This document shows positions 1-64,000 of a stretch of DNA of 64,000 nt, piece by piece. The stretch lies in the NCBI GenBank assembly GCA_020048985.1, contig JAIFLR010000024.1, forward strand, positions 1 through 64,000, written 5' to 3'. The notes under the pieces are model-generated. The model worked only from the letters and a program-made list of their open reading frames with translations. It did no database searches and was not told the origin of the DNA. Position numbers and translations under genes: made by a program. How positions within the stretch are numbered: the stretch's first letter is position 1; each line of letters begins with the position of its first letter. The DNA comes from Halobacteriovorax sp. Lineage in GTDB: Bacteria; Bdellovibrionota; Bacteriovoracia; Bacteriovoracales; Bacteriovoracaceae.

Positions 1-930
1 TTCCTCTTCGGTTAAAACTTCTGCTCCGGAGTGAGTCTTCTTCATGGATAAAACATGCTGCAGTTTTTGTTGAGTGGTTTTATCTAGTGGATTAAGTTCT
101 AGAATCTTTTCGAGAAGCTCAATTGCCTTGTCGTAGTAGTGCTGAGCACAGTAAAGATCTATTAGCGTGTGTGAGACAATAGGTGAATCTACAGGTGTGG
201 ATTCGGGTTCTGCGTCCTCAATATCACCAATTTCTTCAAATTCATCAGCATAAAAATCATCTTCTAAACTTCTGACCGTTATCTTTTCTTCGTGCAATAT
301 AGGGTGTTCAGAAATTCCGGGTTTTCTCATAACCCATTCGGACTCCGACTTAGCTTCTTCAATTTTTTTAGTTTCAGCTTCCTCTACCGGTGCCGTGCCT
401 TGGTTAAAATCTACCTGAACCCAATCATCATCTAATCCCTGAGGCGTTGGTCGATTTTCCATTTCTGGAGCTTTTATCAATTGCTCCAGACTAAGTTTTT
501 TATGGCCAACCATCAGGTCATCTTCAAGCTTCTTAACCTGCTCACCGAAAAACTTGTCTCGTGGATTCATAAAGAGAAGATACTTATAGGTATCTAGGGC
601 CTCATCGAGATAGCCCAAGTTCATGCAGCTCTTAGCAAAAATCTTCTGGAGTGAAATGTTATCCGCGTTCTGAGAAACAATTGGTCGAAGAGTATTGTAG
701 GTGAGTTCGTACTTCTCTTGGTCATAGTAACAGTGAGCAAGAACAATATACCCAAGAGCATAATTAGGATGGTTGCGTATTCCATCTTTAAGGATCTTAA
801 AGGCATCATCGAGCATGCCCAGTTTTCTAAAAGCTTCAGCAAGGGGAGCAAAAACCTTCGAACGAGGATTTTTCTTATATAAGGCGAAATATTTGGCCAA
901 AACGGCCGACTGATTTTTTTTGCCTAACAC
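1..930 (-). CDS. TPR-repeat protein downstream of pilQ (C-terminus cut by window edge)
   Basis: An open frame of 310 codons runs from a GTG at 928-930, preceded by an AGG-containing purine stretch, to base 1 without a stop, so the C-terminus is missing. Residues 1 to about 130 look like TPR units (for example NLGYLDEALDTYKYLLFMNP), followed by an acidic, low-complexity linker at about 150-250 and another TPR unit near 260-295 (YYDKAIELLEKILELNP). I see no signal peptide. It starts 12 bases after the pilQ stop, so it is probably the last gene of the pilM-Q operon. A scaffold or pilotin-like role in pilus assembly is an inference from position; Myxococcus Tgl is a TPR protein with such a role, but it is a lipoprotein and this is not. 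Confidence 0.8.
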   Translation of the reverse strand, partial: MLGKKNQSAVLAKYFALYKKNPRSKVFAPLAEAFRKLGMLDDAFKILKDGIRNHPNYALGYIVLAHCYYDQEKYELTYNTLRPIVSQNADNISLQKIFAKSCMNLGYLDEALDTYKYLLFMNPRDKFFGEQVKKLEDDLMVGHKKLSLEQLIKAPEMENRPTPQGLDDDWVQVDFNQGTAPVEEAETKKIEEAKSESEWVMRKPGISEHPILHEEKITVRSLEDDFYADEFEEIGDIEDAEPESTPVDSPIVSHTLIDLYCAQHYYDKAIELLEKILELNPLDKTTQQKLQHVLSMKKTHSGAEVLTEEE

Positions 931-942
931 GGATCAACCTGC

Positions 943-2736
943 CTAAAGCGGTTTTGCGGAATCAATTCCAGTATTAGTGGCCTGCCTGTCAGACATTCCG
1001 GCTTGTTCTTGATTGATAATCCTTGGAGTCATGAAAATTATAAGTTCATTTTTCTGAGTTAAATTAGACTTAGGAGCTCTGAATAACCAACCTATCAATG
1101 GAAGATCTTTCAGATAGGGGATACCACTCACTTGATCAAGAGTATCTGTTTGGTAGAGACCACCAATCACAACTGTTGAGCCGTTATCCACTAAAACGTT
1201 TGTCGTAATGTTTCGTCTGTTCATGTTTGGTGGAGCATCAGCAGTTGGTCTTGTACCAAACGATGATTTTAAAAGGTTGATCTGCATTGAAATGGCACCG
1301 TCATTTGTCACTTGAGGAGTCACAGTGAGGGTCAGATCTGCCGATATATTTTGGAAGGAAGGTAAAGGAGCAGCTCCCGCCACTGTAGGAACCGCCACTC
1401 GGAAACTCGTTTGTTGCGAACTAGTGATCGTTGCTACTTTTTTATTCTGCGTCACAACTCTTGGAGTAGAGATAACCCGGCCTTTGGATTCGGACTCTAA
1501 AAGTTGAAGTCTAAAATCTAAACCGAGAAGCCGCTTATACACACCAATAGTCGCACCAAGAGCTGGAGCTCCGGCAGTACTGAATGAGAAACCTGGACCA
1601 ACCGGATTACCAATTGGTGTGACGGGATCATAACCAAAAGTAATACCATTTGAGAGACCAATGGTTTTTGTATAGTTTTCATTGGCTTCAACAATTTTAG
1701 CTTCAATCAAGATCTGCGGAGTCTGAGTATCAAGTGTCTCAATAATCTTTTTTATTCGTTCAATTGATTCAACAGTATCTTTAACAATCAAACTATTGGT
1801 TCTCTCATCAGACTGCATCCTGGCCCTAACTGGCGTGAGGTAATCTGTGATGATTTTTGAGATATCTGTCAATGTTGCGTAATTGATTAAAAACACTCGC
1901 GTTACTAAGGGTTCAAGACCAGCCTTGAGTGATAAGTTTTTTAATTCATCCTCTTTTTCTTTTGAGGCTTGACCAACAGTCTTCATGATCAAAATGTTGG
2001 CATTTTTATCTGCAACTAATTTTGAAAGGTTCATAATTGTATCAAGAGCTTGATCCCACGGCACATTAGTTAGAGTTAATGTGAGTGGAGGATGCTTCGA
2101 TATTTCTTGGTCAATGATGATGTTAAATCCGGAAGTATCAGCAATCATATTTAACAAATCCGGAACTGGAATCTCTTTCACATTTATCGATATTCTCTTC
2201 CCGATGTATTTTTTAGGTCCAGACATCGTAAGATTACTAATAATATCTTCAATGCTGTTTGACTTTGGAATATTCAACCCAATGCTGTCTTCAATTTTCT
2301 CATCACCCTTCAGACTCGTAGCTTCGCCTGCTCGAATTTTGTGTTGTGAAAAAACGCCAAACCTATTTTCAATATTCAGGATGATTTTATTTCCCTTCAT
2401 CTCCAGCATAGAGCGGACGTTATCTCTTAATTGGACCGCAAATCGAATATCATTTGTGGAACCTGGTTTTTTGTAACCTGAAATAAATACAGCACTTCCT
2501 GGAAACTCAGAAGTATCGATTCCTCGTAAAAGCTTGGGCGAAACTTTTACATTTTTTAAATCTAAAATAATTTGTTTATCTTCAGAGACGTGGAAGCGTT
2601 CAGCGAATACATCTTTATCGGTTTCGATAACGAGTTTACTGACTTCGCCTTCCTGGACGAAATTAACATTCTTAATCTCTTGAGCAAAAAGCCCAAACGA
2701 GACTGCTAGTATCAGTAGAAATAATCCTATCTTCAT
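943..2736 (-). CDS. pilQ: Type IV pilus secretin PilQ
   Basis: This is the outer-membrane secretin through which the type IV pilus passes. The ATG at 2736 gives a clean signal peptide (MKIGLFLLILAVSFGLFAQ) and follows AGGAAGAG; a longer frame to 2772 adds 12 polar residues and is less likely. Domains in order are an AMIN domain at about 20-120 (peptidoglycan binding), a short STN/N0 domain at about 180-240, an N1-type domain at about 275-345, and the secretin barrel to the C-terminus with VISTPRVVTQNKK, VIGGLYQTD and SGIPYLKDLPLIGWLFR. There is a single AMIN domain and the length is about 597 residues. It is the terminal core gene of pilMNOPQ. Identity is very secure. Confidence 0.97.
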   Translation of the reverse strand: MKIGLFLLILAVSFGLFAQEIKNVNFVQEGEVSKLVIETDKDVFAERFHVSEDKQIILDLKNVKVSPKLLRGIDTSEFPGSAVFISGYKKPGSTNDIRFAVQLRDNVRSMLEMKGNKIILNIENRFGVFSQHKIRAGEATSLKGDEKIEDSIGLNIPKSNSIEDIISNLTMSGPKKYIGKRISINVKEIPVPDLLNMIADTSGFNIIIDQEISKHPPLTLTLTNVPWDQALDTIMNLSKLVADKNANILIMKTVGQASKEKEDELKNLSLKAGLEPLVTRVFLINYATLTDISKIITDYLTPVRARMQSDERTNSLIVKDTVESIERIKKIIETLDTQTPQILIEAKIVEANENYTKTIGLSNGITFGYDPVTPIGNPVGPGFSFSTAGAPALGATIGVYKRLLGLDFRLQLLESESKGRVISTPRVVTQNKKVATITSSQQTSFRVAVPTVAGAAPLPSFQNISADLTLTVTPQVTNDGAISMQINLLKSSFGTRPTADAPPNMNRRNITTNVLVDNGSTVVIGGLYQTDTLDQVSGIPYLKDLPLIGWLFRAPKSNLTQKNELIIFMTPRIINQEQAGMSDRQATNTGIDSAKPL

Positions 2737-2783
2737 GCTTTCTCTCTTCCTTAAGATGAGCTGATGACTCAATTGTATGGAGT

Positions 2784-3239
2784 TTATTTAGAAATGGGTA
2801 TAACTGTTTCTAAATATTCTTCCTGTCCATATACGTTAACAATTTTCTCAACTAATATGATGCCACCTGGAAGTATTGCCTTGAGCTCAGCTCCATCATC
2901 CCCGATTTTCATGCCTTCCTTCAAAATGATGATTCCAGCTTTTTCACCGTCTTTCACCATCGCGCGCCTCTCTCTCCCGATTAAAACACCTACAACTCTG
3001 AGTGATTCAACACTAGTGACACTTTCTTCTTTAATATTACTGTATTGGCCATTGCTTGAGGTGTATCCCTCTTTATCTTTACTCTTATCTGACTTCGACT
3101 GGGGAGCCTTGAATGGATCTCGTAATTCAAACGGTTTTTCAATTTTTGTCTTATCTCTAAAAAAATTACTCAAAGGGTCCACAGGGGCAGCGTACGCCCC
3201 TACTGTTATCAAAATAAAAAATAATACTACATTCATCAT
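2784..3239 (-). CDS. pilP: Type IV pilus assembly protein PilP
   Basis: PilP links the inner-membrane PilN/PilO complex to the N0 domain of PilQ. The 151-residue protein has an N-terminal signal sequence ending near VGAYAAP, a Pro/Lys-rich linker containing EPFELRDPFKAP, and a C-terminal beta domain (LRVVGVLIG...GMKIGDDGAELKAILPGGIILVE) typical of the PilP family. Unlike the PilP lipoproteins of Pseudomonas and Neisseria, there is no cysteine near the end of the signal sequence, so it appears to be a soluble periplasmic protein or to be held by its uncleaved signal. The gene lies between pilO (9-base gap) and pilQ. Confidence 0.92.
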   Translation of the reverse strand: MMNVVLFFILITVGAYAAPVDPLSNFFRDKTKIEKPFELRDPFKAPQSKSDKSKDKEGYTSSNGQYSNIKEESVTSVESLRVVGVLIGRERRAMVKDGEKAGIIILKEGMKIGDDGAELKAILPGGIILVEKIVNVYGQEEYLETVIPISK

Positions 3240-3248
3240 TTTAGTCTC

Positions 3249-3866
3249 TTATGGTGCGGGTGGTTGATTGGGCTCAAACCCTCGGTCAACTCTAAACTCA
3301 GGATTAAACCTAAATGCCTGAATAACGCTTTCTCCAGCAACTAGTTGAAACCGCCCTCTCTGAGTTGTGTCAGCATTAACTAATTTCAAACTTTTTACGT
3401 TATAAATTCGAGTGGCATTTCCAATTCTTTCAAAGAAAATCAAAAATTGCAGGAATGTACCCTTGGCCTTAATCAGATAATCTTTAGATATAAAATAAGT
3501 GCTGGTAGTTTCACTCCCAGGAACAATTTGAGGATCTTTAATATTGAGTGAGCTTATCTCTTGGTTAAAGACCGTCAGGATCTGGTTATCATTAATTTCA
3601 GCTGGAAGTTGTTTCTGCGCGGATTCAATATTTTTAGCAACCTCTTCAACTCGAATCTTTGATTCTTCAGTTTTCTTAACAAACTCCTGAATTTCTTTAA
3701 CTTTTTTCTGATTTGAAATAATTTCAGCTTCAATTGAAGGGAACTGGTTGTTGAGCTCATCCATTCTGAGCGTATTTGCATCAAAGCTTTCCCAGACTCC
3801 GTACAGGCCATAAATAACGATAAGAAAATGAATGTTCGCAATGAACTTATTTGCAAGATCTTTCAT
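3249..3866 (-). CDS. pilO: Type IV pilus inner-membrane alignment protein PilO
   Basis: The 205-residue protein has one N-terminal membrane segment at about residues 9-25 (ANIHFLIVIYGLYGVW). A heptad-rich coiled coil at about 30-95 follows, then a periplasmic ferredoxin-like domain with FLQFLIFFERIGNATRIYNV, the usual PilO signature. PilO pairs with PilN through the coiled coil and holds the inner-membrane alignment complex together. The start codon overlaps the last base of pilN, which indicates translational coupling. The C-terminus ends in a proline-rich tail (FEPNQPPAP). It belongs to the operon pilM-pilN-pilO-pilP-pilQ. Confidence 0.94.
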   Translation of the reverse strand: MKDLANKFIANIHFLIVIYGLYGVWESFDANTLRMDELNNQFPSIEAEIISNQKKVKEIQEFVKKTEESKIRVEEVAKNIESAQKQLPAEINDNQILTVFNQEISSLNIKDPQIVPGSETTSTYFISKDYLIKAKGTFLQFLIFFERIGNATRIYNVKSLKLVNADTTQRGRFQLVAGESVIQAFRFNPEFRVDRGFEPNQPPAP

Positions 3867-4456
3867 TATTCAAACCTCGCAATGGCAAAACTGATCTCAA
3901 AGCTCTCTACTCTGCGCTTATCAGTCTCCCTAACATTGCTTGTAGTACTTTTAATGTTGGCATCTTTGATAAATACTGACGAACGCAAATTGTTTACAAA
4001 ATTACCTACACTCGTATAGCTAAGAGCTTCCCCTTTAACTGTCATGCTTTCATCGATAATGGTGAGTTCTTTAATCCAAAGATCTTCAGGCATATTTTTG
4101 GAGATATAGAGCAATAAATTAGCAGGATTTCTTTTTTGCGAAATGGCCTGCTTAACAGCTGTAAGCTTTTTGCCGAGATTTTCTTCTTGGATTTTTAGTT
4201 CACGAATTTGTTTCTCCAAAACCGATGATTGTGAAACTTTTCTTTTTAAAGAATTCGATTGGGCCTGAAGAGTTGTGAGTTCCTGTGAGCGAAAAGTAAA
4301 GTCGTCCTCCCACATGGGATAAATCAAAAAGTCTGGTAGATAAATAACTACGCAAGCAAGGATAACTGCTTTAAATTTTAGTTTAGTGAAATCAAATCCA
4401 CCAAGATTGGAAATGTCGACCTGTTTTTGAGCTGCACTTAAGTTAATTTTAATCAT
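3866..4456 (-). CDS. pilN: Type IV pilus assembly protein PilN
   Basis: The 196-residue protein begins with a short cytoplasmic tail (MIKINLSAAQK). In the family this tail docks into a groove of PilM, although here it lacks the full INLLPWR form. A membrane segment lies at about 30-50 (AVILACVVIYLPDFLIYPMW), followed by a coiled coil (about 55-105) and a periplasmic alpha/beta domain with LPEDL-like and IKELTIIDESMTVKGEA strands. The gene sits 2 bases downstream of pilM and overlaps pilO by one base. It forms the inner-membrane heterodimer with PilO. Identity follows from topology, length and order. Confidence 0.93.
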   Translation of the reverse strand: MIKINLSAAQKQVDISNLGGFDFTKLKFKAVILACVVIYLPDFLIYPMWEDDFTFRSQELTTLQAQSNSLKRKVSQSSVLEKQIRELKIQEENLGKKLTAVKQAISQKRNPANLLLYISKNMPEDLWIKELTIIDESMTVKGEALSYTSVGNFVNNLRSSVFIKDANIKSTTSNVRETDKRRVESFEISFAIARFE

Positions 4457-4458
4457 GA

Positions 4459-5547
4459 TTAATTAACTTTCCTCATGGCCAGCCCTATGGCTATAGCTGA
4501 GATAGCGGAAAGGTGATCAAGACTTTTTTCAGCTTTGCGTTCATCAATCTTTATTTTAGAAAAGACATCTATCCTTTTAACTTCGAGACTCGTAGCTGCT
4601 GATAATTTCTCTATCATCCCAGGTAACAAGGAATTGCCACCTGTTACAAAACAAAAGTTAACCTTTTCAGCACTTCCCTGTGAAATATAAAAATTAATAT
4701 TTTTTCGGATTTCTGCAACCTGCTGATCAATCTGAGTATTAATTATATTGAGAATCTCCTGAGGAAGATTTCCATTCTCATCACCGTTAGTTTTTAGATC
4801 TTCAGCTTCTTCATAGCTGACACCCATCTGGCGCTGAATTTCCTCCGTAACAAGTCCACCACCAATTGGGAGTTCTTTAGTGAAGATGGGACCACCACGT
4901 TTATATACGATTACTTTAGTACTCTGGGCACCAAGATCAAGGATCAAGGACCCTTCGGAGTATTCATCCAAGTCATCGGCATAAACTTCTTCAAATATGT
5001 TTGAAAGAGCCAGCACGTTGAGATCAACAATTTTGGGCGTAATTTTTGCGTCGGCAAGTATCGCTGAAAATCTTTCTACGACATCAGTTCTGGCAGCAGC
5101 GACCAAAGCGTCTTTACCACCGCCTTCGTTCTCGCCAATGATGTGAAAAGAGATCTGTGATTCATCAGCGCCAAACGTAATATACTGTTCCGCTTCCCAC
5201 ATGATATGGTCTTCAATTTCTTCTTTAGTACCTTCAGGGACATTCAGACGCTTTGTCATTGTATTGGGCCCATATAGACCCAAGCAGCCAGTTTTAGATT
5301 TAATACCAGCTCTCTTCATGGCTTCTTGTAAACCCTCAACAATCTCAGATGGTTTCTGAAATTCATCTTCAATGATGGCAGCTTCAGAGAGTACAAATGC
5401 TCCGAACTTATCAACCTTGAATTTTTTGGGATTACCGCTGATCTCACAAACTTTTATGCTATGGGCACCTATATCGATGCCAAATACCCCACCGGGACTT
5501 AATTTGCCTAAAAGCTCATCAATCTGCTCTTTTAATGATGCTGCCAA
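4459..5547 (-). CDS. pilM: Actin-like ATPase PilM of the type IV pilus
   Basis: PilM is the cytoplasmic actin-fold member of the alignment complex. Actin-type motifs are present: phosphate-1 FGIDIGAHSIKVCEI near residue 22, phosphate-2 LILDLGAQSTKVIVYK near 200, and the adenosine loop FVTGGNSLLPGMIEKL near 305. The 362-residue length is normal. The start is a TTG at 5547 preceded by AAGGAAG; no better ATG exists upstream. A sigma70-like promoter lies just upstream (5587-5616), so this is the first gene of the pilMNOPQ-TPR transcript. It directly follows pilD on the same strand. Confidence 0.96.
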   Translation of the reverse strand: MAASLKEQIDELLGKLSPGGVFGIDIGAHSIKVCEISGNPKKFKVDKFGAFVLSEAAIIEDEFQKPSEIVEGLQEAMKRAGIKSKTGCLGLYGPNTMTKRLNVPEGTKEEIEDHIMWEAEQYITFGADESQISFHIIGENEGGGKDALVAAARTDVVERFSAILADAKITPKIVDLNVLALSNIFEEVYADDLDEYSEGSLILDLGAQSTKVIVYKRGGPIFTKELPIGGGLVTEEIQRQMGVSYEEAEDLKTNGDENGNLPQEILNIINTQIDQQVAEIRKNINFYISQGSAEKVNFCFVTGGNSLLPGMIEKLSAATSLEVKRIDVFSKIKIDERKAEKSLDHLSAISAIAIGLAMRKVN

Positions 5548-5586
5548 AGTCTTCCTTGCCCTTGTGAATAAACAAAATCTTAATTA

Positions 5587-5616
5587 ATTATAGGCAGAGC
5601 GATTACGAAGTATCAA
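5587..5616 (-). promoter_or_regulatory. Sigma70-type promoter for pilM operon
   Basis: On the minus strand TTGATA (5611-5616) and TATAAT (5587-5592) are separated by 18 bases, ending about 40 bases before the pilM start. The match is 5 of 6 and 6 of 6 to the consensus. It lies between the pilD stop and the pilM start, so it would give pilMNOPQ independent expression. Confidence 0.65.
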
Positions 5617-5637
5617 GGATTTAGTGCTTCACGCCAA

Positions 5638-6411
5638 TTAGAAGAACCACGACTGAATAATATGAGCTGTTTCAGAAAAAAATATTTGAAAGGTGGCCAC
5701 AATCAAGATTGAAGGTCCAAAAGGCATAGGTTTATCCTTACTCATTTTCTTTGAAACAATTAATAGTAAACCAATAACTGCCCCGACAAAGCAACTAAGG
5801 AATATTGTAAAGAAAATACCCATAGGACCAAGCAAGATCCCAAGGATACCGAAAAGTTTTATATCTCCACCGCCAAGTCCAATCTGGCCTCGTATTTTGT
5901 AAAACAACCATGTCACGAGAAGTGGAACACCGAAGCCGAGAACCCCACCGAGTAGTCCATGCATCCAGTGAAAATTGAAAAAACTGTAAGGGACTATTAG
6001 AACAAGCAGGTAAATATTAAGCTTATCCAGCAAGAGCTGGTGGTCCAGATCAATAAAAAAATGACATATGAAGACACAGGCCAGTGAAAAGTTAAAAAAA
6101 TAGGGTCCTAGATTTTGCATGCTAGGATCATCAGGAAATAACCAAAAAGAAATGAAGCCAGTTAAAAGCTCGATCAAGGGATAACGCCAAGAGATTCTTG
6201 AGCCACAAAAGCCACATTTGCCTTTAAGAAACAGAAAACTTAGTACCGGAATGTTATGATACCACTTAAGCTGTGTTCCACATTGGGGGCAGGCAGACCT
6301 ATCAGTGACTAGATTTTTTTCAGCAGGCATTCTCAGAATGACCACATTCAAAAAACTTCCAATCAGGCATCCAAAAATAAAAGCATAAATAGAAAATAGG
6401 TTTTCCATCAA
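5638..6411 (-). CDS. pilD: Prepilin peptidase / N-methyltransferase PilD
   Basis: This is the A24 family aspartyl membrane protease that cleaves prepilins such as PilA in this window and methylates the new N-terminus. The zinc-binding cysteine pairs of the methylase domain are present near residues 41-75 (CPQCG and CGFCG). Both catalytic aspartates are visible: one in FIDLDHQLLLDKLN and one in GLGGGDIKLF. About eight membrane segments fit the 257-residue length. The start overlaps the stop of the upstream permease gene by four bases (ATGA), which suggests one transcript pilH-pilI-pilD. Confidence 0.96.
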   Translation of the reverse strand: MMENLFSIYAFIFGCLIGSFLNVVILRMPAEKNLVTDRSACPQCGTQLKWYHNIPVLSFLFLKGKCGFCGSRISWRYPLIELLTGFISFWLFPDDPSMQNLGPYFFNFSLACVFICHFFIDLDHQLLLDKLNIYLLVLIVPYSFFNFHWMHGLLGGVLGFGVPLLVTWLFYKIRGQIGLGGGDIKLFGILGILLGPMGIFFTIFLSCFVGAVIGLLLIVSKKMSKDKPMPFGPSILIVATFQIFFSETAHIIQSWFF

Positions 6412-7178
6412 TCTAGATTCTTGCGATTAAAAATGTAGATAATGAGAAATAACAAAAAAGCAGAGTAACTTAAACCGTATACAGTATTCATGATCAAAAA
6501 ATCAGTCGGCAGTGTTTGTTTATAAAGAACATAGTCCTTGATGTTTAATTTATAAAAGCCGGGTAGAACATAGTGATAAAACTTCAAAACCTCACTTAAT
6601 AACGGACGTGAAGTGACGAACATAATATTCTGAGTGTCAGCAATAAAGTGCCCCGCAATCAATAACACAAATGAAAAGACCGAACTCAACACAGTATTGG
6701 TAACAAGGGAAAACGCTGTCACAACTAATAGCAACAACAGGCTTTCCAGGAAGTTAAAGAGGATACTCCAAAAGAACAGACCTTCGATTTGATTTCCAAG
6801 TAGAACAGTAACAAGCACAATCATGGTTGAAAGAATCAGAGTATTAACTATCAAAACCCCAATCAAACCTAAGAGTTTGCCCAGAATAAATTGAATCCGA
6901 GTAACGGGCCTTGAAATAATCATATAAATGGTTCTTGATTCAATTTCTTTTGAAAGAAGATTTACACCTAGGAACAATGAAATTCCAAGGCTCGAAAGTG
7001 AAAGAAGTCCTAGACCTACATCGATTGCAACTCTGAATGGCGCTCCATAAGTAAACTCCGAGGCTACAAAAACTGAAAGCATGATGGCGAGTCCAATAAA
7101 TAAAACGCCATATAAAACCTTGCTTTTTAAAACTTCTTTAAATGTGTAATAAGCAATTGTATAAATCTTACTATTCAT
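6408..7178 (-). CDS. pilI: ABC-2 type permease, PilI position of the pilus cluster
   Basis: The 256-residue protein has six or so hydrophobic segments. The motif between the second and third, SKEIESRTIYMIISRPVTR, is typical of ABC-2 permeases. It overlaps the ATPase gene upstream and pilD downstream. In Myxococcus xanthus the order pilG-pilH-pilI-pilD is the same, with PilH an ABC ATPase and PilI its membrane partner, both needed for pilus biogenesis; the symbol rests on this synteny, recalled rather than searched. The exported substrate is unknown. Confidence 0.8.
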   Translation of the reverse strand: MNSKIYTIAYYTFKEVLKSKVLYGVLFIGLAIMLSVFVASEFTYGAPFRVAIDVGLGLLSLSSLGISLFLGVNLLSKEIESRTIYMIISRPVTRIQFILGKLLGLIGVLIVNTLILSTMIVLVTVLLGNQIEGLFFWSILFNFLESLLLLLVVTAFSLVTNTVLSSVFSFVLLIAGHFIADTQNIMFVTSRPLLSEVLKFYHYVLPGFYKLNIKDYVLYKQTLPTDFLIMNTVYGLSYSAFLLFLIIYIFNRKNLD

Positions 7179-8104
7179 TATTTATTCTTTATTTTATAAA
7201 AAATTTCTTCAAGCGTAGGCTTTTCAACATCCAAACTAACTATATCAATTGAGTGATTGACCAAAAGTGATAACGTCTTTTGTTTAGACTCTGCTGAAAC
7301 TTTTATATACTGATAATCAGAACCCATGTCATCCCATGACTTAACCAGGTTTTCACCTTTTAAAATATTTTCCACTACTTCACGATTTCCTTTCACCTTA
7401 ATTGCTATCTCAGTGTTGGGCGAGGAATGAATCAAAGTCTGCACCGATCCGTCATAGATGAGTTTGCCTTTTTCGAGAAAAATAACTCTGTCACATATTT
7501 CTTCAATATCCGGTACAACGTGGCTGCTAAAAAAGATTGTTTTACCCTTTTTATGAACTTCGGAAATGACATCTTTCAAACCTTTTCTCCCCACAGGGTC
7601 CAGACCGGAAAGAGGCTCATCTAAAATAATAAATTCTGGATCATGCAAAATAGCAGCGAGGAAACCTATTCTCTGAAGCATTCCCTTTGAGTAAGTTTTC
7701 AGTGGTCTCTTTAAGGCGTGCTCAATGCTAAATACCTGTGACCAGTGCTTAATTCTTGGGCGTAAAACCGCCTTGGGAGTTTCAGAAAGCGTCCCCAGCA
7801 TATTCAAAAACTCCTCACCATTGAGGTTCGGATAAAAATACGGACGTTCAGGTAAAAATCCAATTTTTTTGAAAATTTCGATTCGAGAATTCCCAAGTGA
7901 GGGAGAAAAAGTGACTTGTCCACTATCGGGACGAATGAAGTCCATAATGATTTTGAGTGACGTTGTTTTGCCGGCACCATTGGCGCCAAGAAAGCCCACT
8001 AGCGAGCCATCCGGTATATTAAAACTGACTTTATCCAAAGCCACAAAAGGTTGAGCTAATAAATCGGACTTAAAGATTTTCTCAACTTGTTCTAATTTAA
8101 CCAT
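7178..8104 (-). CDS. pilH: ABC transporter ATP-binding protein, PilH position
   Basis: The 308-residue protein is a standard ABC ATPase with Walker A GANGAGKT near residue 41, a YSKGMLQR signature in place of LSGGQ, Walker B FIILDEPLSGLDP and the switch histidine in SSHVVPDIEE. The last 80 residues form the accessory domain common in exporters of the NatA/CcmA group. It starts 24 bases from the divergent pilG-position gene; the intervening AT-rich bases hold two overlapping TATAAT boxes (8104-8109, 8114-8119). It pairs with the permease by start/stop overlap. Confidence 0.85.
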   Translation of the reverse strand: MVKLEQVEKIFKSDLLAQPFVALDKVSFNIPDGSLVGFLGANGAGKTTSLKIIMDFIRPDSGQVTFSPSLGNSRIEIFKKIGFLPERPYFYPNLNGEEFLNMLGTLSETPKAVLRPRIKHWSQVFSIEHALKRPLKTYSKGMLQRIGFLAAILHDPEFIILDEPLSGLDPVGRKGLKDVISEVHKKGKTIFFSSHVVPDIEEICDRVIFLEKGKLIYDGSVQTLIHSSPNTEIAIKVKGNREVVENILKGENLVKSWDDMGSDYQYIKVSAESKQKTLSLLVNHSIDIVSLDVEKPTLEEIFYKIKNK

Positions 8105-8128
8105 ATAATTTAATATAATAGGGAATCT

Positions 8129-8950
8129 ATGGAAAAATGCAAAACTATTCTAAGAACACAAATGCCGCTCTTTGGGGCTGCCCTCGCCTTTGGACTTTCA
8201 GTCTGGGCAAAAAACAAGATTCCCACTCCCCCGCTCAATGTTTCCAAACAAGAATCGGCCATGACAGTTAATACTGATTTCCTTAAACTATTCTCGGCCG
8301 GAAACAGAAGAATGATGGCAGATTTCGTGTGGATTAAAACTCTACTCGAATCTGACTTGGAACATTACAAAAAAGATAATCTCAATAATTGGATGTATCT
8401 GCGCTTCAATCAGATAAGTGATCTAGATCCACTTTTTTATCAAAACTATCTCTATGGTGGACTTTATCTTTCAGTTGTCAAAGATGACCCAAGATCAGGA
8501 ATTAAAATATTTGAGAAAGGTTTAACCTATTATCCTGAGGATTATAAACTCCGCTTTAATTTAGGCTTCACTCAATACTTTGATCTGGGTGACTTTAAGG
8601 CAAGCCTTGACAACTTAAAGCACATTGAAAACAGTCCTGATCTTCCTATACCAATGAGGTCTGTAATCGCTAAACTTCAGCTTCAAACAACTCTGGATTA
8701 TGACTTAGCTTTTTCCATGGTGAATGAACATTATAAAAATACAACTGATCCAAATATTAGAAGTAAACTTTTTACTGATTTGTACTCAATCAAAGCCGAA
8801 AAAGACTTGAAGTGCCTTAATCTGAGAGAGCTAGGATGTTCCACAGTCGATTTAGAAGGTAAGCCTTACATTCTTCAAGGCAGGAGTTATGTTTCTCATA
8901 AACCCTTTGCACCATTTAGAGTAAGAATCAGGACTAAGAAAGAAATATAA
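8129..8950 (+). CDS. Membrane-anchored TPR-like protein at the PilG position
   Basis: The 273-residue protein has an N-terminal hydrophobic stretch (about 12-27, PLFGAALAFGLSVWAK) that would anchor or export it. A helical body follows with WIKTLLESDLEHYKK, LDPLFYQNYLYGGLYLSVV and TPR-like units (SGIKIFEKGLTYYPEDYKLR, LGFTQYFDLGDFKASLDNL). It is the only plus-strand gene in the pilus locus and sits between pilA and the pilH/pilI ABC genes, the place held by pilG in Myxococcus. Whether it is a true PilG orthologue cannot be told by eye. The gene ends at a bidirectional terminator shared with pilA. Confidence 0.8.
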   Translation: MEKCKTILRTQMPLFGAALAFGLSVWAKNKIPTPPLNVSKQESAMTVNTDFLKLFSAGNRRMMADFVWIKTLLESDLEHYKKDNLNNWMYLRFNQISDLDPLFYQNYLYGGLYLSVVKDDPRSGIKIFEKGLTYYPEDYKLRFNLGFTQYFDLGDFKASLDNLKHIENSPDLPIPMRSVIAKLQLQTTLDYDLAFSMVNEHYKNTTDPNIRSKLFTDLYSIKAEKDLKCLNLRELGCSTVDLEGKPYILQGRSYVSHKPFAPFRVRIRTKKEI

Positions 8951-8985
8951 AAAAAAAGCCGGCATTTCTGCCGGCCTCTTTTTTT
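8951..8985. terminator. Bidirectional terminator between the pilG-position gene and pilA
   Basis: A GCCGGC stem (8958-8963 and 8970-8975) with a six-base loop is flanked by seven A on the left and seven T on the right. It therefore works for the plus-strand gene ending at 8950 and for pilA ending at 9006 on the minus strand. Confidence 0.9.
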
Positions 8986-9005
8986 GTAAAATCAATTTCT
9001 ATAAC

Positions 9006-9614
9006 TTAGTAACCAACTACAACATGCGATAATACTTTACTCTGGTTAATCGTAAAACCAGCCATTAAAGCAGCAGTAATATTGCTTGAATCCACAGGAC
9101 CTACAGCAGCAATAATAAATGTTTCAGTCGCTGGAGCAAGCTGTGTTCCAGTAGTAGATGAAGCGCCAGCAGCGTTAGCAAGGTGGTTAGCAGCTGTTCC
9201 AGCAGCACCAGAAAGCGCTTTAGTTGCAGGAAAAATACTGATTGCAGCAGTGATCGTGGCAGGACAAGCCGTAACGTTAAGACCGTTAGCAACAGCTTGG
9301 GCCAATGGAACAGCATCTACGGCGTTTGCCTGGAATCCAACAGCGAAGTAGCGTTGAGCAGCTTCATTGGTAGGGTTGTAACCCATGTAAGTCAAACAAG
9401 AGTGGTACATATTGTAGTCAGAGTAAAAAGACTGCTCAGCTGTGTAAGCAGCAGAAAGCTGAAGTTTGGCTTCAGAAGTCTTAGCTTTCGCCTGATACTT
9501 TTTAAAGTTAGGAATCGCAACAGCAGAAAGAACGCCGATAATGGCTACAACCACCATCAACTCAACCAACGTAAAACCATCTTGTCGCTTAAGCGACTTC
9601 ATAAAACTTTTCAT
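9006..9614 (-). CDS. pilA: Type IV major pilin PilA (prepilin)
   Basis: This is the structural subunit of the pilus. The ATG at 9614 follows GGAGG; the frame could begin 18 bases earlier at a TTG, but that would place the GGAGG inside the gene. The leader MKSFMKSLKRQDG ends in Gly before FTLVELMVVVAIIGVLSAVAIP, the class III prepilin signal with Glu at mature position 5, to be cut by PilD. The remaining body is alanine- and threonine-rich with two cysteines (in HSCLTYMG and VTACPATI) that could form a disulphide. The 231 bases upstream to pilC hold no gene; a TATAAT-like box lies at 9723-9728 without a clear -35. pilS and pilR, the usual regulators, are absent here. Confidence 0.96.
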   Translation of the reverse strand: MKSFMKSLKRQDGFTLVELMVVVAIIGVLSAVAIPNFKKYQAKAKTSEAKLQLSAAYTAEQSFYSDYNMYHSCLTYMGYNPTNEAAQRYFAVGFQANAVDAVPLAQAVANGLNVTACPATITAAISIFPATKALSGAAGTAANHLANAAGASSTTGTQLAPATETFIIAAVGPVDSSNITAALMAGFTINQSKVLSHVVVGY

Positions 9615-9845
9615 ACATCCTCCATTGACCAAGTCATTAAGAGACCTGGCGTTTTGTTTATTAAGTCCCGCTTACTCTGCTTGATATTAAGAATCAAACA
9701 TCATCAGTGGTTCTTATTTATAATTATAAGCCAAATCCGGTATTTATTATAAAAATCATATCAAACAATATTAGTTCACCCTATTTCGGCAACTTATGCC
9801 GCATTCACCAAAATCACAACTCCTATGACTGGCAAAATCTTGTGG

Positions 9846-11066
9846 CTATTCTGCTCCACCGGCCGACATAAAGATCGGAAGGTACATGGCAATCAAAACG
9901 AATCCAATCATCCCGCCCAAAACAACCAGGATTATTGGCTCGATTAACTTAGTCATATTTGCAACAAGCTCCTCAACCTCATCCTGGAAAACGTCAGCAA
10001 CCTTAACCAACATATTGTCCAAGTTACCGGTAGATTCGCCCACCTTCATCATCTGAGTCACTAATGGAGGAAAGTACGCTATTCGTGCCAAAGGCTCAGT
10101 AATAGACTTACCTTCAATTACTGCAAGACGCACCTTCGTAAGATCTTTGGCCATCTGGGTGTTATCGAGGGTATCAATACAAATCTCAAGGGAATCAATA
10201 ATGGGCACACCAGCCGTCAGCATGGTTGAAAGAGTTCGAGTAAAATTACCTAAGTTTCCCTTAATGATAAGCATCCCAAATAGGGGAACTTTCATTGTAA
10301 AGCGATCCCACTGGGCCTTGCCTTCTTTGGTTTTGATGAAATTTAAAAAAAACATCGTGCCGGCAATGAGTCCTGCTATTAAGAGCAGAGTGTAGTTTCT
10401 AAAAAAGTCTGAAATATCAATTACTGTCTGGGTAACCCAGGGGATTTCCTGATTTGATTCTTTCAACATTCCCACGAATTGCGGAACAACGAATGTCATC
10501 AAACCAAAGATTACGATGATACCAACAAAGACCACAATTACAGGATAAGTAAGTGCTGATTTAACTTGTTTCTTTAACTTTTCCTGTTTTTCCAAAAATT
10601 CGGCCAACTTATTTAGGATGGAATCCAAAATACCTGCAGCTTCACCGGCCTTTACTAGTGAGCAGTAAAGTTTATCAAAACCTGTTTGGGAGGAAAGAGC
10701 ATCATACAAACTTTTCCCTTCTTCAACCTGCATAGAAACACTCTTAACGACTCTTTTCAAAACCATGTTCTGTTCTTGTTTATGAAGAATTTCTAATCCT
10801 TCAAGAATTGGAACACCAGCATTAATAAGAATCGCTAGCTGTCTCGTAAACCGCATAAGCTCCGCCCGGCCAAAAGGCTTTGCAAGGCCCTTGTCCACCA
10901 TCCACTGACCCAGATCTGCTTCAAAGAAAGAGGGAGCAGTTACTTTGGTCGCTCTGATATTTTGGCGACGAAGTATCTTTTTTACTTCTCTTTCATTGTC
11001 AGCTTCGATGGTGTTTTCCACCTTCTTGCCTTGGGCAGTAAAGCCTATGTATTTAAACTTTGGCAT
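9846..11066 (-). CDS. pilC: Type IV pilus inner-membrane platform protein PilC
   Basis: The 406-residue protein has the duplicated T2SSF fold: RFTRQLAILINAGVPILEGLEIL near residue 75 and NFTRTLSTMLTAGVPIIDSLEI near 275. Three membrane segments are present (about 175-200, 225-245 and 375-400). PilC is the platform on which the PilB and PilT motors act to add or remove pilin. It starts three bases after the pilT stop, so pilB, pilT and pilC form one transcript. Normal length, no oddities. Confidence 0.96.
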   Translation of the reverse strand: MPKFKYIGFTAQGKKVENTIEADNEREVKKILRRQNIRATKVTAPSFFEADLGQWMVDKGLAKPFGRAELMRFTRQLAILINAGVPILEGLEILHKQEQNMVLKRVVKSVSMQVEEGKSLYDALSSQTGFDKLYCSLVKAGEAAGILDSILNKLAEFLEKQEKLKKQVKSALTYPVIVVFVGIIVIFGLMTFVVPQFVGMLKESNQEIPWVTQTVIDISDFFRNYTLLLIAGLIAGTMFFLNFIKTKEGKAQWDRFTMKVPLFGMLIIKGNLGNFTRTLSTMLTAGVPIIDSLEICIDTLDNTQMAKDLTKVRLAVIEGKSITEPLARIAYFPPLVTQMMKVGESTGNLDNMLVKVADVFQDEVEELVANMTKLIEPIILVVLGGMIGFVLIAMYLPIFMSAGGAE

Positions 11067-11069
11067 AAA

Positions 11070-12209
11070 TTATCTTTTTTTCTTAGCCGATGTATCTATC
11101 CCCAGCATCCTCGCGAGTTCTTCTGGGTTGTTCGAGAAAGTCATAGCTGTTTCCGGAGTAATGAGTCCGGAATCCAACACCTTTTTAATATTTTGGTTCA
11201 TGGTAAACATACCTGTTTCATCCTGACCAATTTGCATTTGGGAATAAATCTGGTGAACTTTATCTTCGCGAATTAAGTTCCTGATAGCGGGAGTGATTCT
11301 TAAAATTTCCTGTACGGCCACGCGCCCCTTGGGAACCTTCGGTAGTAGTTGCTGAGCAATAACTCCCTGAAGAACGAAGGACAGGAGGGTTCTAATTTGA
11401 GTTTGCTGTTCGTGCGAAAACACGTTAATGATACGGTTAATTGTCTGAATGGTTGAGTTTGTGTGGAGTGTTCCAAAAACCACGTGTCCAGTTTCTGCAA
11501 TAGTAAGTGCTGCCTCAATTGTTTCAGGATCTCGAAGCTCTCCAACGAGAACAATATCAGGATCTTGTCTGAGCAATGATTTAATGCCTTTTCCAAAACT
11601 AAGTGTGTCTGCACCCACTTCTCTTTGGTTAACCAGCGACATCTTATGCTGGTGAACAAATTCAATTGGATCTTCAAGAGTAATAATATGACTTGAAGAG
11701 TTTGAATTAAGTTTATCGATAATAGAGGCGAGAGTAGTCGATTTCCCAGATCCAGTTGGCCCAGTCACGAGAAATAGACCTGAAGAGACATTCACCATAT
11801 CAAGTAAAATTGGGGGAAGTCCCAAAGCTTCAAAATCCGGGATCAAACTTGGAATTTGTCGAAACACAGCCGCCACGGTACCCTTTGAGTAGAAAACGTT
11901 GGCGCGGAAACGGGCCAGACCTTTAATACCGAAGGAAAAATCCAGCTCCAGGTTTTTTTCAAGCTCCGCTTTTTGTTTTTCAGTTAGAATTTGGTAGATC
12001 AGTCTTTTAGTATCATCCGGGGTCAGGCTGCCCACCTTAACTCGCACGATTTCACCACTGATTCTCATTCCCGGAGCACTACCGACAGTCAAATGCAGAT
12101 CGGAAGCACCGTTATCAACCATCACTTTAAAAAGCTGCTGAATTTGAAGATTGCCAATTCCTTGCTCTACGCCAGTCTTTGTCTGAGTTTGTGTACTTTC
12201 ATTTGCCAT
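11070..12209 (-). CDS. pilT: Pilus retraction ATPase PilT
   Basis: PilT is the hexameric motor that pulls pili back and powers twitching. It has an N-terminal PAS-like domain, Walker A GPTGSGKST near residue 144, the Asp box, Walker B IVLVGELRDPETIEAAL and the His box GHVVFGTLHTNS. The C-terminal AIRNLIREDKVHQIYSQMQ carries the AIRNLIRE motif diagnostic of PilT over PilB. The 379 residues match the family. It lies 9 bases after pilB. A working PilT implies retractile pili, relevant for gliding or prey contact in this group. Confidence 0.97.
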   Translation of the reverse strand: MANESTQTQTKTGVEQGIGNLQIQQLFKVMVDNGASDLHLTVGSAPGMRISGEIVRVKVGSLTPDDTKRLIYQILTEKQKAELEKNLELDFSFGIKGLARFRANVFYSKGTVAAVFRQIPSLIPDFEALGLPPILLDMVNVSSGLFLVTGPTGSGKSTTLASIIDKLNSNSSSHIITLEDPIEFVHQHKMSLVNQREVGADTLSFGKGIKSLLRQDPDIVLVGELRDPETIEAALTIAETGHVVFGTLHTNSTIQTINRIINVFSHEQQTQIRTLLSFVLQGVIAQQLLPKVPKGRVAVQEILRITPAIRNLIREDKVHQIYSQMQIGQDETGMFTMNQNIKKVLDSGLITPETAMTFSNNPEELARMLGIDTSAKKKR

Positions 12210-12218
12210 TCAAGACTC

Positions 12219-13892
12219 CTAAAGTTGATCTGACGCTGAATTCGAAACAGCTTCTTCAAGTGTTGTTAATCCCTGTGCTACTTTTGTAAGAGCACACATA
12301 CGAAGTGTTTTCATGCCGTCACGTATAGCCTGTTTTTTAAGCTCATCAGCTGAAGCATTACGTAGAATAAGTTCTCTGATTTTTGGAGTAACAGAAAGGA
12401 CTTCGTAGATTGCAAGACGGCCTTTATATCCGGTGTTATTGCACATATCACAACCTTTACCATGGTAGATTTTAATCTTTTCTGCCGATGCTGGAGCAAA
12501 CCCGCACGTGATAAGCTCCTCAACAGGGATTTTCTTTTCTTCACGGCAGTTAGTACAAATTTTCCGACAAAGACGCTGGGCCACGATCACGTTTAACGCC
12601 GCAACAACAAGAAAAGGTTCAATCCCCATATTCAGTAAGCGGGTGACTGTAGCAGGAGCATCGTTGGTGTGAAGTGTAGACAAAACAAGGTGGCCTGTAA
12701 GAGCTGCTTCTACGGCAATCTCGCCTACTTCCAAGTCTCGAATCTCTCCCACCATGATAATATCTGGATCTTGACGGAGAAATGCTTTCAATGCGGTGGC
12801 AAATGTTAAGCCAACTTCTTTTTTGACGTTTACCTGATTACAGCCTTCCAAGTTAAATTCACATGGATCTTCAGCTGTTGAGATATTGCTATCGGGAGTA
12901 TTCAGATCAGCCAGGGCAGAATAAAGAGTTGTGGTTTTACCTGAGCCTGTAGGGCCTGTCACTAGACACATACCATACGGGCGGTGAATTCCTTCTTTAA
13001 AAACCTCGAGCTGCTTCGCCTCAAATCCAAGTTTTGTCATGTCCAGCTGGAGGTTACTTGAATCCAGTAATCGTAAAACAATTTTCTCACCAAACAGTGT
13101 AGGCAAAGAAGAAACTCGATAATCAATTGGCTTTCCACCAATCATTAATTTGATACGTCCATCCTGGGGCTTACGTTTTTCAGAAATATCCATTTGTGAC
13201 ATAATCTTCAAACGAGACAGCACTGAAGGCATCATACTCTTAGGTGGCTGAGCTACCTCGACTAGGTTCCCATCAATTCGCAGCCTGACTCGAAAAATTC
13301 GTTCATAGGGCTCAACATGGATATCTGAAGCCTTTTTGACAAAGGCTTCTGCTAGAAGTCGATTCACAAAGGTCACGACATCATCTGAAATATCTTCAGC
13401 TTTTAGATTGTCTTCCTGGGCGCTACTTGCAGCTGTAACTTCTTGAATATTATTAATCAAATCATCAACAGAATCTTTTATCCCTGAATATAATTTTCTC
13501 CAGGAAGAAATGTTAGTTAAAATGAATTCAACTTGTTTTTTAAAGACGTCTGACAATTCTTTTGTAGCTTCGGCGATAACACTTGGATCAAAAGTTGCGA
13601 GAGTCACTTTTGAAGCAGTCTTCTGTATGGGTATTGCCCGCCACTTAATGGCGAGTTTTTTCTTTAATATCGAGATTGTTTCAGTAGGAACTTTTGCATT
13701 TCGTAAATCAATAAAAGTGAGAGAGTATTTTTCCGAACATACTTTGGCGAACTTGTTCTCATCAAAATATGGCATTGATAAAAGTTCGAACTCATTTATC
13801 TCATCATCTTTACCCATAGAAAGACGACGCAGCTCTTTAAGAGTGGCCATCCCCGTGTTGGTAACAATGTCGATAAACTCTTTACGAATCAT
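12219..13892 (-). CDS. pilB: Pilus extension ATPase PilB
   Basis: The 557-residue motor drives pilus extension. An MshEN-type N-terminal domain (about 1-160) is followed by the GspE core with Walker A GPTGSGKTTT, Walker B IIMVGEIRDLEVGE and His box TGHLVLSTLHTND. The four-cysteine zinc motif typical of PilB is visible (CRKICTNC and CDMCNNTGYKGR). The MshEN region can bind c-di-GMP in some PilB and MshE proteins, but the key residues cannot be judged by eye here. The ATG at 13892 follows AAAGGG. It is preceded by a 56-base gap to aroE on the same strand. Confidence 0.97.
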   Translation of the reverse strand: MIRKEFIDIVTNTGMATLKELRRLSMGKDDEINEFELLSMPYFDENKFAKVCSEKYSLTFIDLRNAKVPTETISILKKKLAIKWRAIPIQKTASKVTLATFDPSVIAEATKELSDVFKKQVEFILTNISSWRKLYSGIKDSVDDLINNIQEVTAASSAQEDNLKAEDISDDVVTFVNRLLAEAFVKKASDIHVEPYERIFRVRLRIDGNLVEVAQPPKSMMPSVLSRLKIMSQMDISEKRKPQDGRIKLMIGGKPIDYRVSSLPTLFGEKIVLRLLDSSNLQLDMTKLGFEAKQLEVFKEGIHRPYGMCLVTGPTGSGKTTTLYSALADLNTPDSNISTAEDPCEFNLEGCNQVNVKKEVGLTFATALKAFLRQDPDIIMVGEIRDLEVGEIAVEAALTGHLVLSTLHTNDAPATVTRLLNMGIEPFLVVAALNVIVAQRLCRKICTNCREEKKIPVEELITCGFAPASAEKIKIYHGKGCDMCNNTGYKGRLAIYEVLSVTPKIRELILRNASADELKKQAIRDGMKTLRMCALTKVAQGLTTLEEAVSNSASDQL

Positions 13893-13948
13893 ATTGCTGA
13901 TAACCCTTTAATTGTATGTTACCAGTTTCGGAGTTTTAAGCACTTAGT

Positions 13949-14641
13949 TTAGTGATTGTTCTGGGACCAGAATTGGGCGGCAGCTTGGGCCTGAATCAGA
14001 AGCATTTCCTGACCATCAAGATAAGTTTTAACCTTGGAAGGAAGAGTGTTTTGATGAGGTAATAGCTTGTAGTTATAGTCCCAGAAGATGCTGGTCTCAT
14101 CTAGATCACCCTCAAAGACAAAATCTCTAGTGCAGGCATTAATGATAATGTTTTGTGAATCGGCCAAATGAAAGGGGCGAAGATTGAAATTCCCGGTGAG
14201 ACCAGAAGCCCGATCTAGTACCGTGAATCTGACATTCAACTTTTTAGCAATGATTGAAGTTAGAGTGCCCATCACACCACTGCCTAATATAATAAGGTGG
14301 AGTTTGGGGAATTCCTTTTGGTACCTTTGAAGAGTACTTAGCACTGCTATAAGATCAGTATTGGTTCCAAACCAGCCTTTTTTAGTGAATGAGATGGTAT
14401 TGATCGCCCCAAGTTCTACAACTTCGGGTAGATCAACTATAACTGATGAAAAATAATGCCGCTTATAAGGGGATGTTACATTGACTCCATCATAGCGTAG
14501 TGACAACTCATGCAAACTTGGCAGCGAGGCAGAGGAAGGGACATCTAGCAAATCATAAACAATATCTTTCGCTATAATATCTTTATAGATTTGAGGAGAA
14601 AGAGAGTGTTCTATTGATTTACCAATGAGGGCCAATTTCAT
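13949..14641 (-). CDS. aroE: Shikimate dehydrogenase (short form)
   Basis: This enzyme reduces 3-dehydroshikimate to shikimate with NADPH in aromatic amino acid synthesis. Key residues are present: SxS-like SIEHSLSPQIY at the N-terminus, the catalytic lysine in GVNVTSPYKRHYF, the partner aspartate in FGTNTD, the nucleotide loop ILGSGVMGTL and the C-terminal DGQEMLLIQAQAAAQFW. At 230 residues it is about 40 shorter than the usual 270, with the loss in the NADP-binding half. All catalytic positions remain, so it is probably active. The start overlaps the ribF stop by four bases. Confidence 0.88.
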   Translation of the reverse strand: MKLALIGKSIEHSLSPQIYKDIIAKDIVYDLLDVPSSASLPSLHELSLRYDGVNVTSPYKRHYFSSVIVDLPEVVELGAINTISFTKKGWFGTNTDLIAVLSTLQRYQKEFPKLHLIILGSGVMGTLTSIIAKKLNVRFTVLDRASGLTGNFNLRPFHLADSQNIIINACTRDFVFEGDLDETSIFWDYNYKLLPHQNTLPSKVKTYLDGQEMLLIQAQAAAQFWSQNNH

Positions 14642-15579
14642 TTCTTACTCAAGTAAGTTCTCGCAAACAATATATCACTCTTTATCTGAGCAATAAGATC
14701 GTTAACGGTTGGAAATTTTACTTCGTCTCGAACTTTGGTTAAAAATTCAATTTCAAGTGATTCGCCATAAATATCAGTATCAAAATCAAATAGGTTTGTT
14801 TCAATGTGAATTTGATTCGACTCTTTAAATGTTGGGTTGTGACCGATGTTGGTGATCGATTTAAAGGTCATTCCATTATAATTTGTTCTTGTCACATAAA
14901 CACCGCGATGAGGCACCATCAGGTCCGTTGCCACCTGAATGTTGGCAGTAGGAAAGCCTATTTTTTTTCCGCGGCCTTCACCTTTTACAACAACACCTTC
15001 AAGATGAAAGGGCCTGGCCAGAAGTTCTTCCACCTCATCAATTCTTCCAGAGAGAATTTTCTCCCTAATCAGGCTGGATGACACGACTTTTCCCTGAAAC
15101 TCAAATTTGGGCTGAATTTCAACGGCAACTTTTAGCGGTTTACAAAGGTTTCTGACTAAATCGTAGTCGCCTTGTTTGTTCGCTCCAAACGCAAAATCAT
15201 AGCCAAGGTAAAAGTTTTTTAGCTCTGGATAAGCAAGTAGATGTTCCCGAAGAAATTTCTCAGGGGTGAGGGTGCTAAAATCTCTCGTGAACCCGATCTC
15301 CACGAGATAATCAACTCCCAAAGAACTCAGTAACTTTCGTCTCTGGTCATAGCTATTAATGAGAAAGCGCTCTTTCTCTGGTTGCAAAATTTTTTGTGGA
15401 TGAGGTATAAAAGTAACAACGACAAAAAGAATTTTCTTTTCAATACACTCAGTTTTTATTTTTCTCAACAATTCTCGATGCCCTAAATGAACACCGTCAA
15501 AGTTTCCAATTGTGAGCCCAACCTCCGGATAAGATCCGATAGATTTAGGGATATCAAGCAGACTTTGTAGTATCTTCAT
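14638..15579 (-). CDS. ribF: Bifunctional riboflavin kinase / FAD synthetase
   Basis: The 313-residue protein makes FMN and then FAD. The N-terminal nucleotidyltransferase half has IGNFDGVHLGHRELL (HxGH motif) near residue 25 and a FAFGANKQGD segment; the C-terminal kinase half has GEGRGKKIGFPTANI near 205 and an ETNLFDFDTDIYGE segment. It overlaps the batD-like gene by about 26 bases and aroE by four, so it is translated within a tight operon although the pathways are unrelated. Confidence 0.96.
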   Translation of the reverse strand: MKILQSLLDIPKSIGSYPEVGLTIGNFDGVHLGHRELLRKIKTECIEKKILFVVVTFIPHPQKILQPEKERFLINSYDQRRKLLSSLGVDYLVEIGFTRDFSTLTPEKFLREHLLAYPELKNFYLGYDFAFGANKQGDYDLVRNLCKPLKVAVEIQPKFEFQGKVVSSSLIREKILSGRIDEVEELLARPFHLEGVVVKGEGRGKKIGFPTANIQVATDLMVPHRGVYVTRTNYNGMTFKSITNIGHNPTFKESNQIHIETNLFDFDTDIYGESLEIEFLTKVRDEVKFPTVNDLIAQIKSDILFARTYLSKK

Positions 15580-17161
15580 TTTTCACACTTTGAATGTATT
15601 TATCCAGCTCTTTAAATGGGCTAGATTTGAATACAAATTTAAACTGACCTTTGCTATGGGAATAATCCTTATAGTCATTGGAATTCAATAAATCAATAAA
15701 ATAGCTTTTTGACTCCTGACTCAAGTCAGAGTCTCTTATAAGAGAAAGTGGAGATTTTCCTGTTTTAGAAATTAAGGGGGCCATCCAGTGAATAAAGTCG
15801 CTCAACTGGAAGGTGCCCTTTTTGAAGCTACCAGGGATTGTATGACTCGAAAAAGTGGGTAAATGCCCTTTTTTGAAAATGACCCCAAGGGCAATACTAA
15901 GAGCAATTAAGGACAGTCCAAGATTTAAATACCCCAGATAGCTCTTCCAGGATTTAACTCCCTCTAAAACCGGGCCAGACAGAGAATTTGGGACTTGTGG
16001 CAGCGTCACACCCGTTCCTGCTGATTTGTCTTGCTCAGTTGGAGTGTCTTTCTTGGCTTCTTTAGTATTTCCGCCAGCAACAACAATTTCAGGAACAGGA
16101 AGTTGCACAGGAATATACCTCATGGCTTCCGGATCGAAGTAAGTAAGAACAAGTTGTGATGCCGGTATGGTAAAGTTAGCCTTAGGCAAAAAGGTGTAAT
16201 CAAAAACCTTGGTTGCTTCGTCAGCATTGACTATCTTTAAGTCGCCATTAGATTCAAATTCTTCGAGACTTTCGTGCTTAAATACAGGAGGAGCCTCCAT
16301 ATTTTCAAGGGCCCCACCTCCGCTAACAGTTAGTTTAACCTCTAGGGGCTCATTAACAATTAGTCGGTGATTATTAATTTGAAGGTCAAATTCATGTTTG
16401 CCAACTAGGCCGGTGAAGCGTTCATCTTTTCCAGCCTCTGGGAGCGGTCTAACCTCAATGGAAATAGTTTCACTTGCCACAGACTTTACACGGGTCAAAT
16501 GAAGTGGATCAATCTTAAGTTGTCCCATTTTTTCTGGAAATAGTTTTGCACCATAGATCTGAGTTCTAATATAGAGTTGCCCATCAACATTAACTCTTTC
16601 AGATCTATCTGGTTCCTGTAAAAACCTTTTCAAAAAGCTATTTAACTTTGGATATTTCTTTATATCTAGATTACTCACAGGAACTTTGCTGTAGAGGTAA
16701 TATCGAACAACAATTCCCTCGCCAACAAATATACTTTTCTTGGCAACATCTGCCATAACAAAGACGTCTGCAGCAACTTCAGGTTCCTTGAGGATGGTAA
16801 AACTAAGACTTGGATGCCTGATGGTTTTCCCACCAACTTGAACATTAATGTCTCTGAGCCCCGCTGACCCCGGCTGTCCGGCAGCCAGTTCATAAACAAC
16901 GGTCATTTCTCTGGATGTGCTGAATTTTCCATTTGAAAAAACAGTACTCGTTTTAATACCATAGTTATTCTTACCAACCACTTCAACTTTGTAAGGGCTA
17001 AAATTGATGACCGGCTCAGAGTCTGAGTTTGTAAAAATGCGAAAAATTGCCTGAAACATTTCCCCTGCAACAGGTTTGGCAGGATTAAGCTCAATCTTCA
17101 CTTCATCCGCAATTGCAAATGATGTTATTAAGTATAATAAGGTCATAAATAATATCTTCAT
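15554..17161 (-). CDS. batD: BatD-like exported membrane protein
   Basis: The 535-residue protein has a signal peptide (ILFMTLLYLITSFAIADE), a long periplasmic beta-rich region with immunoglobulin-like strands (VKIELNPAKPVAGEMFQAIF at the start is the typical BatD opening), and one membrane segment near 405-425 (LNLGLSLIALSIALGVIF) before a cytoplasmic tail. The ATG at 17161 is chosen over a GTG at 17182 because it avoids overlap with the upstream gene and gives a proper signal peptide. BatD proteins accompany MoxR ATPases and are linked to aerotolerance or envelope stress in Bacteroides and Leptospira; the exact role is unsettled. Confidence 0.82.
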   Translation of the reverse strand: MKILFMTLLYLITSFAIADEVKIELNPAKPVAGEMFQAIFRIFTNSDSEPVINFSPYKVEVVGKNNYGIKTSTVFSNGKFSTSREMTVVYELAAGQPGSAGLRDINVQVGGKTIRHPSLSFTILKEPEVAADVFVMADVAKKSIFVGEGIVVRYYLYSKVPVSNLDIKKYPKLNSFLKRFLQEPDRSERVNVDGQLYIRTQIYGAKLFPEKMGQLKIDPLHLTRVKSVASETISIEVRPLPEAGKDERFTGLVGKHEFDLQINNHRLIVNEPLEVKLTVSGGGALENMEAPPVFKHESLEEFESNGDLKIVNADEATKVFDYTFLPKANFTIPASQLVLTYFDPEAMRYIPVQLPVPEIVVAGGNTKEAKKDTPTEQDKSAGTGVTLPQVPNSLSGPVLEGVKSWKSYLGYLNLGLSLIALSIALGVIFKKGHLPTFSSHTIPGSFKKGTFQLSDFIHWMAPLISKTGKSPLSLIRDSDLSQESKSYFIDLLNSNDYKDYSHSKGQFKFVFKSSPFKELDKYIQSVKNEDTTKSA

Positions 17162-17162
17162 T

Positions 17163-18002
17163 TCACCAATCCTTATTTTCACGATTTTGTCGGCGATTCA
17201 TGTCTCGAGTGCCCTGCTCAATAACTTTCATCTGGAGCTGACGATCATCAGACATGAGCTGCTTCAACTTGGGCGGCATTTTAGGAGGGGGAAGTTTACT
17301 CTTCTCTCCCTCTTTATCCTTGTTTTCCTGCGCTTTTTTATCTTTCTCTTCCTGCTCTTTATCGGACTCTTTTTTATCTTTTTCTTTCTCTTCGCCCTTA
17401 CTGTCTTTGTTATCTTTTTTGTCTTCGGGCTTATCCCCCTGACCTTGTTTATCTTTCTGATCCTTTGGATTTGATCCAGACTGGTTCTGCTGTTCTGAAC
17501 CGGATCCACTTTGTCCTTGTTGGTTATCTTTATTTTCTTTCTGGTCTTTTTTATCCTTCTTTTCTTGCTCTTTTTTCTGCTCTTGAGTGCGAAAGTAGTT
17601 CATTACATTTTTCTCAATCATCTGTTTAATCTTCACAGACTTTGAGCTCTTGGGGTCAAGTGATGAAGAAAGGCTGTCATAAACAGCAAGACCCTTTTGT
17701 TCATCACCTTTTTCTAAAAGGGCAGTTCCATAATTGAGATAGGCCTCAGGAGGGATATCTTCCTTCATTTGACCCATTGGTAGATTTTCCTCATAAAGGG
17801 AGAGCGCTTCATTTTTCGCTCCAGCTCGTTGAAGATCATCGGCAAGCTTAATTTTTTCCAATTGATTTAAGTCGCCGCTCTGGAGGCGCTCCATCTTTTT
17901 GATAACGGCCGGGGGGATTTCAACTTTCTCCTCTGACTGCGCATAAAGAGCAGGGATAGAAATCAAAAGAAGGAATAGTAAAAATGAGATTCTATTTTTC
18001 AT
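17163..18002 (-). CDS. BatC-like exported TPR protein with charged low-complexity tail
   Basis: A signal peptide (ISFLLFLLLISIPALYAQ) precedes a short TPR-like region at about 30-115 (AGAKNEALSLYEENL, LNYGTALLEKGDEQKGLAVYD). About 110 residues made almost only of Lys, Asp, Glu, Gln and Ser follow (about 140-250), then a conserved-looking tail with PPKMPPKLKQLMSDDRQLQ. BatB/BatC proteins of Bat operons combine TPRs with just such a charged tail. The gene sits between a membrane protein and batD with start/stop overlaps. I infer a periplasmic partner of BatD. Confidence 0.75.
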   Translation of the reverse strand: MKNRISFLLFLLLISIPALYAQSEEKVEIPPAVIKKMERLQSGDLNQLEKIKLADDLQRAGAKNEALSLYEENLPMGQMKEDIPPEAYLNYGTALLEKGDEQKGLAVYDSLSSSLDPKSSKSVKIKQMIEKNVMNYFRTQEQKKEQEKKDKKDQKENKDNQQGQSGSGSEQQNQSGSNPKDQKDKQGQGDKPEDKKDNKDSKGEEKEKDKKESDKEQEEKDKKAQENKDKEGEKSKLPPPKMPPKLKQLMSDDRQLQMKVIEQGTRDMNRRQNRENKDW

Positions 18003-18738
18003 TAATCACCGCGGACACTTCAGCAATAAATTTCTTGTATGCAGCCAGTACTTCTTCTGTTTCAAAATTTGTTCGAGTGGGCTTAAACTGATGCTTAAAC
18101 AATATGTCCTCAAAATTTTTGAAAACTATGTCCAGTTTGGGATACGCTTCTAAGTAGCGCCGCTTACTTCTCCACATAAGAACAATTTCTTCATAGGTGC
18201 CACACCCGCAAAGTTCTTTTTCTATCTGCGCGAAGTGATTTTTTAACAAACGTCTTTTTTTGGAGATTTTTGAAAACCAAAAAAAGACACCGATGAGTAA
18301 CAAAGGGACAACAATGATGATGACCCATTTCAGGACCTGACGTGCCTCAGGAATAGTAAAATCACCGAGAACAAATGATTTGGACTCTTCAGTTGGGAGA
18401 ATTTCTATGCCATCCCATCTAATAGACACTTCTTCGCCATTTATGGTTTCAGTTATTGAATTGGTCTGCGGTACCGTAATGAAAATGACCTTCGCCTCAG
18501 ATTCCAGCTGTCCATTTTTAACCATAAAGGGAGAAACATTTAATAAGTATAATGTCTTAGAAACATTTTTGCCCTTTAGCCCTCCAAGAGCTGCCTGCCC
18601 CTCTGTTTGTTTTACGATGAGACGGCCTTCGGCTATTTCTCCTTGCTTAACCTGTGTATGGTTAAGATCCAAAACCAAGGAGACCTTGCCCCAAGAGTTA
18701 AAACAAATTAGTATCCCAACAAGAAATAATTTTATCAC
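17992..18738 (-). CDS. Exported single-pass membrane protein of the moxR/bat operon
   Basis: The 248-residue protein has a signal peptide (MIKLFLVGILICFNSWGK), a periplasmic beta-rich part (LVLDLNHTQVKQGEIAEGRL resembles the first strands of BatD), a membrane segment near 139-158 (VIIIVVPLLLIGVFFWFS), and a cytoplasmic helical tail of about 85 residues with CGCGTYEEIVLMWRSKRR. It occupies the slot held by DUF4381-type small membrane proteins in other moxR loci. It overlaps the DUF58 gene (four bases) and the BatC-like gene. Function unknown; it may be the membrane partner of the DUF58 protein. Confidence 0.7.
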   Translation of the reverse strand: MIKLFLVGILICFNSWGKVSLVLDLNHTQVKQGEIAEGRLIVKQTEGQAALGGLKGKNVSKTLYLLNVSPFMVKNGQLESEAKVIFITVPQTNSITETINGEEVSIRWDGIEILPTEESKSFVLGDFTIPEARQVLKWVIIIVVPLLLIGVFFWFSKISKKRRLLKNHFAQIEKELCGCGTYEEIVLMWRSKRRYLEAYPKLDIVFKNFEDILFKHQFKPTRTNFETEEVLAAYKKFIAEVSAVINEK

Positions 18739-19577
18739 ACAAGATCTCTCACGAATTTTTCCAGATATCTCTCATGAACACCAATTTCCTTGAATCGTTC
18801 TTTGACAAACATTGCCTGTTCTTCATTACTTTTCAGATCTGTTACAATTGATTTTCCCGACACAGGACTCTTGGTTTTAAATAAAAAAGGCAAATTGCTG
18901 TTTTTATCAACAGGAGAATAAATCCTAAAGCAATGCATGTGCTTTTTATCCAAAAGCTTGTTCCAAATCTCTTTATCTTCCACCAAACTCATATCACCTA
19001 AATAAATGACTTCCTTACGTCTTGCAAGGAACGACTTAATCTGAGCAACTTTATTTAACTCTGGAAGAGAATTTGAAAAATTACTTTTGCCGACATTAAC
19101 TTTGCCGTGTTCATCAATCACCTCTAACTTCTCCAGCATTGAAATAAAGAGTGTTAGCCCCTCTCTGCCTTTTTTGGGTGGAAGGTTAATGGTTTTATCG
19201 GCCCAAATGATTACCCGTATGGTGTCATGTGTTTCACCGGCTAACAGGTACAGTAGCCCAATTATCTCCACCAAGGCCTGAAGTTTTGAAACATCCTTAT
19301 AACCATAAAACAGGGTCTGACTTAAATCTAAAAAAACTACAATCTCTACATTCCTCTCTTCCTCAAAAGTTTTAACATAGATATTGGATGATCGGGCAGA
19401 GAGCTTCCAGTCAATGAACCGAACATCATCACCTGGAACATACACCTGGTGCTCTCTGAACTGCAGACCTGATCCTCTGAAATGCGATTTCAGCATGCCC
19501 GTAGCGTAGGCATTAGAGTTTTTAAAGATGTGAGACTGGATCATTCCGACGACCCGTTCAATCTCCTTTAAATTCAT
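18735..19577 (-). CDS. DUF58 family protein partner of MoxR
   Basis: The 280-residue protein carries the DUF58 hallmark FREHQVYVPGDDVRFIDWKL followed by SNIYVKTFEEERNVEIVVFLDLSQT, where the last strand resembles the metal-site strand of a von Willebrand A fold (DLSxT). No membrane segment is present. DUF58 genes are nearly always adjacent to moxR, as here with a one-base gap. The VWA-like DxSxS site is only partly kept (DLSQT). Its role is probably as an adaptor that the MoxR AAA ATPase acts on. Confidence 0.85.
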   Translation of the reverse strand: MNLKEIERVVGMIQSHIFKNSNAYATGMLKSHFRGSGLQFREHQVYVPGDDVRFIDWKLSARSSNIYVKTFEEERNVEIVVFLDLSQTLFYGYKDVSKLQALVEIIGLLYLLAGETHDTIRVIIWADKTINLPPKKGREGLTLFISMLEKLEVIDEHGKVNVGKSNFSNSLPELNKVAQIKSFLARRKEVIYLGDMSLVEDKEIWNKLLDKKHMHCFRIYSPVDKNSNLPFLFKTKSPVSGKSIVTDLKSNEEQAMFVKERFKEIGVHERYLEKFVRDLV

Positions 19578-19578
19578 C

Positions 19579-20520
19579 TCAGATCACATTTGCAGCAATC
19601 GTTGTGACCAAATTGCGCGTATTAATTTTATCAATTTGAGCTTCGTATGAAGCGATCACACGGTGACCCATCACTGATGGAACTATCGAGAGAACATGAT
19701 CTGGAGAAACAAAATCCTTTCCATCCATGAAGGCTTTAAATTTTGCGATTTTATAAAGCCAAATCGAAGCTCTAGGAGATGCGCCTGCAATCAAGGCGCC
19801 TTCATATTTTTTTGGAAAATATTTATTACCGGGCCTCGTTGCATGGACCATACGTATAATCATGTCTTTTATTTTTTCATCAACATAAATCATTTCTACT
19901 TTTTCTTTTAAAGCAAAAAGATCGTGCTGATTAATAAGGGATTTCATTTCCATCTGTTGTGATTTGAGACCTAGAATACTTTTTTCTGCCTCAAAATCAG
20001 GGTAATCCACGGCAATTTTCATCATAAATCGATCGAGCTGAGCCTCTGGAAGATTATATGTCCCTTCCTGCTCAATCGGGTTCTGAGTGGCGAGTACCAC
20101 GAATGGACTCGGAAGCTTGTGCGTTTTATCCCCAATAGTCACTTGTTTTTCGGCCATTGCTTCAAGTAGAGCCGACTGAACTTTAGCCGGTGAGCGGTTG
20201 ATTTCATCCGCAAGTACAAGCTGAGTAAAGATGGGTCCAAATTTTGTGGTAAATTCTTGTTTCTGCTGGTTATACATCATTGTTCCAACCAAGTCAGATG
20301 GAAGAAGATCCGGTGTAAACTGAATTCTTTGAAACTGAAGATCACAAATTTTACTCATAACGGAAACGCTTAGAGTTTTTCCCAGACCTGGCAACCCTTC
20401 AATCAATAAATGCCCCTCGCACACGAGAGCAGCAATGATCGACTCCAACAATTCATCTTGCCCAAAGATAATTGTTTTTGCCTGTTTGATAACATTATGG
20501 ACTTTTTCCTGTAAAATCAT
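19579..20520 (-). CDS. MoxR-family AAA+ ATPase
   Basis: The 313-residue protein has Walker A EGLPGLGKT near residue 45, FTPDLLPSDLVGTM, Walker B FTQLVLADEINRSPAKVQSA and sensor/arginine-finger segment PEAQLDRFMMKI, all diagnostic of MoxR AAA+ ATPases. These act as chaperones that fold or load metal-dependent VWA proteins. It follows rlmI with no gap and precedes DUF58 and three envelope proteins. Notably, no VWA gene is present in the run, so its client must be elsewhere or be the DUF58 protein. Confidence 0.93.
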   Translation of the reverse strand: MILQEKVHNVIKQAKTIIFGQDELLESIIAALVCEGHLLIEGLPGLGKTLSVSVMSKICDLQFQRIQFTPDLLPSDLVGTMMYNQQKQEFTTKFGPIFTQLVLADEINRSPAKVQSALLEAMAEKQVTIGDKTHKLPSPFVVLATQNPIEQEGTYNLPEAQLDRFMMKIAVDYPDFEAEKSILGLKSQQMEMKSLINQHDLFALKEKVEMIYVDEKIKDMIIRMVHATRPGNKYFPKKYEGALIAGASPRASIWLYKIAKFKAFMDGKDFVSPDHVLSIVPSVMGHRVIASYEAQIDKINTRNLVTTIAANVI

Positions 20521-21717
20521 TTAAGACTCCATTAGATAAAAATAACATTTAATATAATTTGATTTATCACCAAGGGATGCAACCGGGTGATCCCAGCCTT
20601 GCATCCCGGTATGTAGTAATTGAACTTTTCTATTTTCTTTCAATGCAGCTTCAAGAATGTTTCTTTGAAATTCTTCATGACTCACATAATGGGTGCATGA
20701 TGAAAATACCAGTAAGGAACCTGGCAGAGAAGCTTTCATGACTTTCCGGTGAAGCTTACTATACCCATCCAAGGCCTGGTCTTTCTGAAGAGGACTTTTG
20801 GCAAATGCCGGAGGGTCACAGAGGATCAGATCAAAAAATTGTTTATTCTGGATGGCTTGATCCAGAAACTTAAATACATCAGAGCGGTGAAACTCACCCC
20901 TTCCCTGAAAATCATTACGTTCAAGGCCCGTCATAATTTCAGATTCAAAATTTCCCTGATCTACAAAACTGACGGATTCAACCCCAGCATTCAATGCGCA
21001 CATGCCCCAGGCACCCGCATAACAAAACAAATCTGTTGCACGTGCTAACTTACGGTTTAAGCGCCCTAGGATCTGCATTAATTGGTAGCGATTTTCACGG
21101 TGATCATAATAGAACCCTACTTTTTGCATCACTTCGGATCTTAAAGTGTACTTAATTCCATTCTCTTCAATTTCCAAAGATGGTATTGGCTCATTATCAA
21201 AGGTAGGAAGAAATTCTTTCTCACGATATTTAGCGTTATCCAAAAAATAAGCTTTACCTGAAACAAGACCCTCGATCGTTTCTTTTATTAGAGTCCTAAA
21301 TTTATCCACACCTGCAGTATTAATTTGAATAACTGCTTTGTCTAAAAACTGATCGATAATTAATCCGGGTAAACCATCTGAGACTCCATAAAAAATGCGA
21401 GCGCCTAGATTGTACCCAGAAAACAACTGTCTTTTTTTAAATGCATCAACGACTGTGCTGCGAACAAAGTTTTCAACACTAAAAACATCAATTTCTTTAG
21501 GCTCCACAGTTTTGATAACCTGGATGCTGGCATATTTCTCATCGATCATTGAATTCACAAAACAAAGCGATGGACTATTAAGTTCAGTATGTGTGAGTAA
21601 ACACCATTCTCCTGGAGGAAGCGATTTGATCGAGTCATCCAGGTCTGCTTGTTTTAACTCTTTGTGATGGGCTCGAATTTTATTCAATCCACTCTTGGCC
21701 AATTTCAATAATCTCAA
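20521..21717 (-). CDS. rlmI: 23S rRNA cytosine-5 methyltransferase, RlmI family
   Basis: The 398-residue SAM enzyme has a PUA-like N-terminal domain, a central segment with QVGFYYDHRENR-like KVGFYYDHRENRYQLM, the Rossmann motif DLFCYAGAWGMCAL and motif IV ILCDPPAFAKS. The catalytic cysteine is probably in FSSCTHYVSHEEF. This is the RlmI (m5C1962 of 23S rRNA) family. The start is a TTG at 21717 behind AAGG; no ATG is near. A sigma70-like promoter at 21747-21774 fits it as the first gene of the moxR/bat run. Confidence 0.9.
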   Translation of the reverse strand: MRLLKLAKSGLNKIRAHHKELKQADLDDSIKSLPPGEWCLLTHTELNSPSLCFVNSMIDEKYASIQVIKTVEPKEIDVFSVENFVRSTVVDAFKKRQLFSGYNLGARIFYGVSDGLPGLIIDQFLDKAVIQINTAGVDKFRTLIKETIEGLVSGKAYFLDNAKYREKEFLPTFDNEPIPSLEIEENGIKYTLRSEVMQKVGFYYDHRENRYQLMQILGRLNRKLARATDLFCYAGAWGMCALNAGVESVSFVDQGNFESEIMTGLERNDFQGRGEFHRSDVFKFLDQAIQNKQFFDLILCDPPAFAKSPLQKDQALDGYSKLHRKVMKASLPGSLLVFSSCTHYVSHEEFQRNILEAALKENRKVQLLHTGMQGWDHPVASLGDKSNYIKCYFYLMES

Positions 21718-21746
21718 GAAGCTACCTTGCTGAAATGTTTTTAATT

Positions 21747-21774
21747 ATTATAACAGCTTAGAGGAGGCTCTCAA
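21747..21774 (-). promoter_or_regulatory. Sigma70-type promoter for rlmI-moxR-bat run
   Basis: Minus-strand TTGAGA (21769-21774) and TATAAT (21747-21752) are separated by 16 bases, about 30 bases before the rlmI start. No other good promoter was seen between here and pilA on this strand, where most genes overlap or nearly touch. Confidence 0.6.
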
Positions 21775-21808
21775 GGGCGAAGAGGGAATTAAATATGATA
21801 GAACAAAA

Positions 21809-24800
21809 CTAGTCGGGTTTAAATTCAAGACTTTTAAAAGTTTCTGCTAGAAATTGCTCCAGAGCTGGGCGGTGATTGAGAAAAAGTTCATCCATAATGC
21901 CTTTGAGTCGGTATCCATCATCATTTTTCTCACCTAAAAACGATATTAATAGTGAAAGAGTCAACTTTTTATCATTGGTTCCCAGTGAAACTTGAAACCA
22001 TGTTTTTAATGACTCCCACTGAGTGTCATGCGGCGAAAACATCATTTTAAAAGTTTCTATCCAGTTAAGATCAGTTTGAAAGTCATGCATATTTACAAGT
22101 TGATTCAATAAGCCTGAGGCCTTGGCGAGAAATGTTGCATCTTTGAGAAGCTCACGAAGGTCTTGGGCCACCAACACATTAGAGGATTCTAAAGTAGTGG
22201 CTAGACGGTTCAAGGCTTCTGGATTTTGTAGAAGATTATCAAACAATTTATTAATTAAATTTAATAATTCCTTCTTGTTTTCAACTTCAGAAAGTATCAC
22301 TCTAATTTCAGGCCACATTTCAATTGATAGTTCTAGTAGTGTGGCAAGCTTCTCAATGTTGGCAGTGGACACCTTGTCAGACGATAGAAGAACGATCGAC
22401 TTCAGGGCGATTTCTTCGAATACTTTTTGCTCATCGGCTTTCAGCGTGGTGATGAAACTCAACCCATCCTCAAGCATTTGGTTCAGTTGATTTCTGTCGT
22501 TATCTAGATATTTATTCAGGACAAGTTGTAAAGAAAACTTTATTTTCTCTAAGCTATGGCGCCCTATAAAGTTGGAATTGATTTTCTTAAAATCACCAGA
22601 ATCAAGGCTACTTAATGTTGAATCAAACCTGGCCCGGACGAAATGTGCGAGATGTCTAAGACCTGACATTTCAACAACCTTAGTCAGGAAGACTCCATTA
22701 TGCCCTTCAACAATTCCCTCATTTGGAACTCTGTAGGGGTTAAAGTTTTGTGTACTTATCTTCGATGATTCGCCAATAGCTGCCAATAAACTTTGAATAA
22801 ATGGTCCATAGCTTCTAGTAGAACCATCGGCTTGTACATAGACATCAGAAAGATCAACCAGTGACTTATAGGTCTGTCTGATATTTTTAAATCTGTATTT
22901 AGTGTCAGCAGGGAAAGCACGAACTCCTCGAAGAAGACCTCCCGACCCATCCAGCATCTTGAGCAACTTCTCAGAGTCAATGACATCCGATCTGTAATCC
23001 TCAGCAGAGGCAACCATGTTTTTGAAGTGAGAGCCGTAAAAGTTATTCAAAAATCCAATATCACGGATCACTACTTCTAAACGGTCAAGTACGTTACCTT
23101 GAAGAGACTCGGATTTTGATTTGGTCTGATAGACAAATGGTTCGTATGTCTTGCTTGATGACAAATCATAGAGAAAACGAATAATTTCATCAATTGATGC
23201 TTTATGAACTCTCGTTTTTGATTTTCTAAACGGAAGCTCTATGCCACCAGCAGGGTGAATCCATGTTACCAATTCCTTTATAAGACTATTATCTTTTTCA
23301 TTTTTTCTTTTTAAAAGTCGAAGTATTTGTAAAAAACCATCATTAAGTTCTGATTTATCTAGACAAGGGTTAGCACCCAAATGAGGAGAAAGATCCTTAC
23401 ATGAAGTAGGTTTAATAAACAAATCAACATAGGGATCAGCTTTTTCCATAAGCTTAAAACTATCCGCTGTAAGTTGATTGAGGCCAGCATCATCCTGGCC
23501 TTCAATAAACTGCAGAAGTTTAGAATCAAGACTCAGTATTTTATTTGTTTGAGTATAGAGCCCGGAGAACTGGTGAAAAGTCTCCAACAGGCGAGGATCA
23601 GTAACTACTCGATGAATTTCATCCAGATTATCTTTTATGCCGCGTTTACCATCTTGGCTTTCAAGCGCCAGGTCAGCCTTTACTGCTGATGTAAAAATAA
23701 ACTGTAACATTCCAGGCGACCAAACACCCGTGCCAGAGTGAAAATCGTCAACCTCATATTTTTCTTTAAAATACTTATCAGACGCATTCATCCAAAGATA
23801 AATCTGTCCCACAAATCCAACTTTACCTAAAATTGCCAAGCAAGACTCAGGTAATGAATTAACCAGATTGTAATAACTTGTATCCATCTCATAAGAAGAT
23901 GTCAGAGAGGCGTAGCACGCGCGTGACAAAACCGACTCCTGGGACTGAACTGACTCCACGTAATTGAGCACTTTGTCTTTTTTGGGCTCAGGCAAAACTG
24001 ATAATCGCTTGGGGGCGACATAATCCTGAGTCATGATTTCAATTAACTCAAACAACCCTTTATTGGACAGAAATTCTGATAATTGTTTCTGGGCTTTTTC
24101 CTCAGCTAGAACTTGAATAACGTATCGAACATTGTCTTGAAAAAACTTGTCTTTTAAATTTTCAGCTAAGGCTGAAGACAAGTCAGGAAAAGTAACTAGT
24201 ATTGTTTCAGCAAAATGAATTGCATCCGAAGCTTTAATCTGCTCATCAAGCAATAAATTCAAAAGACTGACAAAATCTTTTCGATCACTGGCGCTCTGAG
24301 TACTCCAGAGCTTGCTCCAAGCATGATACCAACTACGAACTTGACTCTTGTCTACTGAGATTTCATGAACAAGTTGTGAAATTGCCGCCAAGTCTTCAGA
24401 TGATAGCTCTGTCAAAACCTCATATAGAGACCGAACCATTTCCTGGTCTCTTCCATCTGCACTTAAATCAATCAGGAGACCTCTCAGGGCAGCAAAACTA
24501 TCCGATGACAAAAATGACAAAAAGACAAATCTATCTTGGTCAAAAACCTGATGAATTCTTTTAAGGAATTTAAAGTCATGGGTTGATGGAAGAACACTAA
24601 AGGCATGTTTTAAAATCATGTAGAATGAATTCAGACCTTGATTTCGTTCTTTCTCTTCACAGAATTCCTGAAAAGCTAAAAACTTTGTCATTCCATGGAG
24701 TAATAAGTTTTCAAAAACTTCTTTGTTTTCGTTTTTAAGACCTTCAATTTTATGCTTAAGTTCCTGACCAACGTTAATATTAAAGTCTTTTTTATTAGAT

Positions 24801-25627
24801 CTGTTTGTGCACTTAATCCCAGTTTCAAGACTGTTTTTCAAAAATGTCACATCTTGATAAAAGCCTGGCTCCTCAATCACATCCAAAAGAATATTCAAAT
24901 TTCCATTTACGCCGTTCTGGGCCCAGTTCCTTATAGGGGAATCTCCATCATAAAGAATCCGTGAAAGATGATTCCAGTCCTTAGAGTCCATGTTCTGAGA
25001 AAAATCTCCTAACAACACTTCGGCTCGGTCAGTTAACTTCTCTTTATCTTCATCTGAGAGAAGACCACTTATTTGATTTTTTTTGACCTCATAAGCCGTT
25101 GTCAAATTACGTAATGCCTTAACCGTTTTTAGATTTTCATTGTTTGAACTGGAAAGAACTGACATCAGCTTAGAGACGTCTTGCGATTCCAAATGATTTA
25201 AACTCAAAGCCTTGTTAACTTGCGAGAGAATTTTATGTTCTTTGAGACCTTTTTCAAACAGCATCCCAAGAGTCTTCAATTCTCCAAGCGCCTCTGCGTT
25301 AGCAACAAGCTCATACAAGGTTTTTCTTTTTTCTTTGGTACTAAAAAATGTGTCATTGATTACTTTAAAGGCATTATTCACAGAAACATCATCTGCATTT
25401 TTTATTGCAAGATTTAGATCAGGATATTTTTGGGCCCAACCTGAGCAATCAAAAATGTTCAGAATATTTTTCCGACTTAAAACTTGTCCTTCAAAAACCA
25501 TTGAGGAGCATGAAGCTTTAACAGCACGGCGTGGTGTAGTTGAATTTTTTAACTCAGCAGGTTTTTGGCCAGTACAAGATTGCACCAAGACCAACATGCC
25601 AAGTAGAAATGGGAACAAATGCTTCAT
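21809..25627 (-). CDS. Giant orphan lipoprotein (1272 residues)
   Basis: The signal peptide ends in a lipobox (LVLVQSC, cysteine at about residue 18), so this is a lipoprotein; the residues after Cys (TGQK) carry no Asp at +2, which is compatible with outer-membrane placement. The remaining 1250 residues read as almost continuous amphipathic helices rich in Leu, Ser, Asp and Lys, with no motif I know. Recurrent patterns such as LxxLLxxL suggest a superhelical repeat protein. It stands alone between rlmI and a LolA-like gene. I do not recognise it. Very large exported helical lipoproteins are a recurrent feature of Bdellovibrionota genomes, but no function should be assigned. Confidence 0.85.
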   Translation of the reverse strand: MKHLFPFLLGMLVLVQSCTGQKPAELKNSTTPRRAVKASCSSMVFEGQVLSRKNILNIFDCSGWAQKYPDLNLAIKNADDVSVNNAFKVINDTFFSTKEKRKTLYELVANAEALGELKTLGMLFEKGLKEHKILSQVNKALSLNHLESQDVSKLMSVLSSSNNENLKTVKALRNLTTAYEVKKNQISGLLSDEDKEKLTDRAEVLLGDFSQNMDSKDWNHLSRILYDGDSPIRNWAQNGVNGNLNILLDVIEEPGFYQDVTFLKNSLETGIKCTNRSNKKDFNINVGQELKHKIEGLKNENKEVFENLLLHGMTKFLAFQEFCEEKERNQGLNSFYMILKHAFSVLPSTHDFKFLKRIHQVFDQDRFVFLSFLSSDSFAALRGLLIDLSADGRDQEMVRSLYEVLTELSSEDLAAISQLVHEISVDKSQVRSWYHAWSKLWSTQSASDRKDFVSLLNLLLDEQIKASDAIHFAETILVTFPDLSSALAENLKDKFFQDNVRYVIQVLAEEKAQKQLSEFLSNKGLFELIEIMTQDYVAPKRLSVLPEPKKDKVLNYVESVQSQESVLSRACYASLTSSYEMDTSYYNLVNSLPESCLAILGKVGFVGQIYLWMNASDKYFKEKYEVDDFHSGTGVWSPGMLQFIFTSAVKADLALESQDGKRGIKDNLDEIHRVVTDPRLLETFHQFSGLYTQTNKILSLDSKLLQFIEGQDDAGLNQLTADSFKLMEKADPYVDLFIKPTSCKDLSPHLGANPCLDKSELNDGFLQILRLLKRKNEKDNSLIKELVTWIHPAGGIELPFRKSKTRVHKASIDEIIRFLYDLSSSKTYEPFVYQTKSKSESLQGNVLDRLEVVIRDIGFLNNFYGSHFKNMVASAEDYRSDVIDSEKLLKMLDGSGGLLRGVRAFPADTKYRFKNIRQTYKSLVDLSDVYVQADGSTRSYGPFIQSLLAAIGESSKISTQNFNPYRVPNEGIVEGHNGVFLTKVVEMSGLRHLAHFVRARFDSTLSSLDSGDFKKINSNFIGRHSLEKIKFSLQLVLNKYLDNDRNQLNQMLEDGLSFITTLKADEQKVFEEIALKSIVLLSSDKVSTANIEKLATLLELSIEMWPEIRVILSEVENKKELLNLINKLFDNLLQNPEALNRLATTLESSNVLVAQDLRELLKDATFLAKASGLLNQLVNMHDFQTDLNWIETFKMMFSPHDTQWESLKTWFQVSLGTNDKKLTLSLLISFLGEKNDDGYRLKGIMDELFLNHRPALEQFLAETFKSLEFKPD

Positions 25628-25699
25628 AGCCTAGAATTTACCATCCAGGATCATTCTGTAGGTTAGATTGAAGCTTAACTATGTAGAAATAACAGGCTT

Positions 25700-26503
25700 T
25701 TAAGGGGCAGTCTTAGATGAGTCGCCCAGGAAGTATTTTAGGGCCTCACCTGCATTGATTTGGTAATTTTTAAATTCAATAGTTTCTTCTGTTATCATGG
25801 GCTTAGCATTCGAGGATTCAAGCTTCTGTTCAGTTGTGATCTCGACCTCGCTCAAAACGGCTATCCCTTGAGAGGTTCCATACTTCAGTTCTTTTTTAAC
25901 CGTCAGAGATTGGCCATTTTCAGAGCTGGTTGTGGATGTAGATTTCATCACCCATTTCCCCGCTGCAAACCCTTCCTTTTCGTATTTTGGAGTAGTTACA
26001 AGCGTTCCAACGGCCTTATTGCCCACGACCTCAGTTAATCTATCTTGGTTATCAAAACGTAAAACAAAAGATTGTACGTTAGCAATCCCGGTAGAATCTT
26101 GAGCAACGATATCTTTGGGACTACCTGCTGTATTAAACTTATAGCCCGCAAATCGTTGAACAGAAGTGAGTGGGAGTAAATTATCTATGACCGAGAAAAT
26201 GGAAAGTTTAAGTTCTTCCTTGATTTCTCTGAACCCATCAGGAAGGCCAATGACTTCAATGGCAATTCTTTCGGGATTAGCAGTCCAGTAGGTTCTAAAA
26301 ATTACTTCTTTAACTTTCCCAAACGTCATCATTTCATTCATCTGTTTTGTCAGCTTGGAGCTTTCGATATCAACGACAAATTCTTTTACGCCCTTGGTTT
26401 TCAATGAATAGACTTTGGCATCAAAACTATTCAAATAGCTAACAGGATCCTGAGACCAAGCGTTCATTGAAAATACTGCCATGATTAAAAATAGTGCTCT
26501 CAT
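25700..26503 (-). CDS. Exported LolA-like protein of unknown function
   Basis: The 267-residue protein from the ATG at 26503 has a signal peptide (MRALFLIMAVFSMNAWSQ) and a beta-rich body with repeated strands (VKEVIFRTYWTANPERIAIE, VQSFVLRFDNQDRLTEVVG, ATKEGFAAGKW-like segment). These resemble half-barrels of the LolA/LppX fold, but no diagnostic motif is visible, so the fold call is tentative. The gene follows rqcH with almost no gap. A starter codon at 26521 would overlap rqcH and spoil the signal peptide. Confidence 0.75.
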   Translation of the reverse strand: MRALFLIMAVFSMNAWSQDPVSYLNSFDAKVYSLKTKGVKEFVVDIESSKLTKQMNEMMTFGKVKEVIFRTYWTANPERIAIEVIGLPDGFREIKEELKLSIFSVIDNLLPLTSVQRFAGYKFNTAGSPKDIVAQDSTGIANVQSFVLRFDNQDRLTEVVGNKAVGTLVTTPKYEKEGFAAGKWVMKSTSTTSSENGQSLTVKKELKYGTSQGIAVLSEVEITTEQKLESSNAKPMITEETIEFKNYQINAGEALKYFLGDSSKTAP

Positions 26504-26505
26504 GA

Positions 26506-27843
26506 TTATTCCTTCAACCATTCATTTGAATTAACTTTGGGACACCTTAGGTGTTTTTCTTTTTTGTATATTACCATACCCGGTGATCCAGTCACACCCT
26601 TCAAATTTTTCACGGGTGTATAAATAATGGGAATCCATTCGTCCTGTAATTGAGAAAAATGGGCAACTATCGAAGCGCCCAAATTGATTATGGGTGAGGA
26701 AACAGCCTGGTTACTATGGAGTTTAATGATGGCGTGAGCACTTTTGAGCCCTTCCAGATGAATCCAAATATCTTCTTTACTCGCCCATTTATTTCGAAGT
26801 TGATCATTTCCTGAGGAGCTCATACCAACCCCAATTGAGAAACCATCAAATTTAAAGATCTTATAGTCCTCTTTTTCAGGCATCTTCGTCAAAAACTGAC
26901 CTTCTTTCTTATCTTCCTTGCCCCATATTGGTTTGGTGATAGCAAGGGTTGAAGAGGATTTTGATTCCGTTTGTTTTCCTGCTAGTAATTCTTTGGCTTC
27001 AAGCAAGCGTTGATTAAGAATGCCTTCTCCGCGCTTAAGCTTTTTGATTTTTTCATATAACAGATTTCTTCTTTCAAAGGGATTGAGATCACCTTCAAAT
27101 TTAATTTTGTGAGCTCCCACTTTAAGCTCATACATATCAAGGGATTGATCTTTATCTAAGATCTTTTGCATTTCATCCCATTGTTTTGTCCGGCTTAAAT
27201 CATCCTCTATGTTACAAATCTTTCTTTGCAGAAAATTCGGGGCGGTATTCATGCCTTTGAGTTTAGCCGCATTTAGTTCATCTTGCAGAAGTTGACTAAA
27301 GGTGGACGTAGAAGAGGAGTGCAGATCATGACTCATATCGGTCCGGCGTCCAACCTCATTAAAGAATTCATAAAAATCTGCCATGTCTTCATTGGGAACG
27401 AAAGACTTTCCATGCCAACTTAATAGCAGCTTAAAAGGTCCTTCAGGGATCTCCTGATAATGATGAACGAAGTAGAGTTTTCTGGCCTTCCAAAAAAATA
27501 GAATGGTTTGAAGCTTGCCAAATTTCTGATAGGAAAATTTCAAAATTCGGTCGTATTGATCGATATCTAGCGAAACAAAACTACATGAACTGATATGCTT
27601 TCTAAGGTATTCAAGGAACGTGTCCTTTCTTCGCAGCGCCGGGGGCGGGGCCTGTTCGTGAAGCCAAACGCCCTCGTGACCTCCACCCCGGCCCATGTAA
27701 AGATGCCAAGTTTTACCTGGTGAACGGATTGAAAATGAGATAAAAAATGAGGTACTATAAATCTTCTGAATTTGACCATAAGCAAGTCCGTGCTCACTTA
27801 TATTTTTGACCTGTTTTTCTAAATCCAGATAATATTGAATCAT
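26506..27843 (-). CDS. rqcH: NFACT-family ribosome quality control factor RqcH
   Basis: RqcH binds 50S subunits carrying a stuck nascent chain and adds alanine tails that mark it for breakdown. The NFACT-N domain holds DQYDRILKF, whose Asp98-Arg99 pair matches the Asp-Arg (97-98 in Bacillus) needed for tailing. A coiled-coil middle follows, and the C-terminal NFACT-R domain has GFSIGVGMSSSGNDQLRNKW and DIWIHLEG near 330-360. At 445 residues it is shorter than Bacillus RqcH (about 570), mainly in the HhH and coiled-coil parts. I chose the ATG at 27843 because it puts the DR pair at the expected distance; a GTG at 27873 is possible. The start abuts that of mutS2. Confidence 0.88.
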   Translation of the reverse strand: MIQYYLDLEKQVKNISEHGLAYGQIQKIYSTSFFISFSIRSPGKTWHLYMGRGGGHEGVWLHEQAPPPALRRKDTFLEYLRKHISSCSFVSLDIDQYDRILKFSYQKFGKLQTILFFWKARKLYFVHHYQEIPEGPFKLLLSWHGKSFVPNEDMADFYEFFNEVGRRTDMSHDLHSSSTSTFSQLLQDELNAAKLKGMNTAPNFLQRKICNIEDDLSRTKQWDEMQKILDKDQSLDMYELKVGAHKIKFEGDLNPFERRNLLYEKIKKLKRGEGILNQRLLEAKELLAGKQTESKSSSTLAITKPIWGKEDKKEGQFLTKMPEKEDYKIFKFDGFSIGVGMSSSGNDQLRNKWASKEDIWIHLEGLKSAHAIIKLHSNQAVSSPIINLGASIVAHFSQLQDEWIPIIYTPVKNLKGVTGSPGMVIYKKEKHLRCPKVNSNEWLKE

Positions 27844-27846
27844 ATG
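27841..27846. other. Shared CATATG carrying both rqcH and mutS2 start codons
   Basis: The palindrome CATATG holds the rqcH ATG on the minus strand (27841-27843) and the mutS2 ATG on the plus strand (27844-27846). No Shine-Dalgarno sequence is visible for mutS2 and only a weak one for rqcH, so each leader and any promoter must lie inside the other coding sequence. Confidence 0.7.
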
Positions 27847-30210
27847 ACTATTAATCTCATCAGCACCAATCACTCAGTCCATCATACCCAGGTTGAATGG
27901 GATGTTTTGACTAAAATTATAGCGCAATTTGCCTATTTTGAGCGCAATAAGGAAGAACTTGTAGGAAAGATTTTCGCTGACAGGCTTGATGCTCTTTCAG
28001 AAGAATTTATTAGAACGCAGAGTTATCTGCATGAACTGACCGATGATTACAGACCTATTTTGACTCAAGTATTTTCCAAGATTACCCCAGATCACACTTT
28101 GGAGCGGCTCAGGGCGCACATTTCAAAAAAAGGGATACTAAGCTTTTCAGAATTAAATAAGCTGGCCCTCTTGATTGAGAGTGCTATTTTTATAAAAAAA
28201 GATTTTCCTTCGTTAAAGCTCGCCGAATTCCAAAAAATTTCTGAATTAGATTTCCATCCTGTTCAGCGGCAGTTCTTAAGAGAATTCAGGCATCTCGTAG
28301 ATGACACCGGTGATGTGCACTTTGATCGGCACCCAGAATTATCCGAATTGAATCGACGCTTGAGAGAGCTCGAAGAAAGAATAAGAAAATCTGTTCAGGA
28401 ATGGATTAATGAGCCGGGAAATCAAAAAATTCTGCAATACGGAAGTTATGATATTCATCACGACCGATATGTGGTGCCTGTAAGATCTGATTCGTACCGC
28501 TCCGACATCGGGCTCATTGTCTCGAGGTCAGAGTCAGGCCAGACACTTTTTGTAGAACCCTTCCAAGTCAGAGAATCCTGCAATAGGCGCATGGAAATGA
28601 TTGCCAAGATTGATGAAATTATTAATCAACTTGCTATGAAATTTTCTTACGCACTATTTGATTTTTCCGAGCTCTTGGACTCTGTTAGTTACTTTTTTTT
28701 AAGAATTGATTTCTATCAGGCCAAATCTGCGTTTGCGAATCAGTATGGCCTTGAATGCCCACAAATAAGGCAAACTCCTGGATTTAAATTCTCCCAACTT
28801 TTCCATCCACTAATCAAAAATCCGGTAAAAAACAATGCCGACTGTGGACCTAACGAGCATGGAATCGTTATCTCCGGGCCTAACACAGGAGGTAAGACAG
28901 TTTTTTTAAAATCATTAACTCTATCTTATCTGCTTTTCTATCATGGTTTTTTTGTTCCAGCTGCAGAGGCTGAGATGTATCCTTATGAAGGACTTTTTTA
29001 TTTTGGAAATGATCTACAGGACCTTCAGGTTGGTCTAAGTTCTTTTTCCGGTGAAGTAAAAAACTATATTCAATTAATGGAAAGCATACTTCCTTCTAAT
29101 TTAATTTTAATCGATGAGATATTTAATTCAACCTCATCAGACGAAGCTTCTGCTCTTTCCCTTTCTTATTTTGATGAGCTTCATAAGCGTGGAACATGTC
29201 ATATTGTCGTTTCCACCCACCATCAGATGTTCAAGACTATCATCCACCAAGATCGCAATTACATTTCATGCCATGTTGGATTTGATACAAAAAACATGAG
29301 GCCCACCTATAAGATCCAGTGGGGAACACCTGGGGCGTCAATGGCAATTGATGTTTTTCGCATTTTGTCCAGAAACAATCCCGGGGTTAAAGATGTGCCG
29401 GATAAAGCTTTGACTCACCTGAGTGATAAAAATGTGAGTTACGAAACACTACTGCAGCGAGTTTCACAAAAACAAATTGAACTGGATCAGCTATTAAGCA
29501 GTAACTATCAGCTCGAAATCGAAATTAAAAACCAAAAAGGTGCCATGGAGGGCGTTTTAAACTTAAAACTCAACGACGAACTTTCCAAGGCCCGAAAAGA
29601 AATTGATAAAATCCTACAAGAAGCAAGGCTTATTGTTGAAGAAGCACGAAGAAGTGAAATCTCAAAAGTAAAAAGAATTGATGATAAGTCACATACTCTT
29701 AACGTCAAATTGCGGGCACTAAGTGGTGCCACTGAAGAAGTGGAACCTTCCGTGCCAACGGGCAATCTGATTCTAAGTGATATCAAGGTGGGTGACACCG
29801 TTTACTCCATTACCCTAAAAAAAGAATTTACCGTTTTCAGTATTGATTCAAGAAAAAATGAGATTCAAATTGGGAAGGGTCCGATTAAAATCAATGTCCA
29901 CATTTCAACTCTCGCAAGCTCCAAGCGCGCTCCTCAACATCCCAAAGTAAGTGTAACCTTTCACAAGAACACAGATGCCAAATTCGAGTATGATGTTCGC
30001 GGAATGCGGCTTTCTGAATGTCAGAGCTTGATTGATATGGCCTTAGGTGATCTTCTTACAGGTGATATACCATTTGTTAACGTCATTCACGGTCATGGTG
30101 ACGGTATACTTAAAAACTGGCTTAGAGATTATGCTAAAAAGTCCAAAGAGTTTCAGATTGATAAATCTGAAAGCGGCAATGACGGCGAAACCAGAATCAT
30201 TCTAAAATAA
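27844..30210 (+). CDS. mutS2: MutS2 ATPase/Smr endonuclease, ribosome-collision rescue factor
   Basis: The 788-residue protein follows MutS2 architecture: core and clamp helices (about 1-320), ATPase with Walker A GPNTGGKT near 342 and Walker B LILIDEIFNSTSSDEASAL near 420 (a changed version of the usual DELGAGTDPxEG), coiled coil at 540-600, and a C-terminal Smr domain with YDVRGMR near 716 and VIHGHGDGILK near 749. There is no mismatch-binding domain. In Bacillus, MutS2 splits or cleaves at collided ribosomes, creating substrates for RqcH. The ATG at 27844 lacks a Shine-Dalgarno; a TTG at 27835 in the same frame is the alternative. It ends at a strong hairpin terminator. Confidence 0.95.
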   Translation: MTINLISTNHSVHHTQVEWDVLTKIIAQFAYFERNKEELVGKIFADRLDALSEEFIRTQSYLHELTDDYRPILTQVFSKITPDHTLERLRAHISKKGILSFSELNKLALLIESAIFIKKDFPSLKLAEFQKISELDFHPVQRQFLREFRHLVDDTGDVHFDRHPELSELNRRLRELEERIRKSVQEWINEPGNQKILQYGSYDIHHDRYVVPVRSDSYRSDIGLIVSRSESGQTLFVEPFQVRESCNRRMEMIAKIDEIINQLAMKFSYALFDFSELLDSVSYFFLRIDFYQAKSAFANQYGLECPQIRQTPGFKFSQLFHPLIKNPVKNNADCGPNEHGIVISGPNTGGKTVFLKSLTLSYLLFYHGFFVPAAEAEMYPYEGLFYFGNDLQDLQVGLSSFSGEVKNYIQLMESILPSNLILIDEIFNSTSSDEASALSLSYFDELHKRGTCHIVVSTHHQMFKTIIHQDRNYISCHVGFDTKNMRPTYKIQWGTPGASMAIDVFRILSRNNPGVKDVPDKALTHLSDKNVSYETLLQRVSQKQIELDQLLSSNYQLEIEIKNQKGAMEGVLNLKLNDELSKARKEIDKILQEARLIVEEARRSEISKVKRIDDKSHTLNVKLRALSGATEEVEPSVPTGNLILSDIKVGDTVYSITLKKEFTVFSIDSRKNEIQIGKGPIKINVHISTLASSKRAPQHPKVSVTFHKNTDAKFEYDVRGMRLSECQSLIDMALGDLLTGDIPFVNVIHGHGDGILKNWLRDYAKKSKEFQIDKSESGNDGETRIILK

Positions 30211-30232
30211 AAAACCCGCCGAAGCGGGTTTT
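30211..30232. terminator. Bidirectional terminator between mutS2 and lepB
   Basis: The AACCCGC stem (30213-30219) pairs with GCGGGTT (30224-30230) around a four-base loop and is flanked by A on the left and T on the right, directly after the mutS2 stop and just before the lepB stop on the other strand. Confidence 0.9.
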
Positions 30233-30234
30233 AC

Positions 30235-31029
30235 TTAATCAATAATTGTACCAATTCTCCAAGGTCTAAACTTTAACGACTCCTGCTCATCTTCGCTTCC
30301 TGGCCAAGGGACAGAAAGAGAGAACCATATAGCAATGGCCTTACCTTTAATATGACCGAAGGGAACAGTACCCCATCGACGAGAATCTGCTGAAAAGTCT
30401 CGGTTATCACCCATTACAAAATAATGCTCTTTAGGAACTGTGAACTTGTAATAGTTTGCAAAATAATCATTCCCTACATCAATCTGGGTTGTATGGGTTG
30501 CGTTTCCTGTTTTAGTTTCCATAAATTTAAATTGATACGATTTATAGCGATCATCCATGTCTTCGATGATTTTTTTTCCATCAAATTCTTTTGTCTCGAT
30601 AGGCTTATTGTTAACGTAAACAACTTTGTCGATAACTTCAATTGTGTCACCTGGAAGCCCAATCACGCGTTTAATGTAATTAAGGTTTGTGTCCTTAGGG
30701 TATTTAAAAACAATCACGTCCCCACGCTCGGGCGACTTGGGACCCGTAATGTATACAGGATCAGTAAACCAATCACTGAAGGGCACCTTGAAACCATAGG
30801 AAAATTTATTCACAAGAATAAAATCACCAATCAGTAGAGTTGGTATCATTGACCCTGAAGGGATTTTGAATGGTTCAAAAAGAACAGAGCGAAAAACCAG
30901 TACAGATAAAATAATCAGCGTAAAAGACTTTACCTCTTTAATAAACTTTTCTTTTCTAGATACGACGGCAACGGGAGCCGCTTCCGGTTCAACATTAATA
31001 TCAGTTACCGGTGTTTGATTGTCTTGCAT
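30235..31029 (-). CDS. lepB: Signal peptidase I
   Basis: This membrane serine protease removes signal peptides from secreted proteins, including several in this window. A single membrane segment lies at about residues 36-52. The nucleophile Ser60 is in PSGSMIPTLL and the general base Lys120 is in NYIKRVIGLPGD; the box E segment MGDNRDFSADSRRWG is intact. At 264 residues it has one N-terminal membrane helix and an acidic, proline-rich cytoplasmic head. It lies 12 bases after a penicillin-binding protein gene and probably shares its transcript. Confidence 0.96.
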   Translation of the reverse strand: MQDNQTPVTDINVEPEAAPVAVVSRKEKFIKEVKSFTLIILSVLVFRSVLFEPFKIPSGSMIPTLLIGDFILVNKFSYGFKVPFSDWFTDPVYITGPKSPERGDVIVFKYPKDTNLNYIKRVIGLPGDTIEVIDKVVYVNNKPIETKEFDGKKIIEDMDDRYKSYQFKFMETKTGNATHTTQIDVGNDYFANYYKFTVPKEHYFVMGDNRDFSADSRRWGTVPFGHIKGKAIAIWFSLSVPWPGSEDEQESLKFRPWRIGTIID

Positions 31030-31041
31030 AAGAGATGCCTT

Positions 31042-32295
31042 TTATTTTTTCAAAGGATGTAGAGTTGAGTAGTAATATTCCATTATATTTTTCGCAAGCA
31101 ATGGTGATTTTATATACCATTTTTTTTGATTCACGATCATGACACAGATTGAGATTCCTTTATCAGTCTTATCTTCAAGAGATTTTGCGTAACTCACAAA
31201 CCAGTCTCTTTTGCCGTAAGGTTCACCCCCGGTGATACTTCCTGTTTTTCCACCGATTTCAAGTTTGTTTAAAAGATACAGGCTTCTGCGGAACGATGAT
31301 CGGGCAGTCCCTTTCGTTATAGTTCCCATAAATAAAGTTCTAAGATCTTCAGCAGACTGAGGAGTCAGAACTTGCTCGTCAGTTTTTATGGGAGGATAAA
31401 TGATTTTGTTATCTTTTATACCTTCAACTGATTTGATGACTATCGGATATCTAAAAATGCCTCCATTAGCGACAACTGATCCAATGACTGCTCCATGCAC
31501 AGGACTCATTACCGTCTGAGTGTTTAGGCCCGATGAAAATTCGGCTAAATTGTATTGATCCTGAGCGATGTTAAAAACTGAAGGTGCAAGGTTAATGCCC
31601 TCTAGAATCTTTTTATTAAAACCAAATTTTTCTGCCATACGTTTAAGTCCAGCAGGAGTTAGGTTCTCAATCGCAGTTCTGCCAAAGATTACGTTGTTTG
31701 AAGTGGCAAATGCTTTTTGCAGATCCAGGCTTCTAACCCATCTGCGGTTCGGTGGTTCTTTAAGTTGTGAACGATAAAGAGTTGTTGAGCGACCTGTGAA
31801 GTTAAACTCTGTGTCTGTTTTAATATGGGTATTTTCTAAAAGGTCAGCGGCGGTGATGACTTTGAAAATGCTTGCCGCCGGGTGAGTCGTTGTAAAAGCT
31901 AAGTCGCGACCAAAAACATTTTTACCCCTTGCGTAGTCTACTGCTGCCAGGATGTGGCCGGTTTCATTATCAATCACTACTACTGAGGTGAAGTCAGGTC
32001 GATATAATGCGAGTTGTTTTTTTACGAAATCTTCTAAATCTGAATTAAAAGTATAATTAGTTTTATATTTTGCTGAATCGTAATCAATCAATTGATTCCA
32101 AGACTGGTGCTGACCAACAATCTTCTGCCACTGGTCTGGCGACTTTGTAGGTGATGCCTTTAGCGCCTGAATATCTCCAGGAGTTTGAAAGAGTGAATTG
32201 TCCTTAATAAAATTGAGATTTCCCCACGCAGGGAAAGAGCACAATAGGGCAATACTGAGCAATAGTAGAGATCGGTTTAAGTCCTTAAAAACCAT
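31042..32295 (-). CDS. Penicillin-binding transpeptidase-domain protein, exported
   Basis: The 417-residue protein has a signal peptide (LLLLSIALLCSFPAWGN) and then the serine transpeptidase fold. The SxxK box is SIFK near residue 140, SxN is SNN near 198, and KTG is KTGSITG near 346. Upstream of the SxxK box lies only about 110 residues, so it lacks the dimerisation and PASTA domains of FtsI or PBP2. It is thus a stand-alone penicillin-recognising enzyme, either a D,D-transpeptidase or carboxypeptidase, or a relative of class D beta-lactamases. Which one cannot be decided here. It lies between rlmE and lepB. Confidence 0.85.
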   Translation of the reverse strand: MVFKDLNRSLLLLSIALLCSFPAWGNLNFIKDNSLFQTPGDIQALKASPTKSPDQWQKIVGQHQSWNQLIDYDSAKYKTNYTFNSDLEDFVKKQLALYRPDFTSVVVIDNETGHILAAVDYARGKNVFGRDLAFTTTHPAASIFKVITAADLLENTHIKTDTEFNFTGRSTTLYRSQLKEPPNRRWVRSLDLQKAFATSNNVIFGRTAIENLTPAGLKRMAEKFGFNKKILEGINLAPSVFNIAQDQYNLAEFSSGLNTQTVMSPVHGAVIGSVVANGGIFRYPIVIKSVEGIKDNKIIYPPIKTDEQVLTPQSAEDLRTLFMGTITKGTARSSFRRSLYLLNKLEIGGKTGSITGGEPYGKRDWFVSYAKSLEDKTDKGISICVMIVNQKKWYIKSPLLAKNIMEYYYSTLHPLKK

Positions 32296-32302
32296 TTAAG
32301 CA

Positions 32303-32899
32303 TTATGCCTTAAAGTGCTTTCCAATGACAAAAAATTCTTTACTGACACTTCGAGTGGATTTTGGCTTCAAATATTGGAATTCATTAAATCGATTTTTTT
32401 GCTCTTTCAGGTAGTTTTGGGCATCTTGTGAGTCAAAAACCTTAATAACAAAGTTTCCCCCTGGGCGCAGAAACTTAGGAAGAAGGCCAAAAACTGACTC
32501 AACTAGGTTAAGACTCCGTATTTGGTCCAAGGACTGCATCCCTGTTGTGCTAGGCGCCATATCAGACAAAACAACATCAAACTGGTCTTTCACATCGAGC
32601 TGGGACAAGTCAGCTATGTCAAAAATGTCTTTTTGGTAAATTCTCACGTTTTTGATGCCAGTAAGTTTTGGATTACGCTCTTGAATATCAATTCCAACGA
32701 CACGACCTTCGTCCCCAATCACCTTACTTGTGTATTGAACCCAAGATCCTGGATAATAACCAAAATCGACAACCAGCATGCCCGGGCGCAGAATTTTAAA
32801 CCGCTGATCAATCTCTTCCAGCTTGTACACACTACGGGCAACGTAATTGTCTTTTTTCGCTTTATCAAAATAGTGATCTTTAACTTTAAAATTACCCAT
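32303..32899 (-). CDS. rlmE: 23S rRNA 2'-O-uridine methyltransferase RlmE (FtsJ)
   Basis: The roughly 198-residue protein has the RlmE fold with YVARSVYKLEEIDQRF at the N-terminus (catalytic Lys), SAM motif VVDFGYYPGSWVQYTSK, DVVLSDMAPSTTG with the catalytic Asp and NFVIKVFDSQD with the second Lys. The K-D-K-E set thus looks complete, although the SAM motif departs from the usual DLGAAPGGW. It methylates U2552 of 23S rRNA in E. coli. The ATG at 32899 is preferred over a TTG at 32914. Divergent from nth with a short shared spacer. Confidence 0.92.
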   Translation of the reverse strand: MGNFKVKDHYFDKAKKDNYVARSVYKLEEIDQRFKILRPGMLVVDFGYYPGSWVQYTSKVIGDEGRVVGIDIQERNPKLTGIKNVRIYQKDIFDIADLSQLDVKDQFDVVLSDMAPSTTGMQSLDQIRSLNLVESVFGLLPKFLRPGGNFVIKVFDSQDAQNYLKEQKNRFNEFQYLKPKSTRSVSKEFFVIGKHFKA

Positions 32900-32932
32900 G
32901 CCGTTTTTTAGCAAGCTTTGTTAACATGGGCC

Positions 32933-33610
32933 ATGAAAAAAAATGATATCGCCCTCGAGGTATTTAAGCGCTTAAAGAAGCTCTATCCGGACGCACACTG
33001 CGAGCTAAACCACTCAAATCCCTTTGAACTTCTGATTGCAACCATTCTCTCCGCCCAATGCACGGACGTCCGGGTGAACATGGTTACCCCTGGGTTATTT
33101 AAAAAATTTCCCACACCTCAAAAGATGGCCAAGGCCAAACTAGAAGACGTCCAGGAAGCCATCAAGTCCATTAATTTTTTTAATAACAAGAGTAAGGCCC
33201 TGATTGGCTGCGCCCAAATACTGGTGGAAAAATTTCAAGGCGAAGTTCCTAAGACTGTGGAAGAACTTAGTCAATTGCCAGGAGTCGGAAGAAAAACCGC
33301 CAATGTGGTTTTAGGCAACGCCTTCAATATTAATACGGGGATCGTTGTAGATACGCATGTTAAACGAACAACCTATTTATTGGGTATAACTAAGAATACT
33401 GACCCCGAAAAAGTAGAACAAGACCTCATTAAGCTTTTTCCCATCGAGACCTGGACTGACTTGGCGCACTTACTTATTTTTTTAGGCCGAAGAACTTGTA
33501 TTGCCCGTCGTCCCCAGTGCGACCTCTGTATACTCAAGGATATTTGTCCTTCAGCTACGATTACAAAAGAGAAGAAAGCTCCTCAAAAATCTCTTCGCGG
33601 CACCAAATAA
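32933..33610 (+). CDS. nth: Endonuclease III (DNA glycosylase/AP lyase)
   Basis: This base-excision repair enzyme removes oxidised pyrimidines. The helix-hairpin-helix LPGVGRKTANVV has catalytic Lys121, and Asp140 lies in GIVVDTHVKR. The four cysteines of the iron-sulphur cluster are spaced C-x6-C-x2-C-x5-C at the C-terminus (CIARRPQCDLCILKDIC). The ATG at 32933 was chosen over a TTG at 32918. The last 50 bases overlap the end of the convergent cysQ gene, which is unusual for such conserved enzymes; the overlap covers only the variable C-terminal tail after the cluster. Confidence 0.96.
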   Translation: MKKNDIALEVFKRLKKLYPDAHCELNHSNPFELLIATILSAQCTDVRVNMVTPGLFKKFPTPQKMAKAKLEDVQEAIKSINFFNNKSKALIGCAQILVEKFQGEVPKTVEELSQLPGVGRKTANVVLGNAFNINTGIVVDTHVKRTTYLLGITKNTDPEKVEQDLIKLFPIETWTDLAHLLIFLGRRTCIARRPQCDLCILKDICPSATITKEKKAPQKSLRGTK

Positions 33611-34295
33611 GCGGTGGAAGATAGTTTTGTTTTACTTCAAGGACCTCTTTACCTTCAGAATAAAATTTTATTTTCGAGTGCTGGCATAAGAGTGTTCCCC
33701 CAGCGATATCCCAGATACTTTTGGGAGTCATGCTAATCACAAAATCAGAATTTCCTGCAGCTAACAAGCCCAGCTTGTAAGCAATACTTCCTTTTGGCCT
33801 GATCGCGAACTTCTCACTTTTGAAAAAGTTATATAAACCTCTCTCCCATTCTGAGTGAGAAACTTCCCCGTAATATTTCGACTTAGGCACATAATCCACT
33901 GGCTTCATTTCACAGTTAAAAACTTCTTTGGTAAGCGGATTATAAACCCAACCATCACCTGAAAAATTTTGAGATTCAAATAACCCTATTGAGATTGCCC
34001 ACTCAGGGCGCTGTCGAATATATTCCCGAGTACCATCCAAGGGATCAATGGCAATTAAAGGAAATTTCCATTCCGAAAACTTTTCTTCCGAGTAAAAAGT
34101 GACATCTGGAAACCGATCTTGCGCCATAGTCTCGAGGAGTGCCGAAAGTGCTAGGTCCAAAGGGGTGACTGGGGTTCCGTCCTGCTTTAAACTGGCCGGC
34201 GCAGACGGGTATAGCCTAGTGAGCTCATGGATATCGGGTAGGATACCAACCATAATTGTAGCTAAATTTGATCTCAATAATTGTTTTTTATCCAC
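33561..34295 (-). CDS. cysQ: 3'(2'),5'-bisphosphate nucleotidase, CysQ family
   Basis: The 244-residue protein belongs to the inositol monophosphatase superfamily. The metal-binding motifs are present: SEEKFSEW at about residue 70, DPLDGTREYI near 88 and the C-terminal WDIAGG near 202. The DGTREY variant favours CysQ, which removes the 3'-phosphate from pAp left by sulphate assimilation or acyl carrier transfer. It is slightly shorter than E. coli CysQ (246). It is convergent with nth and overlaps it by 50 bases. Confidence 0.87.
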   Translation of the reverse strand: MDKKQLLRSNLATIMVGILPDIHELTRLYPSAPASLKQDGTPVTPLDLALSALLETMAQDRFPDVTFYSEEKFSEWKFPLIAIDPLDGTREYIRQRPEWAISIGLFESQNFSGDGWVYNPLTKEVFNCEMKPVDYVPKSKYYGEVSHSEWERGLYNFFKSEKFAIRPKGSIAYKLGLLAAGNSDFVISMTPKSIWDIAGGTLLCQHSKIKFYSEGKEVLEVKQNYLPPLIWCREEIFEELSSLL

Positions 34296-34387
34296 AAAAT
34301 AGCCCTAGTTTTCCACAATATTTTTTGTTTTACATAAACTAACACCTGTCATCTAGACCGCGTCAATTACCGTAAATTCAATAACAT

Positions 34388-34414
34388 AAAAAAGGGGAAC
34401 GCTTGGTTCCCCTT
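34388..34414 (-). terminator. Terminator of the 78-residue orphan gene
   Basis: Read on the minus strand, AAGGGGAAC pairs with GTTCCCCTT around a five-base loop and is followed by six T (34388-34393). It lies about 50 bases after the stop of the short gene at 34466 and would stop transcripts before the cysQ promoter region. Confidence 0.85.
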
Positions 34415-34465
34415 ACATCAATTCAACTAATAATTGTTGATCGTTTCAGTTTTCCCCAGAAATAA

Positions 34466-34702
34466 TTAACCAGCCTCATGAAGCGTTAACATTTCAACAA
34501 AACCATCTTGGGCCACAGAAAGTGCAAAAATCCCATCGCTAGCTGCATTGAGATCATCCACCACACCCGTTAACAACTTCACACCATCAGCGTCTACATA
34601 GACGAATGCTTCATCAGGACTTTTGGCTTTTTGGGACGTGAAATGTTGATAACAAGAAGAGAAATCTTTGAAAACAGTGGCCGTTAAGTGAGTCTTGTAC
34701 AA
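34466..34702 (-). CDS. Compact 78-residue orphan protein with its own promoter and terminator
   Basis: The open frame extends to an ATG at 34798, but that start has no ribosome-binding site and lies upstream of a good promoter. The TTG at 34702 is preceded by AAGGAGG (34707-34713), four bases away, in frame, and gives a protein of 78 residues. It is acidic, with no signal or membrane segment; visible parts are SPDEAFVYVDADGVKLLTGV and FALSVAQDGFVEMLTLHEAG, which look like beta hairpins of a small domain. I do not recognise it. The complete transcription unit (promoter 34757-34786, hairpin leader, terminator 34388-34414) suggests a well-expressed single gene. Confidence 0.75.
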   Translation of the reverse strand: MYKTHLTATVFKDFSSCYQHFTSQKAKSPDEAFVYVDADGVKLLTGVVDDLNAASDGIFALSVAQDGFVEMLTLHEAG

Positions 34703-34756
34703 AAGTCCTCCTTGATGCCTAGAAGTGATCCATTCACTTCCTGCTTGATTAATGAA

Positions 34757-34786
34757 ATTGTAACAATAATTAGAGATATGGTGCAA
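34757..34786 (-). promoter_or_regulatory. Sigma70-type promoter for the 78-residue orphan gene
   Basis: On the minus strand TTGCAC (34781-34786) and TACAAT (34757-34762) are 18 bases apart. Transcription would start near 34750, giving a leader of about 47 bases that contains a GAAGTGA/TCACTTC hairpin (34722-34740) just before the AAGGAGG site. Confidence 0.65.
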
Positions 34787-34831
34787 AAGAAATGTCATGA
34801 AATTAAGGAAAAATAAGAACTTAACCTGATT

Positions 34832-36367
34832 CTAACGATTCAAAAACTCAACTATATCAGGCGGAGATTGATAGAAATTGTACAGCATTCTTATTCTGCC
34901 TTCAAAGTGTGAGTCCAATAAACACAGTAGAATATAGATCGCATAGATAAAATTTCGTCGCGATCTGAGACGACTAATACTTTGAAAAATCCACTCTAGA
35001 GGCAAAATTGAAAGGAACACGACAAACCAAAGTATGCCAAAACTTTTAGTCATATCCTTATCTACAATCAGGCCAAGCACAATTACACAACCTACTAAAA
35101 TACCTAACTCCCCCATACGTTTAAAATCAATTGTGAGGTTGGATAGGAGTTTAATTTTCGGTTTTATTAACATCAAAACAAAGACAAACAGGCCAATAAA
35201 GGACAGGGAGTAAAAAGCCTTCCGCTTAATGACAACTGAGAGGTAACTCTTGAACTGATGAAGACTCATGGCGTGCTCAAAGAATCTTAAATCAATGTGT
35301 GTAATCAGAGTGAGAAGGACCAGGAACATCCCCAGGGATGTATATTTTACGAACTGGTTCCTGTACCACTCAGTGTTTTCTCTTAAAAAATAAAAATACA
35401 AAAGACCCAAGCCTACGGGAAATAAGAAAAAATTATTATAATTGAGTGTGACACCAGCGTAACATAGAAGACCATACATAAGGCCGGCACGATAAGTTGA
35501 ACTCTTCACACACCAGAGAATTGACCACACCCATAAGACTGAAAATGTAGTTGAAGCGCAAGTATAGATATCTTTTTTAAGAAAGAGGGAAAAACTCCAG
35601 GTAGAAACGAGCGCAAAGAGTCCGAGAATTGAAAGTCTGCGGGAAATGAAAAAGCGCAGTATTCCATAAAATGCCAACAAATAAATACTGAAGCTAATGA
35701 AGTAGAAATGCATGCTCCAGCCCAGATTCATTAAATGGGGAAAACGACGGAAAGGAAAAAAATTCATGTGAAGATAGCTCCACAGCTGGCCATTCATTTT
35801 CTCTTCAGGATCAACAATCAATTTAAAAGTCTCTAGATTGCTCAGAAAAGGAAAGCTGGGCATAGAGGCAAAAAACATAGCAATCGTAAGAAATAGAACA
35901 GTCTTCTCAAAAGCATCCAGATATTTATATTCGGTAAACTGGCTTGTCACAGATTCCTGAATAATTTTTCCGCGTGTCGGCCAGGAATAAAAAAGTCCCA
36001 CTACAACAAAGAAGCCCCAGAAAAAATGGCGGATAACTGAATCTGGAATAAACGACATCAGGTTGAAAATGATCATCATGGTGGCATTGCCGATAACGAC
36101 CCGGTATAGAACTCGGTCAATGGTAGAATTGGCCCTAAAGTAGATTTTGAGGCGATGATCAATCTCTTTACCTAATAGGTACCATTGGCCGGCCATAAAC
36201 ATCAGGTAAGCCAACATCATCAAAGATTGGACGAAAATGTTAATTTCTAGGGATTTCTGGATCCAAACAGGCAAAAGCAGGAACGAGAAGTAAATAACTG
36301 CTCGATTTATAAAGAATTTGGATTTTTCCCAAACTATATTTGAGTTTTTTGCTAAAGTATTTTCCAT
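34832..36367 (-). CDS. Integral membrane protein of 511 residues, glycosyltransferase-like topology
   Basis: The protein has about twelve hydrophobic segments spread over its length and short charged loops. The first large loop after the fifth segment contains VDPEEKMNGQLWSYLHMNFFPFRRFPHLMNLGW, positioned like the catalytic loop of PMT or ArnT membrane glycosyltransferases, and a poly-aromatic run follows; but no firm signature such as the paired acidic residues can be assigned. I list it as unknown, with a lipid-linked sugar transferase as the main possibility. The start codon at 36367 lies inside a divergent sigma28 promoter, so flagellar transcription may interfere with it. Confidence 0.75.
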   Translation of the reverse strand: MENTLAKNSNIVWEKSKFFINRAVIYFSFLLLPVWIQKSLEINIFVQSLMMLAYLMFMAGQWYLLGKEIDHRLKIYFRANSTIDRVLYRVVIGNATMMIIFNLMSFIPDSVIRHFFWGFFVVVGLFYSWPTRGKIIQESVTSQFTEYKYLDAFEKTVLFLTIAMFFASMPSFPFLSNLETFKLIVDPEEKMNGQLWSYLHMNFFPFRRFPHLMNLGWSMHFYFISFSIYLLAFYGILRFFISRRLSILGLFALVSTWSFSLFLKKDIYTCASTTFSVLWVWSILWCVKSSTYRAGLMYGLLCYAGVTLNYNNFFLFPVGLGLLYFYFLRENTEWYRNQFVKYTSLGMFLVLLTLITHIDLRFFEHAMSLHQFKSYLSVVIKRKAFYSLSFIGLFVFVLMLIKPKIKLLSNLTIDFKRMGELGILVGCVIVLGLIVDKDMTKSFGILWFVVFLSILPLEWIFQSISRLRSRRNFIYAIYILLCLLDSHFEGRIRMLYNFYQSPPDIVEFLNR

Positions 36368-36379
36368 AATATCCGATCA
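36353..36379 (+). promoter_or_regulatory. Sigma28 (FliA) promoter upstream of fliD
   Basis: TAAAGTAT (36353-36360), an 11-base spacer and TCCGATCA (36372-36379) match the enterobacterial FliA consensus TAAAGTTT-N11-GCCGATAA at 13 of 16 positions with the exact spacing. It points toward fliD. It overlaps the first codons of the divergent 511-residue gene. Confidence 0.8.
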
Positions 36380-36385
36380 GAATAG

Positions 36386-36466
36386 TGGACTATAACTATA
36401 GTCCAAACCTTAGACCTAATCCTCAAAAGGGAAGGTGGATTGTTCACCCACCTTCCTTTTTCTTTA
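36386..36466 (+). ncRNA. Candidate FliA-dependent small RNA or attenuated fliD leader
   Basis: Transcription from the sigma28 promoter would begin near 36386. The RNA would open with a hairpin (GGACTAT/ATAGTCC, 36387-36404), continue with about 25 unpaired bases and end at a strong intrinsic terminator (GGAAGGTGG 36430-36438 paired with CCACCTTCC 36448-36456, then TTTTTCTTT). That gives a transcript of about 80 bases. Read-through would reach fliD 90 bases later. No open frame with a ribosome-binding site is seen inside. RNA existence is inferred. Confidence 0.5.
36425..36466 (+). terminator. Strong intrinsic terminator between sigma28 promoter and fliD
   Basis: A nine-base-pair GC-rich stem with an eight- to nine-base loop is followed by TTTTTCTTT on the plus strand, with four A before the stem extending it by A-U pairs. 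On the minus strand the T tract is weak (CTTTTGAGG), so the polarity is plus. Confidence 0.85.
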
Positions 36467-36556
36467 AATCGTAGCTCACTTTCTTCCCACTTGCATCAAC
36501 TATGTCCCATGCTAACCTTAACTGTGACCCACACGCCTTTCATGGAGGAAAGAAAT

Positions 36557-37948
36557 TTGGGGATTTCCTTTGGTTCCATCAATTCAGGACTTCCTAAAGA
36601 TATCGTTCAACAGATTGTCGAGGCTGAAAAAATTCCCCTCAAACAAATGGAAGCGCGTAAGGGAAAAATTGAAGATAAAAAGGCCCTCGTAGGTCAACTC
36701 ATTACATTAGTCGAGAATATGAGGGGAGAAATCCTCAAGAATAAAGGCGCTCGAAGTCTGCGCGAAATGAAAGTTAATACTGGCGACAATCCAAACGTTG
36801 CAGTTTCTGCAGATAAAAACGTTGCGGATCCTGGAAAATACAATCTTGAAGTACTTCAACTCGCCCAAAAATCCTCTGCCATTAGTAACGGCATTGAGGA
36901 TAAAGACAAAACATATTTAGGTGTCGGTTATATAAAAGCCGTTCTTCCTAACGGGGATACCAAAGAGATTTATGTCGATCAAGAAAATGCAACTCTTACA
37001 GGCATAGCTAAACTTATCAATGCTGATGCAAGTCTTGGGATGAAAGCAACTGTCGTTAATGACGGGAAAGATGAAGACGAGCCTTACCGGATGATGATTG
37101 CCATGCAGGAAACCGGAGATGGCAATAGAGCAGAATTCCCTTATCTATATCTTGTTGATGGTGAAGTCGATTTGTACTTTGATCAGGAAAAGCCGGCCCA
37201 GGATGCAAAGGTTAAGTTAGATGGCTTTGAGATTGAGATTCCTAGTAATAAAGTGACTGACCTGATTCCAGGAGTCACGATTGATCTCAAAAAAGCTAAA
37301 ATAGGTGAAGAGATTAGTATCGATATCACCGAGGACGTAGAGAAAATTGGTGTTAAAATCACCAGTCTGGTTGATAACATTAATAATGTTCTTAAGTTCA
37401 TCAAAGATCAAAACACACTCGATGACAAAAGTGATACTTCGCGAACTCTGGGTGGTGATCTCACCCTGACTACCATTGAAAGCAAAGTCAGATCTGCGGT
37501 GTTTACACCTATTGCGACAGAGAGTGGCGCTCACCGTGTTGGTGATTTTGGAATCTCGTTTGAAAGAAGTGGATTACTGAAATTTGATTCCGCTAAGTTT
37601 GAGGCAGCCATTTCAAAAGACTATAAAGCGGTGGCACAAACCCTAACGGGAATGTATTCAGTTGAGGGTGGTAAAAGTAATGGCTTTATAGATTTGTTAG
37701 AAGAATCTGCGAAATCACTTTTAAATACACCCAACGGTGCTCTCCAAACGAGAAAGTCTGGTCTTCAAAGCCAGATCGGGAACATTGACCGACAAATCGT
37801 GACCAGGCAGCGAATGATTGCGTCAAAAGAAGAAATTTTAAAAGCGAAATTTGCCCGACTAGAAGAGACGATGTCTAAAATTCGTGGTCAGGGGGCAGGA
37901 CTTGCCGGTATGGCAGGGCCTATGAATCCAGTTCAACAATTAGGGTAG
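36557..37948 (+). CDS. fliD: Flagellar filament cap protein FliD
   Basis: FliD caps the growing filament and helps flagellin fold at the tip. The TTG at 36557, eight bases after GGAGG, gives the natural start MGISFGSINSGLPKDIVQQI; an ATG at 36542 overlaps the GGAGG and the frame upstream to 36440 shows no signal. The 463-residue protein has the FliD_N domain at 1 to about 100 (KMNVKTGDNP-like, VSADKNVADPGKYNLEVLQL) and the FliD_C region with a coiled coil near the end (IGNIDRQIVTRQRMIASKEE). Followed after 28 bases by fliS. Confidence 0.93.
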   Translation: MGISFGSINSGLPKDIVQQIVEAEKIPLKQMEARKGKIEDKKALVGQLITLVENMRGEILKNKGARSLREMKVNTGDNPNVAVSADKNVADPGKYNLEVLQLAQKSSAISNGIEDKDKTYLGVGYIKAVLPNGDTKEIYVDQENATLTGIAKLINADASLGMKATVVNDGKDEDEPYRMMIAMQETGDGNRAEFPYLYLVDGEVDLYFDQEKPAQDAKVKLDGFEIEIPSNKVTDLIPGVTIDLKKAKIGEEISIDITEDVEKIGVKITSLVDNINNVLKFIKDQNTLDDKSDTSRTLGGDLTLTTIESKVRSAVFTPIATESGAHRVGDFGISFERSGLLKFDSAKFEAAISKDYKAVAQTLTGMYSVEGGKSNGFIDLLEESAKSLLNTPNGALQTRKSGLQSQIGNIDRQIVTRQRMIASKEEILKAKFARLEETMSKIRGQGAGLAGMAGPMNPVQQLG

Positions 37949-37976
37949 AATAATCGTGACATAGGAGGAGGGTCTT

Positions 37977-38378
37977 ATGAGTTATGGTTTAGGTGCATAT
38001 AAGAAAACGTCTGTAGAAACTGCCAGCAAGGAACAAATCCTGCTCATGCTTTATCAAGCAGCTATTAAAAACTGCAAGAAAGCAATGGAAGCAATCGAAC
38101 AGAAAAATATCGCTAAAAAAGGCGAGTACATCGGCAAAATGCAAGACATTGTCGTTGAACTTTCCAATAGTCTGGATTTTGAGGTAGGTGGAGATGTTGC
38201 AAAAGAACTTGCTTCACTCTATGACTACATTCTTTATTCTAGTACCCAGGCGAATATCAAAATTGATAAATCTCATCTAGAAGGATGTCTAAGAGTTCTT
38301 AACACTCTTTATGATGGCTGGACGGAAGCAATCAAGCAGATAAAAACTCAAACGACCACAAGCAACAAGAGCGCTTAA
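37977..38378 (+). CDS. fliS: Flagellin export chaperone FliS
   Basis: FliS binds the C-terminal helices of flagellin and holds it unfolded for export. The 133-residue helical protein has the family pattern: Tyr-rich start (MSYGLGAYKKTSVETASKEQ), ILLMLYQAAIKNCKKAMEAI, and GGDVAKELASLYDYILYSST with the conserved LYDY block. A GGAGGAGGG ribosome-binding site precedes the ATG. Directly between fliD and the fliT-like gene, with a one-base stop/start overlap to the latter. Confidence 0.95.
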   Translation: MSYGLGAYKKTSVETASKEQILLMLYQAAIKNCKKAMEAIEQKNIAKKGEYIGKMQDIVVELSNSLDFEVGGDVAKELASLYDYILYSSTQANIKIDKSHLEGCLRVLNTLYDGWTEAIKQIKTQTTTSNKSA

Positions 38379-38725
38379 TGAACAAGATGATCCTCCTCTT
38401 CGATGAATTCATTATGAAGGCTATTGTCATGACCGAGTCTATTCTAGACTCGGACTACCGTGAATCAGCCAAGCTAGAAGAGTTTACTCAAAACAGAGAA
38501 AGACTTTTATCAGTCATAGATCAGATCTCACAACAAATTGAATGGGAAACCATTTCAATTGATGATCGCAGTGAATTAAACAGAAAAATTGAATACATTA
38601 AAAATCTCGACCTTAAACTTCTTTCTCAACTCAACGAACACAAAGAAGAAGTAAAAAAAGAAATCGAGCAAACTTTCAAACAAAAAGAGAACATCAAGGG
38701 CTACAACCTCTCTGATGTAAAATAA
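38378..38725 (+). CDS. fliT: FliT-like flagellar chaperone
   Basis: The 115-residue all-helical protein starts on the TAATG of fliS. It has no enzyme motif; its size, helical pattern (MKAIVMTESILDSDYRES, LSVIDQISQQIEWETISI) and its place directly after fliDS match FliT, the chaperone for FliD, which also binds the master regulator FlhDC in enterics. Sequence conservation in FliT is low, so the symbol rests mainly on synteny. Confidence 0.6.
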   Translation: MNKMILLFDEFIMKAIVMTESILDSDYRESAKLEEFTQNRERLLSVIDQISQQIEWETISIDDRSELNRKIEYIKNLDLKLLSQLNEHKEEVKKEIEQTFKQKENIKGYNLSDVK

Positions 38726-38727
38726 TA

Positions 38728-40074
38728 TTGAAAAAGCTCCTCATCATTCAAATGGATGAAGCCTATTTTCTCTTTGAAACTCTGGTTATGCTTGACCGGT
38801 ATCGTGATTCGTTTAAAAACTTTGAAATATCCCTATTGGTTAACCCAATCTCCCATTCACAGATTAAAGATGGCTCAGAACCAATTATAGCTGGCATCAC
38901 TACAAATATAGAAAATGTTCTGGCTAGCGAATTTGACATTAGCGTAAATCTCTCGATGACAGAAACTTCATGGGCCATTCATAATCAAATCAATTCTGCT
39001 CAAAAACTTGGGCCATACTTAAAGAATGATCAATTGCATGTTCCGGATGCATGGTCATCATTTCTTCTCACATTGAAAGCAAGGGCCCCATTTCTCACTT
39101 TTCATATTCAAGACATATACAAAAATATTCTTGGAGTTAAGCGTGTCTCATTTCCTGTTAAAGAGGCAAAAAACTATCAACAAATTGTTATCGGTTTTTG
39201 TAATACGAACTTCTTTGCGGCAACGGAGCAAGAAAAGCTGATTAATCTGATTCATGAACAATACCCTTATTTGAAAATTAGAGATATTTCAGAGATAGAC
39301 CCTATTTCAAACCTTTCGCAGATTTTGTACTTAGGACCAGCAACTATAGGTGCATTAAAACTGTGCGAAGATGGTGCGACGGGCATTTTTCTGTCCAGTC
39401 AGTTTCAGGGATTTAATCTCCTTCCATTTAATGAGGGTCATCTCGTTGTGAGTTCAAGAAACTCACAAATAACTGCAGAAAAGTTATTCCCACTCATTAC
39501 TACCCAACTTCAGCACAAGGAAATTCCAACTAATTTCCCTTATTCAGTTTATCAAATTGATGAAGAAAATCTTTTTGGCAGTTATCTTAAGAGCCTTAAC
39601 ATGAGTGATGATAGTTACCCTATTTATCAATCACATGTGGTTTTATGGAATTTTATTTTAAATCTTTTTGATATCCATTTAGAGATCATCCAGTGCAATA
39701 CGGCCCAAATCAACGTGCTAAAAACTCAAGCTGAAGTCTTAGCTAAACTGATTAGGCTCTATGATTTTGCCATGAGTTCTGTTGATTCAATCCACAATGA
39801 GGCGAAATCAATTTCGGCTGATCATGATAAGATCCAGGGCCATACAAAAAATCTCCAAGACATCGAAAGCATATCCGACAAGATCTCTCAGTCTCACTCC
39901 TTCCTTCGACCTATCCTTGATTTCTACCGCATTCGTCGTGGTCAGAATTCTGGCAACACTCTTCTAGAACAGGCCCAACACAGCTTCCTTAACTATTCAG
40001 AAGAGCATCAGGCCATGAAGGCCATGCTAGAATTATTTACTGTGACATTGCGTAAAAACGAAGTTAGCATTTAA
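38728..40074 (+). CDS. Degenerate GT9-like protein in the flagellar operon
   Basis: The 448-residue protein begins at a TTG two bases after the fliT-like gene. The N-terminal half resembles the heptosyltransferase (GT9) fold: KKLLIIQMDEAYFLFETLVM as the first strand and helix, FDISVNLSMTETSWAIHNQI in place of FDLVIDLQG, and ILYLGPATIGALKLCEDGAT in place of VGPDTGPMHLA. The usual catalytic Asp and nucleotide contacts are not clear, so it may be inactive or act on a different substrate. The last 150 residues are helical and unlike GT9. A link to filament glycosylation is suggested only by context. Confidence 0.6.
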   Translation: MKKLLIIQMDEAYFLFETLVMLDRYRDSFKNFEISLLVNPISHSQIKDGSEPIIAGITTNIENVLASEFDISVNLSMTETSWAIHNQINSAQKLGPYLKNDQLHVPDAWSSFLLTLKARAPFLTFHIQDIYKNILGVKRVSFPVKEAKNYQQIVIGFCNTNFFAATEQEKLINLIHEQYPYLKIRDISEIDPISNLSQILYLGPATIGALKLCEDGATGIFLSSQFQGFNLLPFNEGHLVVSSRNSQITAEKLFPLITTQLQHKEIPTNFPYSVYQIDEENLFGSYLKSLNMSDDSYPIYQSHVVLWNFILNLFDIHLEIIQCNTAQINVLKTQAEVLAKLIRLYDFAMSSVDSIHNEAKSISADHDKIQGHTKNLQDIESISDKISQSHSFLRPILDFYRIRRGQNSGNTLLEQAQHSFLNYSEEHQAMKAMLELFTVTLRKNEVSI

Positions 40075-40091
40075 GTATCAAGGAAGAAATC

Positions 40092-40511
40092 ATGTCAGGG
40101 ATGACTGCTCAAGCCTTCAACGAAATTGATGTACTATTGTCTGATACTATTGCTGTCGGTCAGGACTTGCTAAATGATATTATCCACCAAATAAATATCA
40201 CCGAAAGCTTTATCCCGGAAAAAGAGTATTTCTGGAATCTCCAGCTCTCCTCTTTATCAACTGACATTACAAAGTTTGTCGAACTCACTACCCTAATTTC
40301 TAAAATTCTCAGCTCAAAGAAGAAAATAAGCCTACCCAATATCAAAGAATCCCATATTCATCTGCTTTTCATCCTTAAGGGGATAAACCAGGCACAACAA
40401 AAACATGACTCTTTAGTGCTGGAAGATTTGATTAAGTATGAATTAAAAGATAATTTAACTCAGTGGAAAATAGATTTCATCCCCCTCATCAAACGCCTCC
40501 TAAACTCTTAG
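40092..40511 (+). CDS. Small helical orphan protein of the fliD run
   Basis: The 139-residue protein follows a good GGAAG site before its ATG (AAGGAAGAAATC). It is helical and neutral, with no signal or membrane segment (MTAQAFNEIDVLLSDTIAVG, IKESHIHLLFILKGINQAQQ). I do not recognise it. It lies between the GT9-like gene and the histidine kinase, and its 3' end overlaps the kinase frame by 49 bases if the latter starts at its GTG. Confidence 0.65.
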   Translation: MSGMTAQAFNEIDVLLSDTIAVGQDLLNDIIHQINITESFIPEKEYFWNLQLSSLSTDITKFVELTTLISKILSSKKKISLPNIKESHIHLLFILKGINQAQQKHDSLVLEDLIKYELKDNLTQWKIDFIPLIKRLLNS

Positions 40512-42181
40512 CGATTCACATTGATCCGCAAATTATGGACGATATTCCCGAGGGTACAATTGATTGGTCTATCTTTCAATTAGTACCAGCCAATGAGGCG
40601 CAGTTTACCATCTTAAAAAAAGATTCACGCTTATGGGCCCAATTTCCAGATGGTGACTTTTGTGATTATCCCTTTTATTTTAAAAATATCGCAAGACTCC
40701 TTGAAAGTTTTAAATCGTCCTCTCTGGTAAACATTTTCCCTGCAGAAACGTTTCAGTCATTTATCAAATCCACTCAGGCAATTGAAAAAAAGATTTTCTC
40801 AAATGTGTCAATGAACCCCGGCGAAAACGTTAAAGATCTTTGGGATGAAATCATCAAGAAGGTGAATATCATTTCCACCGAGTCTCATAGCTTAAAAGAT
40901 TTAGTAGAAAAAATCCTTGAAATCCCTTTTCTTCAGAACTTCGAGACTTCATTAATTATACTACACTTGAAGGGCCAGACAAAAGCTGAACTGATGGGCA
41001 CGATGTGGAGATCAGAGCATGTGCACAGGCTGATCGAGGTTAAAGATTTTAATGATTTATTTAATTCAATTAGAAAGTCTAAAATTAAATCCTTTTCTAC
41101 AGATGCATTTTCAAAAGTAAACATTCCCTTTAATGGAAGTTTTCTGGCCAAAGAAGTCATCAGCAAAAAATACAGTTTGATTGCCATCGTTTCAAGGCAT
41201 GACTTCCTAAATTACAGCTCTGATGAAATCGAGCTCTTTGAAACCTGTATTTCTCTTCTTCAACCACATTTTGAACGACTGATAGATCAAGAATTCTCTG
41301 ATAAAAAAATATCTGAGTTAAGGGTCTGTTTAAAAGAATTCCCACTTCCACTCCGTATAAGAGACGGCCATTCGGGATCTTCATTTATTAATGATCTTTA
41401 TAATAATGAGCTTCAAGATCTGGATATTTTTTTTAATAAAAAAATTAAGGGTCCCTTTAGCCTCGATTTATACGATAGTGATGAACTTCGTCACTACGCT
41501 TTTGACCTTTTTCATTTTCAAAGAATTTCCCTCTTGGGTGAACTACTTAATACGCTCAGACACGAATTAAGTAATCCTCTATTTGGTCTTAAATTAAGTT
41601 CACAAATATTCACCACTTTAGACGTCACCACAGATGATAAAGAGCTCATGATTGAGATTGAGAAAAATGTGAACCGATGCCAAGCCATAATAGAAAACTT
41701 TTCCAATCTTTATCAAATTCAGCCAGACAACAAACCAGTCCTTTTGAAAAAGATGATTGATGAATCCATGGTTTTGGCCAAAAGTGAATTGCGTGAAGTG
41801 ACGAAAAAGATTTCTTACGACCCCGGTACCGAAAACATAGAACTAGCAGTGCCGCTTATTTTTGTGGTGCAGATTCTTTTCAATTTAATCGTGAATGCTT
41901 CACAGGCAATGCGAACACAATCGGAGCGAGCTGAACTCGAACTACATGTGTCATTCATTGATTCCAATGTCATTATTGATGTCTCGGACAATGGATCTGG
42001 CATTCCAGAAGATAAGCTGATAAATCTCTTTACGCCGTTCTATACAACAAAAACTCAAGGCACCGGACTAGGTCTCGTCTTGTCACGAAACCTGGCCCTC
42101 AAGATGGGTGGCAATCTTGAGTATCTTGTCACAAGCAATAAAAAGGGCGCCTGCTTTAGGGTGAGTCTACCAGTAGTATGA
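40463..42181 (+). CDS. Soluble sensor histidine kinase with unknown input domain
   Basis: The 572-residue protein has no membrane segment. The first 350 residues form an unrecognised sensor, with the part near 230-270 GAF-like. The kinase core has the H-box LRHELSNPLFGLKL with the phosphorylated His near 367, N-box NLIVNASQAM, G1 DVSDNGSGIPED, F-box FTPFYTTK and G2 GTGLGLVLS. The start is uncertain: GTG at 40463 overlaps the previous gene by 49 bases and ATG at 40535 has no ribosome-binding site. It overlaps the response regulator by four bases, so the two form a pair. Confidence 0.85.
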   Translation: MENRFHPPHQTPPKLLAIHIDPQIMDDIPEGTIDWSIFQLVPANEAQFTILKKDSRLWAQFPDGDFCDYPFYFKNIARLLESFKSSSLVNIFPAETFQSFIKSTQAIEKKIFSNVSMNPGENVKDLWDEIIKKVNIISTESHSLKDLVEKILEIPFLQNFETSLIILHLKGQTKAELMGTMWRSEHVHRLIEVKDFNDLFNSIRKSKIKSFSTDAFSKVNIPFNGSFLAKEVISKKYSLIAIVSRHDFLNYSSDEIELFETCISLLQPHFERLIDQEFSDKKISELRVCLKEFPLPLRIRDGHSGSSFINDLYNNELQDLDIFFNKKIKGPFSLDLYDSDELRHYAFDLFHFQRISLLGELLNTLRHELSNPLFGLKLSSQIFTTLDVTTDDKELMIEIEKNVNRCQAIIENFSNLYQIQPDNKPVLLKKMIDESMVLAKSELREVTKKISYDPGTENIELAVPLIFVVQILFNLIVNASQAMRTQSERAELELHVSFIDSNVIIDVSDNGSGIPEDKLINLFTPFYTTKTQGTGLGLVLSRNLALKMGGNLEYLVTSNKKGACFRVSLPVV

Positions 42182-42537
42182 AACATATTTTAATCATTGA
42201 AGACGAAATACTCATACAACAATCCCTCAAAAAGCTTTTTGAGAGGAGAGGCATTAAAGTTGATGTTTCCGCCAGCGGCAAAATTGCCATTGATATGATC
42301 CTGGCCCATAACTATGATCGGATCATCTGTGACCTGATGCTTCAAGACATCTCAGGCTTTGATGTCATAGAGGAATCAAAAAAACGCTATACCCCAGAAG
42401 AAATAGGTCTAAAGTTTGTTATAATGACCGCCTATAATTCTCCTCAAGTTCTTTCCCGTGCAACATCTTATCAGTGTAAACTATTAAATAAGCCATTTGA
42501 TAATCTGGACGAAGCCTTACGTATAATGACGGAGTGA
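42178..42537 (+). CDS. Single-domain response regulator
   Basis: The 119-residue protein is only a receiver domain: acidic pair Glu8-Asp9, phospho-acceptor Asp52 in RIICDLMLQD, Thr84 in VIMTAY and Lys105 in LLNKPFD. With no output domain it acts like CheY or Spo0F, by binding a partner. ATGA overlap with the kinase makes them a cognate pair. Flagellar genes upstream suggest but do not prove a link to the flagellar motor or filament gene control. Confidence 0.92.
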   Translation: MKHILIIEDEILIQQSLKKLFERRGIKVDVSASGKIAIDMILAHNYDRIICDLMLQDISGFDVIEESKKRYTPEEIGLKFVIMTAYNSPQVLSRATSYQCKLLNKPFDNLDEALRIMTE

Positions 42538-42540
42538 TTT

Positions 42541-43443
42541 ATGAAGCAAGCCTCTCTTACTATTGTAGGTATAACACTCAAACCAAATTCTACTCCAGAG
42601 TTTTACAATATTTTGCCCAATCTTTGCTCTTGGCTTCTTAGACGAAAGCGCAGAGTAATATTTCGTGAAGATGATAGGGAAAGAGTTTTGAAGTTTTTTA
42701 AAAATAAAAAAACAGATGAACTTGAATTCTGGGGCAATAAAGAATTTCATAACAAAATCCACATCATGCTCTCCCTAGGGGGAGACGGCACCTTAATTGG
42801 CGTCTGTAGACGAATTAATTCTAAGATCCCTGTATTAGGTATAAATCTTGGACGACTTGGCTTTATCACCGAATTTAATAAGAATGAGTATTTTGATCGA
42901 CTCGTCACGATCCTTGACGGTAAATACGAAATTACAACCAAGCCATTATTTCATGTCTCAATTATGAGAAAGAATAAAGTTCATTTTAAGGATTATTTCT
43001 TTAATGATGCTGTCATTGCCAAAAATGACATCGCCCGAATGATTTATTTACGAATCGATCTTGGAAATGAGCACATTTATAACATAGCAGGGGATGGCAT
43101 CATTATTTCAACCCCAGTAGGCTCGACGGCCTATTCAATGGCTGCAGGTGGGCCTATTGTGCATCCTGAAGTAAAGGGATTGGTCCTTACTCCAATTTGT
43201 CCTCACTCACTCATTCATCGGCCTTTTGTCGTCCCAGATACTGCCCCTATTAGCCTTAAGATCCTGCCCCCTCATCATTCTGTTACATTGACCCTCGATG
43301 GCCAGGTTGCCCTAAATGTAGATGAACAGGACGTAGTGATGATTAATGCCGACAAAGTGAAGAAGATCTCCCTCATCAAGAACCCTGACAGAAGTTACTT
43401 TGAGACCATCCGTGAGAAGTTCATATTTTCAAAACGTGATTAA
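42541..43443 (+). CDS. nadK: NAD kinase
   Basis: NAD kinase makes NADP from NAD. The 300-residue protein has the GGDGT motif (LSLGGDGTLIGVCR) near residue 75 and GSTAYSMAAGGPIVHP near 200, with GLGRLGF-like NLGRLGFITEF between them. The ATG follows GGAG. It lies 3 bases after the response regulator and 70 bases before recN, where a promoter-like stretch separates the two. Confidence 0.95.
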   Translation: MKQASLTIVGITLKPNSTPEFYNILPNLCSWLLRRKRRVIFREDDRERVLKFFKNKKTDELEFWGNKEFHNKIHIMLSLGGDGTLIGVCRRINSKIPVLGINLGRLGFITEFNKNEYFDRLVTILDGKYEITTKPLFHVSIMRKNKVHFKDYFFNDAVIAKNDIARMIYLRIDLGNEHIYNIAGDGIIISTPVGSTAYSMAAGGPIVHPEVKGLVLTPICPHSLIHRPFVVPDTAPISLKILPPHHSVTLTLDGQVALNVDEQDVVMINADKVKKISLIKNPDRSYFETIREKFIFSKRD

Positions 43444-43465
43444 TACGTAAAACATACGCTTTTTC

Positions 43466-43493
43466 TTGACATCCGTAAATTATCCGTAATACT
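43466..43493 (+). promoter_or_regulatory. Sigma70-type promoter for recN with tandem ATCCGTAA
   Basis: TTGACA (43466-43471) is followed by AATACT (43488-43493) after 16 bases. ATCCGTAA occurs twice within the spacer and -10 region (43471-43478 and 43482-43489), one helical turn apart, which would suit a protein bound over the promoter. The start of recN lies at 43514. Confidence 0.55.
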
Positions 43494-43513
43494 AAGGGGG
43501 TAGTGAGGATTTT

Positions 43514-45142
43514 ATGGAAAAAAATTTCTATTTAAAAAAATTGATCATTCAAAATTTCGCAACTTTCAAAAACCAGTCTATCCATTTTAGGCCTGGCTTT
43601 AATGCTATTATTGGAGAAACAGGCTCTGGTAAAAGTCTCGTGCTAGATGCCCTGCAATTAATCCTTGGTTCTAGGGCGGACAAACGAGTCGTAAGAAAAG
43701 ATACAGACTATTCACTCCTTGAAGCCTCTTTTGTATGTGAAGACCAGGGTGTTATAGAGTTTTTGGAGTCCGAAGGCTTTCCTATAGATGGGAAAGAATT
43801 AATTATCAAACGTTTAATTTACAGAAATGGCACAACCAAGAATTATATCAATCATCTCGCATGTACTGTAACTTTTCTTGCGACATTTTCTAAAAAATAC
43901 ATTGATCTTGTAGGCCAATTTGAAAATCAAAAGCTTCTGTCTGAGAGCTATCAACTTCACCTCTTGGATCATTATGGTAAGTTATCCCAGGAAGTATCAG
44001 GTTATCAAAAAGCTTTAATCACGTACAAAGAGCTTCAATCTCGTTACACAGAGCTTGAATTATCAAAAACCCACAGAGAGCAACGATTAGATTACTTAAA
44101 TTTTCAGCTTCAAGAGATAGAAAAACTTAATCCATCCTCCCAGGACGAAGAAGACCTTCTCAAGAAGAAAAACCTCCTCATTAATGTTGAAAAGATACAA
44201 AAAATTTCTTTTCAACTTAGGGACATTTTTGAAGGAGACGAGGGTCAACCTGGTCTCCTTTCTCAAATGAAAAAACTTAGTTCACTAGTACTTAAAAACA
44301 AGGATTTCCTTGAAAATGAACTTACGGACGTTTCCGATATTGATGATAAACTCCATTTACTTTTTGGTAATCTTAATCAAAAACTTGATCTTGATATGGA
44401 TCCACAGGAACTCGAAGGAACTATAGAAAGACTTGATATCTACCAAAAGCTTAAAAAGAAATTTGGGGGCACAGTTGAGACGATGCTTGAATCACAAGAT
44501 ATCTTCACGAGGGAAAGAAATAAGCTCCAGGAACTAGACTTTGACTTAGATGATCTAAAACTTAAAATTAAAAACTTAAAGAACGATTTGTTTCAATTAT
44601 CCAAAAATTTACATGCAAAGAGGACTCATTGCGCTTCAAAGCTTTCAAAAGAACTGACGGAGAGAGTTCAAATATTAAAGATGAATGGAGCAACGATTAA
44701 ACTGGTTCTCGAAGAGTTAACTGATTTTAATGAATCAGGCTCTACTCGTGCTAATTTTGTAGCTGAAACTAATCCTGGAGAGGGTTATTTCAAAGTAAAA
44801 GATATTGCTTCGGGTGGAGAACTTTCACGAATTCTCCTGGCCGTTAGGCAAATCCTTTCAAATCATGATTCGATCAGCATCTTTCTTTTTGACGAAATCG
44901 ACACCGGTATCGGTGGGGAGACTGCAAACTGCATCGGTAAAGCGCTTTTTCAAGTTGCGGCCAATGGGCAGGTTATCGCCATTACTCATTTGCCACAAAT
45001 CGCACAATTCGCAGACTCTTTGATTCTTGTTCAAAAAGAAATACAAGCAGACAACAAGAGCTCGAGAACAGAATCATCCGTTAAAGAAATTTCGGGAAAA
45101 ATGGTTCAGAAAGAAGTCAGGGCAATGAGCCAATTAAATTAG
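43514..45142 (+). CDS. recN: DNA repair protein RecN
   Basis: RecN is an SMC-like ATPase for double-strand break repair. The 542-residue protein has Walker A GETGSGKS near residue 38, two coiled coils (about 160-215 and 310-360) around a short hinge, the signature SGGELSRILLAVRQIL and Walker B FLFDEIDTGIGGETA near 465. Following GAGG the ATG is well placed. The 3' end overlaps lpxH on the other strand by nine bases. The operator is not the known Bdellovibrio LexA box (TTAC-N3-GTAA). Confidence 0.96.
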   Translation: MEKNFYLKKLIIQNFATFKNQSIHFRPGFNAIIGETGSGKSLVLDALQLILGSRADKRVVRKDTDYSLLEASFVCEDQGVIEFLESEGFPIDGKELIIKRLIYRNGTTKNYINHLACTVTFLATFSKKYIDLVGQFENQKLLSESYQLHLLDHYGKLSQEVSGYQKALITYKELQSRYTELELSKTHREQRLDYLNFQLQEIEKLNPSSQDEEDLLKKKNLLINVEKIQKISFQLRDIFEGDEGQPGLLSQMKKLSSLVLKNKDFLENELTDVSDIDDKLHLLFGNLNQKLDLDMDPQELEGTIERLDIYQKLKKKFGGTVETMLESQDIFTRERNKLQELDFDLDDLKLKIKNLKNDLFQLSKNLHAKRTHCASKLSKELTERVQILKMNGATIKLVLEELTDFNESGSTRANFVAETNPGEGYFKVKDIASGGELSRILLAVRQILSNHDSISIFLFDEIDTGIGGETANCIGKALFQVAANGQVIAITHLPQIAQFADSLILVQKEIQADNKSSRTESSVKEISGKMVQKEVRAMSQLN

Positions 45143-45865
45143 TTCAGGGAATGAAACTTGATGATTTTCAATTAACAAGAATGTTTTCGATTTTTGAGCA
45201 TATCCATTGTTTATGTATACTGACTCCTCACTCATTAAAAATGAATCTTTGACGTGGCTATGGCCACCAAGCACAAAATTATATTTCCCCAAAGTCGTTT
45301 GTAGAACTCCATCCCTAAAATTTTGTTTAATCAAATCTTCATTATATGATTTAGAGCCTCTCTTTCGAGAAATTTTGGATGCACGATTCCCCACATAGTT
45401 CAGAATACTGTAGGGCATGATGTGATTGGCCACGAACTTCAAAGGAGCGGAAAGAATAAGGGCCTTGTACCGCTGGTATGAGAGATTGTTGACCTCATGT
45501 TCATCTCCATGGGAAAAATAGTATGTTTTGCCTGCAATTGTTTCAATAACAGGTTTCTGAGAAATGATAAGTTCATTATTTGGCCAACGCTGCTTAAATA
45601 ATTTTTCCAAATGAACATCGTGATTCCCTTCAAAGAAGAAAACTCGTTTACCATTTTTTATCAATTGATCTATATGATCAAATATATGACCAAAGATTGA
45701 GAGGTATTCAGCATGAGGGCCACACATTAGATCAAAAATGTCTCCAAGAAGAACAATATAGTCAGAGGACATGACAATAGGGTTAGTCAGAAATTGACAG
45801 AGGAGGTGATCAGCATCATCGTGGGGTGTTTTAACATGAACGTCAGAAATTGCAGCTATCTTCAT
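45134..45865 (-). CDS. lpxH: LpxH-like UDP-2,3-diacylglucosamine hydrolase (calcineurin-type phosphoesterase)
   Basis: The 243-residue metallophosphoesterase has all five motifs: SDVH at residues 7-10, GDIFD near 42, GNHD near 80, FSHGDE near 120 and GGHSHVKD near 200. The DIFD and HGDE forms match LpxH, which cleaves UDP-diacylglucosamine to lipid X in lipid A synthesis. Other lpx genes are not in the window, so a related phosphoesterase is possible. It starts one base from the PilZ gene stop. Confidence 0.82.
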   Translation of the reverse strand: MKIAAISDVHVKTPHDDADHLLCQFLTNPIVMSSDYIVLLGDIFDLMCGPHAEYLSIFGHIFDHIDQLIKNGKRVFFFEGNHDVHLEKLFKQRWPNNELIISQKPVIETIAGKTYYFSHGDEHEVNNLSYQRYKALILSAPLKFVANHIMPYSILNYVGNRASKISRKRGSKSYNEDLIKQNFRDGVLQTTLGKYNFVLGGHSHVKDSFLMSEESVYINNGYAQKSKTFLLIENHQVSFPELI

Positions 45866-46630
45866 CTAACCATTTATAGCATGCAGTTCGTCTTTTATCC
45901 TCTCAAATATATACTTTTCCAGGTACTTTTTACTGATTTGATCGATTTGAGAAAATCGGCAACAGACACGCCAAACTTTATAATTCAGTCCATTATACTC
46001 GTCTGGCTCGACCTCTTTGATTAATGCAATCTCAGCATTAACCTTGGTCGACCAGTTTCCCGCCTTAATTTCAATGGTCCGAATGGGATCGTTGATCTGA
46101 AAAAATTTTGACTCCATTCTTGAAACAAGAAATGAAAATCCACCATTAGATATATCAAAGCATGCTTTATTAAAATGCTGTGACATAGGACGAGGTACGG
46201 ATACTGACTTCCCAAAGCTCACTTTTACGTCTTCTGCATCATAAACATTTAATCGAAAACTTTTGCGTCTTTCTACTTGAGCGACAAATGCAGGGATTTC
46301 TAGATAATACCTAAAAGGTGCGTCTGTATGACGAATGTTACATCTTAAAAGTAGTGCTGATTCAGGTACATAAAGATCGATATAACTCTGGCCACCCATG
46401 AGCTCTTGAACCTGTCTCTCATGTCCTTGAATCGGAATAATACAGAAATCTTTCCGTGGTTTTCGGATGGACTCAATCCTGACATTGGCCAGATGCTTAG
46501 AGCCACCAATGAGACGCCAAATAAAAACTTCTAGTTCAGCTTCTTTGGTTCCTGAAAGTAGACCATGTATGACTGCCTCATCTTGAACTTTTTTAAGTTT
46601 GTTTTCACTAGTCAAAGCTATTTTCTCCAA
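45866..46630 (-). CDS. PilZ-domain protein (c-di-GMP receptor) downstream of flagellin
   Basis: The 254-residue protein has a YcgR-like N-terminal region and a PilZ domain at about 110-240. Both c-di-GMP motifs are visible: the RxxxR in VERRKSFRLN and the DxSxxG in FDISNGGFSFLV. YcgR-type proteins brake the flagellar motor when c-di-GMP is high. The start at TTG 46630 lies 5 bases after the end of the fliC terminator hairpin, whose GAGAGG arm is the only ribosome-binding site, so expression may be tied to fliC or to hairpin opening. Confidence 0.85.
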   Translation of the reverse strand: MEKIALTSENKLKKVQDEAVIHGLLSGTKEAELEVFIWRLIGGSKHLANVRIESIRKPRKDFCIIPIQGHERQVQELMGGQSYIDLYVPESALLLRCNIRHTDAPFRYYLEIPAFVAQVERRKSFRLNVYDAEDVKVSFGKSVSVPRPMSQHFNKACFDISNGGFSFLVSRMESKFFQINDPIRTIEIKAGNWSTKVNAEIALIKEVEPDEYNGLNYKVWRVCCRFSQIDQISKKYLEKYIFERIKDELHAING

Positions 46631-46635
46631 AAGGA

Positions 46636-46657
46636 CCTCTCGGTTTTAACCGAGAGG
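46636..46657 (-). terminator. fliC terminator hairpin overlapping the PilZ-gene ribosome-binding site
   Basis: Minus-strand CCTCTCGGTT pairs with AACCGAGAGG around a two-base loop; the T tract after it is short (TCCTTTT). The 3' arm supplies the GAGAGG just before the TTG start of the PilZ gene. Confidence 0.8.
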
Positions 46658-46705
46658 CCTTGGGCTTAAGTAACTGTTTAAAACACCTTAAAAACAATTA
46701 TTCAA

Positions 46706-47536
46706 TTAACCAATTAATCTAAGTGCACCAGAACCAAGTTGGTTTGCTTGTGCAAGTGAAGCTGTACCTGCAGCATTTTTAATTTGTGCAGATGCAAGTT
46801 TTGCTGTTGAGTCTGCTACATCGACATCCTCAATTCGAGAACGAGCCGACTCTTGGTTAACCACGGCAACATCAAGTGTGTTAATACTTGTTTGTAGTCT
46901 TGATTGAATGGATCCAAATGTTGCTCGGAATCCACTCACTTTCTCAATCGCCACATCGACAGTGCTAAGATTATCGATGGCGCTTTCTTTATCTCGAAGG
47001 TTCGAACCACCAATACCTAAACTTTCTGCTGAAGCATCAGTTACACCAGCATCAAATTCAATTCGGTTGTGCTCATTTCCCTGTGATCCAACTTGGAACT
47101 GGAGAACTGAACCTTCACCTTGTAGTAGTGATCGTCCGTTAAAGTTTGTTGTTTTAGATATACGGTCTGCTTCCTGTACAAGTTGCTCGTATTCAAGAGA
47201 GAGATAACCACGTTCGACGTCTCCCACCGTGTCTGAGCCAGCTTGAACTGAAAGTTCTCGCAATCGAGTAAGGATATTCTGCGTTTCGTTCAAGCCACCT
47301 TCGGCAACTTGTACTAACGAGATAGCATCGTTGGCATTTCTTGAAGCCATTCGCAAACCGCGAGTTTCTGCTTCAAGTTTTTTGGCGATCGCCAAACCTG
47401 CTGCATCGTCAGCAGATTTTGTAATCCGCTTACCAGATGAGAGTTTGGAGAACTCTGATTCCGCTTGGGCGGTTGAGGCCCTCAGGTTTTTTTGTACCTC
47501 TTGCGAGGCAATGTTGGTGTTGATTCTTAAGCCCAT
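46706..47536 (-). CDS. fliC: Flagellin FliC
   Basis: The 276-residue flagellin is short, with only D0 and D1 domains. The N-terminus (MGLRINTNIASQEVQKNLRA) and the C-terminus (LASAQIKNAAGTASLAQANQ) carry the conserved coiled-coil ends, and the middle has the RLSSGKRI-like FSKLSSGKRITKSADDAAGL. The variable D2/D3 part is essentially missing, as in Bdellovibrio flagellins. A near-consensus sigma28 promoter lies 70 bases upstream. Only one copy is present here; Bdellovibrionota usually have several. Confidence 0.97.
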   Translation of the reverse strand: MGLRINTNIASQEVQKNLRASTAQAESEFSKLSSGKRITKSADDAAGLAIAKKLEAETRGLRMASRNANDAISLVQVAEGGLNETQNILTRLRELSVQAGSDTVGDVERGYLSLEYEQLVQEADRISKTTNFNGRSLLQGEGSVLQFQVGSQGNEHNRIEFDAGVTDASAESLGIGGSNLRDKESAIDNLSTVDVAIEKVSGFRATFGSIQSRLQTSINTLDVAVVNQESARSRIEDVDVADSTAKLASAQIKNAAGTASLAQANQLGSGALRLIG

Positions 47537-47605
47537 TAACGTACTCCTTAATAAGAACCGGTGTTTCGGTGTTTTATAACCAACTAAATTAGTCGGTCGT
47601 ATTGC

Positions 47606-47632
47606 TTATCGAAACAGTCAGGTAATACTTGA
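47606..47632 (-). promoter_or_regulatory. Sigma28 (FliA) promoter of fliC
   Basis: On the minus strand TCAAGTAT (47625-47632), an 11-base spacer and TTCGATAA (47606-47613) match TAAAGTTT-N11-GCCGATAA at 12 of 16 positions. The -35 half shares AAGTAT with the promoter at 36353, which supports a local consensus. It ends about 70 bases before the fliC start. Confidence 0.78.
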
Positions 47633-47684
47633 GCTTTATTTTAGATGAAGATTAGGAAAAATTTAAAAATTTGAATTAAAACTG

Positions 47685-48020
47685 CTACTTAGAGGATATC
47701 AAGAGCTTCTTTAAAGCTTCGTAGGTAACTGGAATTGCTTTATGTGCCTCTAAAAGGACACTAAGCGATCGCGGAGCAAGCCAGAGAAACTCATCTCCTG
47801 CATGCCACCTACGGGTGAAATCTACCGGTGGTAGTATTGAAAAATGGCTCTCGAGAATGAGGACATTCTTTTTCATTTTCAAAGATGAAGCAATGGCATT
47901 CAGCCAGTACTCTTGAGAGAGAGAAATCGCATTTTCCGTATTAAAAAAACAAAAAATATCTGTCTGATTAATTTCTAAATTCATTTCTTTTTCAAACGTA
48001 TTTGAAAATGAAAAAATCAT
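47685..48020 (-). CDS. Hypothetical 111-residue protein
   Basis: The start overlaps the upstream rfaE2-like stop by ATGA, so it is the last gene of the prmA-rsmE-RDD-rfaE2 run. The product is a soluble alpha/beta protein with WLNAIASSLKMKKNVLILES and RRWHAGDEFLWLAPRSL; no signal and no family I recognise. It lies 53 bases from the fliC promoter. Confidence 0.65.
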   Translation of the reverse strand: MIFSFSNTFEKEMNLEINQTDIFCFFNTENAISLSQEYWLNAIASSLKMKKNVLILESHFSILPPVDFTRRWHAGDEFLWLAPRSLSVLLEAHKAIPVTYEALKKLLISSK

Positions 48021-48469
48021 GTAGCCTGAATTTTATGAATGATAGAGGTTGTGGAGTAGCCATCGATAAAGTTTAGAGAAAAAACTTCTCCGCCAGACTG
48101 GATAACTTCTTTTCCACCAACAATCTGGTCAATTTTCCAATCTCCGCCTTTAACTAAGACCTGTGGGTTAATTTTCAAAATAAGATTGAGTGGAGTGTCC
48201 TCAGAAAAGATTTCAACAAAATCTACGGGCTTCAGTTGAGACATTACATACTGTCGATCTTTTTCATTATTGATTGGTCTTTCAGGACCTTTAAGTCGTT
48301 TAACGCTCGCATCAGAGTTCAAACCTATGACGAGTAGATCACCAAGTTTCCTTGCTTCACAGAGGTAAGCTACGTGGCCTCTATGAAGGATGTCAAAGCA
48401 CCCATTAGTAAAAACAATCTTTTTATTTTTGTTTTTTGCTAGAAATTCTTCCAGGTCTTTCGAAAACAT
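48017..48469 (-). CDS. RfaE2-like cytidylyltransferase/adenylyltransferase for heptose or similar
   Basis: The 150-residue protein is a stand-alone nucleotidyltransferase domain: VFTNGCFDILHRGHVAYL with the HxGH motif, LVIGLNSDASVKRLKGPERP and VKGGDWKIDQIVGG. These are the motifs of the C-terminal half of HldE (ADP-L-glycero-manno-heptose synthesis) and of RfaE2. The kinase half is not in the window. Glycerol-3-phosphate cytidylyltransferase is the related alternative. It overlaps the RDD gene by one base. Confidence 0.85.
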   Translation of the reverse strand: MFSKDLEEFLAKNKNKKIVFTNGCFDILHRGHVAYLCEARKLGDLLVIGLNSDASVKRLKGPERPINNEKDRQYVMSQLKPVDFVEIFSEDTPLNLILKINPQVLVKGGDWKIDQIVGGKEVIQSGGEVFSLNFIDGYSTTSIIHKIQAT

Positions 48470-49170
48470 TAATCAGCCTTTACTACTTTTGAATTAGAAA
48501 CTTTATTCTGCAAATCAAAATAGGAAAAAAGCCCTAGGCTCACAAAATTCAGTAATGAAATAAATGAACGAAAAACGAGTAAAGTGAATGATTGTGGTTT
48601 GTTATCTAGATCGACAACAGTAATTCCCAGAAGGTTTTTTCCTAGCGTTGACTGATGAGTTTTTTCAAAAATGGAGAAGTACATCATGTAAAAACCAGTA
48701 AACAGAACAACTACCAAAGGAGTTATTTCATTTGAGTAAGTCATCCAAACATCAATCAAATCTTTTTCAATAACTCGAGACATGATCGTTAAAACAAGGG
48801 CAACACCGGAAAGTACCAGACCTAGATCTAGCCCATAGGCCAAAACTCTCTGAGACTTTGTGGCATTACGTATAATTTTCTCAGGCTTAACATTTTCAAC
48901 AGGAACTTGTGACAAAGTTTCGCGCCCGTAAAAAGCGGAGAGCTCACTTTGATAGATCTGATTATTTTTATTTGCTATTGGATTAGGAGTTGTTTGTGGG
49001 ACATGATTCGTCAAAGTAGAGTGCACATCACTAAAAGTAGGTTTAATTTCTGTCGTCGCGTGATTATGAAACCCAAGACCGGAGGTTATCGGTTTAAAAT
49101 CGAAATCAATCTCATCGCTTGCCACGATCATGGTTGGCTTTTTTGAAGAAGAATTTGATTCTAAGTTCAT
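48469..49170 (-). CDS. RDD family membrane protein
   Basis: The 233-residue protein has a soluble, low-complexity N-terminal part (about 1-105) and then an RDD domain with three membrane segments: RVLAYGLDLGLVLSGVALVL, EITPLVVVLFTGFYMMYFSI and FTLLVFRSFISLLNFVSLGL. The RDD hallmark Arg and Asp appear in RVLAYGLDLG. The motif LGKNLLGITVVD is typical of the family. Function unknown (transport or ion exchange proposed for others). Part of the prmA-rsmE run. Confidence 0.82.
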   Translation of the reverse strand: MNLESNSSSKKPTMIVASDEIDFDFKPITSGLGFHNHATTEIKPTFSDVHSTLTNHVPQTTPNPIANKNNQIYQSELSAFYGRETLSQVPVENVKPEKIIRNATKSQRVLAYGLDLGLVLSGVALVLTIMSRVIEKDLIDVWMTYSNEITPLVVVLFTGFYMMYFSIFEKTHQSTLGKNLLGITVVDLDNKPQSFTLLVFRSFISLLNFVSLGLFSYFDLQNKVSNSKVVKAD

Positions 49171-49214
49171 GATTTTATCCTTTTAATTCTTTCTTTAAGA
49201 TTGGCATACAATCT

Positions 49215-49904
49215 TTAATCCAGCAATGACCCGAGAATAATCCCGGCCCCCGCAGAAACAGCTGTCGGTGTCCGTAAAATGGGAGTGGGTAGATTAAGAA
49301 TCCTGATATTTGCCACTTTATGCAGAAAATCTCTTTCCTCTTTTGAGAAACCACCCTCAGGCCCAACAATCAGAAGCCTGGGATCAGTTTTTTTGGGCAT
49401 ATTATCATTTTGTGACTCACTTTGAGAATCCATCATGAGAATTTCACCATAATCAGTGACGGGAATCTTATCCCAAGTGGTTGGACATATCTCAGGCATA
49501 AAAGCTGAGTTCGACTGTTCAATAGCACTAATAATCAAACTTTCTAGTCGCTCCATTTCTGGCAGCTTAGTCTGGGAGTAATCCGATCTGACGAGATAAA
49601 TCTTTCTAAAACCCAGCTCTACCGCTTGTTTGAGGCACAATTCAAGAGCTTCTTTTTTAGGTATGCCCAGCGCTAGATCCATCTGAATCTTCTGAGCAAT
49701 GGTGGAGCTCGCAGTGCACTTTAAAATAATTTCTTTCTTGGATAGGGAGCTCACTTTTGTTTTAACAGTGAGGCCCGCACCATTTAGTAAAAGAATCTCT
49801 TCATCCATCTCAACCCGTACCACATTGGCCAAGTGATGAGCAGCATCCCCTTTAATGAGATAGCTTTCCTGAATGGATAAATCCTTCTGGTAAAGGGCCC
49901 TCAT
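49215..49904 (-). CDS. rsmE: 16S rRNA m3U1498 methyltransferase RsmE
   Basis: The 229-residue SPOUT enzyme has a PUA-like N-terminal domain (HHLANVVRVEMDEEILLLNG) and the knotted SAM domain with GIPKKEALELCLKQAVELGF, the conserved ERLESLIISAIEQSNSAFMP and LLIVGPEGGFSKEERDFL followed by ILRTPTAV. These are the RsmE signatures. It methylates N3 of U1498 in 16S rRNA. Its start overlaps the prmA stop by one base; the pairing prmA-rsmE is widespread. Confidence 0.95.
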   Translation of the reverse strand: MRALYQKDLSIQESYLIKGDAAHHLANVVRVEMDEEILLLNGAGLTVKTKVSSLSKKEIILKCTASSTIAQKIQMDLALGIPKKEALELCLKQAVELGFRKIYLVRSDYSQTKLPEMERLESLIISAIEQSNSAFMPEICPTTWDKIPVTDYGEILMMDSQSESQNDNMPKKTDPRLLIVGPEGGFSKEERDFLHKVANIRILNLPTPILRTPTAVSAGAGIILGSLLD

Positions 49905-50860
49905 TACTGACCTTTAGTAAAATAGAGAGCAGCCCAATCGCCTTTTTCAAGATGACGTTTGAGAGTCATTCCTTTCTTGGTATAAGCTTCTATGATACCT
50001 GGAACCTGAGGTCGCAAAAGACCCGAAAGGATTAATCCTCCGCCAGGTCGAGTGACTTTTGTCAGGTAATCTATTTCTAGCATCAGTATACTTTCCAAAA
50101 TATTTGCAAAAACTAAGTCATACTCAGGTTTTAATTTCTCCCTCACTTCAGGCAGCAACAAACGAAAGGATAAGTTTTCAAGTTTATTTAATTCTGCATT
50201 TTGGTAGCAGTTCTTATTTGCTTCGGGGTCGATATCGTAAAAATCCACTTGAGCATTTTCATAAAACTTAAAAGTTGCGAGCCCTAGAATTCCTGAACCG
50301 GAACCAAAATCTAAAACACTATTCAAAGGAATATCTACTTCTTCGGTTAAAAGCTTTAAGCAGAGAAAAGTTGTTTCATGGCTGCCAGTACCAAAGCCCA
50401 TTCCAGGATAGATATAAATATGCTGAGGTGTTTTTGGCCTATAATCCATCATCCATGAAGGAATGATTTCAAATTTATCATTTACTAAAATTGGGGAATA
50501 ATGTTTTTTCCACTCAGCATTCCAGTCTTGTTGCTCATGCTCCTCAACTTGAACTTCGGCCAACACTTGCTTCGTACAATGATACTTAAACTTCTCAGCA
50601 TCATCGGCGGTCGCAAAAAAGAATCGATAATTCGCCGGGCGACCCAATACAGTCGTTTCCACTTCATCCAAGACGGTCTCTGGAATATCCCCGCCTGAAT
50701 AGGCACGCTCTCCGAGGATAGCGTCAACTTCAGCCTCGCTTAGAGAGAACTCTTCTATTCCCAGTGTATTAAACTGTTCTACTGCCACGCTTTCTAAACT
50801 TCCCCGTTCATTTTCAGTAGGTTGAAAATGAAAGAGCGTCACGACCCAGAACTTATCCAT
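49904..50860 (-). CDS. prmA: Ribosomal protein L11 methyltransferase PrmA
   Basis: PrmA trimethylates ribosomal protein L11. The 318-residue protein has an N-terminal substrate-recognition domain and a Rossmann domain with SAM loop VLDFGSGSGILGLATF near 195, GFGTGSHETTFLCL before it, DIDPEANKNCYQNAELN and VFANILESILMLEI (NPPY-like NIL). The motif set is standard for PrmA. It is the first gene of the run that ends at the 111-residue gene. The 121-base spacer to udk is AT-rich with no clear promoter. Confidence 0.93.
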   Translation of the reverse strand: MDKFWVVTLFHFQPTENERGSLESVAVEQFNTLGIEEFSLSEAEVDAILGERAYSGGDIPETVLDEVETTVLGRPANYRFFFATADDAEKFKYHCTKQVLAEVQVEEHEQQDWNAEWKKHYSPILVNDKFEIIPSWMMDYRPKTPQHIYIYPGMGFGTGSHETTFLCLKLLTEEVDIPLNSVLDFGSGSGILGLATFKFYENAQVDFYDIDPEANKNCYQNAELNKLENLSFRLLLPEVREKLKPEYDLVFANILESILMLEIDYLTKVTRPGGGLILSGLLRPQVPGIIEAYTKKGMTLKRHLEKGDWAALYFTKGQ

Positions 50861-50981
50861 AAAAATCCTTTAATTGCCATGTTTTATAACTCATGAAACA
50901 GCAAATGTGAGGCTAAAATTTTTACACTGAGCAAGGTTTTCTTGGTATTAAGGACATTTTTTTGTTAGAAGACAAACCCGT

Positions 50982-51629
50982 ATGGATAAAATTTTTCTCA
51001 TTGGTATTGCTGGTGGCTCTGGTTCCGGAAAAACGACTTTCGCAAGAAAGGTCATGAAAGGCATCAGTAACTTAGACTCCTCCATGCTACACATGGATTC
51101 CTACTATTTACCAACTCAGCCCAAGACAAACTACACATCTAGCGGAAAACCCAATTTTGATCACCCGAACGCATTTGACTGGGACTTATTAAGGCAACAC
51201 CTTACGGCCCTTAAAAATGGGCTATCCATAAAATGCCCAATTTATGATTTCAAAAGCTCAGGTCGCACTGGTGAATACGAAACCATAGGCCCCTGCAGAG
51301 TTGTACTTTTCGAAGGAATCTTTGCTCTTTATGACCAAGAGATTCGGGATCTTTTAGATATCAAATGTTACCTGCACGTAGATTCAGATATCCGCTTTAC
51401 TCGTCGCCTTCACCGAGACGTTAAAGAGCGAGGCCGCTCTCTGGAATCAGTTATTTCTCAGTACTATGACACCGTTAGACCTATGTATCAAAAATATCTC
51501 GACCCTCAACGTCAGTATGCGGATTTCACAGTTGGGGAAGAAACCGATGTTGCCTCTCTCATATTGTCTGCTAGAATTAAAGAAATGCTCACCACATCTC
51601 AAGATTTAGAAGCACACGAGGCGATCTAG
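50982..51629 (+). CDS. udk: Uridine kinase
   Basis: Udk phosphorylates uridine and cytidine in pyrimidine salvage. The 215-residue protein has Walker A GIAGGSGSGKTTFAR at residues 8-22, DSYYLPTQPKTNYTSSG with the conserved Asp and FDHPNAFDWDLL, all typical of the family, followed by RRLHRDVKERGRSLESVI. It precedes RNase J with no gap (stop and TTG adjoin), so the two are co-transcribed, a pairing of RNA salvage and RNA decay. Confidence 0.94.
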   Translation: MDKIFLIGIAGGSGSGKTTFARKVMKGISNLDSSMLHMDSYYLPTQPKTNYTSSGKPNFDHPNAFDWDLLRQHLTALKNGLSIKCPIYDFKSSGRTGEYETIGPCRVVLFEGIFALYDQEIRDLLDIKCYLHVDSDIRFTRRLHRDVKERGRSLESVISQYYDTVRPMYQKYLDPQRQYADFTVGEETDVASLILSARIKEMLTTSQDLEAHEAI

Positions 51630-53246
51630 TTGAAAAATAAATACTTTTCTGTTCTTCCCATCGGTGGAGTCGAAGAAATTGGCTCCAACATGACCATGAT
51701 CCGCTCAACTGATGAGGACATCATTATTGATTGCGGTATGCTTTTTCCCTATGAAGAATGCTTTGACATAAACTATCTCATTCCTGATTTCTCTCTACTT
51801 GATGCCGCACGAGTGAAAAACATAATCATCACTCACGGACATGAAGATCACATTGGAGCTCTTGGGCATTTACTTAAGGCTTTCCCTGATCTCACTGTTT
51901 GGGTAACACCTTTTACGCTCCATCTTATTCAGAGAAAACTTGAAGAACATAAAATCAGCATGAATTACCAGGTCTATAAGCCAGGCCAGGAACTTTCGTT
52001 TAAAAATGTTGATGTAACTCCAGTCCACGTGAATCATTCAATTCCGGAGACAAGTGGGCTTATCGTCAGGTCTAAAGGCCGGGAATGGGGTGCGCTCTAT
52101 ATTTCTGATTTTAAAGTTGATCTGGCTTCAAAGCACGAACTCCCCATCGACTTCACTACCATTAAGCAAAAGCTAACCGAGTGTACTCAGACGGCTTATT
52201 TTATTGATAGCACCAATGTCATTTACGACGGAAAAACCACTTCTGAAAATGAACTCCACGCGGATCTTGAACATCTCATGAACCGCCCTGAAAATCGTTT
52301 ATTCATAACTCTGTTCGCTTCAAACGTTCATCGTATGAATGCCATTGCGAAAATGGCAAAAGCATCTGGTAGAAAAATTGTGGTCATGGGACGTTCACTT
52401 TGGACCTATATGGAAGCGGCCCGTGAATCTGGCCACACAGAAATTACTGCCGACGACTTATTCATGGCCGATCAGGTTAGGGGTCAGAGCGGAAAAATGC
52501 TAATTTTCCTCTCTGGATGTCAGGGTGATTTTTTAAGTGCTCTAAGAAGATTTAGTTTTGGAGAAGATGGAAGTTTCAAGCCCATTCCTGGAGACGTGGT
52601 TATTTTTAGTTCTAAAGTCATTCCAGGAAATGAAAAAAAGATTTATCGTATTTATAATAAGCTGACTCAATTTGGTGCTGAAATAGTTACCGCTTACGAC
52701 CACCTCATTCACGCCTCAGGTCACCCAGGCAAAGAAGATTTAAAACTCCTTCTAAACAATTTCAAGCCGAACTTCTATATTCCGATTCATGGCGAAAGCT
52801 ATATGCTCAGAAAACATGCAGAATTTGTCAGAGAGAATTATCCTCAAATATCAACTCACGTTATTCATAACTATCAGGAAGTGATTTTGGGTGATGGGAT
52901 GATTAAAGTTGAGGATCACCCCGTAAAAGAGCCAAGACTGATACATGGAAAGAGCCTTGAGATTGAAAAAACTCAGATTTCCCAGCGCCGAAAAATGGCG
53001 ACCCAGGGTGCAGTTTTCATCAGCTATCACCGGACTATAGGCCACATGGAAGTCACCACGGTAGGACTCCCACTTATGGCGCAAGAGCATATGGAATTAC
53101 TTAAAAAGCGACTTCTGAAACAAATCAATTCAGATCTATCTTCCCGTGATGAAACTTACTTCAAAGATCAGTTAAAAATCTCGTCCCGTCAGTTCTATAA
53201 TAACCTTCTGGGTTATAAGCCAGTCACTGAAGTCCATTTGTATTAG
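51630..53246 (+). CDS. rnj: Ribonuclease J
   Basis: RNase J is a metallo-beta-lactamase/beta-CASP nuclease with 5'-to-3' exo- and endoribonuclease activity. The metal motif is THGHEDHIGAL near residue 70, with VHVNHSIPETSGLIV later; the beta-CASP part has GRSLWTYMEAARESG and the motif HASGHPGKEDLKLL; the C-terminal part contains PIHGESYMLRKHAEF. At 538 residues it fits RNase J1/J2. The start is a TTG 8 bases after GAGG, directly after udk. RNase E is not visible in the window. Confidence 0.92.
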   Translation: MKNKYFSVLPIGGVEEIGSNMTMIRSTDEDIIIDCGMLFPYEECFDINYLIPDFSLLDAARVKNIIITHGHEDHIGALGHLLKAFPDLTVWVTPFTLHLIQRKLEEHKISMNYQVYKPGQELSFKNVDVTPVHVNHSIPETSGLIVRSKGREWGALYISDFKVDLASKHELPIDFTTIKQKLTECTQTAYFIDSTNVIYDGKTTSENELHADLEHLMNRPENRLFITLFASNVHRMNAIAKMAKASGRKIVVMGRSLWTYMEAARESGHTEITADDLFMADQVRGQSGKMLIFLSGCQGDFLSALRRFSFGEDGSFKPIPGDVVIFSSKVIPGNEKKIYRIYNKLTQFGAEIVTAYDHLIHASGHPGKEDLKLLLNNFKPNFYIPIHGESYMLRKHAEFVRENYPQISTHVIHNYQEVILGDGMIKVEDHPVKEPRLIHGKSLEIEKTQISQRRKMATQGAVFISYHRTIGHMEVTTVGLPLMAQEHMELLKKRLLKQINSDLSSRDETYFKDQLKISSRQFYNNLLGYKPVTEVHLY

Positions 53247-53281
53247 TTGAAGTTTAAAACAGTTGAACTACAATAGAGCTG

Positions 53282-53884
53282 ATGGAACAAACCGCCCTTA
53301 TTCTCATTGCTGTCGTCCTATTATTAGTAGTAATCCTTGTAGGATTCCTTACTATTCTTATCTACAAAATGTTTCGAGAAAATAAGTCCTTCTCAGGGCA
53401 ACCTTCCGCTACGCCACCAGGTGAGGCTCCTCACCCGGACATCTCTAAATCGGAATTTCATCCAGCCATTTTGGAGAGAATCAAAGGTTTGGAAAAAGTT
53501 AAACCAAAGCGGGCAGACCTTTTCTGTCCCAATCACACTGAAGAGCCGGGCGAAACGATGTGTGCTATTTGTGATAAGTTGTATTGCAAATCCTGTATCA
53601 AGCCATTCAAGAGTCTACATTTCTGTAAAGAACACCTGCCCCTCATCATGAGGCATGACTGGGATGAAGTTATAACCATTAAGACTTCTACTCATGATCC
53701 TGAGCAAGGGGTGAGACTCTACGACGTTAAAAAAGAAATCTTTGAACATCATGACCTCCCAACTTATATTGAAACCCATTATAAGATCAACGTAGATCAG
53801 GACTATATTGAAACATACTTAGTTTTATATGCTCAGAAAGAATTAACTGAACGAGTCAGAGAAAAAATTCAAGATAAAGTATAA
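53282..53884 (+). CDS. Membrane-anchored B-box-like zinc-finger protein
   Basis: The 200-residue protein has one N-terminal membrane helix (about 5-28, LILIAVVLLLVVILVGFLTI). A cytoplasmic linker follows, then a cysteine/histidine cluster near 80-118: CPNH, CAICDKLYCKSC, HFCKEH. The spacing (C-x2-H ... C-x2-C-x4-C-x2-C ... C-x2-H) is B-box-like. A 75-residue C-terminal alpha/beta part ends the protein. It follows RNase J by 35 bases and ends at a bidirectional terminator with ftsZ. Function unknown; a tether for RNA decay or division proteins is a speculation from position. Confidence 0.78.
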   Translation: MEQTALILIAVVLLLVVILVGFLTILIYKMFRENKSFSGQPSATPPGEAPHPDISKSEFHPAILERIKGLEKVKPKRADLFCPNHTEEPGETMCAICDKLYCKSCIKPFKSLHFCKEHLPLIMRHDWDEVITIKTSTHDPEQGVRLYDVKKEIFEHHDLPTYIETHYKINVDQDYIETYLVLYAQKELTERVREKIQDKV

Positions 53885-53913
53885 AAAAAAGCCCTCTTTC
53901 GAGGGCTTTTTTT
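53883..53913. terminator. Bidirectional terminator between the zinc-finger gene and ftsZ
   Basis: GCCCTC (53891-53896) pairs with GAGGGC (53901-53906) around a TTTC loop and has eight A on the left and seven T on the right. It ends the zinc-finger gene (plus) and ftsZ (minus). Confidence 0.92.
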
Positions 53914-53914
53914 A

Positions 53915-55426
53915 TTAGATTTGTGAGTCGTGATTGCGCTCATTCTTCTTCATGAAAGACGGTGTATCGAACTCATCTTCATCAAAGTTAAAGAATCCAA
54001 GTTTTTCAGCAATGGATTTAATTCTGCTCTCACGGTTCTGAGAAGCCTGAGAATTGTTTTCATTTTTGGCAGCTTCAACTGGAGCTGAATTATCAAAATG
54101 TGAATATTCAGTGCGTGTTTCCATCGCCGGAGCCTGTGGAGGCGTTGGGCGAGACGCTGGGGCTTCAAAGTTTTTTTGAGATTCATACTTAGAAGCTGCG
54201 CTTTGTAATTTTTCAGCCCAATTAATCTTAGGTTTATTTTCAACCGGTGCAGCTTTTGTCTCTTCAAAATCAAAAATAATTTCTGATTTTACAGCGTAAT
54301 CAGTATTTTTATTCTGAACAGGTGCTTCGTAGCGAGTTTCCATTTTAGGTGGATTCGGGCTCACAGGAGCTGCCTGAACATAAGGAGCCTCATAAACTGG
54401 AGCAGCAATTGGAGCTGCGGCAACAGAGGCTTGGCGATTTACAAAACTATTAGTTTCTTTGCGAGCAACACGAAGACCAGTTGCAATAACAGTCACTTTA
54501 ATATTCTCGCCCATTGTATCGTCAATCACTGTACCAAAAATAATTTCAGCATCTTCGTCAGCCGCTTCCATGATCAATGTGACAGCTTGATTAGTTTCAA
54601 AAGTCGTCAGTGTAGAACTACCAGTGATGTTAATGATAATACCAGTGGCACCATCGATAGAAACGTCTTCAAGAAGTGGAGAGCTGATCGCTGTTTTAGC
54701 CGCTTTCATAGCACGTTCAGCACCAGCAGCAGTTCCTGTTCCCATAAGGGCAAGACCCTTGTTGGTCATTACACTTGAAACGTCAGCAAAATCCGCGTTA
54801 ATAAGACCAGTGTTATTGATCAAATCAGAGATACCTTGAACAGCATTGAGTAGTACTTCATCGGCAGCTTTAAATGTATCAACTAATGATAAATTCTCAC
54901 CGGCCAATTGAAGCAGTCTTTGGTTTGGAATACAAATGAGTGAATCTACAGACTCTTCAAGAGACATAATTCCTTCATCAGCTTGACGAGCGCGCTTTTT
55001 ACCTTCAAACATGAATGGCTTAGTTACAACACCAACAGTAAGAGCACCCATCTCGCGAGCAAGCTTAGCAATTACTGGAGCTGCACCTGTTCCAGTTCCG
55101 CCGCCCATACCGGCAGTAACAAAAACCATATCTGCACCTTGAAGTGCCTCAGAAAGTCTTTCATAGTCTTCAATTGCAGCCTTACGACCAACTTCAGGAT
55201 TGGCACCAGCGCCCAAACCTTTTGTTACGTTTCCGCCCAATTGGATTTTTGTTGATGCCATACTTGCATTGAGTGCCTGAGAATCTGTGTTGGCAACAAT
55301 ATATTCAACTCCAGTCAAACCCGCACGGATCATAGTATTAACAGCGTTACATCCGCCTCCACCCACACCGATTACCTTGATACGGGCACCAGTTTCTGAG
55401 TTTGAGTTATCCGCGATATCGAACAT
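53915..55426 (-). CDS. ftsZ: Cell division GTPase FtsZ
   Basis: FtsZ polymerises into the division ring. The 503-residue protein has the nucleotide loops [15 protein letters not shown] near residue 20, the tubulin signature [13 protein letters not shown] near 105, and GINLIG-like [11 protein letters not shown] in the C-terminal globular half. Residues about 320-475 are an unusually long, Ala/Pro/Glu-rich linker; the final tail ends with [17 protein letters not shown], a form of the conserved C-terminal peptide that binds FtsA. Located 14 bases after ftsA. Confidence 0.98.
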
Positions 55427-55440
55427 AGAGGCCTCCGAAA

Positions 55441-56676
55441 TTAAAAAATCTCTTTAAAAACGTTTTTTAATGATTTACCTAGTTTATCAAACATATCTGA
55501 TTCGTCTTCTTTTTTCTCATCACGAGTCATTGCTTCAGAAAACTTATTTGATTCCTGGAGAAGACCAAGAACTGTTGAAAATTTTGGGTGCTGCATGGCC
55601 GAAGTCATGCCACCAAAAGCTTGTGGGTAACCCAGCTTAACTGGCTTTTCTAAAATATATTCTGCCATCTCTGGTAGGTTACGAATCAAAGCGCCTCCAC
55701 CTGTGAGCACAAAGCCCCCAGTGATATCTGCTTGCAAATTCTTCTCCAAGATCATTTCTTTAACCACATTGAACATTTCTTCAGCTCTGGCGCCTAAAAC
55801 TTCAGCTATATAGCCCATTGAGACCTCTCTTGCTCTGGTGCCAGATAGGCCCTGAACAGTTAGATAAGTTTCATTTAACTGGGCCTGATTTAGGACCGTT
55901 CCGTAGGTCAATTTGATTCTTTCAGCTTCATTATGCGGAATTTTTAAAGCTACAGCTAAATCATTAGTGAAGTGGTTTCCACCCAGAGGAATGATTTGAG
56001 AGTGAACCAGGCTTCCATCTTTCCAAACCGCAATATCCGTAGTCCCACCACCGATATCAATTAGTACAACTCCGAGTTCTTTTTCTTCCATTGAAAGAAC
56101 TGAACGAGAAGAGGCAATTGGTTGAAGGATAATCGAATTGGCCGTAAGGCCGGCCTGTTCAACACACTTTACAAGATTGTGAATGAGAGGAGTTTTTCCA
56201 GTAACAATGTGAACATTCACTTCTAAACGCGATCCACACATTCCGATTGGGTTTTTAATTCCAACCGTATTATCTACTTTAAATTCTTGTGGAATAACAT
56301 GGATAATTTCACGATCAGACGGTATCAATACTGCTTTCGCGGCTTCAACGACTCTATCTACATCGGCTTGAGTGATTTCTTTGTTCTTAACAGGTACAAC
56401 GCCAGAAGAATTAAAACAGTAGATATGATTACCAGCAATACCAACAGTTGCGGATTCAAGTTCTTCGATTCCAGCCATGAGTTTAGCTTCTTCGATTGAT
56501 GCGCGTATTGATGCAACAGTTTTTTCAATGTTTACCACCGAGCCTTTTTTAAGGCCGTTACTCGGGTGAGATCCCACTCCGAGAATTTCTATATTTTTAG
56601 AGTTTTGTTGGGCGATCAGGGTACAAACTTTTGTAGTCCCGATATCCAAAGCGACAATTACACTTTTGGTACTCAT
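55441..56676 (-). CDS. ftsA: Cell division protein FtsA
   Basis: FtsA is the actin-like anchor that ties FtsZ to the membrane. The start at 56676 follows AAGGGAATCTC and gives [20 protein letters not shown]; a start at 56706 would add ten unlikely residues. Motifs: phosphate-1 ALDIGTTKV, phosphate-2 [16 protein letters not shown], adenosine loop [17 protein letters not shown]. The C-terminus ([15 protein letters not shown]) is the amphipathic membrane helix. It follows the ftsQ-like gene by 44 bases and precedes ftsZ. Confidence 0.96.
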
Positions 56677-56720
56677 GAGATTCCCTTCTCGATATTGAGG
56701 CTTCATGCCTCTTATAAATT

Positions 56721-57473
56721 CTAGATATTGTCAGAAAACTTGACAACAACCTTTTTCGAATTTACCAGGTTGATACTGCCTGGGTAACGCTTGTTCTTTT
56801 TTATGTATCCTACAATTTTTGCAAGCCTAGTGAGTTTTTCTTCCCACAAGTCTGCCCCCATGAATACACTGGTCGCCTTTCCATTAAACGAAAAAACGAT
56901 CGTTAAGTCATTGCTTTTACTTACAATAACCTCAGAGATCTGACTGCGTAAATCTTTATCCATCAGCTTGATAAAATTCGCTAAATTGGTAGGGGCATCG
57001 CCCTCTAATTGTTTCATTGAAATGGCGAGAAGGGGGAGATTCTTATTTAACTTTTTTTCGGCCTTCATTAAATTTTCATAACCCGGCTCATACATCTTGG
57101 CATTATCACCAAGAATGGCAGAGTAGTGTTCTTCGCCGTTACTTTTATAGACCTGAACCTTAACCAATGGCTGAGGACACTCTAGATTAATACGAAGAGT
57201 TTTAATGACTGGATTGTAGTTAATTCGGTAATCAGAGAGAAAATGCTTCTCGTCTAATTTCTCATGCAGAATCTTTTCTTTCACGTCTTTTAGTGAGTGC
57301 TTCTTTTCGAATTCTTTCATCACGATCATAGCAAAATTGCTAGAGGACTTAGCGGGACACTCGCCTACGTAAGTTCGGTAGTTAATATTTTTCTGAGTAA
57401 ACGAGTCCGGTACTGCCGCAACGGCAGTCAGGGTGGTGAGGCTCAAGAATGATACTAAAAGGAGTGACCACAT
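56721..57473 (-). CDS. ftsQ: FtsQ-like cell division protein without cytoplasmic tail
   Basis: The position between murB and ftsA and the C-terminal half (GADLWEEKLTRLAKIVGYIK and PGSINLVNSKKVVVKF) match the FtsQ/DivIB family, which links early and late divisome proteins. Unlike usual FtsQ, which has a cytoplasmic tail and an uncleaved membrane helix, this one begins MWSLLLVSFLSLTTLTAVAAV directly at the start, with no positive residues before the hydrophobic stretch, and a possible cleavage site (AVAAV). Extension upstream is impossible because the murB stop TAA lies in the same frame one codon before the ATG. It may therefore be a soluble periplasmic form. Confidence 0.8.
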   Translation of the reverse strand: MWSLLLVSFLSLTTLTAVAAVPDSFTQKNINYRTYVGECPAKSSSNFAMIVMKEFEKKHSLKDVKEKILHEKLDEKHFLSDYRINYNPVIKTLRINLECPQPLVKVQVYKSNGEEHYSAILGDNAKMYEPGYENLMKAEKKLNKNLPLLAISMKQLEGDAPTNLANFIKLMDKDLRSQISEVIVSKSNDLTIVFSFNGKATSVFMGADLWEEKLTRLAKIVGYIKKNKRYPGSINLVNSKKVVVKFSDNI

Positions 57474-57476
57474 GAA

Positions 57477-58376
57477 TTAATGATAGGGGATTTTTACTTC
57501 CAATTCAAACTCTATTCCATAGAAGTGATCCATTTCGAAATTTATCAGCCCAACTAAGGATTCGAATTGATCCCAAGAGGCCTTGCCAGAGTTTTCCATG
57601 AAGTTTCCGTGCTTAGGACTAATTCTTAAATCCCCTATCCCCACTCCTTTTAATTGGAGTAAATCTATCAACTTCCCGGCCGGTAAATCCTTGAGGGGAT
57701 TTTTAAATACGCAGCCGCAATTCTTAGTCGCTAAGGGCTGGGTCTTTTTTCGGTACTCTAAGTAATCTTTTATCTTTTGAGGAATTGATTCATCCACACC
57801 TGAATGAATCATCGTAGCCCCCACAATAACTTCACCTGGACGAACAAAAAGATTCTTACGATATGCAAAGCTCTCTTTATGAATGATCTCTTCGCGCAGT
57901 TCACCCTTTGGAGTAACTAGCTGAACTTTCTTAATTAATTTCCCAATCTCACCCAGATTGGTACCCGCATTCATATAAATCGCCCCACCAAGTGAAGCGG
58001 GGATGCCTGTAAAGACTTCCCAACCTTTTAATCCGAATTTAACCGCATGCGAGGTCAGGTGGTTTATTCCAAGGGAAGAAGGCAATATATATTCATCCCT
58101 TTGGGACTCAAGATAAGTTGAATCGAAATTAAAATCGAGATGTATTAACAATTCTTCACACTGGGCCGGGAGGATTTGATTTGCTCCCCATCCCACAACT
58201 AGATACTTTTTTTGTCTTTCGGTCAAAAGAGGAAGTAGCTTTTGCAGAGCTTCGACCGTTTTTACTTCAACTAAATTACCCACCGAAGTCAATTTGAACG
58301 TAGTGTACCTAGTGAGATCAATATTCTCAAAATACTCACAGCCATCGATTTGTTTTATCTGATTAAAAATTTCCAT
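57477..58376 (-). CDS. murB: UDP-N-acetylenolpyruvoylglucosamine reductase MurB
   Basis: MurB reduces the enolpyruvyl group to make UDP-MurNAc. FAD-binding motifs are present: YTTFKLTSVGNLVEV near the start, LVVGWGANQILP, and the loop FTGIPASLGGAIYMNAG near 120. The C-terminal domain has FAYRKNLF and GCVFKNP, where Cys replaces the catalytic Ser of E. coli MurB, as in some other MurB proteins, and the glutamate in IEFELEV. The frame is open up to 58451; I chose the ATG at 58376 (299 residues), although it lacks a good ribosome-binding site, because conserved motifs begin soon after. Confidence 0.92.
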   Translation of the reverse strand: MEIFNQIKQIDGCEYFENIDLTRYTTFKLTSVGNLVEVKTVEALQKLLPLLTERQKKYLVVGWGANQILPAQCEELLIHLDFNFDSTYLESQRDEYILPSSLGINHLTSHAVKFGLKGWEVFTGIPASLGGAIYMNAGTNLGEIGKLIKKVQLVTPKGELREEIIHKESFAYRKNLFVRPGEVIVGATMIHSGVDESIPQKIKDYLEYRKKTQPLATKNCGCVFKNPLKDLPAGKLIDLLQLKGVGIGDLRISPKHGNFMENSGKASWDQFESLVGLINFEMDHFYGIEFELEVKIPYH

Positions 58377-58590
58377 TCCTGAAAAGCTATCACTAACTGG
58401 GCATTTTTTCCAAAGCATACAGAAGTAATTTTTTACATCTTGGCCAATCAATGTCGAAAAGATCCCAAGTATAATAGATAAGTTATTGAAAACTTGGTCT
58501 ATACATAAGGGACTTCACCTTTTTTTTCTCAATTCGACAGATCTATTAACTAAAATTCATTAATAACTGATTCCTAATAGGAGCATAGTC

Positions 58591-59853
58591 ATGAATACAA
58601 TCAAACGCGCCATATTTTTGTCAGCCTTAGCATTAAGTTTTACATCGGGCGTTTATGCTCAGGTGAAAGCGGAACTCAAAACAGATATAGCTAAAGAATA
58701 CGTAAAGAAAAAAAGAGAAGAAAGAGTCAGTAAAATTCTAGGAACCCTTATGACTTTCGGGATCGAGGAAAAAGTTCTTAATATGAAAGCCCTTGGAGTG
58801 ACTGAACAGGAGTATTATTCACTCCTCACTGCGGGTGGACAACTTTTTGATAATGTTGATGAACAAGGAATAATTGCGAGCGGAGATTATACCGCCGATG
58901 GTGCTGCCATCGTTCCTTATAAAGTTAAAATTTCTCCCGAAGGTTTTACCTTTGTGGAAGTCAGTTTGGTTAAACTCTATATGTTTGAATCCTATGACTT
59001 TGACGAGGCGAGCTTAGGTGTCGATTTTCTTATGCTTGAATACAATAACAAATATGATTATCTCGCCAATCGTGAGCTCACCCTTAGTATTGTGAGAGGT
59101 GCATATGAAGCCTCTGCAAATGGTCTTGGTGTTGGAGCAGGGGTAAGGTTAGATGTACCTATTTATGCCAAACTAGATCAAACCTCAGTTCATCCAGCAG
59201 TTAACTTTAATGAAGGCACTGGATATAGAGTCGACCTGAAGGCCAAAGCTGCTTTATCAATCAAAAAAGATTTGTCGCTTACGTTTGGAGCGTCGACCTA
59301 TTTCAGACATCATAAGTACCGCAATTGGGTCTCTGAAGCTGGAAAAGCCAAATACGAGACAGATCTGCAGGATTTTAATACTGATTTAAACACCCAAGCT
59401 GCGGCGATCAATCAATGGGATGACGACAAGTTCGCTTGGGAAGTGGCCAATGGTTACCCTAATCCGGTTTCAGAGACATTTTATCTTGCTTCAAGTAGTG
59501 CAGGTTCTCGTCCTCAGTATTCTCTTCAATATCCGTATTTTGAGAAATATGGGCAAAACGTGGTGAGAAATACAATCGTTCTGTCCCCCTCTTTGTCCTT
59601 GAAAAAGGACTTCTATTCAAAGTCAGGCAAAGTAAAGCAATCTCTTGAAATGTCTCTTGAAGCCGATTTATTTATGTTAGATAAATTCACTGGTAAGCGC
59701 GAAAAACCGAATCGCATGTTTCAGAAGCAGGACAGGAACATGGGAGCAAGTTTAACTGATGAGGAGCTTATAAACTTTAAAAACATTGGTTCAGGTGCTT
59801 CTCAGAATAATTATACAATTCGACTGGTGTATAAATTTGGGGCAAGAAATTAA
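58591..59853 (+). CDS. Exported beta-rich protein, possible outer-membrane barrel
   Basis: The 420-residue protein has a signal peptide (IFLSALALSFTSGVYAQ), a charged helix at about 30-55 (IAKEYVKKKREERVSKIL), and a beta-rich remainder with alternating hydrophobic strands (LTLSIVRGAYEASANGLGVG, VRLDVPIYAKLDQTS, LSLTFGASTYFRHHKYR). The last residues (YTIRLVYKFGARN) resemble the final strand of a barrel but lack a terminal aromatic. An AGGAG site precedes the ATG by seven bases. It lies divergent from murB and convergent, with only a three-base gap, to the regulator gene. No family recognised. Confidence 0.7.
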   Translation: MNTIKRAIFLSALALSFTSGVYAQVKAELKTDIAKEYVKKKREERVSKILGTLMTFGIEEKVLNMKALGVTEQEYYSLLTAGGQLFDNVDEQGIIASGDYTADGAAIVPYKVKISPEGFTFVEVSLVKLYMFESYDFDEASLGVDFLMLEYNNKYDYLANRELTLSIVRGAYEASANGLGVGAGVRLDVPIYAKLDQTSVHPAVNFNEGTGYRVDLKAKAALSIKKDLSLTFGASTYFRHHKYRNWVSEAGKAKYETDLQDFNTDLNTQAAAINQWDDDKFAWEVANGYPNPVSETFYLASSSAGSRPQYSLQYPYFEKYGQNVVRNTIVLSPSLSLKKDFYSKSGKVKQSLEMSLEADLFMLDKFTGKREKPNRMFQKQDRNMGASLTDEELINFKNIGSGASQNNYTIRLVYKFGARN

Positions 59854-59856
59854 TTT

Positions 59857-61038
59857 TTAGACGACTTTATATCTAGCGTCGAAAGCTTTAACTTTTGCAT
59901 TATACTTTTTAGAATAATCAGAAACGAGCTTTCGAAGCCTTTGAAGAGATATCTCTGTCAGCTCCTCATTCCAAATAAGCCTTATGAGTTCTTCATTTTG
60001 AATCGGGGCGCGGCATACAGAGAATATATAAGCCATTTTTTCAAGATTAGTTTCCATTAAATTTAGTTTTTCTTCATCAATAGTCAATTCACCAATGTTT
60101 CCTAGATGCTTTTGGATGGCTTGATAAAAGAGCGATTTTTCACCCGTATAGGTAAAGTTTTTGTCGTATAAAAATTTATTATGATGAGATAGTGTATTCC
60201 AGACTTTTGCTGCCTCTTGAGTATCTCCAGACTTCAGCAGGTTAATCACTTTGAGCTGCATGTATAACTCAGGAAAATCTTTAAAGTCTTTACTGTAAAA
60301 ATAGAGAGGAGCATCCTGTGTGAGATGCTCTAAGACGCATTTCATATACAAATAATTCGCTTTAACCAGACAACCAGAAATTTTCTTGTATTCATCTAAA
60401 ACAATGAAACATTGATCGAAGTTTTTATCCGTTGCATGAAGATTAAAAAGATTAACTAAAAAGTATGGTCTATAAATCTCAAACTGAGGATTGGATTGGC
60501 CTTTAATCTTTTTATAAAATGAGACTGCGTTTTTTGTTTGCCCAGTTATTGAATAGTAGCACATCTGAGCATATTGCTTTTGAAGCTTCTGTGAATCATT
60601 TTGGGGCTCAACCACAATCAACTGGTCTAAGACTTCAGAGGTCTTCTGAATATCTCGTCGGTTGGAGTAGACATTTACGAGAAGGCAAAGTGAATTAATA
60701 ATAAATGGGCTTGCTTTTTGTTTTTTAAAGCACTCTACCGAGTTGTTTAGGTTCTCAATGGCATGACTAAAGTGGCCATGTTGATTATAAATGAGGCCCT
60801 TGAGGTAGTACCTAATCCCTTCAAGAAAAGTATCATCTTGGATTTTGATTTTAAGAAGATCCAACGCTTCATCTTTTTTATTTTTATTATACAAATAAAA
60901 GGAGGTCAGAATCTTCTTCTCTGTAATTGAAAATGGATGCTGTTTAAGTCGGTACCGGAACATCCTGAGGTTGGAGTGAACAAGCTTCCAGGTATCTAGG
61001 AAAAAAAGAGTATTTTCTTCGGTGCTACTTTTTTTCAT
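59857..61038 (-). CDS. TPR-repeat protein with C-terminal winged-helix domain (putative regulator)
   Basis: The body (about 30-320) is made of TPR-like helix pairs (YYLKGLIYNQHGHFSHAIENL, QYAQMCYYSITGQTKNAVSF). The last 55 residues (NEELIRLIWNEELTEISLQR, LRKLVSDYSKKYNAK, ARYKV) match the OmpR-type winged helix in length and pattern. A TPR sensor tied to a DNA-binding domain is a plausible reading. Two upstream ATG codons exist; I chose the ATG at 61038, which leaves a 14-base overlap with the secreted gene before it. The gene interrupts the dcw cluster. Confidence 0.65.
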   Translation of the reverse strand: MKKSSTEENTLFFLDTWKLVHSNLRMFRYRLKQHPFSITEKKILTSFYLYNKNKKDEALDLLKIKIQDDTFLEGIRYYLKGLIYNQHGHFSHAIENLNNSVECFKKQKASPFIINSLCLLVNVYSNRRDIQKTSEVLDQLIVVEPQNDSQKLQKQYAQMCYYSITGQTKNAVSFYKKIKGQSNPQFEIYRPYFLVNLFNLHATDKNFDQCFIVLDEYKKISGCLVKANYLYMKCVLEHLTQDAPLYFYSKDFKDFPELYMQLKVINLLKSGDTQEAAKVWNTLSHHNKFLYDKNFTYTGEKSLFYQAIQKHLGNIGELTIDEEKLNLMETNLEKMAYIFSVCRAPIQNEELIRLIWNEELTEISLQRLRKLVSDYSKKYNAKVKAFDARYKVV

Positions 61039-61471
61039 ATATTTCAAGCAATGACTTGAGGCTTTCAATGTGTGCTGTTCTTATGTTTGATGTAACATGA
61101 CATGATACAGCGGCACTGCCTTCAAGCTCTTTTAGAATTGCATGAATCGCCTGTAACTCAGTGTTTATATCTTTACAGATATGTGACTGAAGCTGATTCA
61201 GCTTGAGAATATCAGTAATACTATCAATGACTATTTGATTTTTAATTGCCTCGACATGATTTCCAAATTCATCAAAACTTATAAACTTCTTGTGCCAAAT
61301 ATCTAAGAAGCTTGTTTCTAATTCTCTAAGAGTAGTGAAATGAGTTTTACATTGAATTGATTCGTTCCCCATTTCATCATCTGGCCCTCCACCCCCGGGG
61401 TTACCAAGGGTTTGAGAGAATGCAACTTGAGAAAAGAGTAAAAAAAATAGAATGCTTTTCATAGTTCTCAT
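61025..61471 (-). CDS. Small secreted protein paired with the TPR-wHTH gene
   Basis: The 148-residue protein has a signal peptide (ILFFLLFSQVAFSQ), a short Gly/Pro-rich linker (TLGNPGGGGPDDE) and a helical body with three cysteines: ESIQCKTHF, SHICKDINTE and AVSCHVTSN. The cysteines may pair in the periplasm. It overlaps the regulator gene downstream by 14 bases (with the chosen start). I do not recognise it. Pairing of an exported protein and a TPR-winged-helix protein suggests a small signalling unit. Confidence 0.7.
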   Translation of the reverse strand: MRTMKSILFFLLFSQVAFSQTLGNPGGGGPDDEMGNESIQCKTHFTTLRELETSFLDIWHKKFISFDEFGNHVEAIKNQIVIDSITDILKLNQLQSHICKDINTELQAIHAILKELEGSAAVSCHVTSNIRTAHIESLKSLLEIYEKK

Positions 61472-61575
61472 ATCGGATATAGCTCGTTAGAACTAAAGAA
61501 ATAGCTATAAGTATCTGTTATTAAACGGGTTTCCCGAACCGTCGGAAAGGGCGCGCTTAGATCTATAAATGCTGA

Positions 61576-62952
61576 TTAAAGTGCCTTAACCATCTCACGA
61601 ATTTTCTTCGAAATCGCCCCCGCTCCGAGAGTTACAAAAAGATAGTCTTTATCTTTGCGCTCTTGGAGCAATGGCTTCATTTCATCTAGACTTGAAAGGT
61701 AATGAACGTTCTTGCCACTTTTTTTCATTTCAGCGACAAGTGCTTCTGTTGTAATACCTGGTATCGGTTGTTCAGAGGCCGCGTAGATGGGAGTCAGGTA
61801 CAGTTCTGTTGCACCCTCAAAACATTCTTGAAACTCTTTCCAGAAGTTCTGAGTACGGCTGAAACGGTGAGGTTCGAAGACCACACACATGGGACGGTTA
61901 TCCACATTTCTTAGTGTTGAAATAGTTGCTTTAACTTCCGTTGGATGGTGGCCGTAGTCATCGATAACTAGAAAGTTATTCTTTTCGTAGAGTTTTTCAA
62001 GGCGGCGGCCTACGCCTTGAAACTTCATGAGTCCAGACTTTATAAGTTCTAAATCAATTCCAGCCTGATGAGACATCGCAATGGCAGCAAGAGAGTTTGA
62101 AACATTATGCATCCCCCACATGGGAGTTTTGATTGTGGTCAGTTTTTCGCCCTGAAAATATAGCTCGTAAGTAGTTCCACCAGCATTGATCGAAACGTTC
62201 TTTGCGACATAATCAGTTTCTTCTAAGTCAGTATCAATGCCATACCAAACCATAGGACGCTTGATTAGTCCCTTTATAGAAAGTGTAGGTTTGTCATTGG
62301 CATTGAGTGCAACTCGCCCGTAAAAAGGGAGTTTGTTAACAAACTCCACAAATGCTTCAACAACTTTTTCTTTAGTGCCATAAAAATCGAGGTGATCATC
62401 ATCAATATTAGTGATCGCGGCCATTATTGGATTCAACAAAAGAAATGAGCCATCAGATTCGTCAGCTTCAGCAATCAGAAATTCTCCATCACCTTTTCTG
62501 GCATTTCCGCCAAGGTTACTGACAATTCCCCCGATGATATGGGTCGCATCTTTTTTAGCTTCTTGGAAAATGGTTGCAATCAAACTGGTGGTAGTTGTTT
62601 TCCCGTGAGATCCGGCGACAGCTATTCCGAATTTCAGGCGCATCAGTTCAGCCAGCATTTCGGCCCTTCTAATCATAGGGATTTTAAGTTCTGTTGCTCT
62701 GGCGAATTCCGGGTTTTTTGGATCGATAGCGGAGCTATAAACAACGAGTGTCGCTCCTTCAATGTTAGAAGCGTTGTGACCAATGAAGATCTGGGCACCT
62801 TTTGATTTGAGATTTTCTGTTACAGAAGAAGCGTTCAGATCAGAGCCGGAAATGTTATATCCAAGATCAAGCAAAACCTCGGCAATTCCGCTCATGCCGA
62901 TGCCGCCAATTCCGATAAAATGAAGTTTTGTTGTCTTAAGCCATCCCAACAT
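61576..62952 (-). CDS. murC: UDP-N-acetylmuramate-L-alanine ligase MurC
   Basis: MurC adds L-Ala to UDP-MurNAc. The 458-residue protein has the dinucleotide-like loop FIGIGGIGMSGIAEVL near residue 13, the Mur-ligase P-loop VAGSHGKTTTTSLIA near 112, FLIAEADESDGSFLLL, NIDDDHLDFYG and YDDYGHHPTEV-like IDDYGHHPTEV near 331. All usual motifs are present. It overlaps murG by 17 bases. No clear terminator follows; the 104 bases downstream hold a weak imperfect hairpin. Confidence 0.97.
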   Translation of the reverse strand: MLGWLKTTKLHFIGIGGIGMSGIAEVLLDLGYNISGSDLNASSVTENLKSKGAQIFIGHNASNIEGATLVVYSSAIDPKNPEFARATELKIPMIRRAEMLAELMRLKFGIAVAGSHGKTTTTSLIATIFQEAKKDATHIIGGIVSNLGGNARKGDGEFLIAEADESDGSFLLLNPIMAAITNIDDDHLDFYGTKEKVVEAFVEFVNKLPFYGRVALNANDKPTLSIKGLIKRPMVWYGIDTDLEETDYVAKNVSINAGGTTYELYFQGEKLTTIKTPMWGMHNVSNSLAAIAMSHQAGIDLELIKSGLMKFQGVGRRLEKLYEKNNFLVIDDYGHHPTEVKATISTLRNVDNRPMCVVFEPHRFSRTQNFWKEFQECFEGATELYLTPIYAASEQPIPGITTEALVAEMKKSGKNVHYLSSLDEMKPLLQERKDKDYLFVTLGAGAISKKIREMVKAL

Positions 62953-63991
62953 GCGCTTTAATCTCTCTTAAAATCTCAGTGCAGGTTTCATTACCTGAAT
63001 GAGGGGTTTGAGAGTACTTTAGCTCTTCCTTTGAAGCCTTGACTAGAAATTCTTCAACGCGCTTTACGCACTCATCATGGGGTAATTTGGGGTCAAGAAC
63101 GTCCACAGTAAAGTCTGATTCTTCTTTGAAGATCTGGGCATTATAAAATTGATGATTATCCGTTGCGGCAGGGTAAGGAAATATCAGAACTGGCTTCTTA
63201 ATAATGGCCAGCTCCGATACCGTACTGGCACCGGCACGGGCAATGATCACATCGCACCATTCGTATTCATTTTGAATATTTTCAATGTAATCCATTGGTA
63301 CATACTCAATTCGAGTCGCTGTTTCAGGAGCTTTCTGACCACTACCAAGTTGATGATGAATACTCAAAGCGGACACTGGTGGTTTTTTTAGAATATCAAA
63401 AATGACTTTATTGATTTGGGTCGCCCCCAAACTTCCACCGAAAACTAGCACTTTAAGATTTCCATCAAATTGTTTTGTGGGTACTGGCTGAATTGATTTC
63501 CGGGTCGGGTTTCCCACCACACGGACCTTATGCTTGAGACTGGCGGATAGTCCCTTGGTTTTTGAAAAATGAACAAAAATTCTGGCAGAAATCCAACCCA
63601 GAATTCTGTTAGTTAACCCCATGACGGCGTTCTGCTCAATAATAAAAACTGGGATGAATTGTAAAAAGCCCGCTAGAAGTGTTGGGCCGCAAACATATCC
63701 TCCGGCCCCAACAATAAATGATGGCCGCTTAGAGAGATAAATTTTAAAAATTGTAAAAAAACTTATCGCATTGAGCACAATGTTTTTAAAGAGAGTAATT
63801 GGATTATTGGTTCTCAGAGGTTTCGAATTCAGATGGATGACGTTTTGATCCTTAAACAACTTATAATCCAAAGGCCGCTGGCCAGTAAGATAAAGGATAT
63901 CAAATCCCTTCTCTTTTAGGGCCTCACCTATCGCCAGGGCAGCATTGATGTGACCGCCAGTTCCACCGGCAACGAGTACAGCGTATTTCAT
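62936..63991 (-). CDS. murG: Lipid II synthase MurG
   Basis: MurG transfers GlcNAc to lipid I, giving lipid II. The 351-residue GT28 protein begins with MKYAVLVAGGTGGHINAALA (first Gly loop), has IVGAGGYVCGPTLLAGFLQF, VLVFGGSLGATQINKV (second Gly loop) and RAGASTVSELAIIKKPVLIF near 245. A single hydrophobic patch near 75-95 fits peripheral membrane binding. It is complete, starting 9 bases before the window edge; no upstream dcw genes can be seen. Confidence 0.96.
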   Translation of the reverse strand: MKYAVLVAGGTGGHINAALAIGEALKEKGFDILYLTGQRPLDYKLFKDQNVIHLNSKPLRTNNPITLFKNIVLNAISFFTIFKIYLSKRPSFIVGAGGYVCGPTLLAGFLQFIPVFIIEQNAVMGLTNRILGWISARIFVHFSKTKGLSASLKHKVRVVGNPTRKSIQPVPTKQFDGNLKVLVFGGSLGATQINKVIFDILKKPPVSALSIHHQLGSGQKAPETATRIEYVPMDYIENIQNEYEWCDVIIARAGASTVSELAIIKKPVLIFPYPAATDNHQFYNAQIFKEESDFTVDVLDPKLPHDECVKRVEEFLVKASKEELKYSQTPHSGNETCTEILREIKAHVGMA

Positions 63992-64000
63992 AGATTAATT

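Follow-up and report, generated by a model that had tools for sequence, protein, structure and literature searches.

Head-to-head rqcH and mutS2 genes with fused start codons in a family of Bdellovibrionota

The window, a stretch of 64,000 nucleotides from a Halobacteriovorax sp. contig (JAIFLR010000024.1), carries rqcH and mutS2 in divergent orientation, and the two ATGs meet in one CATATG at 27841-27846 with no intervening base, as an earlier note on this DNA had read it. This raises the question whether fused start codons reflect a common pathway and joint control of both genes, or were simply retained once they had formed. MutS2 is reported to split collided ribosomes in B. subtilis (PMC10897456) and is placed upstream of RqcH Ala-tailing in the pathway published for this organism (PMC11633108, PMC10897456). 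Co-occurrence has also been published, with 97% of RqcH genomes encoding MutS2 too (PMC11633108). The functional RqcH-MutS2 link is already known; the head-to-head organisation with fused starts was not found in print, and among the papers listed by our literature searches, none described rqcH next to mutS2 or divergent start codons whose overlap is conserved. The locus comprises the following features:

25700-26503, minus strand: conserved neighbour gene downstream of rqcH, ATG 2 bases past the rqcH stop, N-terminus resembling a signal sequence
26506-27843, minus strand: rqcH, 445 aa, NFACT-N and NFACT-R (Pfam cut-offs passed), ATG at 27843
26587-26850, minus strand: NFACT-R match (Pfam), RqcH residues 332-419
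27520-27822, minus strand: NFACT-N match (Pfam), RqcH residues 8-108
27547-27552, minus strand: RqcH D98-R99, aligned with B. subtilis RqcH D97-R98
27806-27835, plus strand: candidate mutS2 promoter within rqcH codons, TTGACC-18-TAATAT, ending 9 bases 5' of the ATG, conserved in the genus
27835-27837, plus strand: alternative mutS2 start TTG, in frame in 5/5 genomes of the CATATG genus
27841-27846, no strand: CATATG with both start codons abutting (direct reading and family comparison)
27844-30210, plus strand: mutS2, 788 aa, MutS2 ATPase and C-terminal Smr, ATG at 27844
27871-27873, minus strand: alternative rqcH start GTG, among family loci listed for the window and G091 only
28864-29364, plus strand: MutS domain V (ATPase; Pfam), MutS2 residues 341-507
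29992-30207, plus strand: Smr domain with DVRG and HGHGDG motifs, MutS2 residues 717-788 (Pfam, family conservation)
30235-31029, minus strand: lepB, signal peptidase I (PF10502), convergent with mutS2, conserved neighbour

RqcH of the window scored 31.9 bits against PF05833 (cut-off 31) and 33.2 against PF05670 (cut-off 29.8), and its nearest solved relative is the B. subtilis RqcH chain 7aqc_R (phmmer, E 4e-11); with the archaea-built NCBIfam equivalog RqcH_arch it reached 38.1, under the cut-off of 400. MutS2 matched TIGR01069 with 429.8 bits over residues 16-785 (equivalog cut-off 400) and Smr with 39.7 (cut-off 25.7), the MutS2 chain 8qpp_W being the nearest solved relative (E 1.7e-63). 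The Walker A/B residues K351, D424 and E425 are kept in 43/43 family members, and the Smr motif residues (DxR, HGxG) in 38/43 for D717, 41/43 for R719 and 42/43 for G752 and G754. RqcH was also said to keep the Asp-Arg pair needed for tailing, which corresponds to positions 97-98 of the B. subtilis protein. This is correct for the window, but just 31/43 family members retain both residues, the other 12 having DK or neither. RqcH of genus g6 lacks Asp-Arg in 5/5 loci (L039, L055, L074, L075, L079), all with the fused pair. The locus resembles the B. subtilis RqcH-MutS2 pathway in having orthologous proteins with key motifs, and departs from it in the length of RqcH (570 aa in B. subtilis) and in gene order, as described below. 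The protein encoded at 25700-26503 matched no family in a Pfam search; an AAGGA lies ahead of this gene inside the 3' end of rqcH. Since the S4 domain gave one match in the genome, fewer than a complete bacterium should give, absence of RqcP is not claimed.

If one of the genes truly began elsewhere, the fusion would be merely apparent, and wrong start annotation is named as the usual source of long divergent overlaps (PMC2478687). In the window, mutS2 begins with the ATG at 27844-27846 and rqcH with the one read on the opposite strand from 27843 to 27841, giving a spacing of 0; the span 27835-27873 in the earlier note reaches out to the alternative starts on either side, a TTG of mutS2 and a GTG of rqcH. 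The ATGs are the better starts, since the TTG at -9 of mutS2 is replaced in many CATG loci by TGA-ATC-ATG, with a stop in the mutS2 frame, and the GTG at +29 was listed for the window and G091 only. Among 40 fused loci an upstream alternative is available for rqcH in 23 and for mutS2 in 10, which would allow misassignment, but none exists for mutS2 in 30, for rqcH in 17 and for either gene in 14, and an upstream ATG is absent from both frames at 31. Residues just after the ATG are also conserved in both proteins (I2 in 30/43 and Q3 in 32/43 for RqcH; the N-terminal consensus MxxNLL over 12 aligned rows for MutS2), and we regard misassigned starts as very improbable.

To follow the pair beyond one genome, 191 genomes of the phylum Bdellovibrionota were searched, 50 of which belong to the window's family (f1). 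NFACT-R matched in 136 and the MutS2 model in 189, of which 133 were above the cut-off. Within f1, both genes were found in 46 genomes, rqcH without MutS2 in three (G050, G093, G164) and neither in one (G085). The genes are adjacent and divergent in 43 of the 46; in G078 a contig end cuts the pair at the junction, and in G126 and G129, sisters in the MutS2 tree, rqcH and mutS2 lie apart. In G093 and G164 (L082, L083) lepB is located upstream of rqcH. An assignment of G024 and G050 as both lacking the genes was wrong, as G024 has a diverged pair joined by CATG and G050 rqcH only; in G024 (L081) the CATG junction persists with both genes extremely diverged (MutS2 end branch 2.74).

Beyond f1, a divergent pair was present in f20 (2 genomes), f24 (1) and f17 (G105, and G070 across a contig break), with measured start-to-start gaps of 19, 24 and 95 bases (G090, G125 and G105, respectively). 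Four f7 genomes have rqcH and mutS2 in tandem, in this order; in the f7 loci L032, L035, L036 and L038 the mutS2 frame opens at most 12 bases beyond the end of the rqcH frame, which makes an operon likely. In f6, f8, f11, f12 and others the genes are non-adjacent, at least 26 kb apart in the 24 genomes with both on one contig and on different contigs in the remainder. The head-to-head pair that the earlier note described for this bacterium is a feature of family f1 and not of one genome, but most other families of the phylum do not have the genes adjacent. In 101 genomes from a Bacillota-centred draw, NFACT-R was present in 98; compared by eye, 0/98 had a close pair: in 27 genomes the two genes shared a contig but were always more than 40 kb apart, and in the others they lay on different contigs. 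Among 80 further MutS2 loci, two were from Bdellovibrionota, and the other 78 were without rqcH in the examined flank of up to 3.5 kb.

The start codons also stay together in homologues, being fused or abutting in 40 of the 43 divergent f1 loci. The genes are joined by CATG, whose AT belongs to both ATGs as a 2-base overlap, in 35 loci, by CATATG in 5 and by another junction in 3 (G135, G138, G167); L090 and L091, two named MAG contigs (Bacteriovorax sp. LF-bin-6), have CATG as well. The palindrome shared by the starts is real in the window, but is confined to its genus, where it replaces an older CATG. Since the CATATG genomes, all from the window's genus, form a single clade in the MutS2 tree with the CATG genome G016 as sister, and CATG is found throughout the family including its deepest branches, CATATG most likely arose from CATG by duplication of AT. 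The opposite assumption, CATATG as ancestral form, was ruled out by the family junction counts together with the MutS2 tree. Four genomes, G126, G129, G093 and G164, lack the pair, and there the base 5' of the examined ATG is T, not C. In 744 kb from ten family genomes we counted 53 divergent ORF pairs. Fused or abutting starts occurred in ten of them, and rqcH-mutS2 accounted for nine of the ten, another pair for the last; the fusion of the rqcH and mutS2 starts exceeds chance.

A MutS2 tree built from 54 proteins contains a branch (support 97/90) that separates f1, f17, f20 and f24 from everything else, namely the remaining families and the Bacillota and Poribacteria rows. Provided that the root lies among those other families, Bacillota or Poribacteria, the tree would be explained by one origin of the divergent pair, a later fusion in f1 and a separate tandem in f7. 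Inside f1, lepB is a neighbour in 37/43 loci and the 25700-26503 gene in 35/43; with the neighbourhood also conserved, synteny alone may account for the adjacency of rqcH and mutS2 in this family. No match to lepB or orf273, a flanking gene, was obtained in the examined stretches of f7, f17, f20 and f24, so that between families the pair is what persists.

At the fused starts the leaders lie inside each other's coding sequence, as had been noted. Poor ribosome-binding sites had been claimed for both genes, which applies to mutS2 throughout and to rqcH for the most part: strong anti-SD pairing (-4 kcal/mol or better) was found in 0/40 mutS2 and 10/40 rqcH leaders of fused loci, and in 31-72% of control genes, depending on the genome (10 to 25 genes per genome). 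For mutS2 leaders the median was -0.8; in ten genomes the medians ran from -3.0 to -5.7 for genes and from -0.2 to -2.8 at random. The rqcH codons 4-5 vary, and an SD site for mutS2 is encodable there. Synonymous sites in rqcH codons 2-16 are conserved far above the remainder of the gene, with a same-codon rate of 0.85 in codons 2-8 versus 0.50 past codon 60. Control genes show an early-codon excess as well (mean +0.10), and early-codon conservation by itself is no proof. When ranked by this excess against control genes in two genera, rqcH came 2/39 and 6/60, mutS2 25/39 and 25/60. The conservation at the rqcH 5' end is as expected if those codons carry the mutS2 start region. A symmetric constraint on both genes was rejected, as rqcH alone shows the excess, and since the mutS2 5' codons are under no special constraint, nothing backs a conserved rqcH promoter.

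The candidate promoter TTGACC-18-TAATAT/TAGTAT occurs at the same place in 4/5 members of the window's genus, with z values of 1.7-2.0 over synonymous shuffles; in G091, from the same genus, the promoter z is just 0.41. Over 40 family loci the mean z was 0.23 for mutS2 and 0.08 for rqcH, and a family-wide promoter was rejected as unproven, synonymous shuffles being equal to real sequences on average. A TANNNT ending 5-10 bases 5' of the ATG is present in 20/40 mutS2 and 14/40 rqcH leaders, which the encoded residues may explain. With regard to leaderless initiation, an SD is missing at mutS2, and only in the window's genus does a candidate promoter stand at the spacing that this would need.

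Taken as a whole, the locus is best explained as an old divergent ribosome-rescue pair with a shared CATG and SD-free initiation on short or absent leaders, a reading to which we give about an even chance of being right. By analogy to B. subtilis, MutS2 would split collided ribosomes and RqcH would then tail the chain on the large subunit. The start codons have merged into CATG, placing the start signals of each gene within the first codons of the other, as can be read directly from the fused loci. The 5' end of both mRNAs most likely falls on the AUG or shortly before it, and translation would proceed without an SD site, mutS2 being transcribed from a promoter inside the first ∼15 rqcH codons; the window's genus supports both steps, which we extend to the other genera by inference. 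With moderate confidence we favour short-leader or leaderless, SD-free initiation. One short region serving both genes could also set their ratio. As deduced from the genetic code, the fusion locks itself in, since any single substitution in CATG destroys at least one ATG, GTG or TTG start, and the duplication of AT to CATATG is an escape that keeps both starts, the form now seen in the window's genus.

This lock-in is also what makes a frozen accident a strong rival, in which the antisense of one gene's ATG was adopted by chance as the start of the other and was preserved by the dual use of CATG and by block synteny, without regulatory meaning. We consider it quite possible, though not probable. 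The two flanking genes are about equally conserved, high early-codon constraint is not confined to rqcH, and a second CATG pair is known in one genome (G181). It accounts less well for the divergent and close pairs of f17, f20 and f24, which have no match to lepB or orf273 in the stretches examined, for the f7 tandem, and for mutS2 leaders that are devoid of an SD although the variable rqcH codons 4-5 could encode one. The joint control that the earlier note derived from the shared start is not borne out, as the fusion could persist in its absence through block synteny and mutational lock-in: joint regulation of rqcH and mutS2 is plausible but unproven, because lock-in alone, with each single change killing a start, could maintain CATG. 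A stronger form of joint control, with CATG acting as a ratio switch selected family-wide, where polymerases and ribosomes would leave one SD-free site in opposite directions and keep splitter and tailing factor in fixed or mutually exclusive proportion, appears rather unlikely to us. Mutual antisense control of the excludon type would require leaders of tens of bases with 5' ends complementary across both starts, their pairing or double-strand cleavage coupling the outputs. Any leader beyond a couple of bases necessarily overlaps the coding start of the other mRNA, and in the g2 genomes G008, G055 and G063 the -10 hexamer of the best wide match ends 29-37 bases 5' of mutS2; however, a wide scan for upstream promoters found none conserved (mean z 0.11 for mutS2 and 0.10 for rqcH) and no such duplexes are known here. 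We judge this unlikely.

Excludons share with this locus the divergent genes whose 5' transcript ends could overlap, but RqcH and MutS2 would cooperate rather than oppose each other, and the long antisense leader is hypothetical here. The favoured SD-free initiation recalls leaderless and SD-less bacterial genes in the missing SD and in a -10-like hexamer close 5' of the ATG at some loci; here, by contrast, the upstream DNA is the start of another gene, and leaderless transcription is a prediction. Persistence of the fused arrangement through very deep divergence hints at one pathway for both proteins and would provide genomic-context evidence for this outside Bacillota. Against the favoured reading of the locus, three genomes keep rqcH without MutS2 and most other families hold both genes apart. 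The locus is further a natural example, open to test, of start codons of two genes that are unable to change independently, with alternative states in living relatives (19-95 bases apart, CATG, CATATG, separated).

Divergent overlaps account for about 1% of overlaps (457) in one survey (PMC2478687), and divergent overlapping pairs are described as underrepresented in prokaryotes (PMC2478687, PMC2174442). The CATG loci of the family resemble such pairs in that opposite-strand genes overlap at their 5' ends, and differ in the exact 2-base overlap of the starts, held family-wide in 35/43 loci (40/43 with CATATG). The window pair itself abuts with 0 bases of overlap and falls outside this class. 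The second CATG pair, at position 13156 of the joined control DNA of G181 (L202), consists of unrelated divergent genes, one of which looks by eye like a uridine-kinase-type P-loop protein.

Follow-up and report, generated by a model that had tools for sequence, protein, structure and literature searches.

The window analysed here, 64,000 nucleotides of a Bacteriovoracaceae metagenome assembly (G000), carries between fliD and a divergent membrane-protein gene a predicted small RNA (sRNA) gene of ~81 nt (36384..36464, + strand), the product of which very probably represses one flagellin under the control of FliA and independently of Hfq. Comparative sequence analysis establishes the unit, its conservation, its antisense match to a flagellin mRNA and the co-evolution of the two partners; from these we infer its expression, a second contact with the target, the repression itself and a physiological role. 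Bacteria with several flagellins must set which of them enters the filament and when, and G000 encodes seven flagellin paralogues together with one flgL-like gene. If the proposal is true, this RNA constitutes a direct FliA-controlled switch on one flagellin, and what annotation would pass over as empty intergenic space becomes a testable regulator.

The initial annotation had described a sigma28 (FliA) promoter with 13 of 16 matching positions and N11 spacing, and this was confirmed. At 36353..36379 (+), a -35 element TAAAGTAT (36353-36360) and a -10 element TCCGATCA (36372-36379) form TAAAGTAT-N11-TCCGATCA, to be compared with TAAAGTTT-N11-GCCGATAA. Alone, the motif is at chance level genome-wide, TAAAG-N15-CCGA occurring 33 times in G000 and a reversed control 38 times, and one sequence proves nothing. 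A FliD search of the family yielded 30 loci for comparison. When the interval was aligned with these relatives, as had been proposed, TAAAG-N15-CCGA was found upstream of fliD with identical spacing (24-nt span) in 29 of 30 Bacteriovoracaceae, where it leads into an AGT-like start and then the hairpin, linker and terminator. The -35 element falls inside the coding sequence of the divergent gene (34832..36367, - strand), the start codon of which sits in the sigma28 spacer. Leucine codon 5 of this gene is TTA in 29 of 29 sequences, whereas elsewhere in these proteins TTA makes up 19% of the leucine codons; codon 4 always ends in T, though the residue varies between Thr, Ala and Ser. Such synonymous fixation at the -35 indicates a constraint on the DNA and not on the protein. 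Motif, spacing, conservation and synonymous constraint all fit recognition of the sRNA promoter by FliA, the gene for which is present in G000. Three FliA/WhiG-type sigma matches were found in this genome (C118:31295, C2:8020 and C105:23278), one of them scoring above the curated cut-off; the remaining pair may represent paralogous sigma factors that recognise promoters of a related kind.

The divergent gene encodes a conserved membrane protein for which no Pfam family was matched, and it is kept opposite fliD in the family members examined. Because the sigma28 -35/-10 straddles its start codon, any promoter of the divergent gene must lie within or beyond the sRNA region and the two units would run head-on, an arrangement compatible with an effect in cis, either by transcriptional interference or by antisense pairing to the divergent 5' UTR. 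Such an effect is extremely unlikely to account for the unit, since no conserved promoter could be located for the divergent gene and the co-evolution with a distant flagellin described below would go unexplained, although it may hold as a side effect. An antisense role on this gene was rejected for want of an assignable promoter, the one conserved candidate, a minus-strand TANNAT (36473-36468), being without a good -35.

The promoter and the conserved AGT place the probable RNA start at 36384-36386. FliA-RNA polymerase would start at ~36384 and stop at ~36464, giving an RNA of ~81 nt composed of a 5' hairpin TGGACTATAACTATAGTCCA (36386..36405, +), an unpaired linker of ~18 nt (~36405..36424, +) and an intrinsic terminator (36425..36464, +) with a 9-nt loop ATTGTTCAC (36439-36447) that includes TGTTCA (36441-36446). 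Both the hairpin at 36386-36405 and the terminator at 36425-36461 fold as initially described, and the T-run ends ~92 bases upstream of the fliD TTG at 36557, in agreement with the 90 bases first given. The predicted fold has a minimum free energy of -29.7 kcal/mol (z -3.9 relative to shuffles), equalled by 1 of 200 shuffles. A hairpin near the RNA 5' end is found in 29 of 29 relatives in unrelated sequences, the first 36 nt having a mean z of ~ -2.3. Covariation, which the initial annotation had suggested looking for in both stems, was detected: RNAalifold keeps the two stems, with compensatory changes at 14 of 17 pairs. The palindromic opening hairpin that it had noted held up in part, in that the hairpin is conserved but its perfect palindrome is peculiar to G000; the hairpin may well protect the RNA.

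A covariance model of the RNA (R1), which together with the promoter and the AGT supports the gene prediction, scored E 1.5e-19 at the locus and identified one strong locus per genome of the genus, always at fliD, with no strong copy away from fliD among 58 genomes. The exception to the single locus is G012, which has two fliD loci in an assembly that is 5% contaminated. No Rfam family scored above its gathering threshold for the sRNA. A coding RNA was considered and rejected: a GTG frame in G000 (VDYNYSPN...) spans the RNA, but neither the start nor the frame is kept in relatives, and among the 29 sequences the start-to-terminator length varies and no start codon is conserved. The predicted transcript is short, begins at a promoter and ends at a terminator of its own, and has no conserved ORF, and the family-wide promoter-hairpin-terminator unit strongly supports one of two initial readings, that of a flagellar small RNA of ~80 bases.

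The other reading was an attenuated fliD leader. fliD (36557..37948, +; FliD_C 4e-45, FliD_N 2e-13) begins with a conserved TTG and is followed by fliS and then a weak fliT match. Ahead of it lies a sigma70-type promoter (36491..36518, +) consisting of TTGCAT (36491-36496), N16 and an extended -10 TGCTAACCT (36510-36518), and every family member that carries the unit has TTGCA-N16-TGNTANNNT or a close variant between the terminator and fliD. A conserved promoter after the terminator indicates that fliD is transcribed independently, and because of it the interval is, by this sequence comparison, a stand-alone sRNA gene and not a fliD leader. Attenuation was consequently discarded: alignments A1 and A2 revealed no antiterminator pairing that is conserved, and a TTTCTTCCC block stays invariant while the terminator arm changes. 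Conditional read-through of the terminator by FliA transcripts, boosting fliD, is also very unlikely. The sRNA promoter does face fliD and the terminator ends 92 nt ahead of the fliD start, but fliD has its own promoter, an antiterminator is not conserved and the linker evolves in step with a flagellin mRNA (flagellin-3, below) instead. The control step that had been envisaged between filament transcription and cap production is not supported, the evidence pointing to the flagellin mRNA and not to fliD. Between the terminator and the fliD promoter lies a 23-nt conserved block, ATCGTAGCTCACTTTCTTCCCAC (36468..36490, +), which is nearly invariant in the genus; an activator may bind there, or it may belong to the divergent promoter.

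The putative target of the stand-alone sRNA, flagellin-3 (L064/L129), is one flagellin paralogue, located at G000:C105:18650-19480 on a different contig from the window; its orthologues are L130-L150 and L178. In the linker, a seed TAGACCTA (36411-36418, +) is antisense to the flagellin-3 mRNA over the Shine-Dalgarno sequence (SD), the start codon and codon 3. The linker word, which reads UAGACCUA in one clade and UAGACUA in the second, matches in reverse complement the flagellin-3 SD-to-start-codon stretch, CC or CCC on its 5' side pairs with the GGG after the flagellin-3 AUG, and the linker is predicted to be unpaired in the sRNA fold. Duplex energies between the linker and positions -16..+8 averaged -18.4 kcal/mol for flagellin-3 in 20 genomes and -8.5 kcal/mol for 86 other flagellin starts of the same genomes, flagellin-3 being the best flagellin partner in 20 of 20. 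As background, 721 translation starts were predicted in 0.8 Mb of G016, a complete genome in one contig, where flagellin-3 ranked first of 721 at -20.3 (next -14.5; mean -5.6, s.d. 2.3). The G000 pairing is among the weaker ones (-15.9, the seed having a single mismatch and a single wobble), and 3 of the 721 starts of another genome match this strength. The background of translation starts came from a single genome, and other targets may exist. Four genomes (G004, G005, G019 and G021) keep the sRNA while flagellin-3 was not detected in them, which reflects either its absence or incomplete assembly. A further flagellin gene lies within the window at 46706-47536 (-), ~10 kb from fliD.

The linker and the flagellin-3 start have changed together. 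Cognate pairs outperformed swapped pairs both in duplex energy (p<5e-5, 20,000 permutations) and when base pairs were counted at eight positions (139 of 160, compared with 124.5 for swapped pairs, p<5e-5), and restricting the base-pair permutation to 13 divergent genomes gave p=2e-5. These permutations ignore phylogeny, and independent double changes are the stronger argument. At p2, G014 has sRNA UAAACUA with target UAGUUUA (G-C to A-U); at p4, G015 has sRNA AGAUCUA with target UAGAUUUA (C-G to U-A); at p5, G002 has GACC with GGUC, nested among species with GACG or GACU and target AGUC. These genomes form separate lineages on the FliD tree, indicating that the three double changes were independent events. 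A further change, at p5/p6, accompanies the split between the two main clades (GACCUA/UAGGUC versus GACUA/UAGUC). The RNA therefore carries a seed that is complementary to a distant mRNA and conserved with compensatory changes, as found in trans-acting sRNAs, and the fast joint evolution of seed and target offers natural compensatory mutants in ~20 species pairs. Matching words that change together would also be produced by a shared operator, that is, by sites of one DNA-binding protein with drifting specificity. This we consider scarcely credible, because the good fit is restricted to the antisense register at the start codon (register 0: 139 pairs and the highest z, 4.4; at most 84 pairs in any other register tried), because the matching word is unpaired in the predicted RNA, and because G-U pairs, present in G000, G001, G015, G016 and G023, are tolerated as RNA pairing predicts.

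The terminator loop probably contributes a second contact. Most of the genus, and G029 as well, share the loop consensus A-N-Y-GUUCA-N, and GTTC occurs in just 13 of 885 terminator-like loops of G016. A hairpin in the flagellin-3 leader has an unpaired loop with YGAACA, 54-61 nt before the AUG. Between the two loops, UGUUCA and UGAACA can form an uninterrupted run of 6-8 pairs in 17 of 20 genomes, falling to 5 in G002 and to 4 in G006 and G013; both loops are predicted to be unpaired, and no compensatory change was observed among the 20 genomes. Linker and loop contacts come in an order that would allow antiparallel binding to a single mRNA, and docking of the terminator loop on the flagellin-3 leader loop is likely. 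The terminator loop was also considered as the sole seed on a second flagellin (L062 type), and this was rejected since UGAACA is there the arm of an older GGA hairpin, which is kept in genera without the GUUCA loop.

In the proposed mechanism, the linker and its flanking CC/CCC would pair with the flagellin-3 mRNA from just after the SD, across the AUG and into codons 2-3, while the terminator loop UGUUCA would dock on the apical leader loop UGAACA ~55 nt upstream of the AUG, so that the two RNAs would be joined at two sites in antiparallel orientation. Ribosomes would then be kept from the mRNA and flagellin-3 would be repressed, likely at the level of translation, given that the pairing takes in the start codon. 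In the predicted leader the start region is itself partly paired (mean unpaired probability ~0.3-0.6), and the sigma28 sRNAs MotR and UhpU raise flagellin levels (PMC10578931), so that pairing might instead activate, by opening an inhibitory structure or stabilising the flagellin-3 mRNA; this is unlikely, as pairing that covers the start codon and adjoins the SD occupies the classic repressive position. In the flagellin-3 leader, the -10 core CCGA never varies (most genomes read CCGAAA), and most genomes have a CTCATG/CTCAAG-like -35 at sigma28 spacing that departs from consensus. This sigma28-like promoter suggests that FliA probably drives both the target and its repressor, which would form an incoherent feed-forward loop limiting or delaying one flagellin from the moment FliA is active.

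Searches for Hfq (PF17209) gave no match in G000 and ten family genomes, each at least 91% complete, while five control genomes were positive. The pairing is thus probably Hfq-independent, and the role of Hfq may be taken over by the two hairpins together with the two contacts. In E. coli, OxyS makes two separate loop/linker contacts with the fhlA mRNA, one of them at the ribosome-binding site; OxyS is Hfq-dependent and induced by oxidative stress. The sRNA described here resembles OxyS-fhlA in its predicted two-contact mode, with no sequence relation.

The unit is also present in other genera of the family (G027, G030, G032, G034 and G035), where the linker and terminator loop differ from those of the main genus. 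With background starts taken from one other genome and several flagellins tried per genome, a flagellin of the MGxRINTNVQSL type ranked first of 722 in G035 (L172; CUCGAAUC with GAUUCGAG) and ninth of 722 in both G027 (CUCGAAAC with GUUUCGAG, a U-A to A-U change relative to G035) and G030 (CUAAUCUCC with GGAGAUUAG), these last being L173 and L184; in G032 such a flagellin (L344) tied for best in the genome at rank 13, and in G034 no flagellin partner stood out. These observations, which are weaker evidence than that from the main genus, suggest that the sRNA and a flagellin are partners throughout the family, the seed having been rewritten. The broadest form of the proposal, a family-wide, Hfq-free FliA sRNA at fliD that makes a two-site contact partly through its terminator loop, has its seed rewritten between genera yet continues to follow the start of a flagellin paralogue, and sets the flagellin composition of the filament in predatory Bacteriovoracales, has in our judgement about an even chance of being correct.

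Several sigma28-dependent sRNAs are known from E. coli, namely UhpU, MotR, FliX and FlgO (PMC10578931). The sRNA predicted here would resemble UhpU, MotR and FliX in being FliA-controlled and touching a flagellin mRNA, and FliX lowers flagellin (PMC10578931). However, the E. coli RNAs are UTR-derived, pair inside the fliC coding sequence and were studied as Hfq-bound (PMC10578931), whereas here the gene stands free upstream of fliD, the match is to the start region of a single flagellin paralogue, and the Hfq searches were negative. Short sRNAs of the flagellar cascade have likewise been described in Campylobacter jejuni: CJnc170 (FlmR) and CJnc230 (FlmE) (PMC11187230), and CjNC1/CjNC4 (PMC4626219). 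CJnc170 depends on FliA, and flagella become shorter when it is overexpressed (PMC11187230), but CJnc230 represses flgM and Cj1387c (PMC11187230), and in the parts of these reports consulted no direct pairing with a flagellin start site is described (PMC11187230, PMC4626219).

In the predatory relative Bdellovibrio bacteriovorus, FliA has taken on the role of the attack-phase regulator and drives three of eight attack-phase sRNAs (APsRNA1-7 and merRNA), from promoters with the motif TTAAG-N16-CCGATA (PMC3627812). By analogy, the sRNA described here is expected to be expressed in swimming attack-phase cells. The B. bacteriovorus sRNAs differ in length (98-655 nt, those with FliA promoters 128-655 nt), are without known targets and had no homologues found outside B. 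bacteriovorus (PMC3627812). In the open-access literature searched, neither a study of sRNAs in Bacteriovorax nor a FliA-dependent sRNA that pairs with the start of a flagellin was found. The proposed pairing concerns a predatory lineage whose genomes gave no Hfq match and in which the targets of sRNAs are not named by the papers searched.

CsrA, the gene for which is present in G000, is a further candidate partner of flagellar leaders. The RNA itself might sequester CsrA in the manner of CsrB/RsmY, given a GGA beside the terminator loop and the GGA loops of flagellar leaders; this is almost certainly not its function, because each RNA has few GGA, the GG by the loop belongs to the stem, GGA is not found in all members and the linker covariation would be left unexplained. 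Several conserved GGA in hairpin loops, as in CsrB/RsmY, were not found in the sRNA. Hairpins with GGA loops do occur over or near the SD of fliD, where CTTTC-ATGGAG-GAAAG (36537..36552, +) overlaps the SD and is conserved in most of the genus, and of flagellins, as GAAC-AUGGAG-GUUC and CTCTCAAGGATTGAGA (L061-type and L062-type leaders); by sequence they look like CsrA sites. csrA adjoins the flgL-like gene (G000:C57), a neighbourhood that would suit FliW-CsrA control. Finally, the leaders of several flagellin genes across the family (L061:1351 and L064:1489 upstream; L101-L128, L172-L185) contain a conserved uORF of 5-7 codons with its own SD. It encodes MLTGD*, MTTKD*, MVFNGG*, MIL/FTGG* or MFEGD*, and its last codons (GGA GAT/GGA plus stop) constitute the flagellin SD, making it a probable translational-coupling leader peptide.
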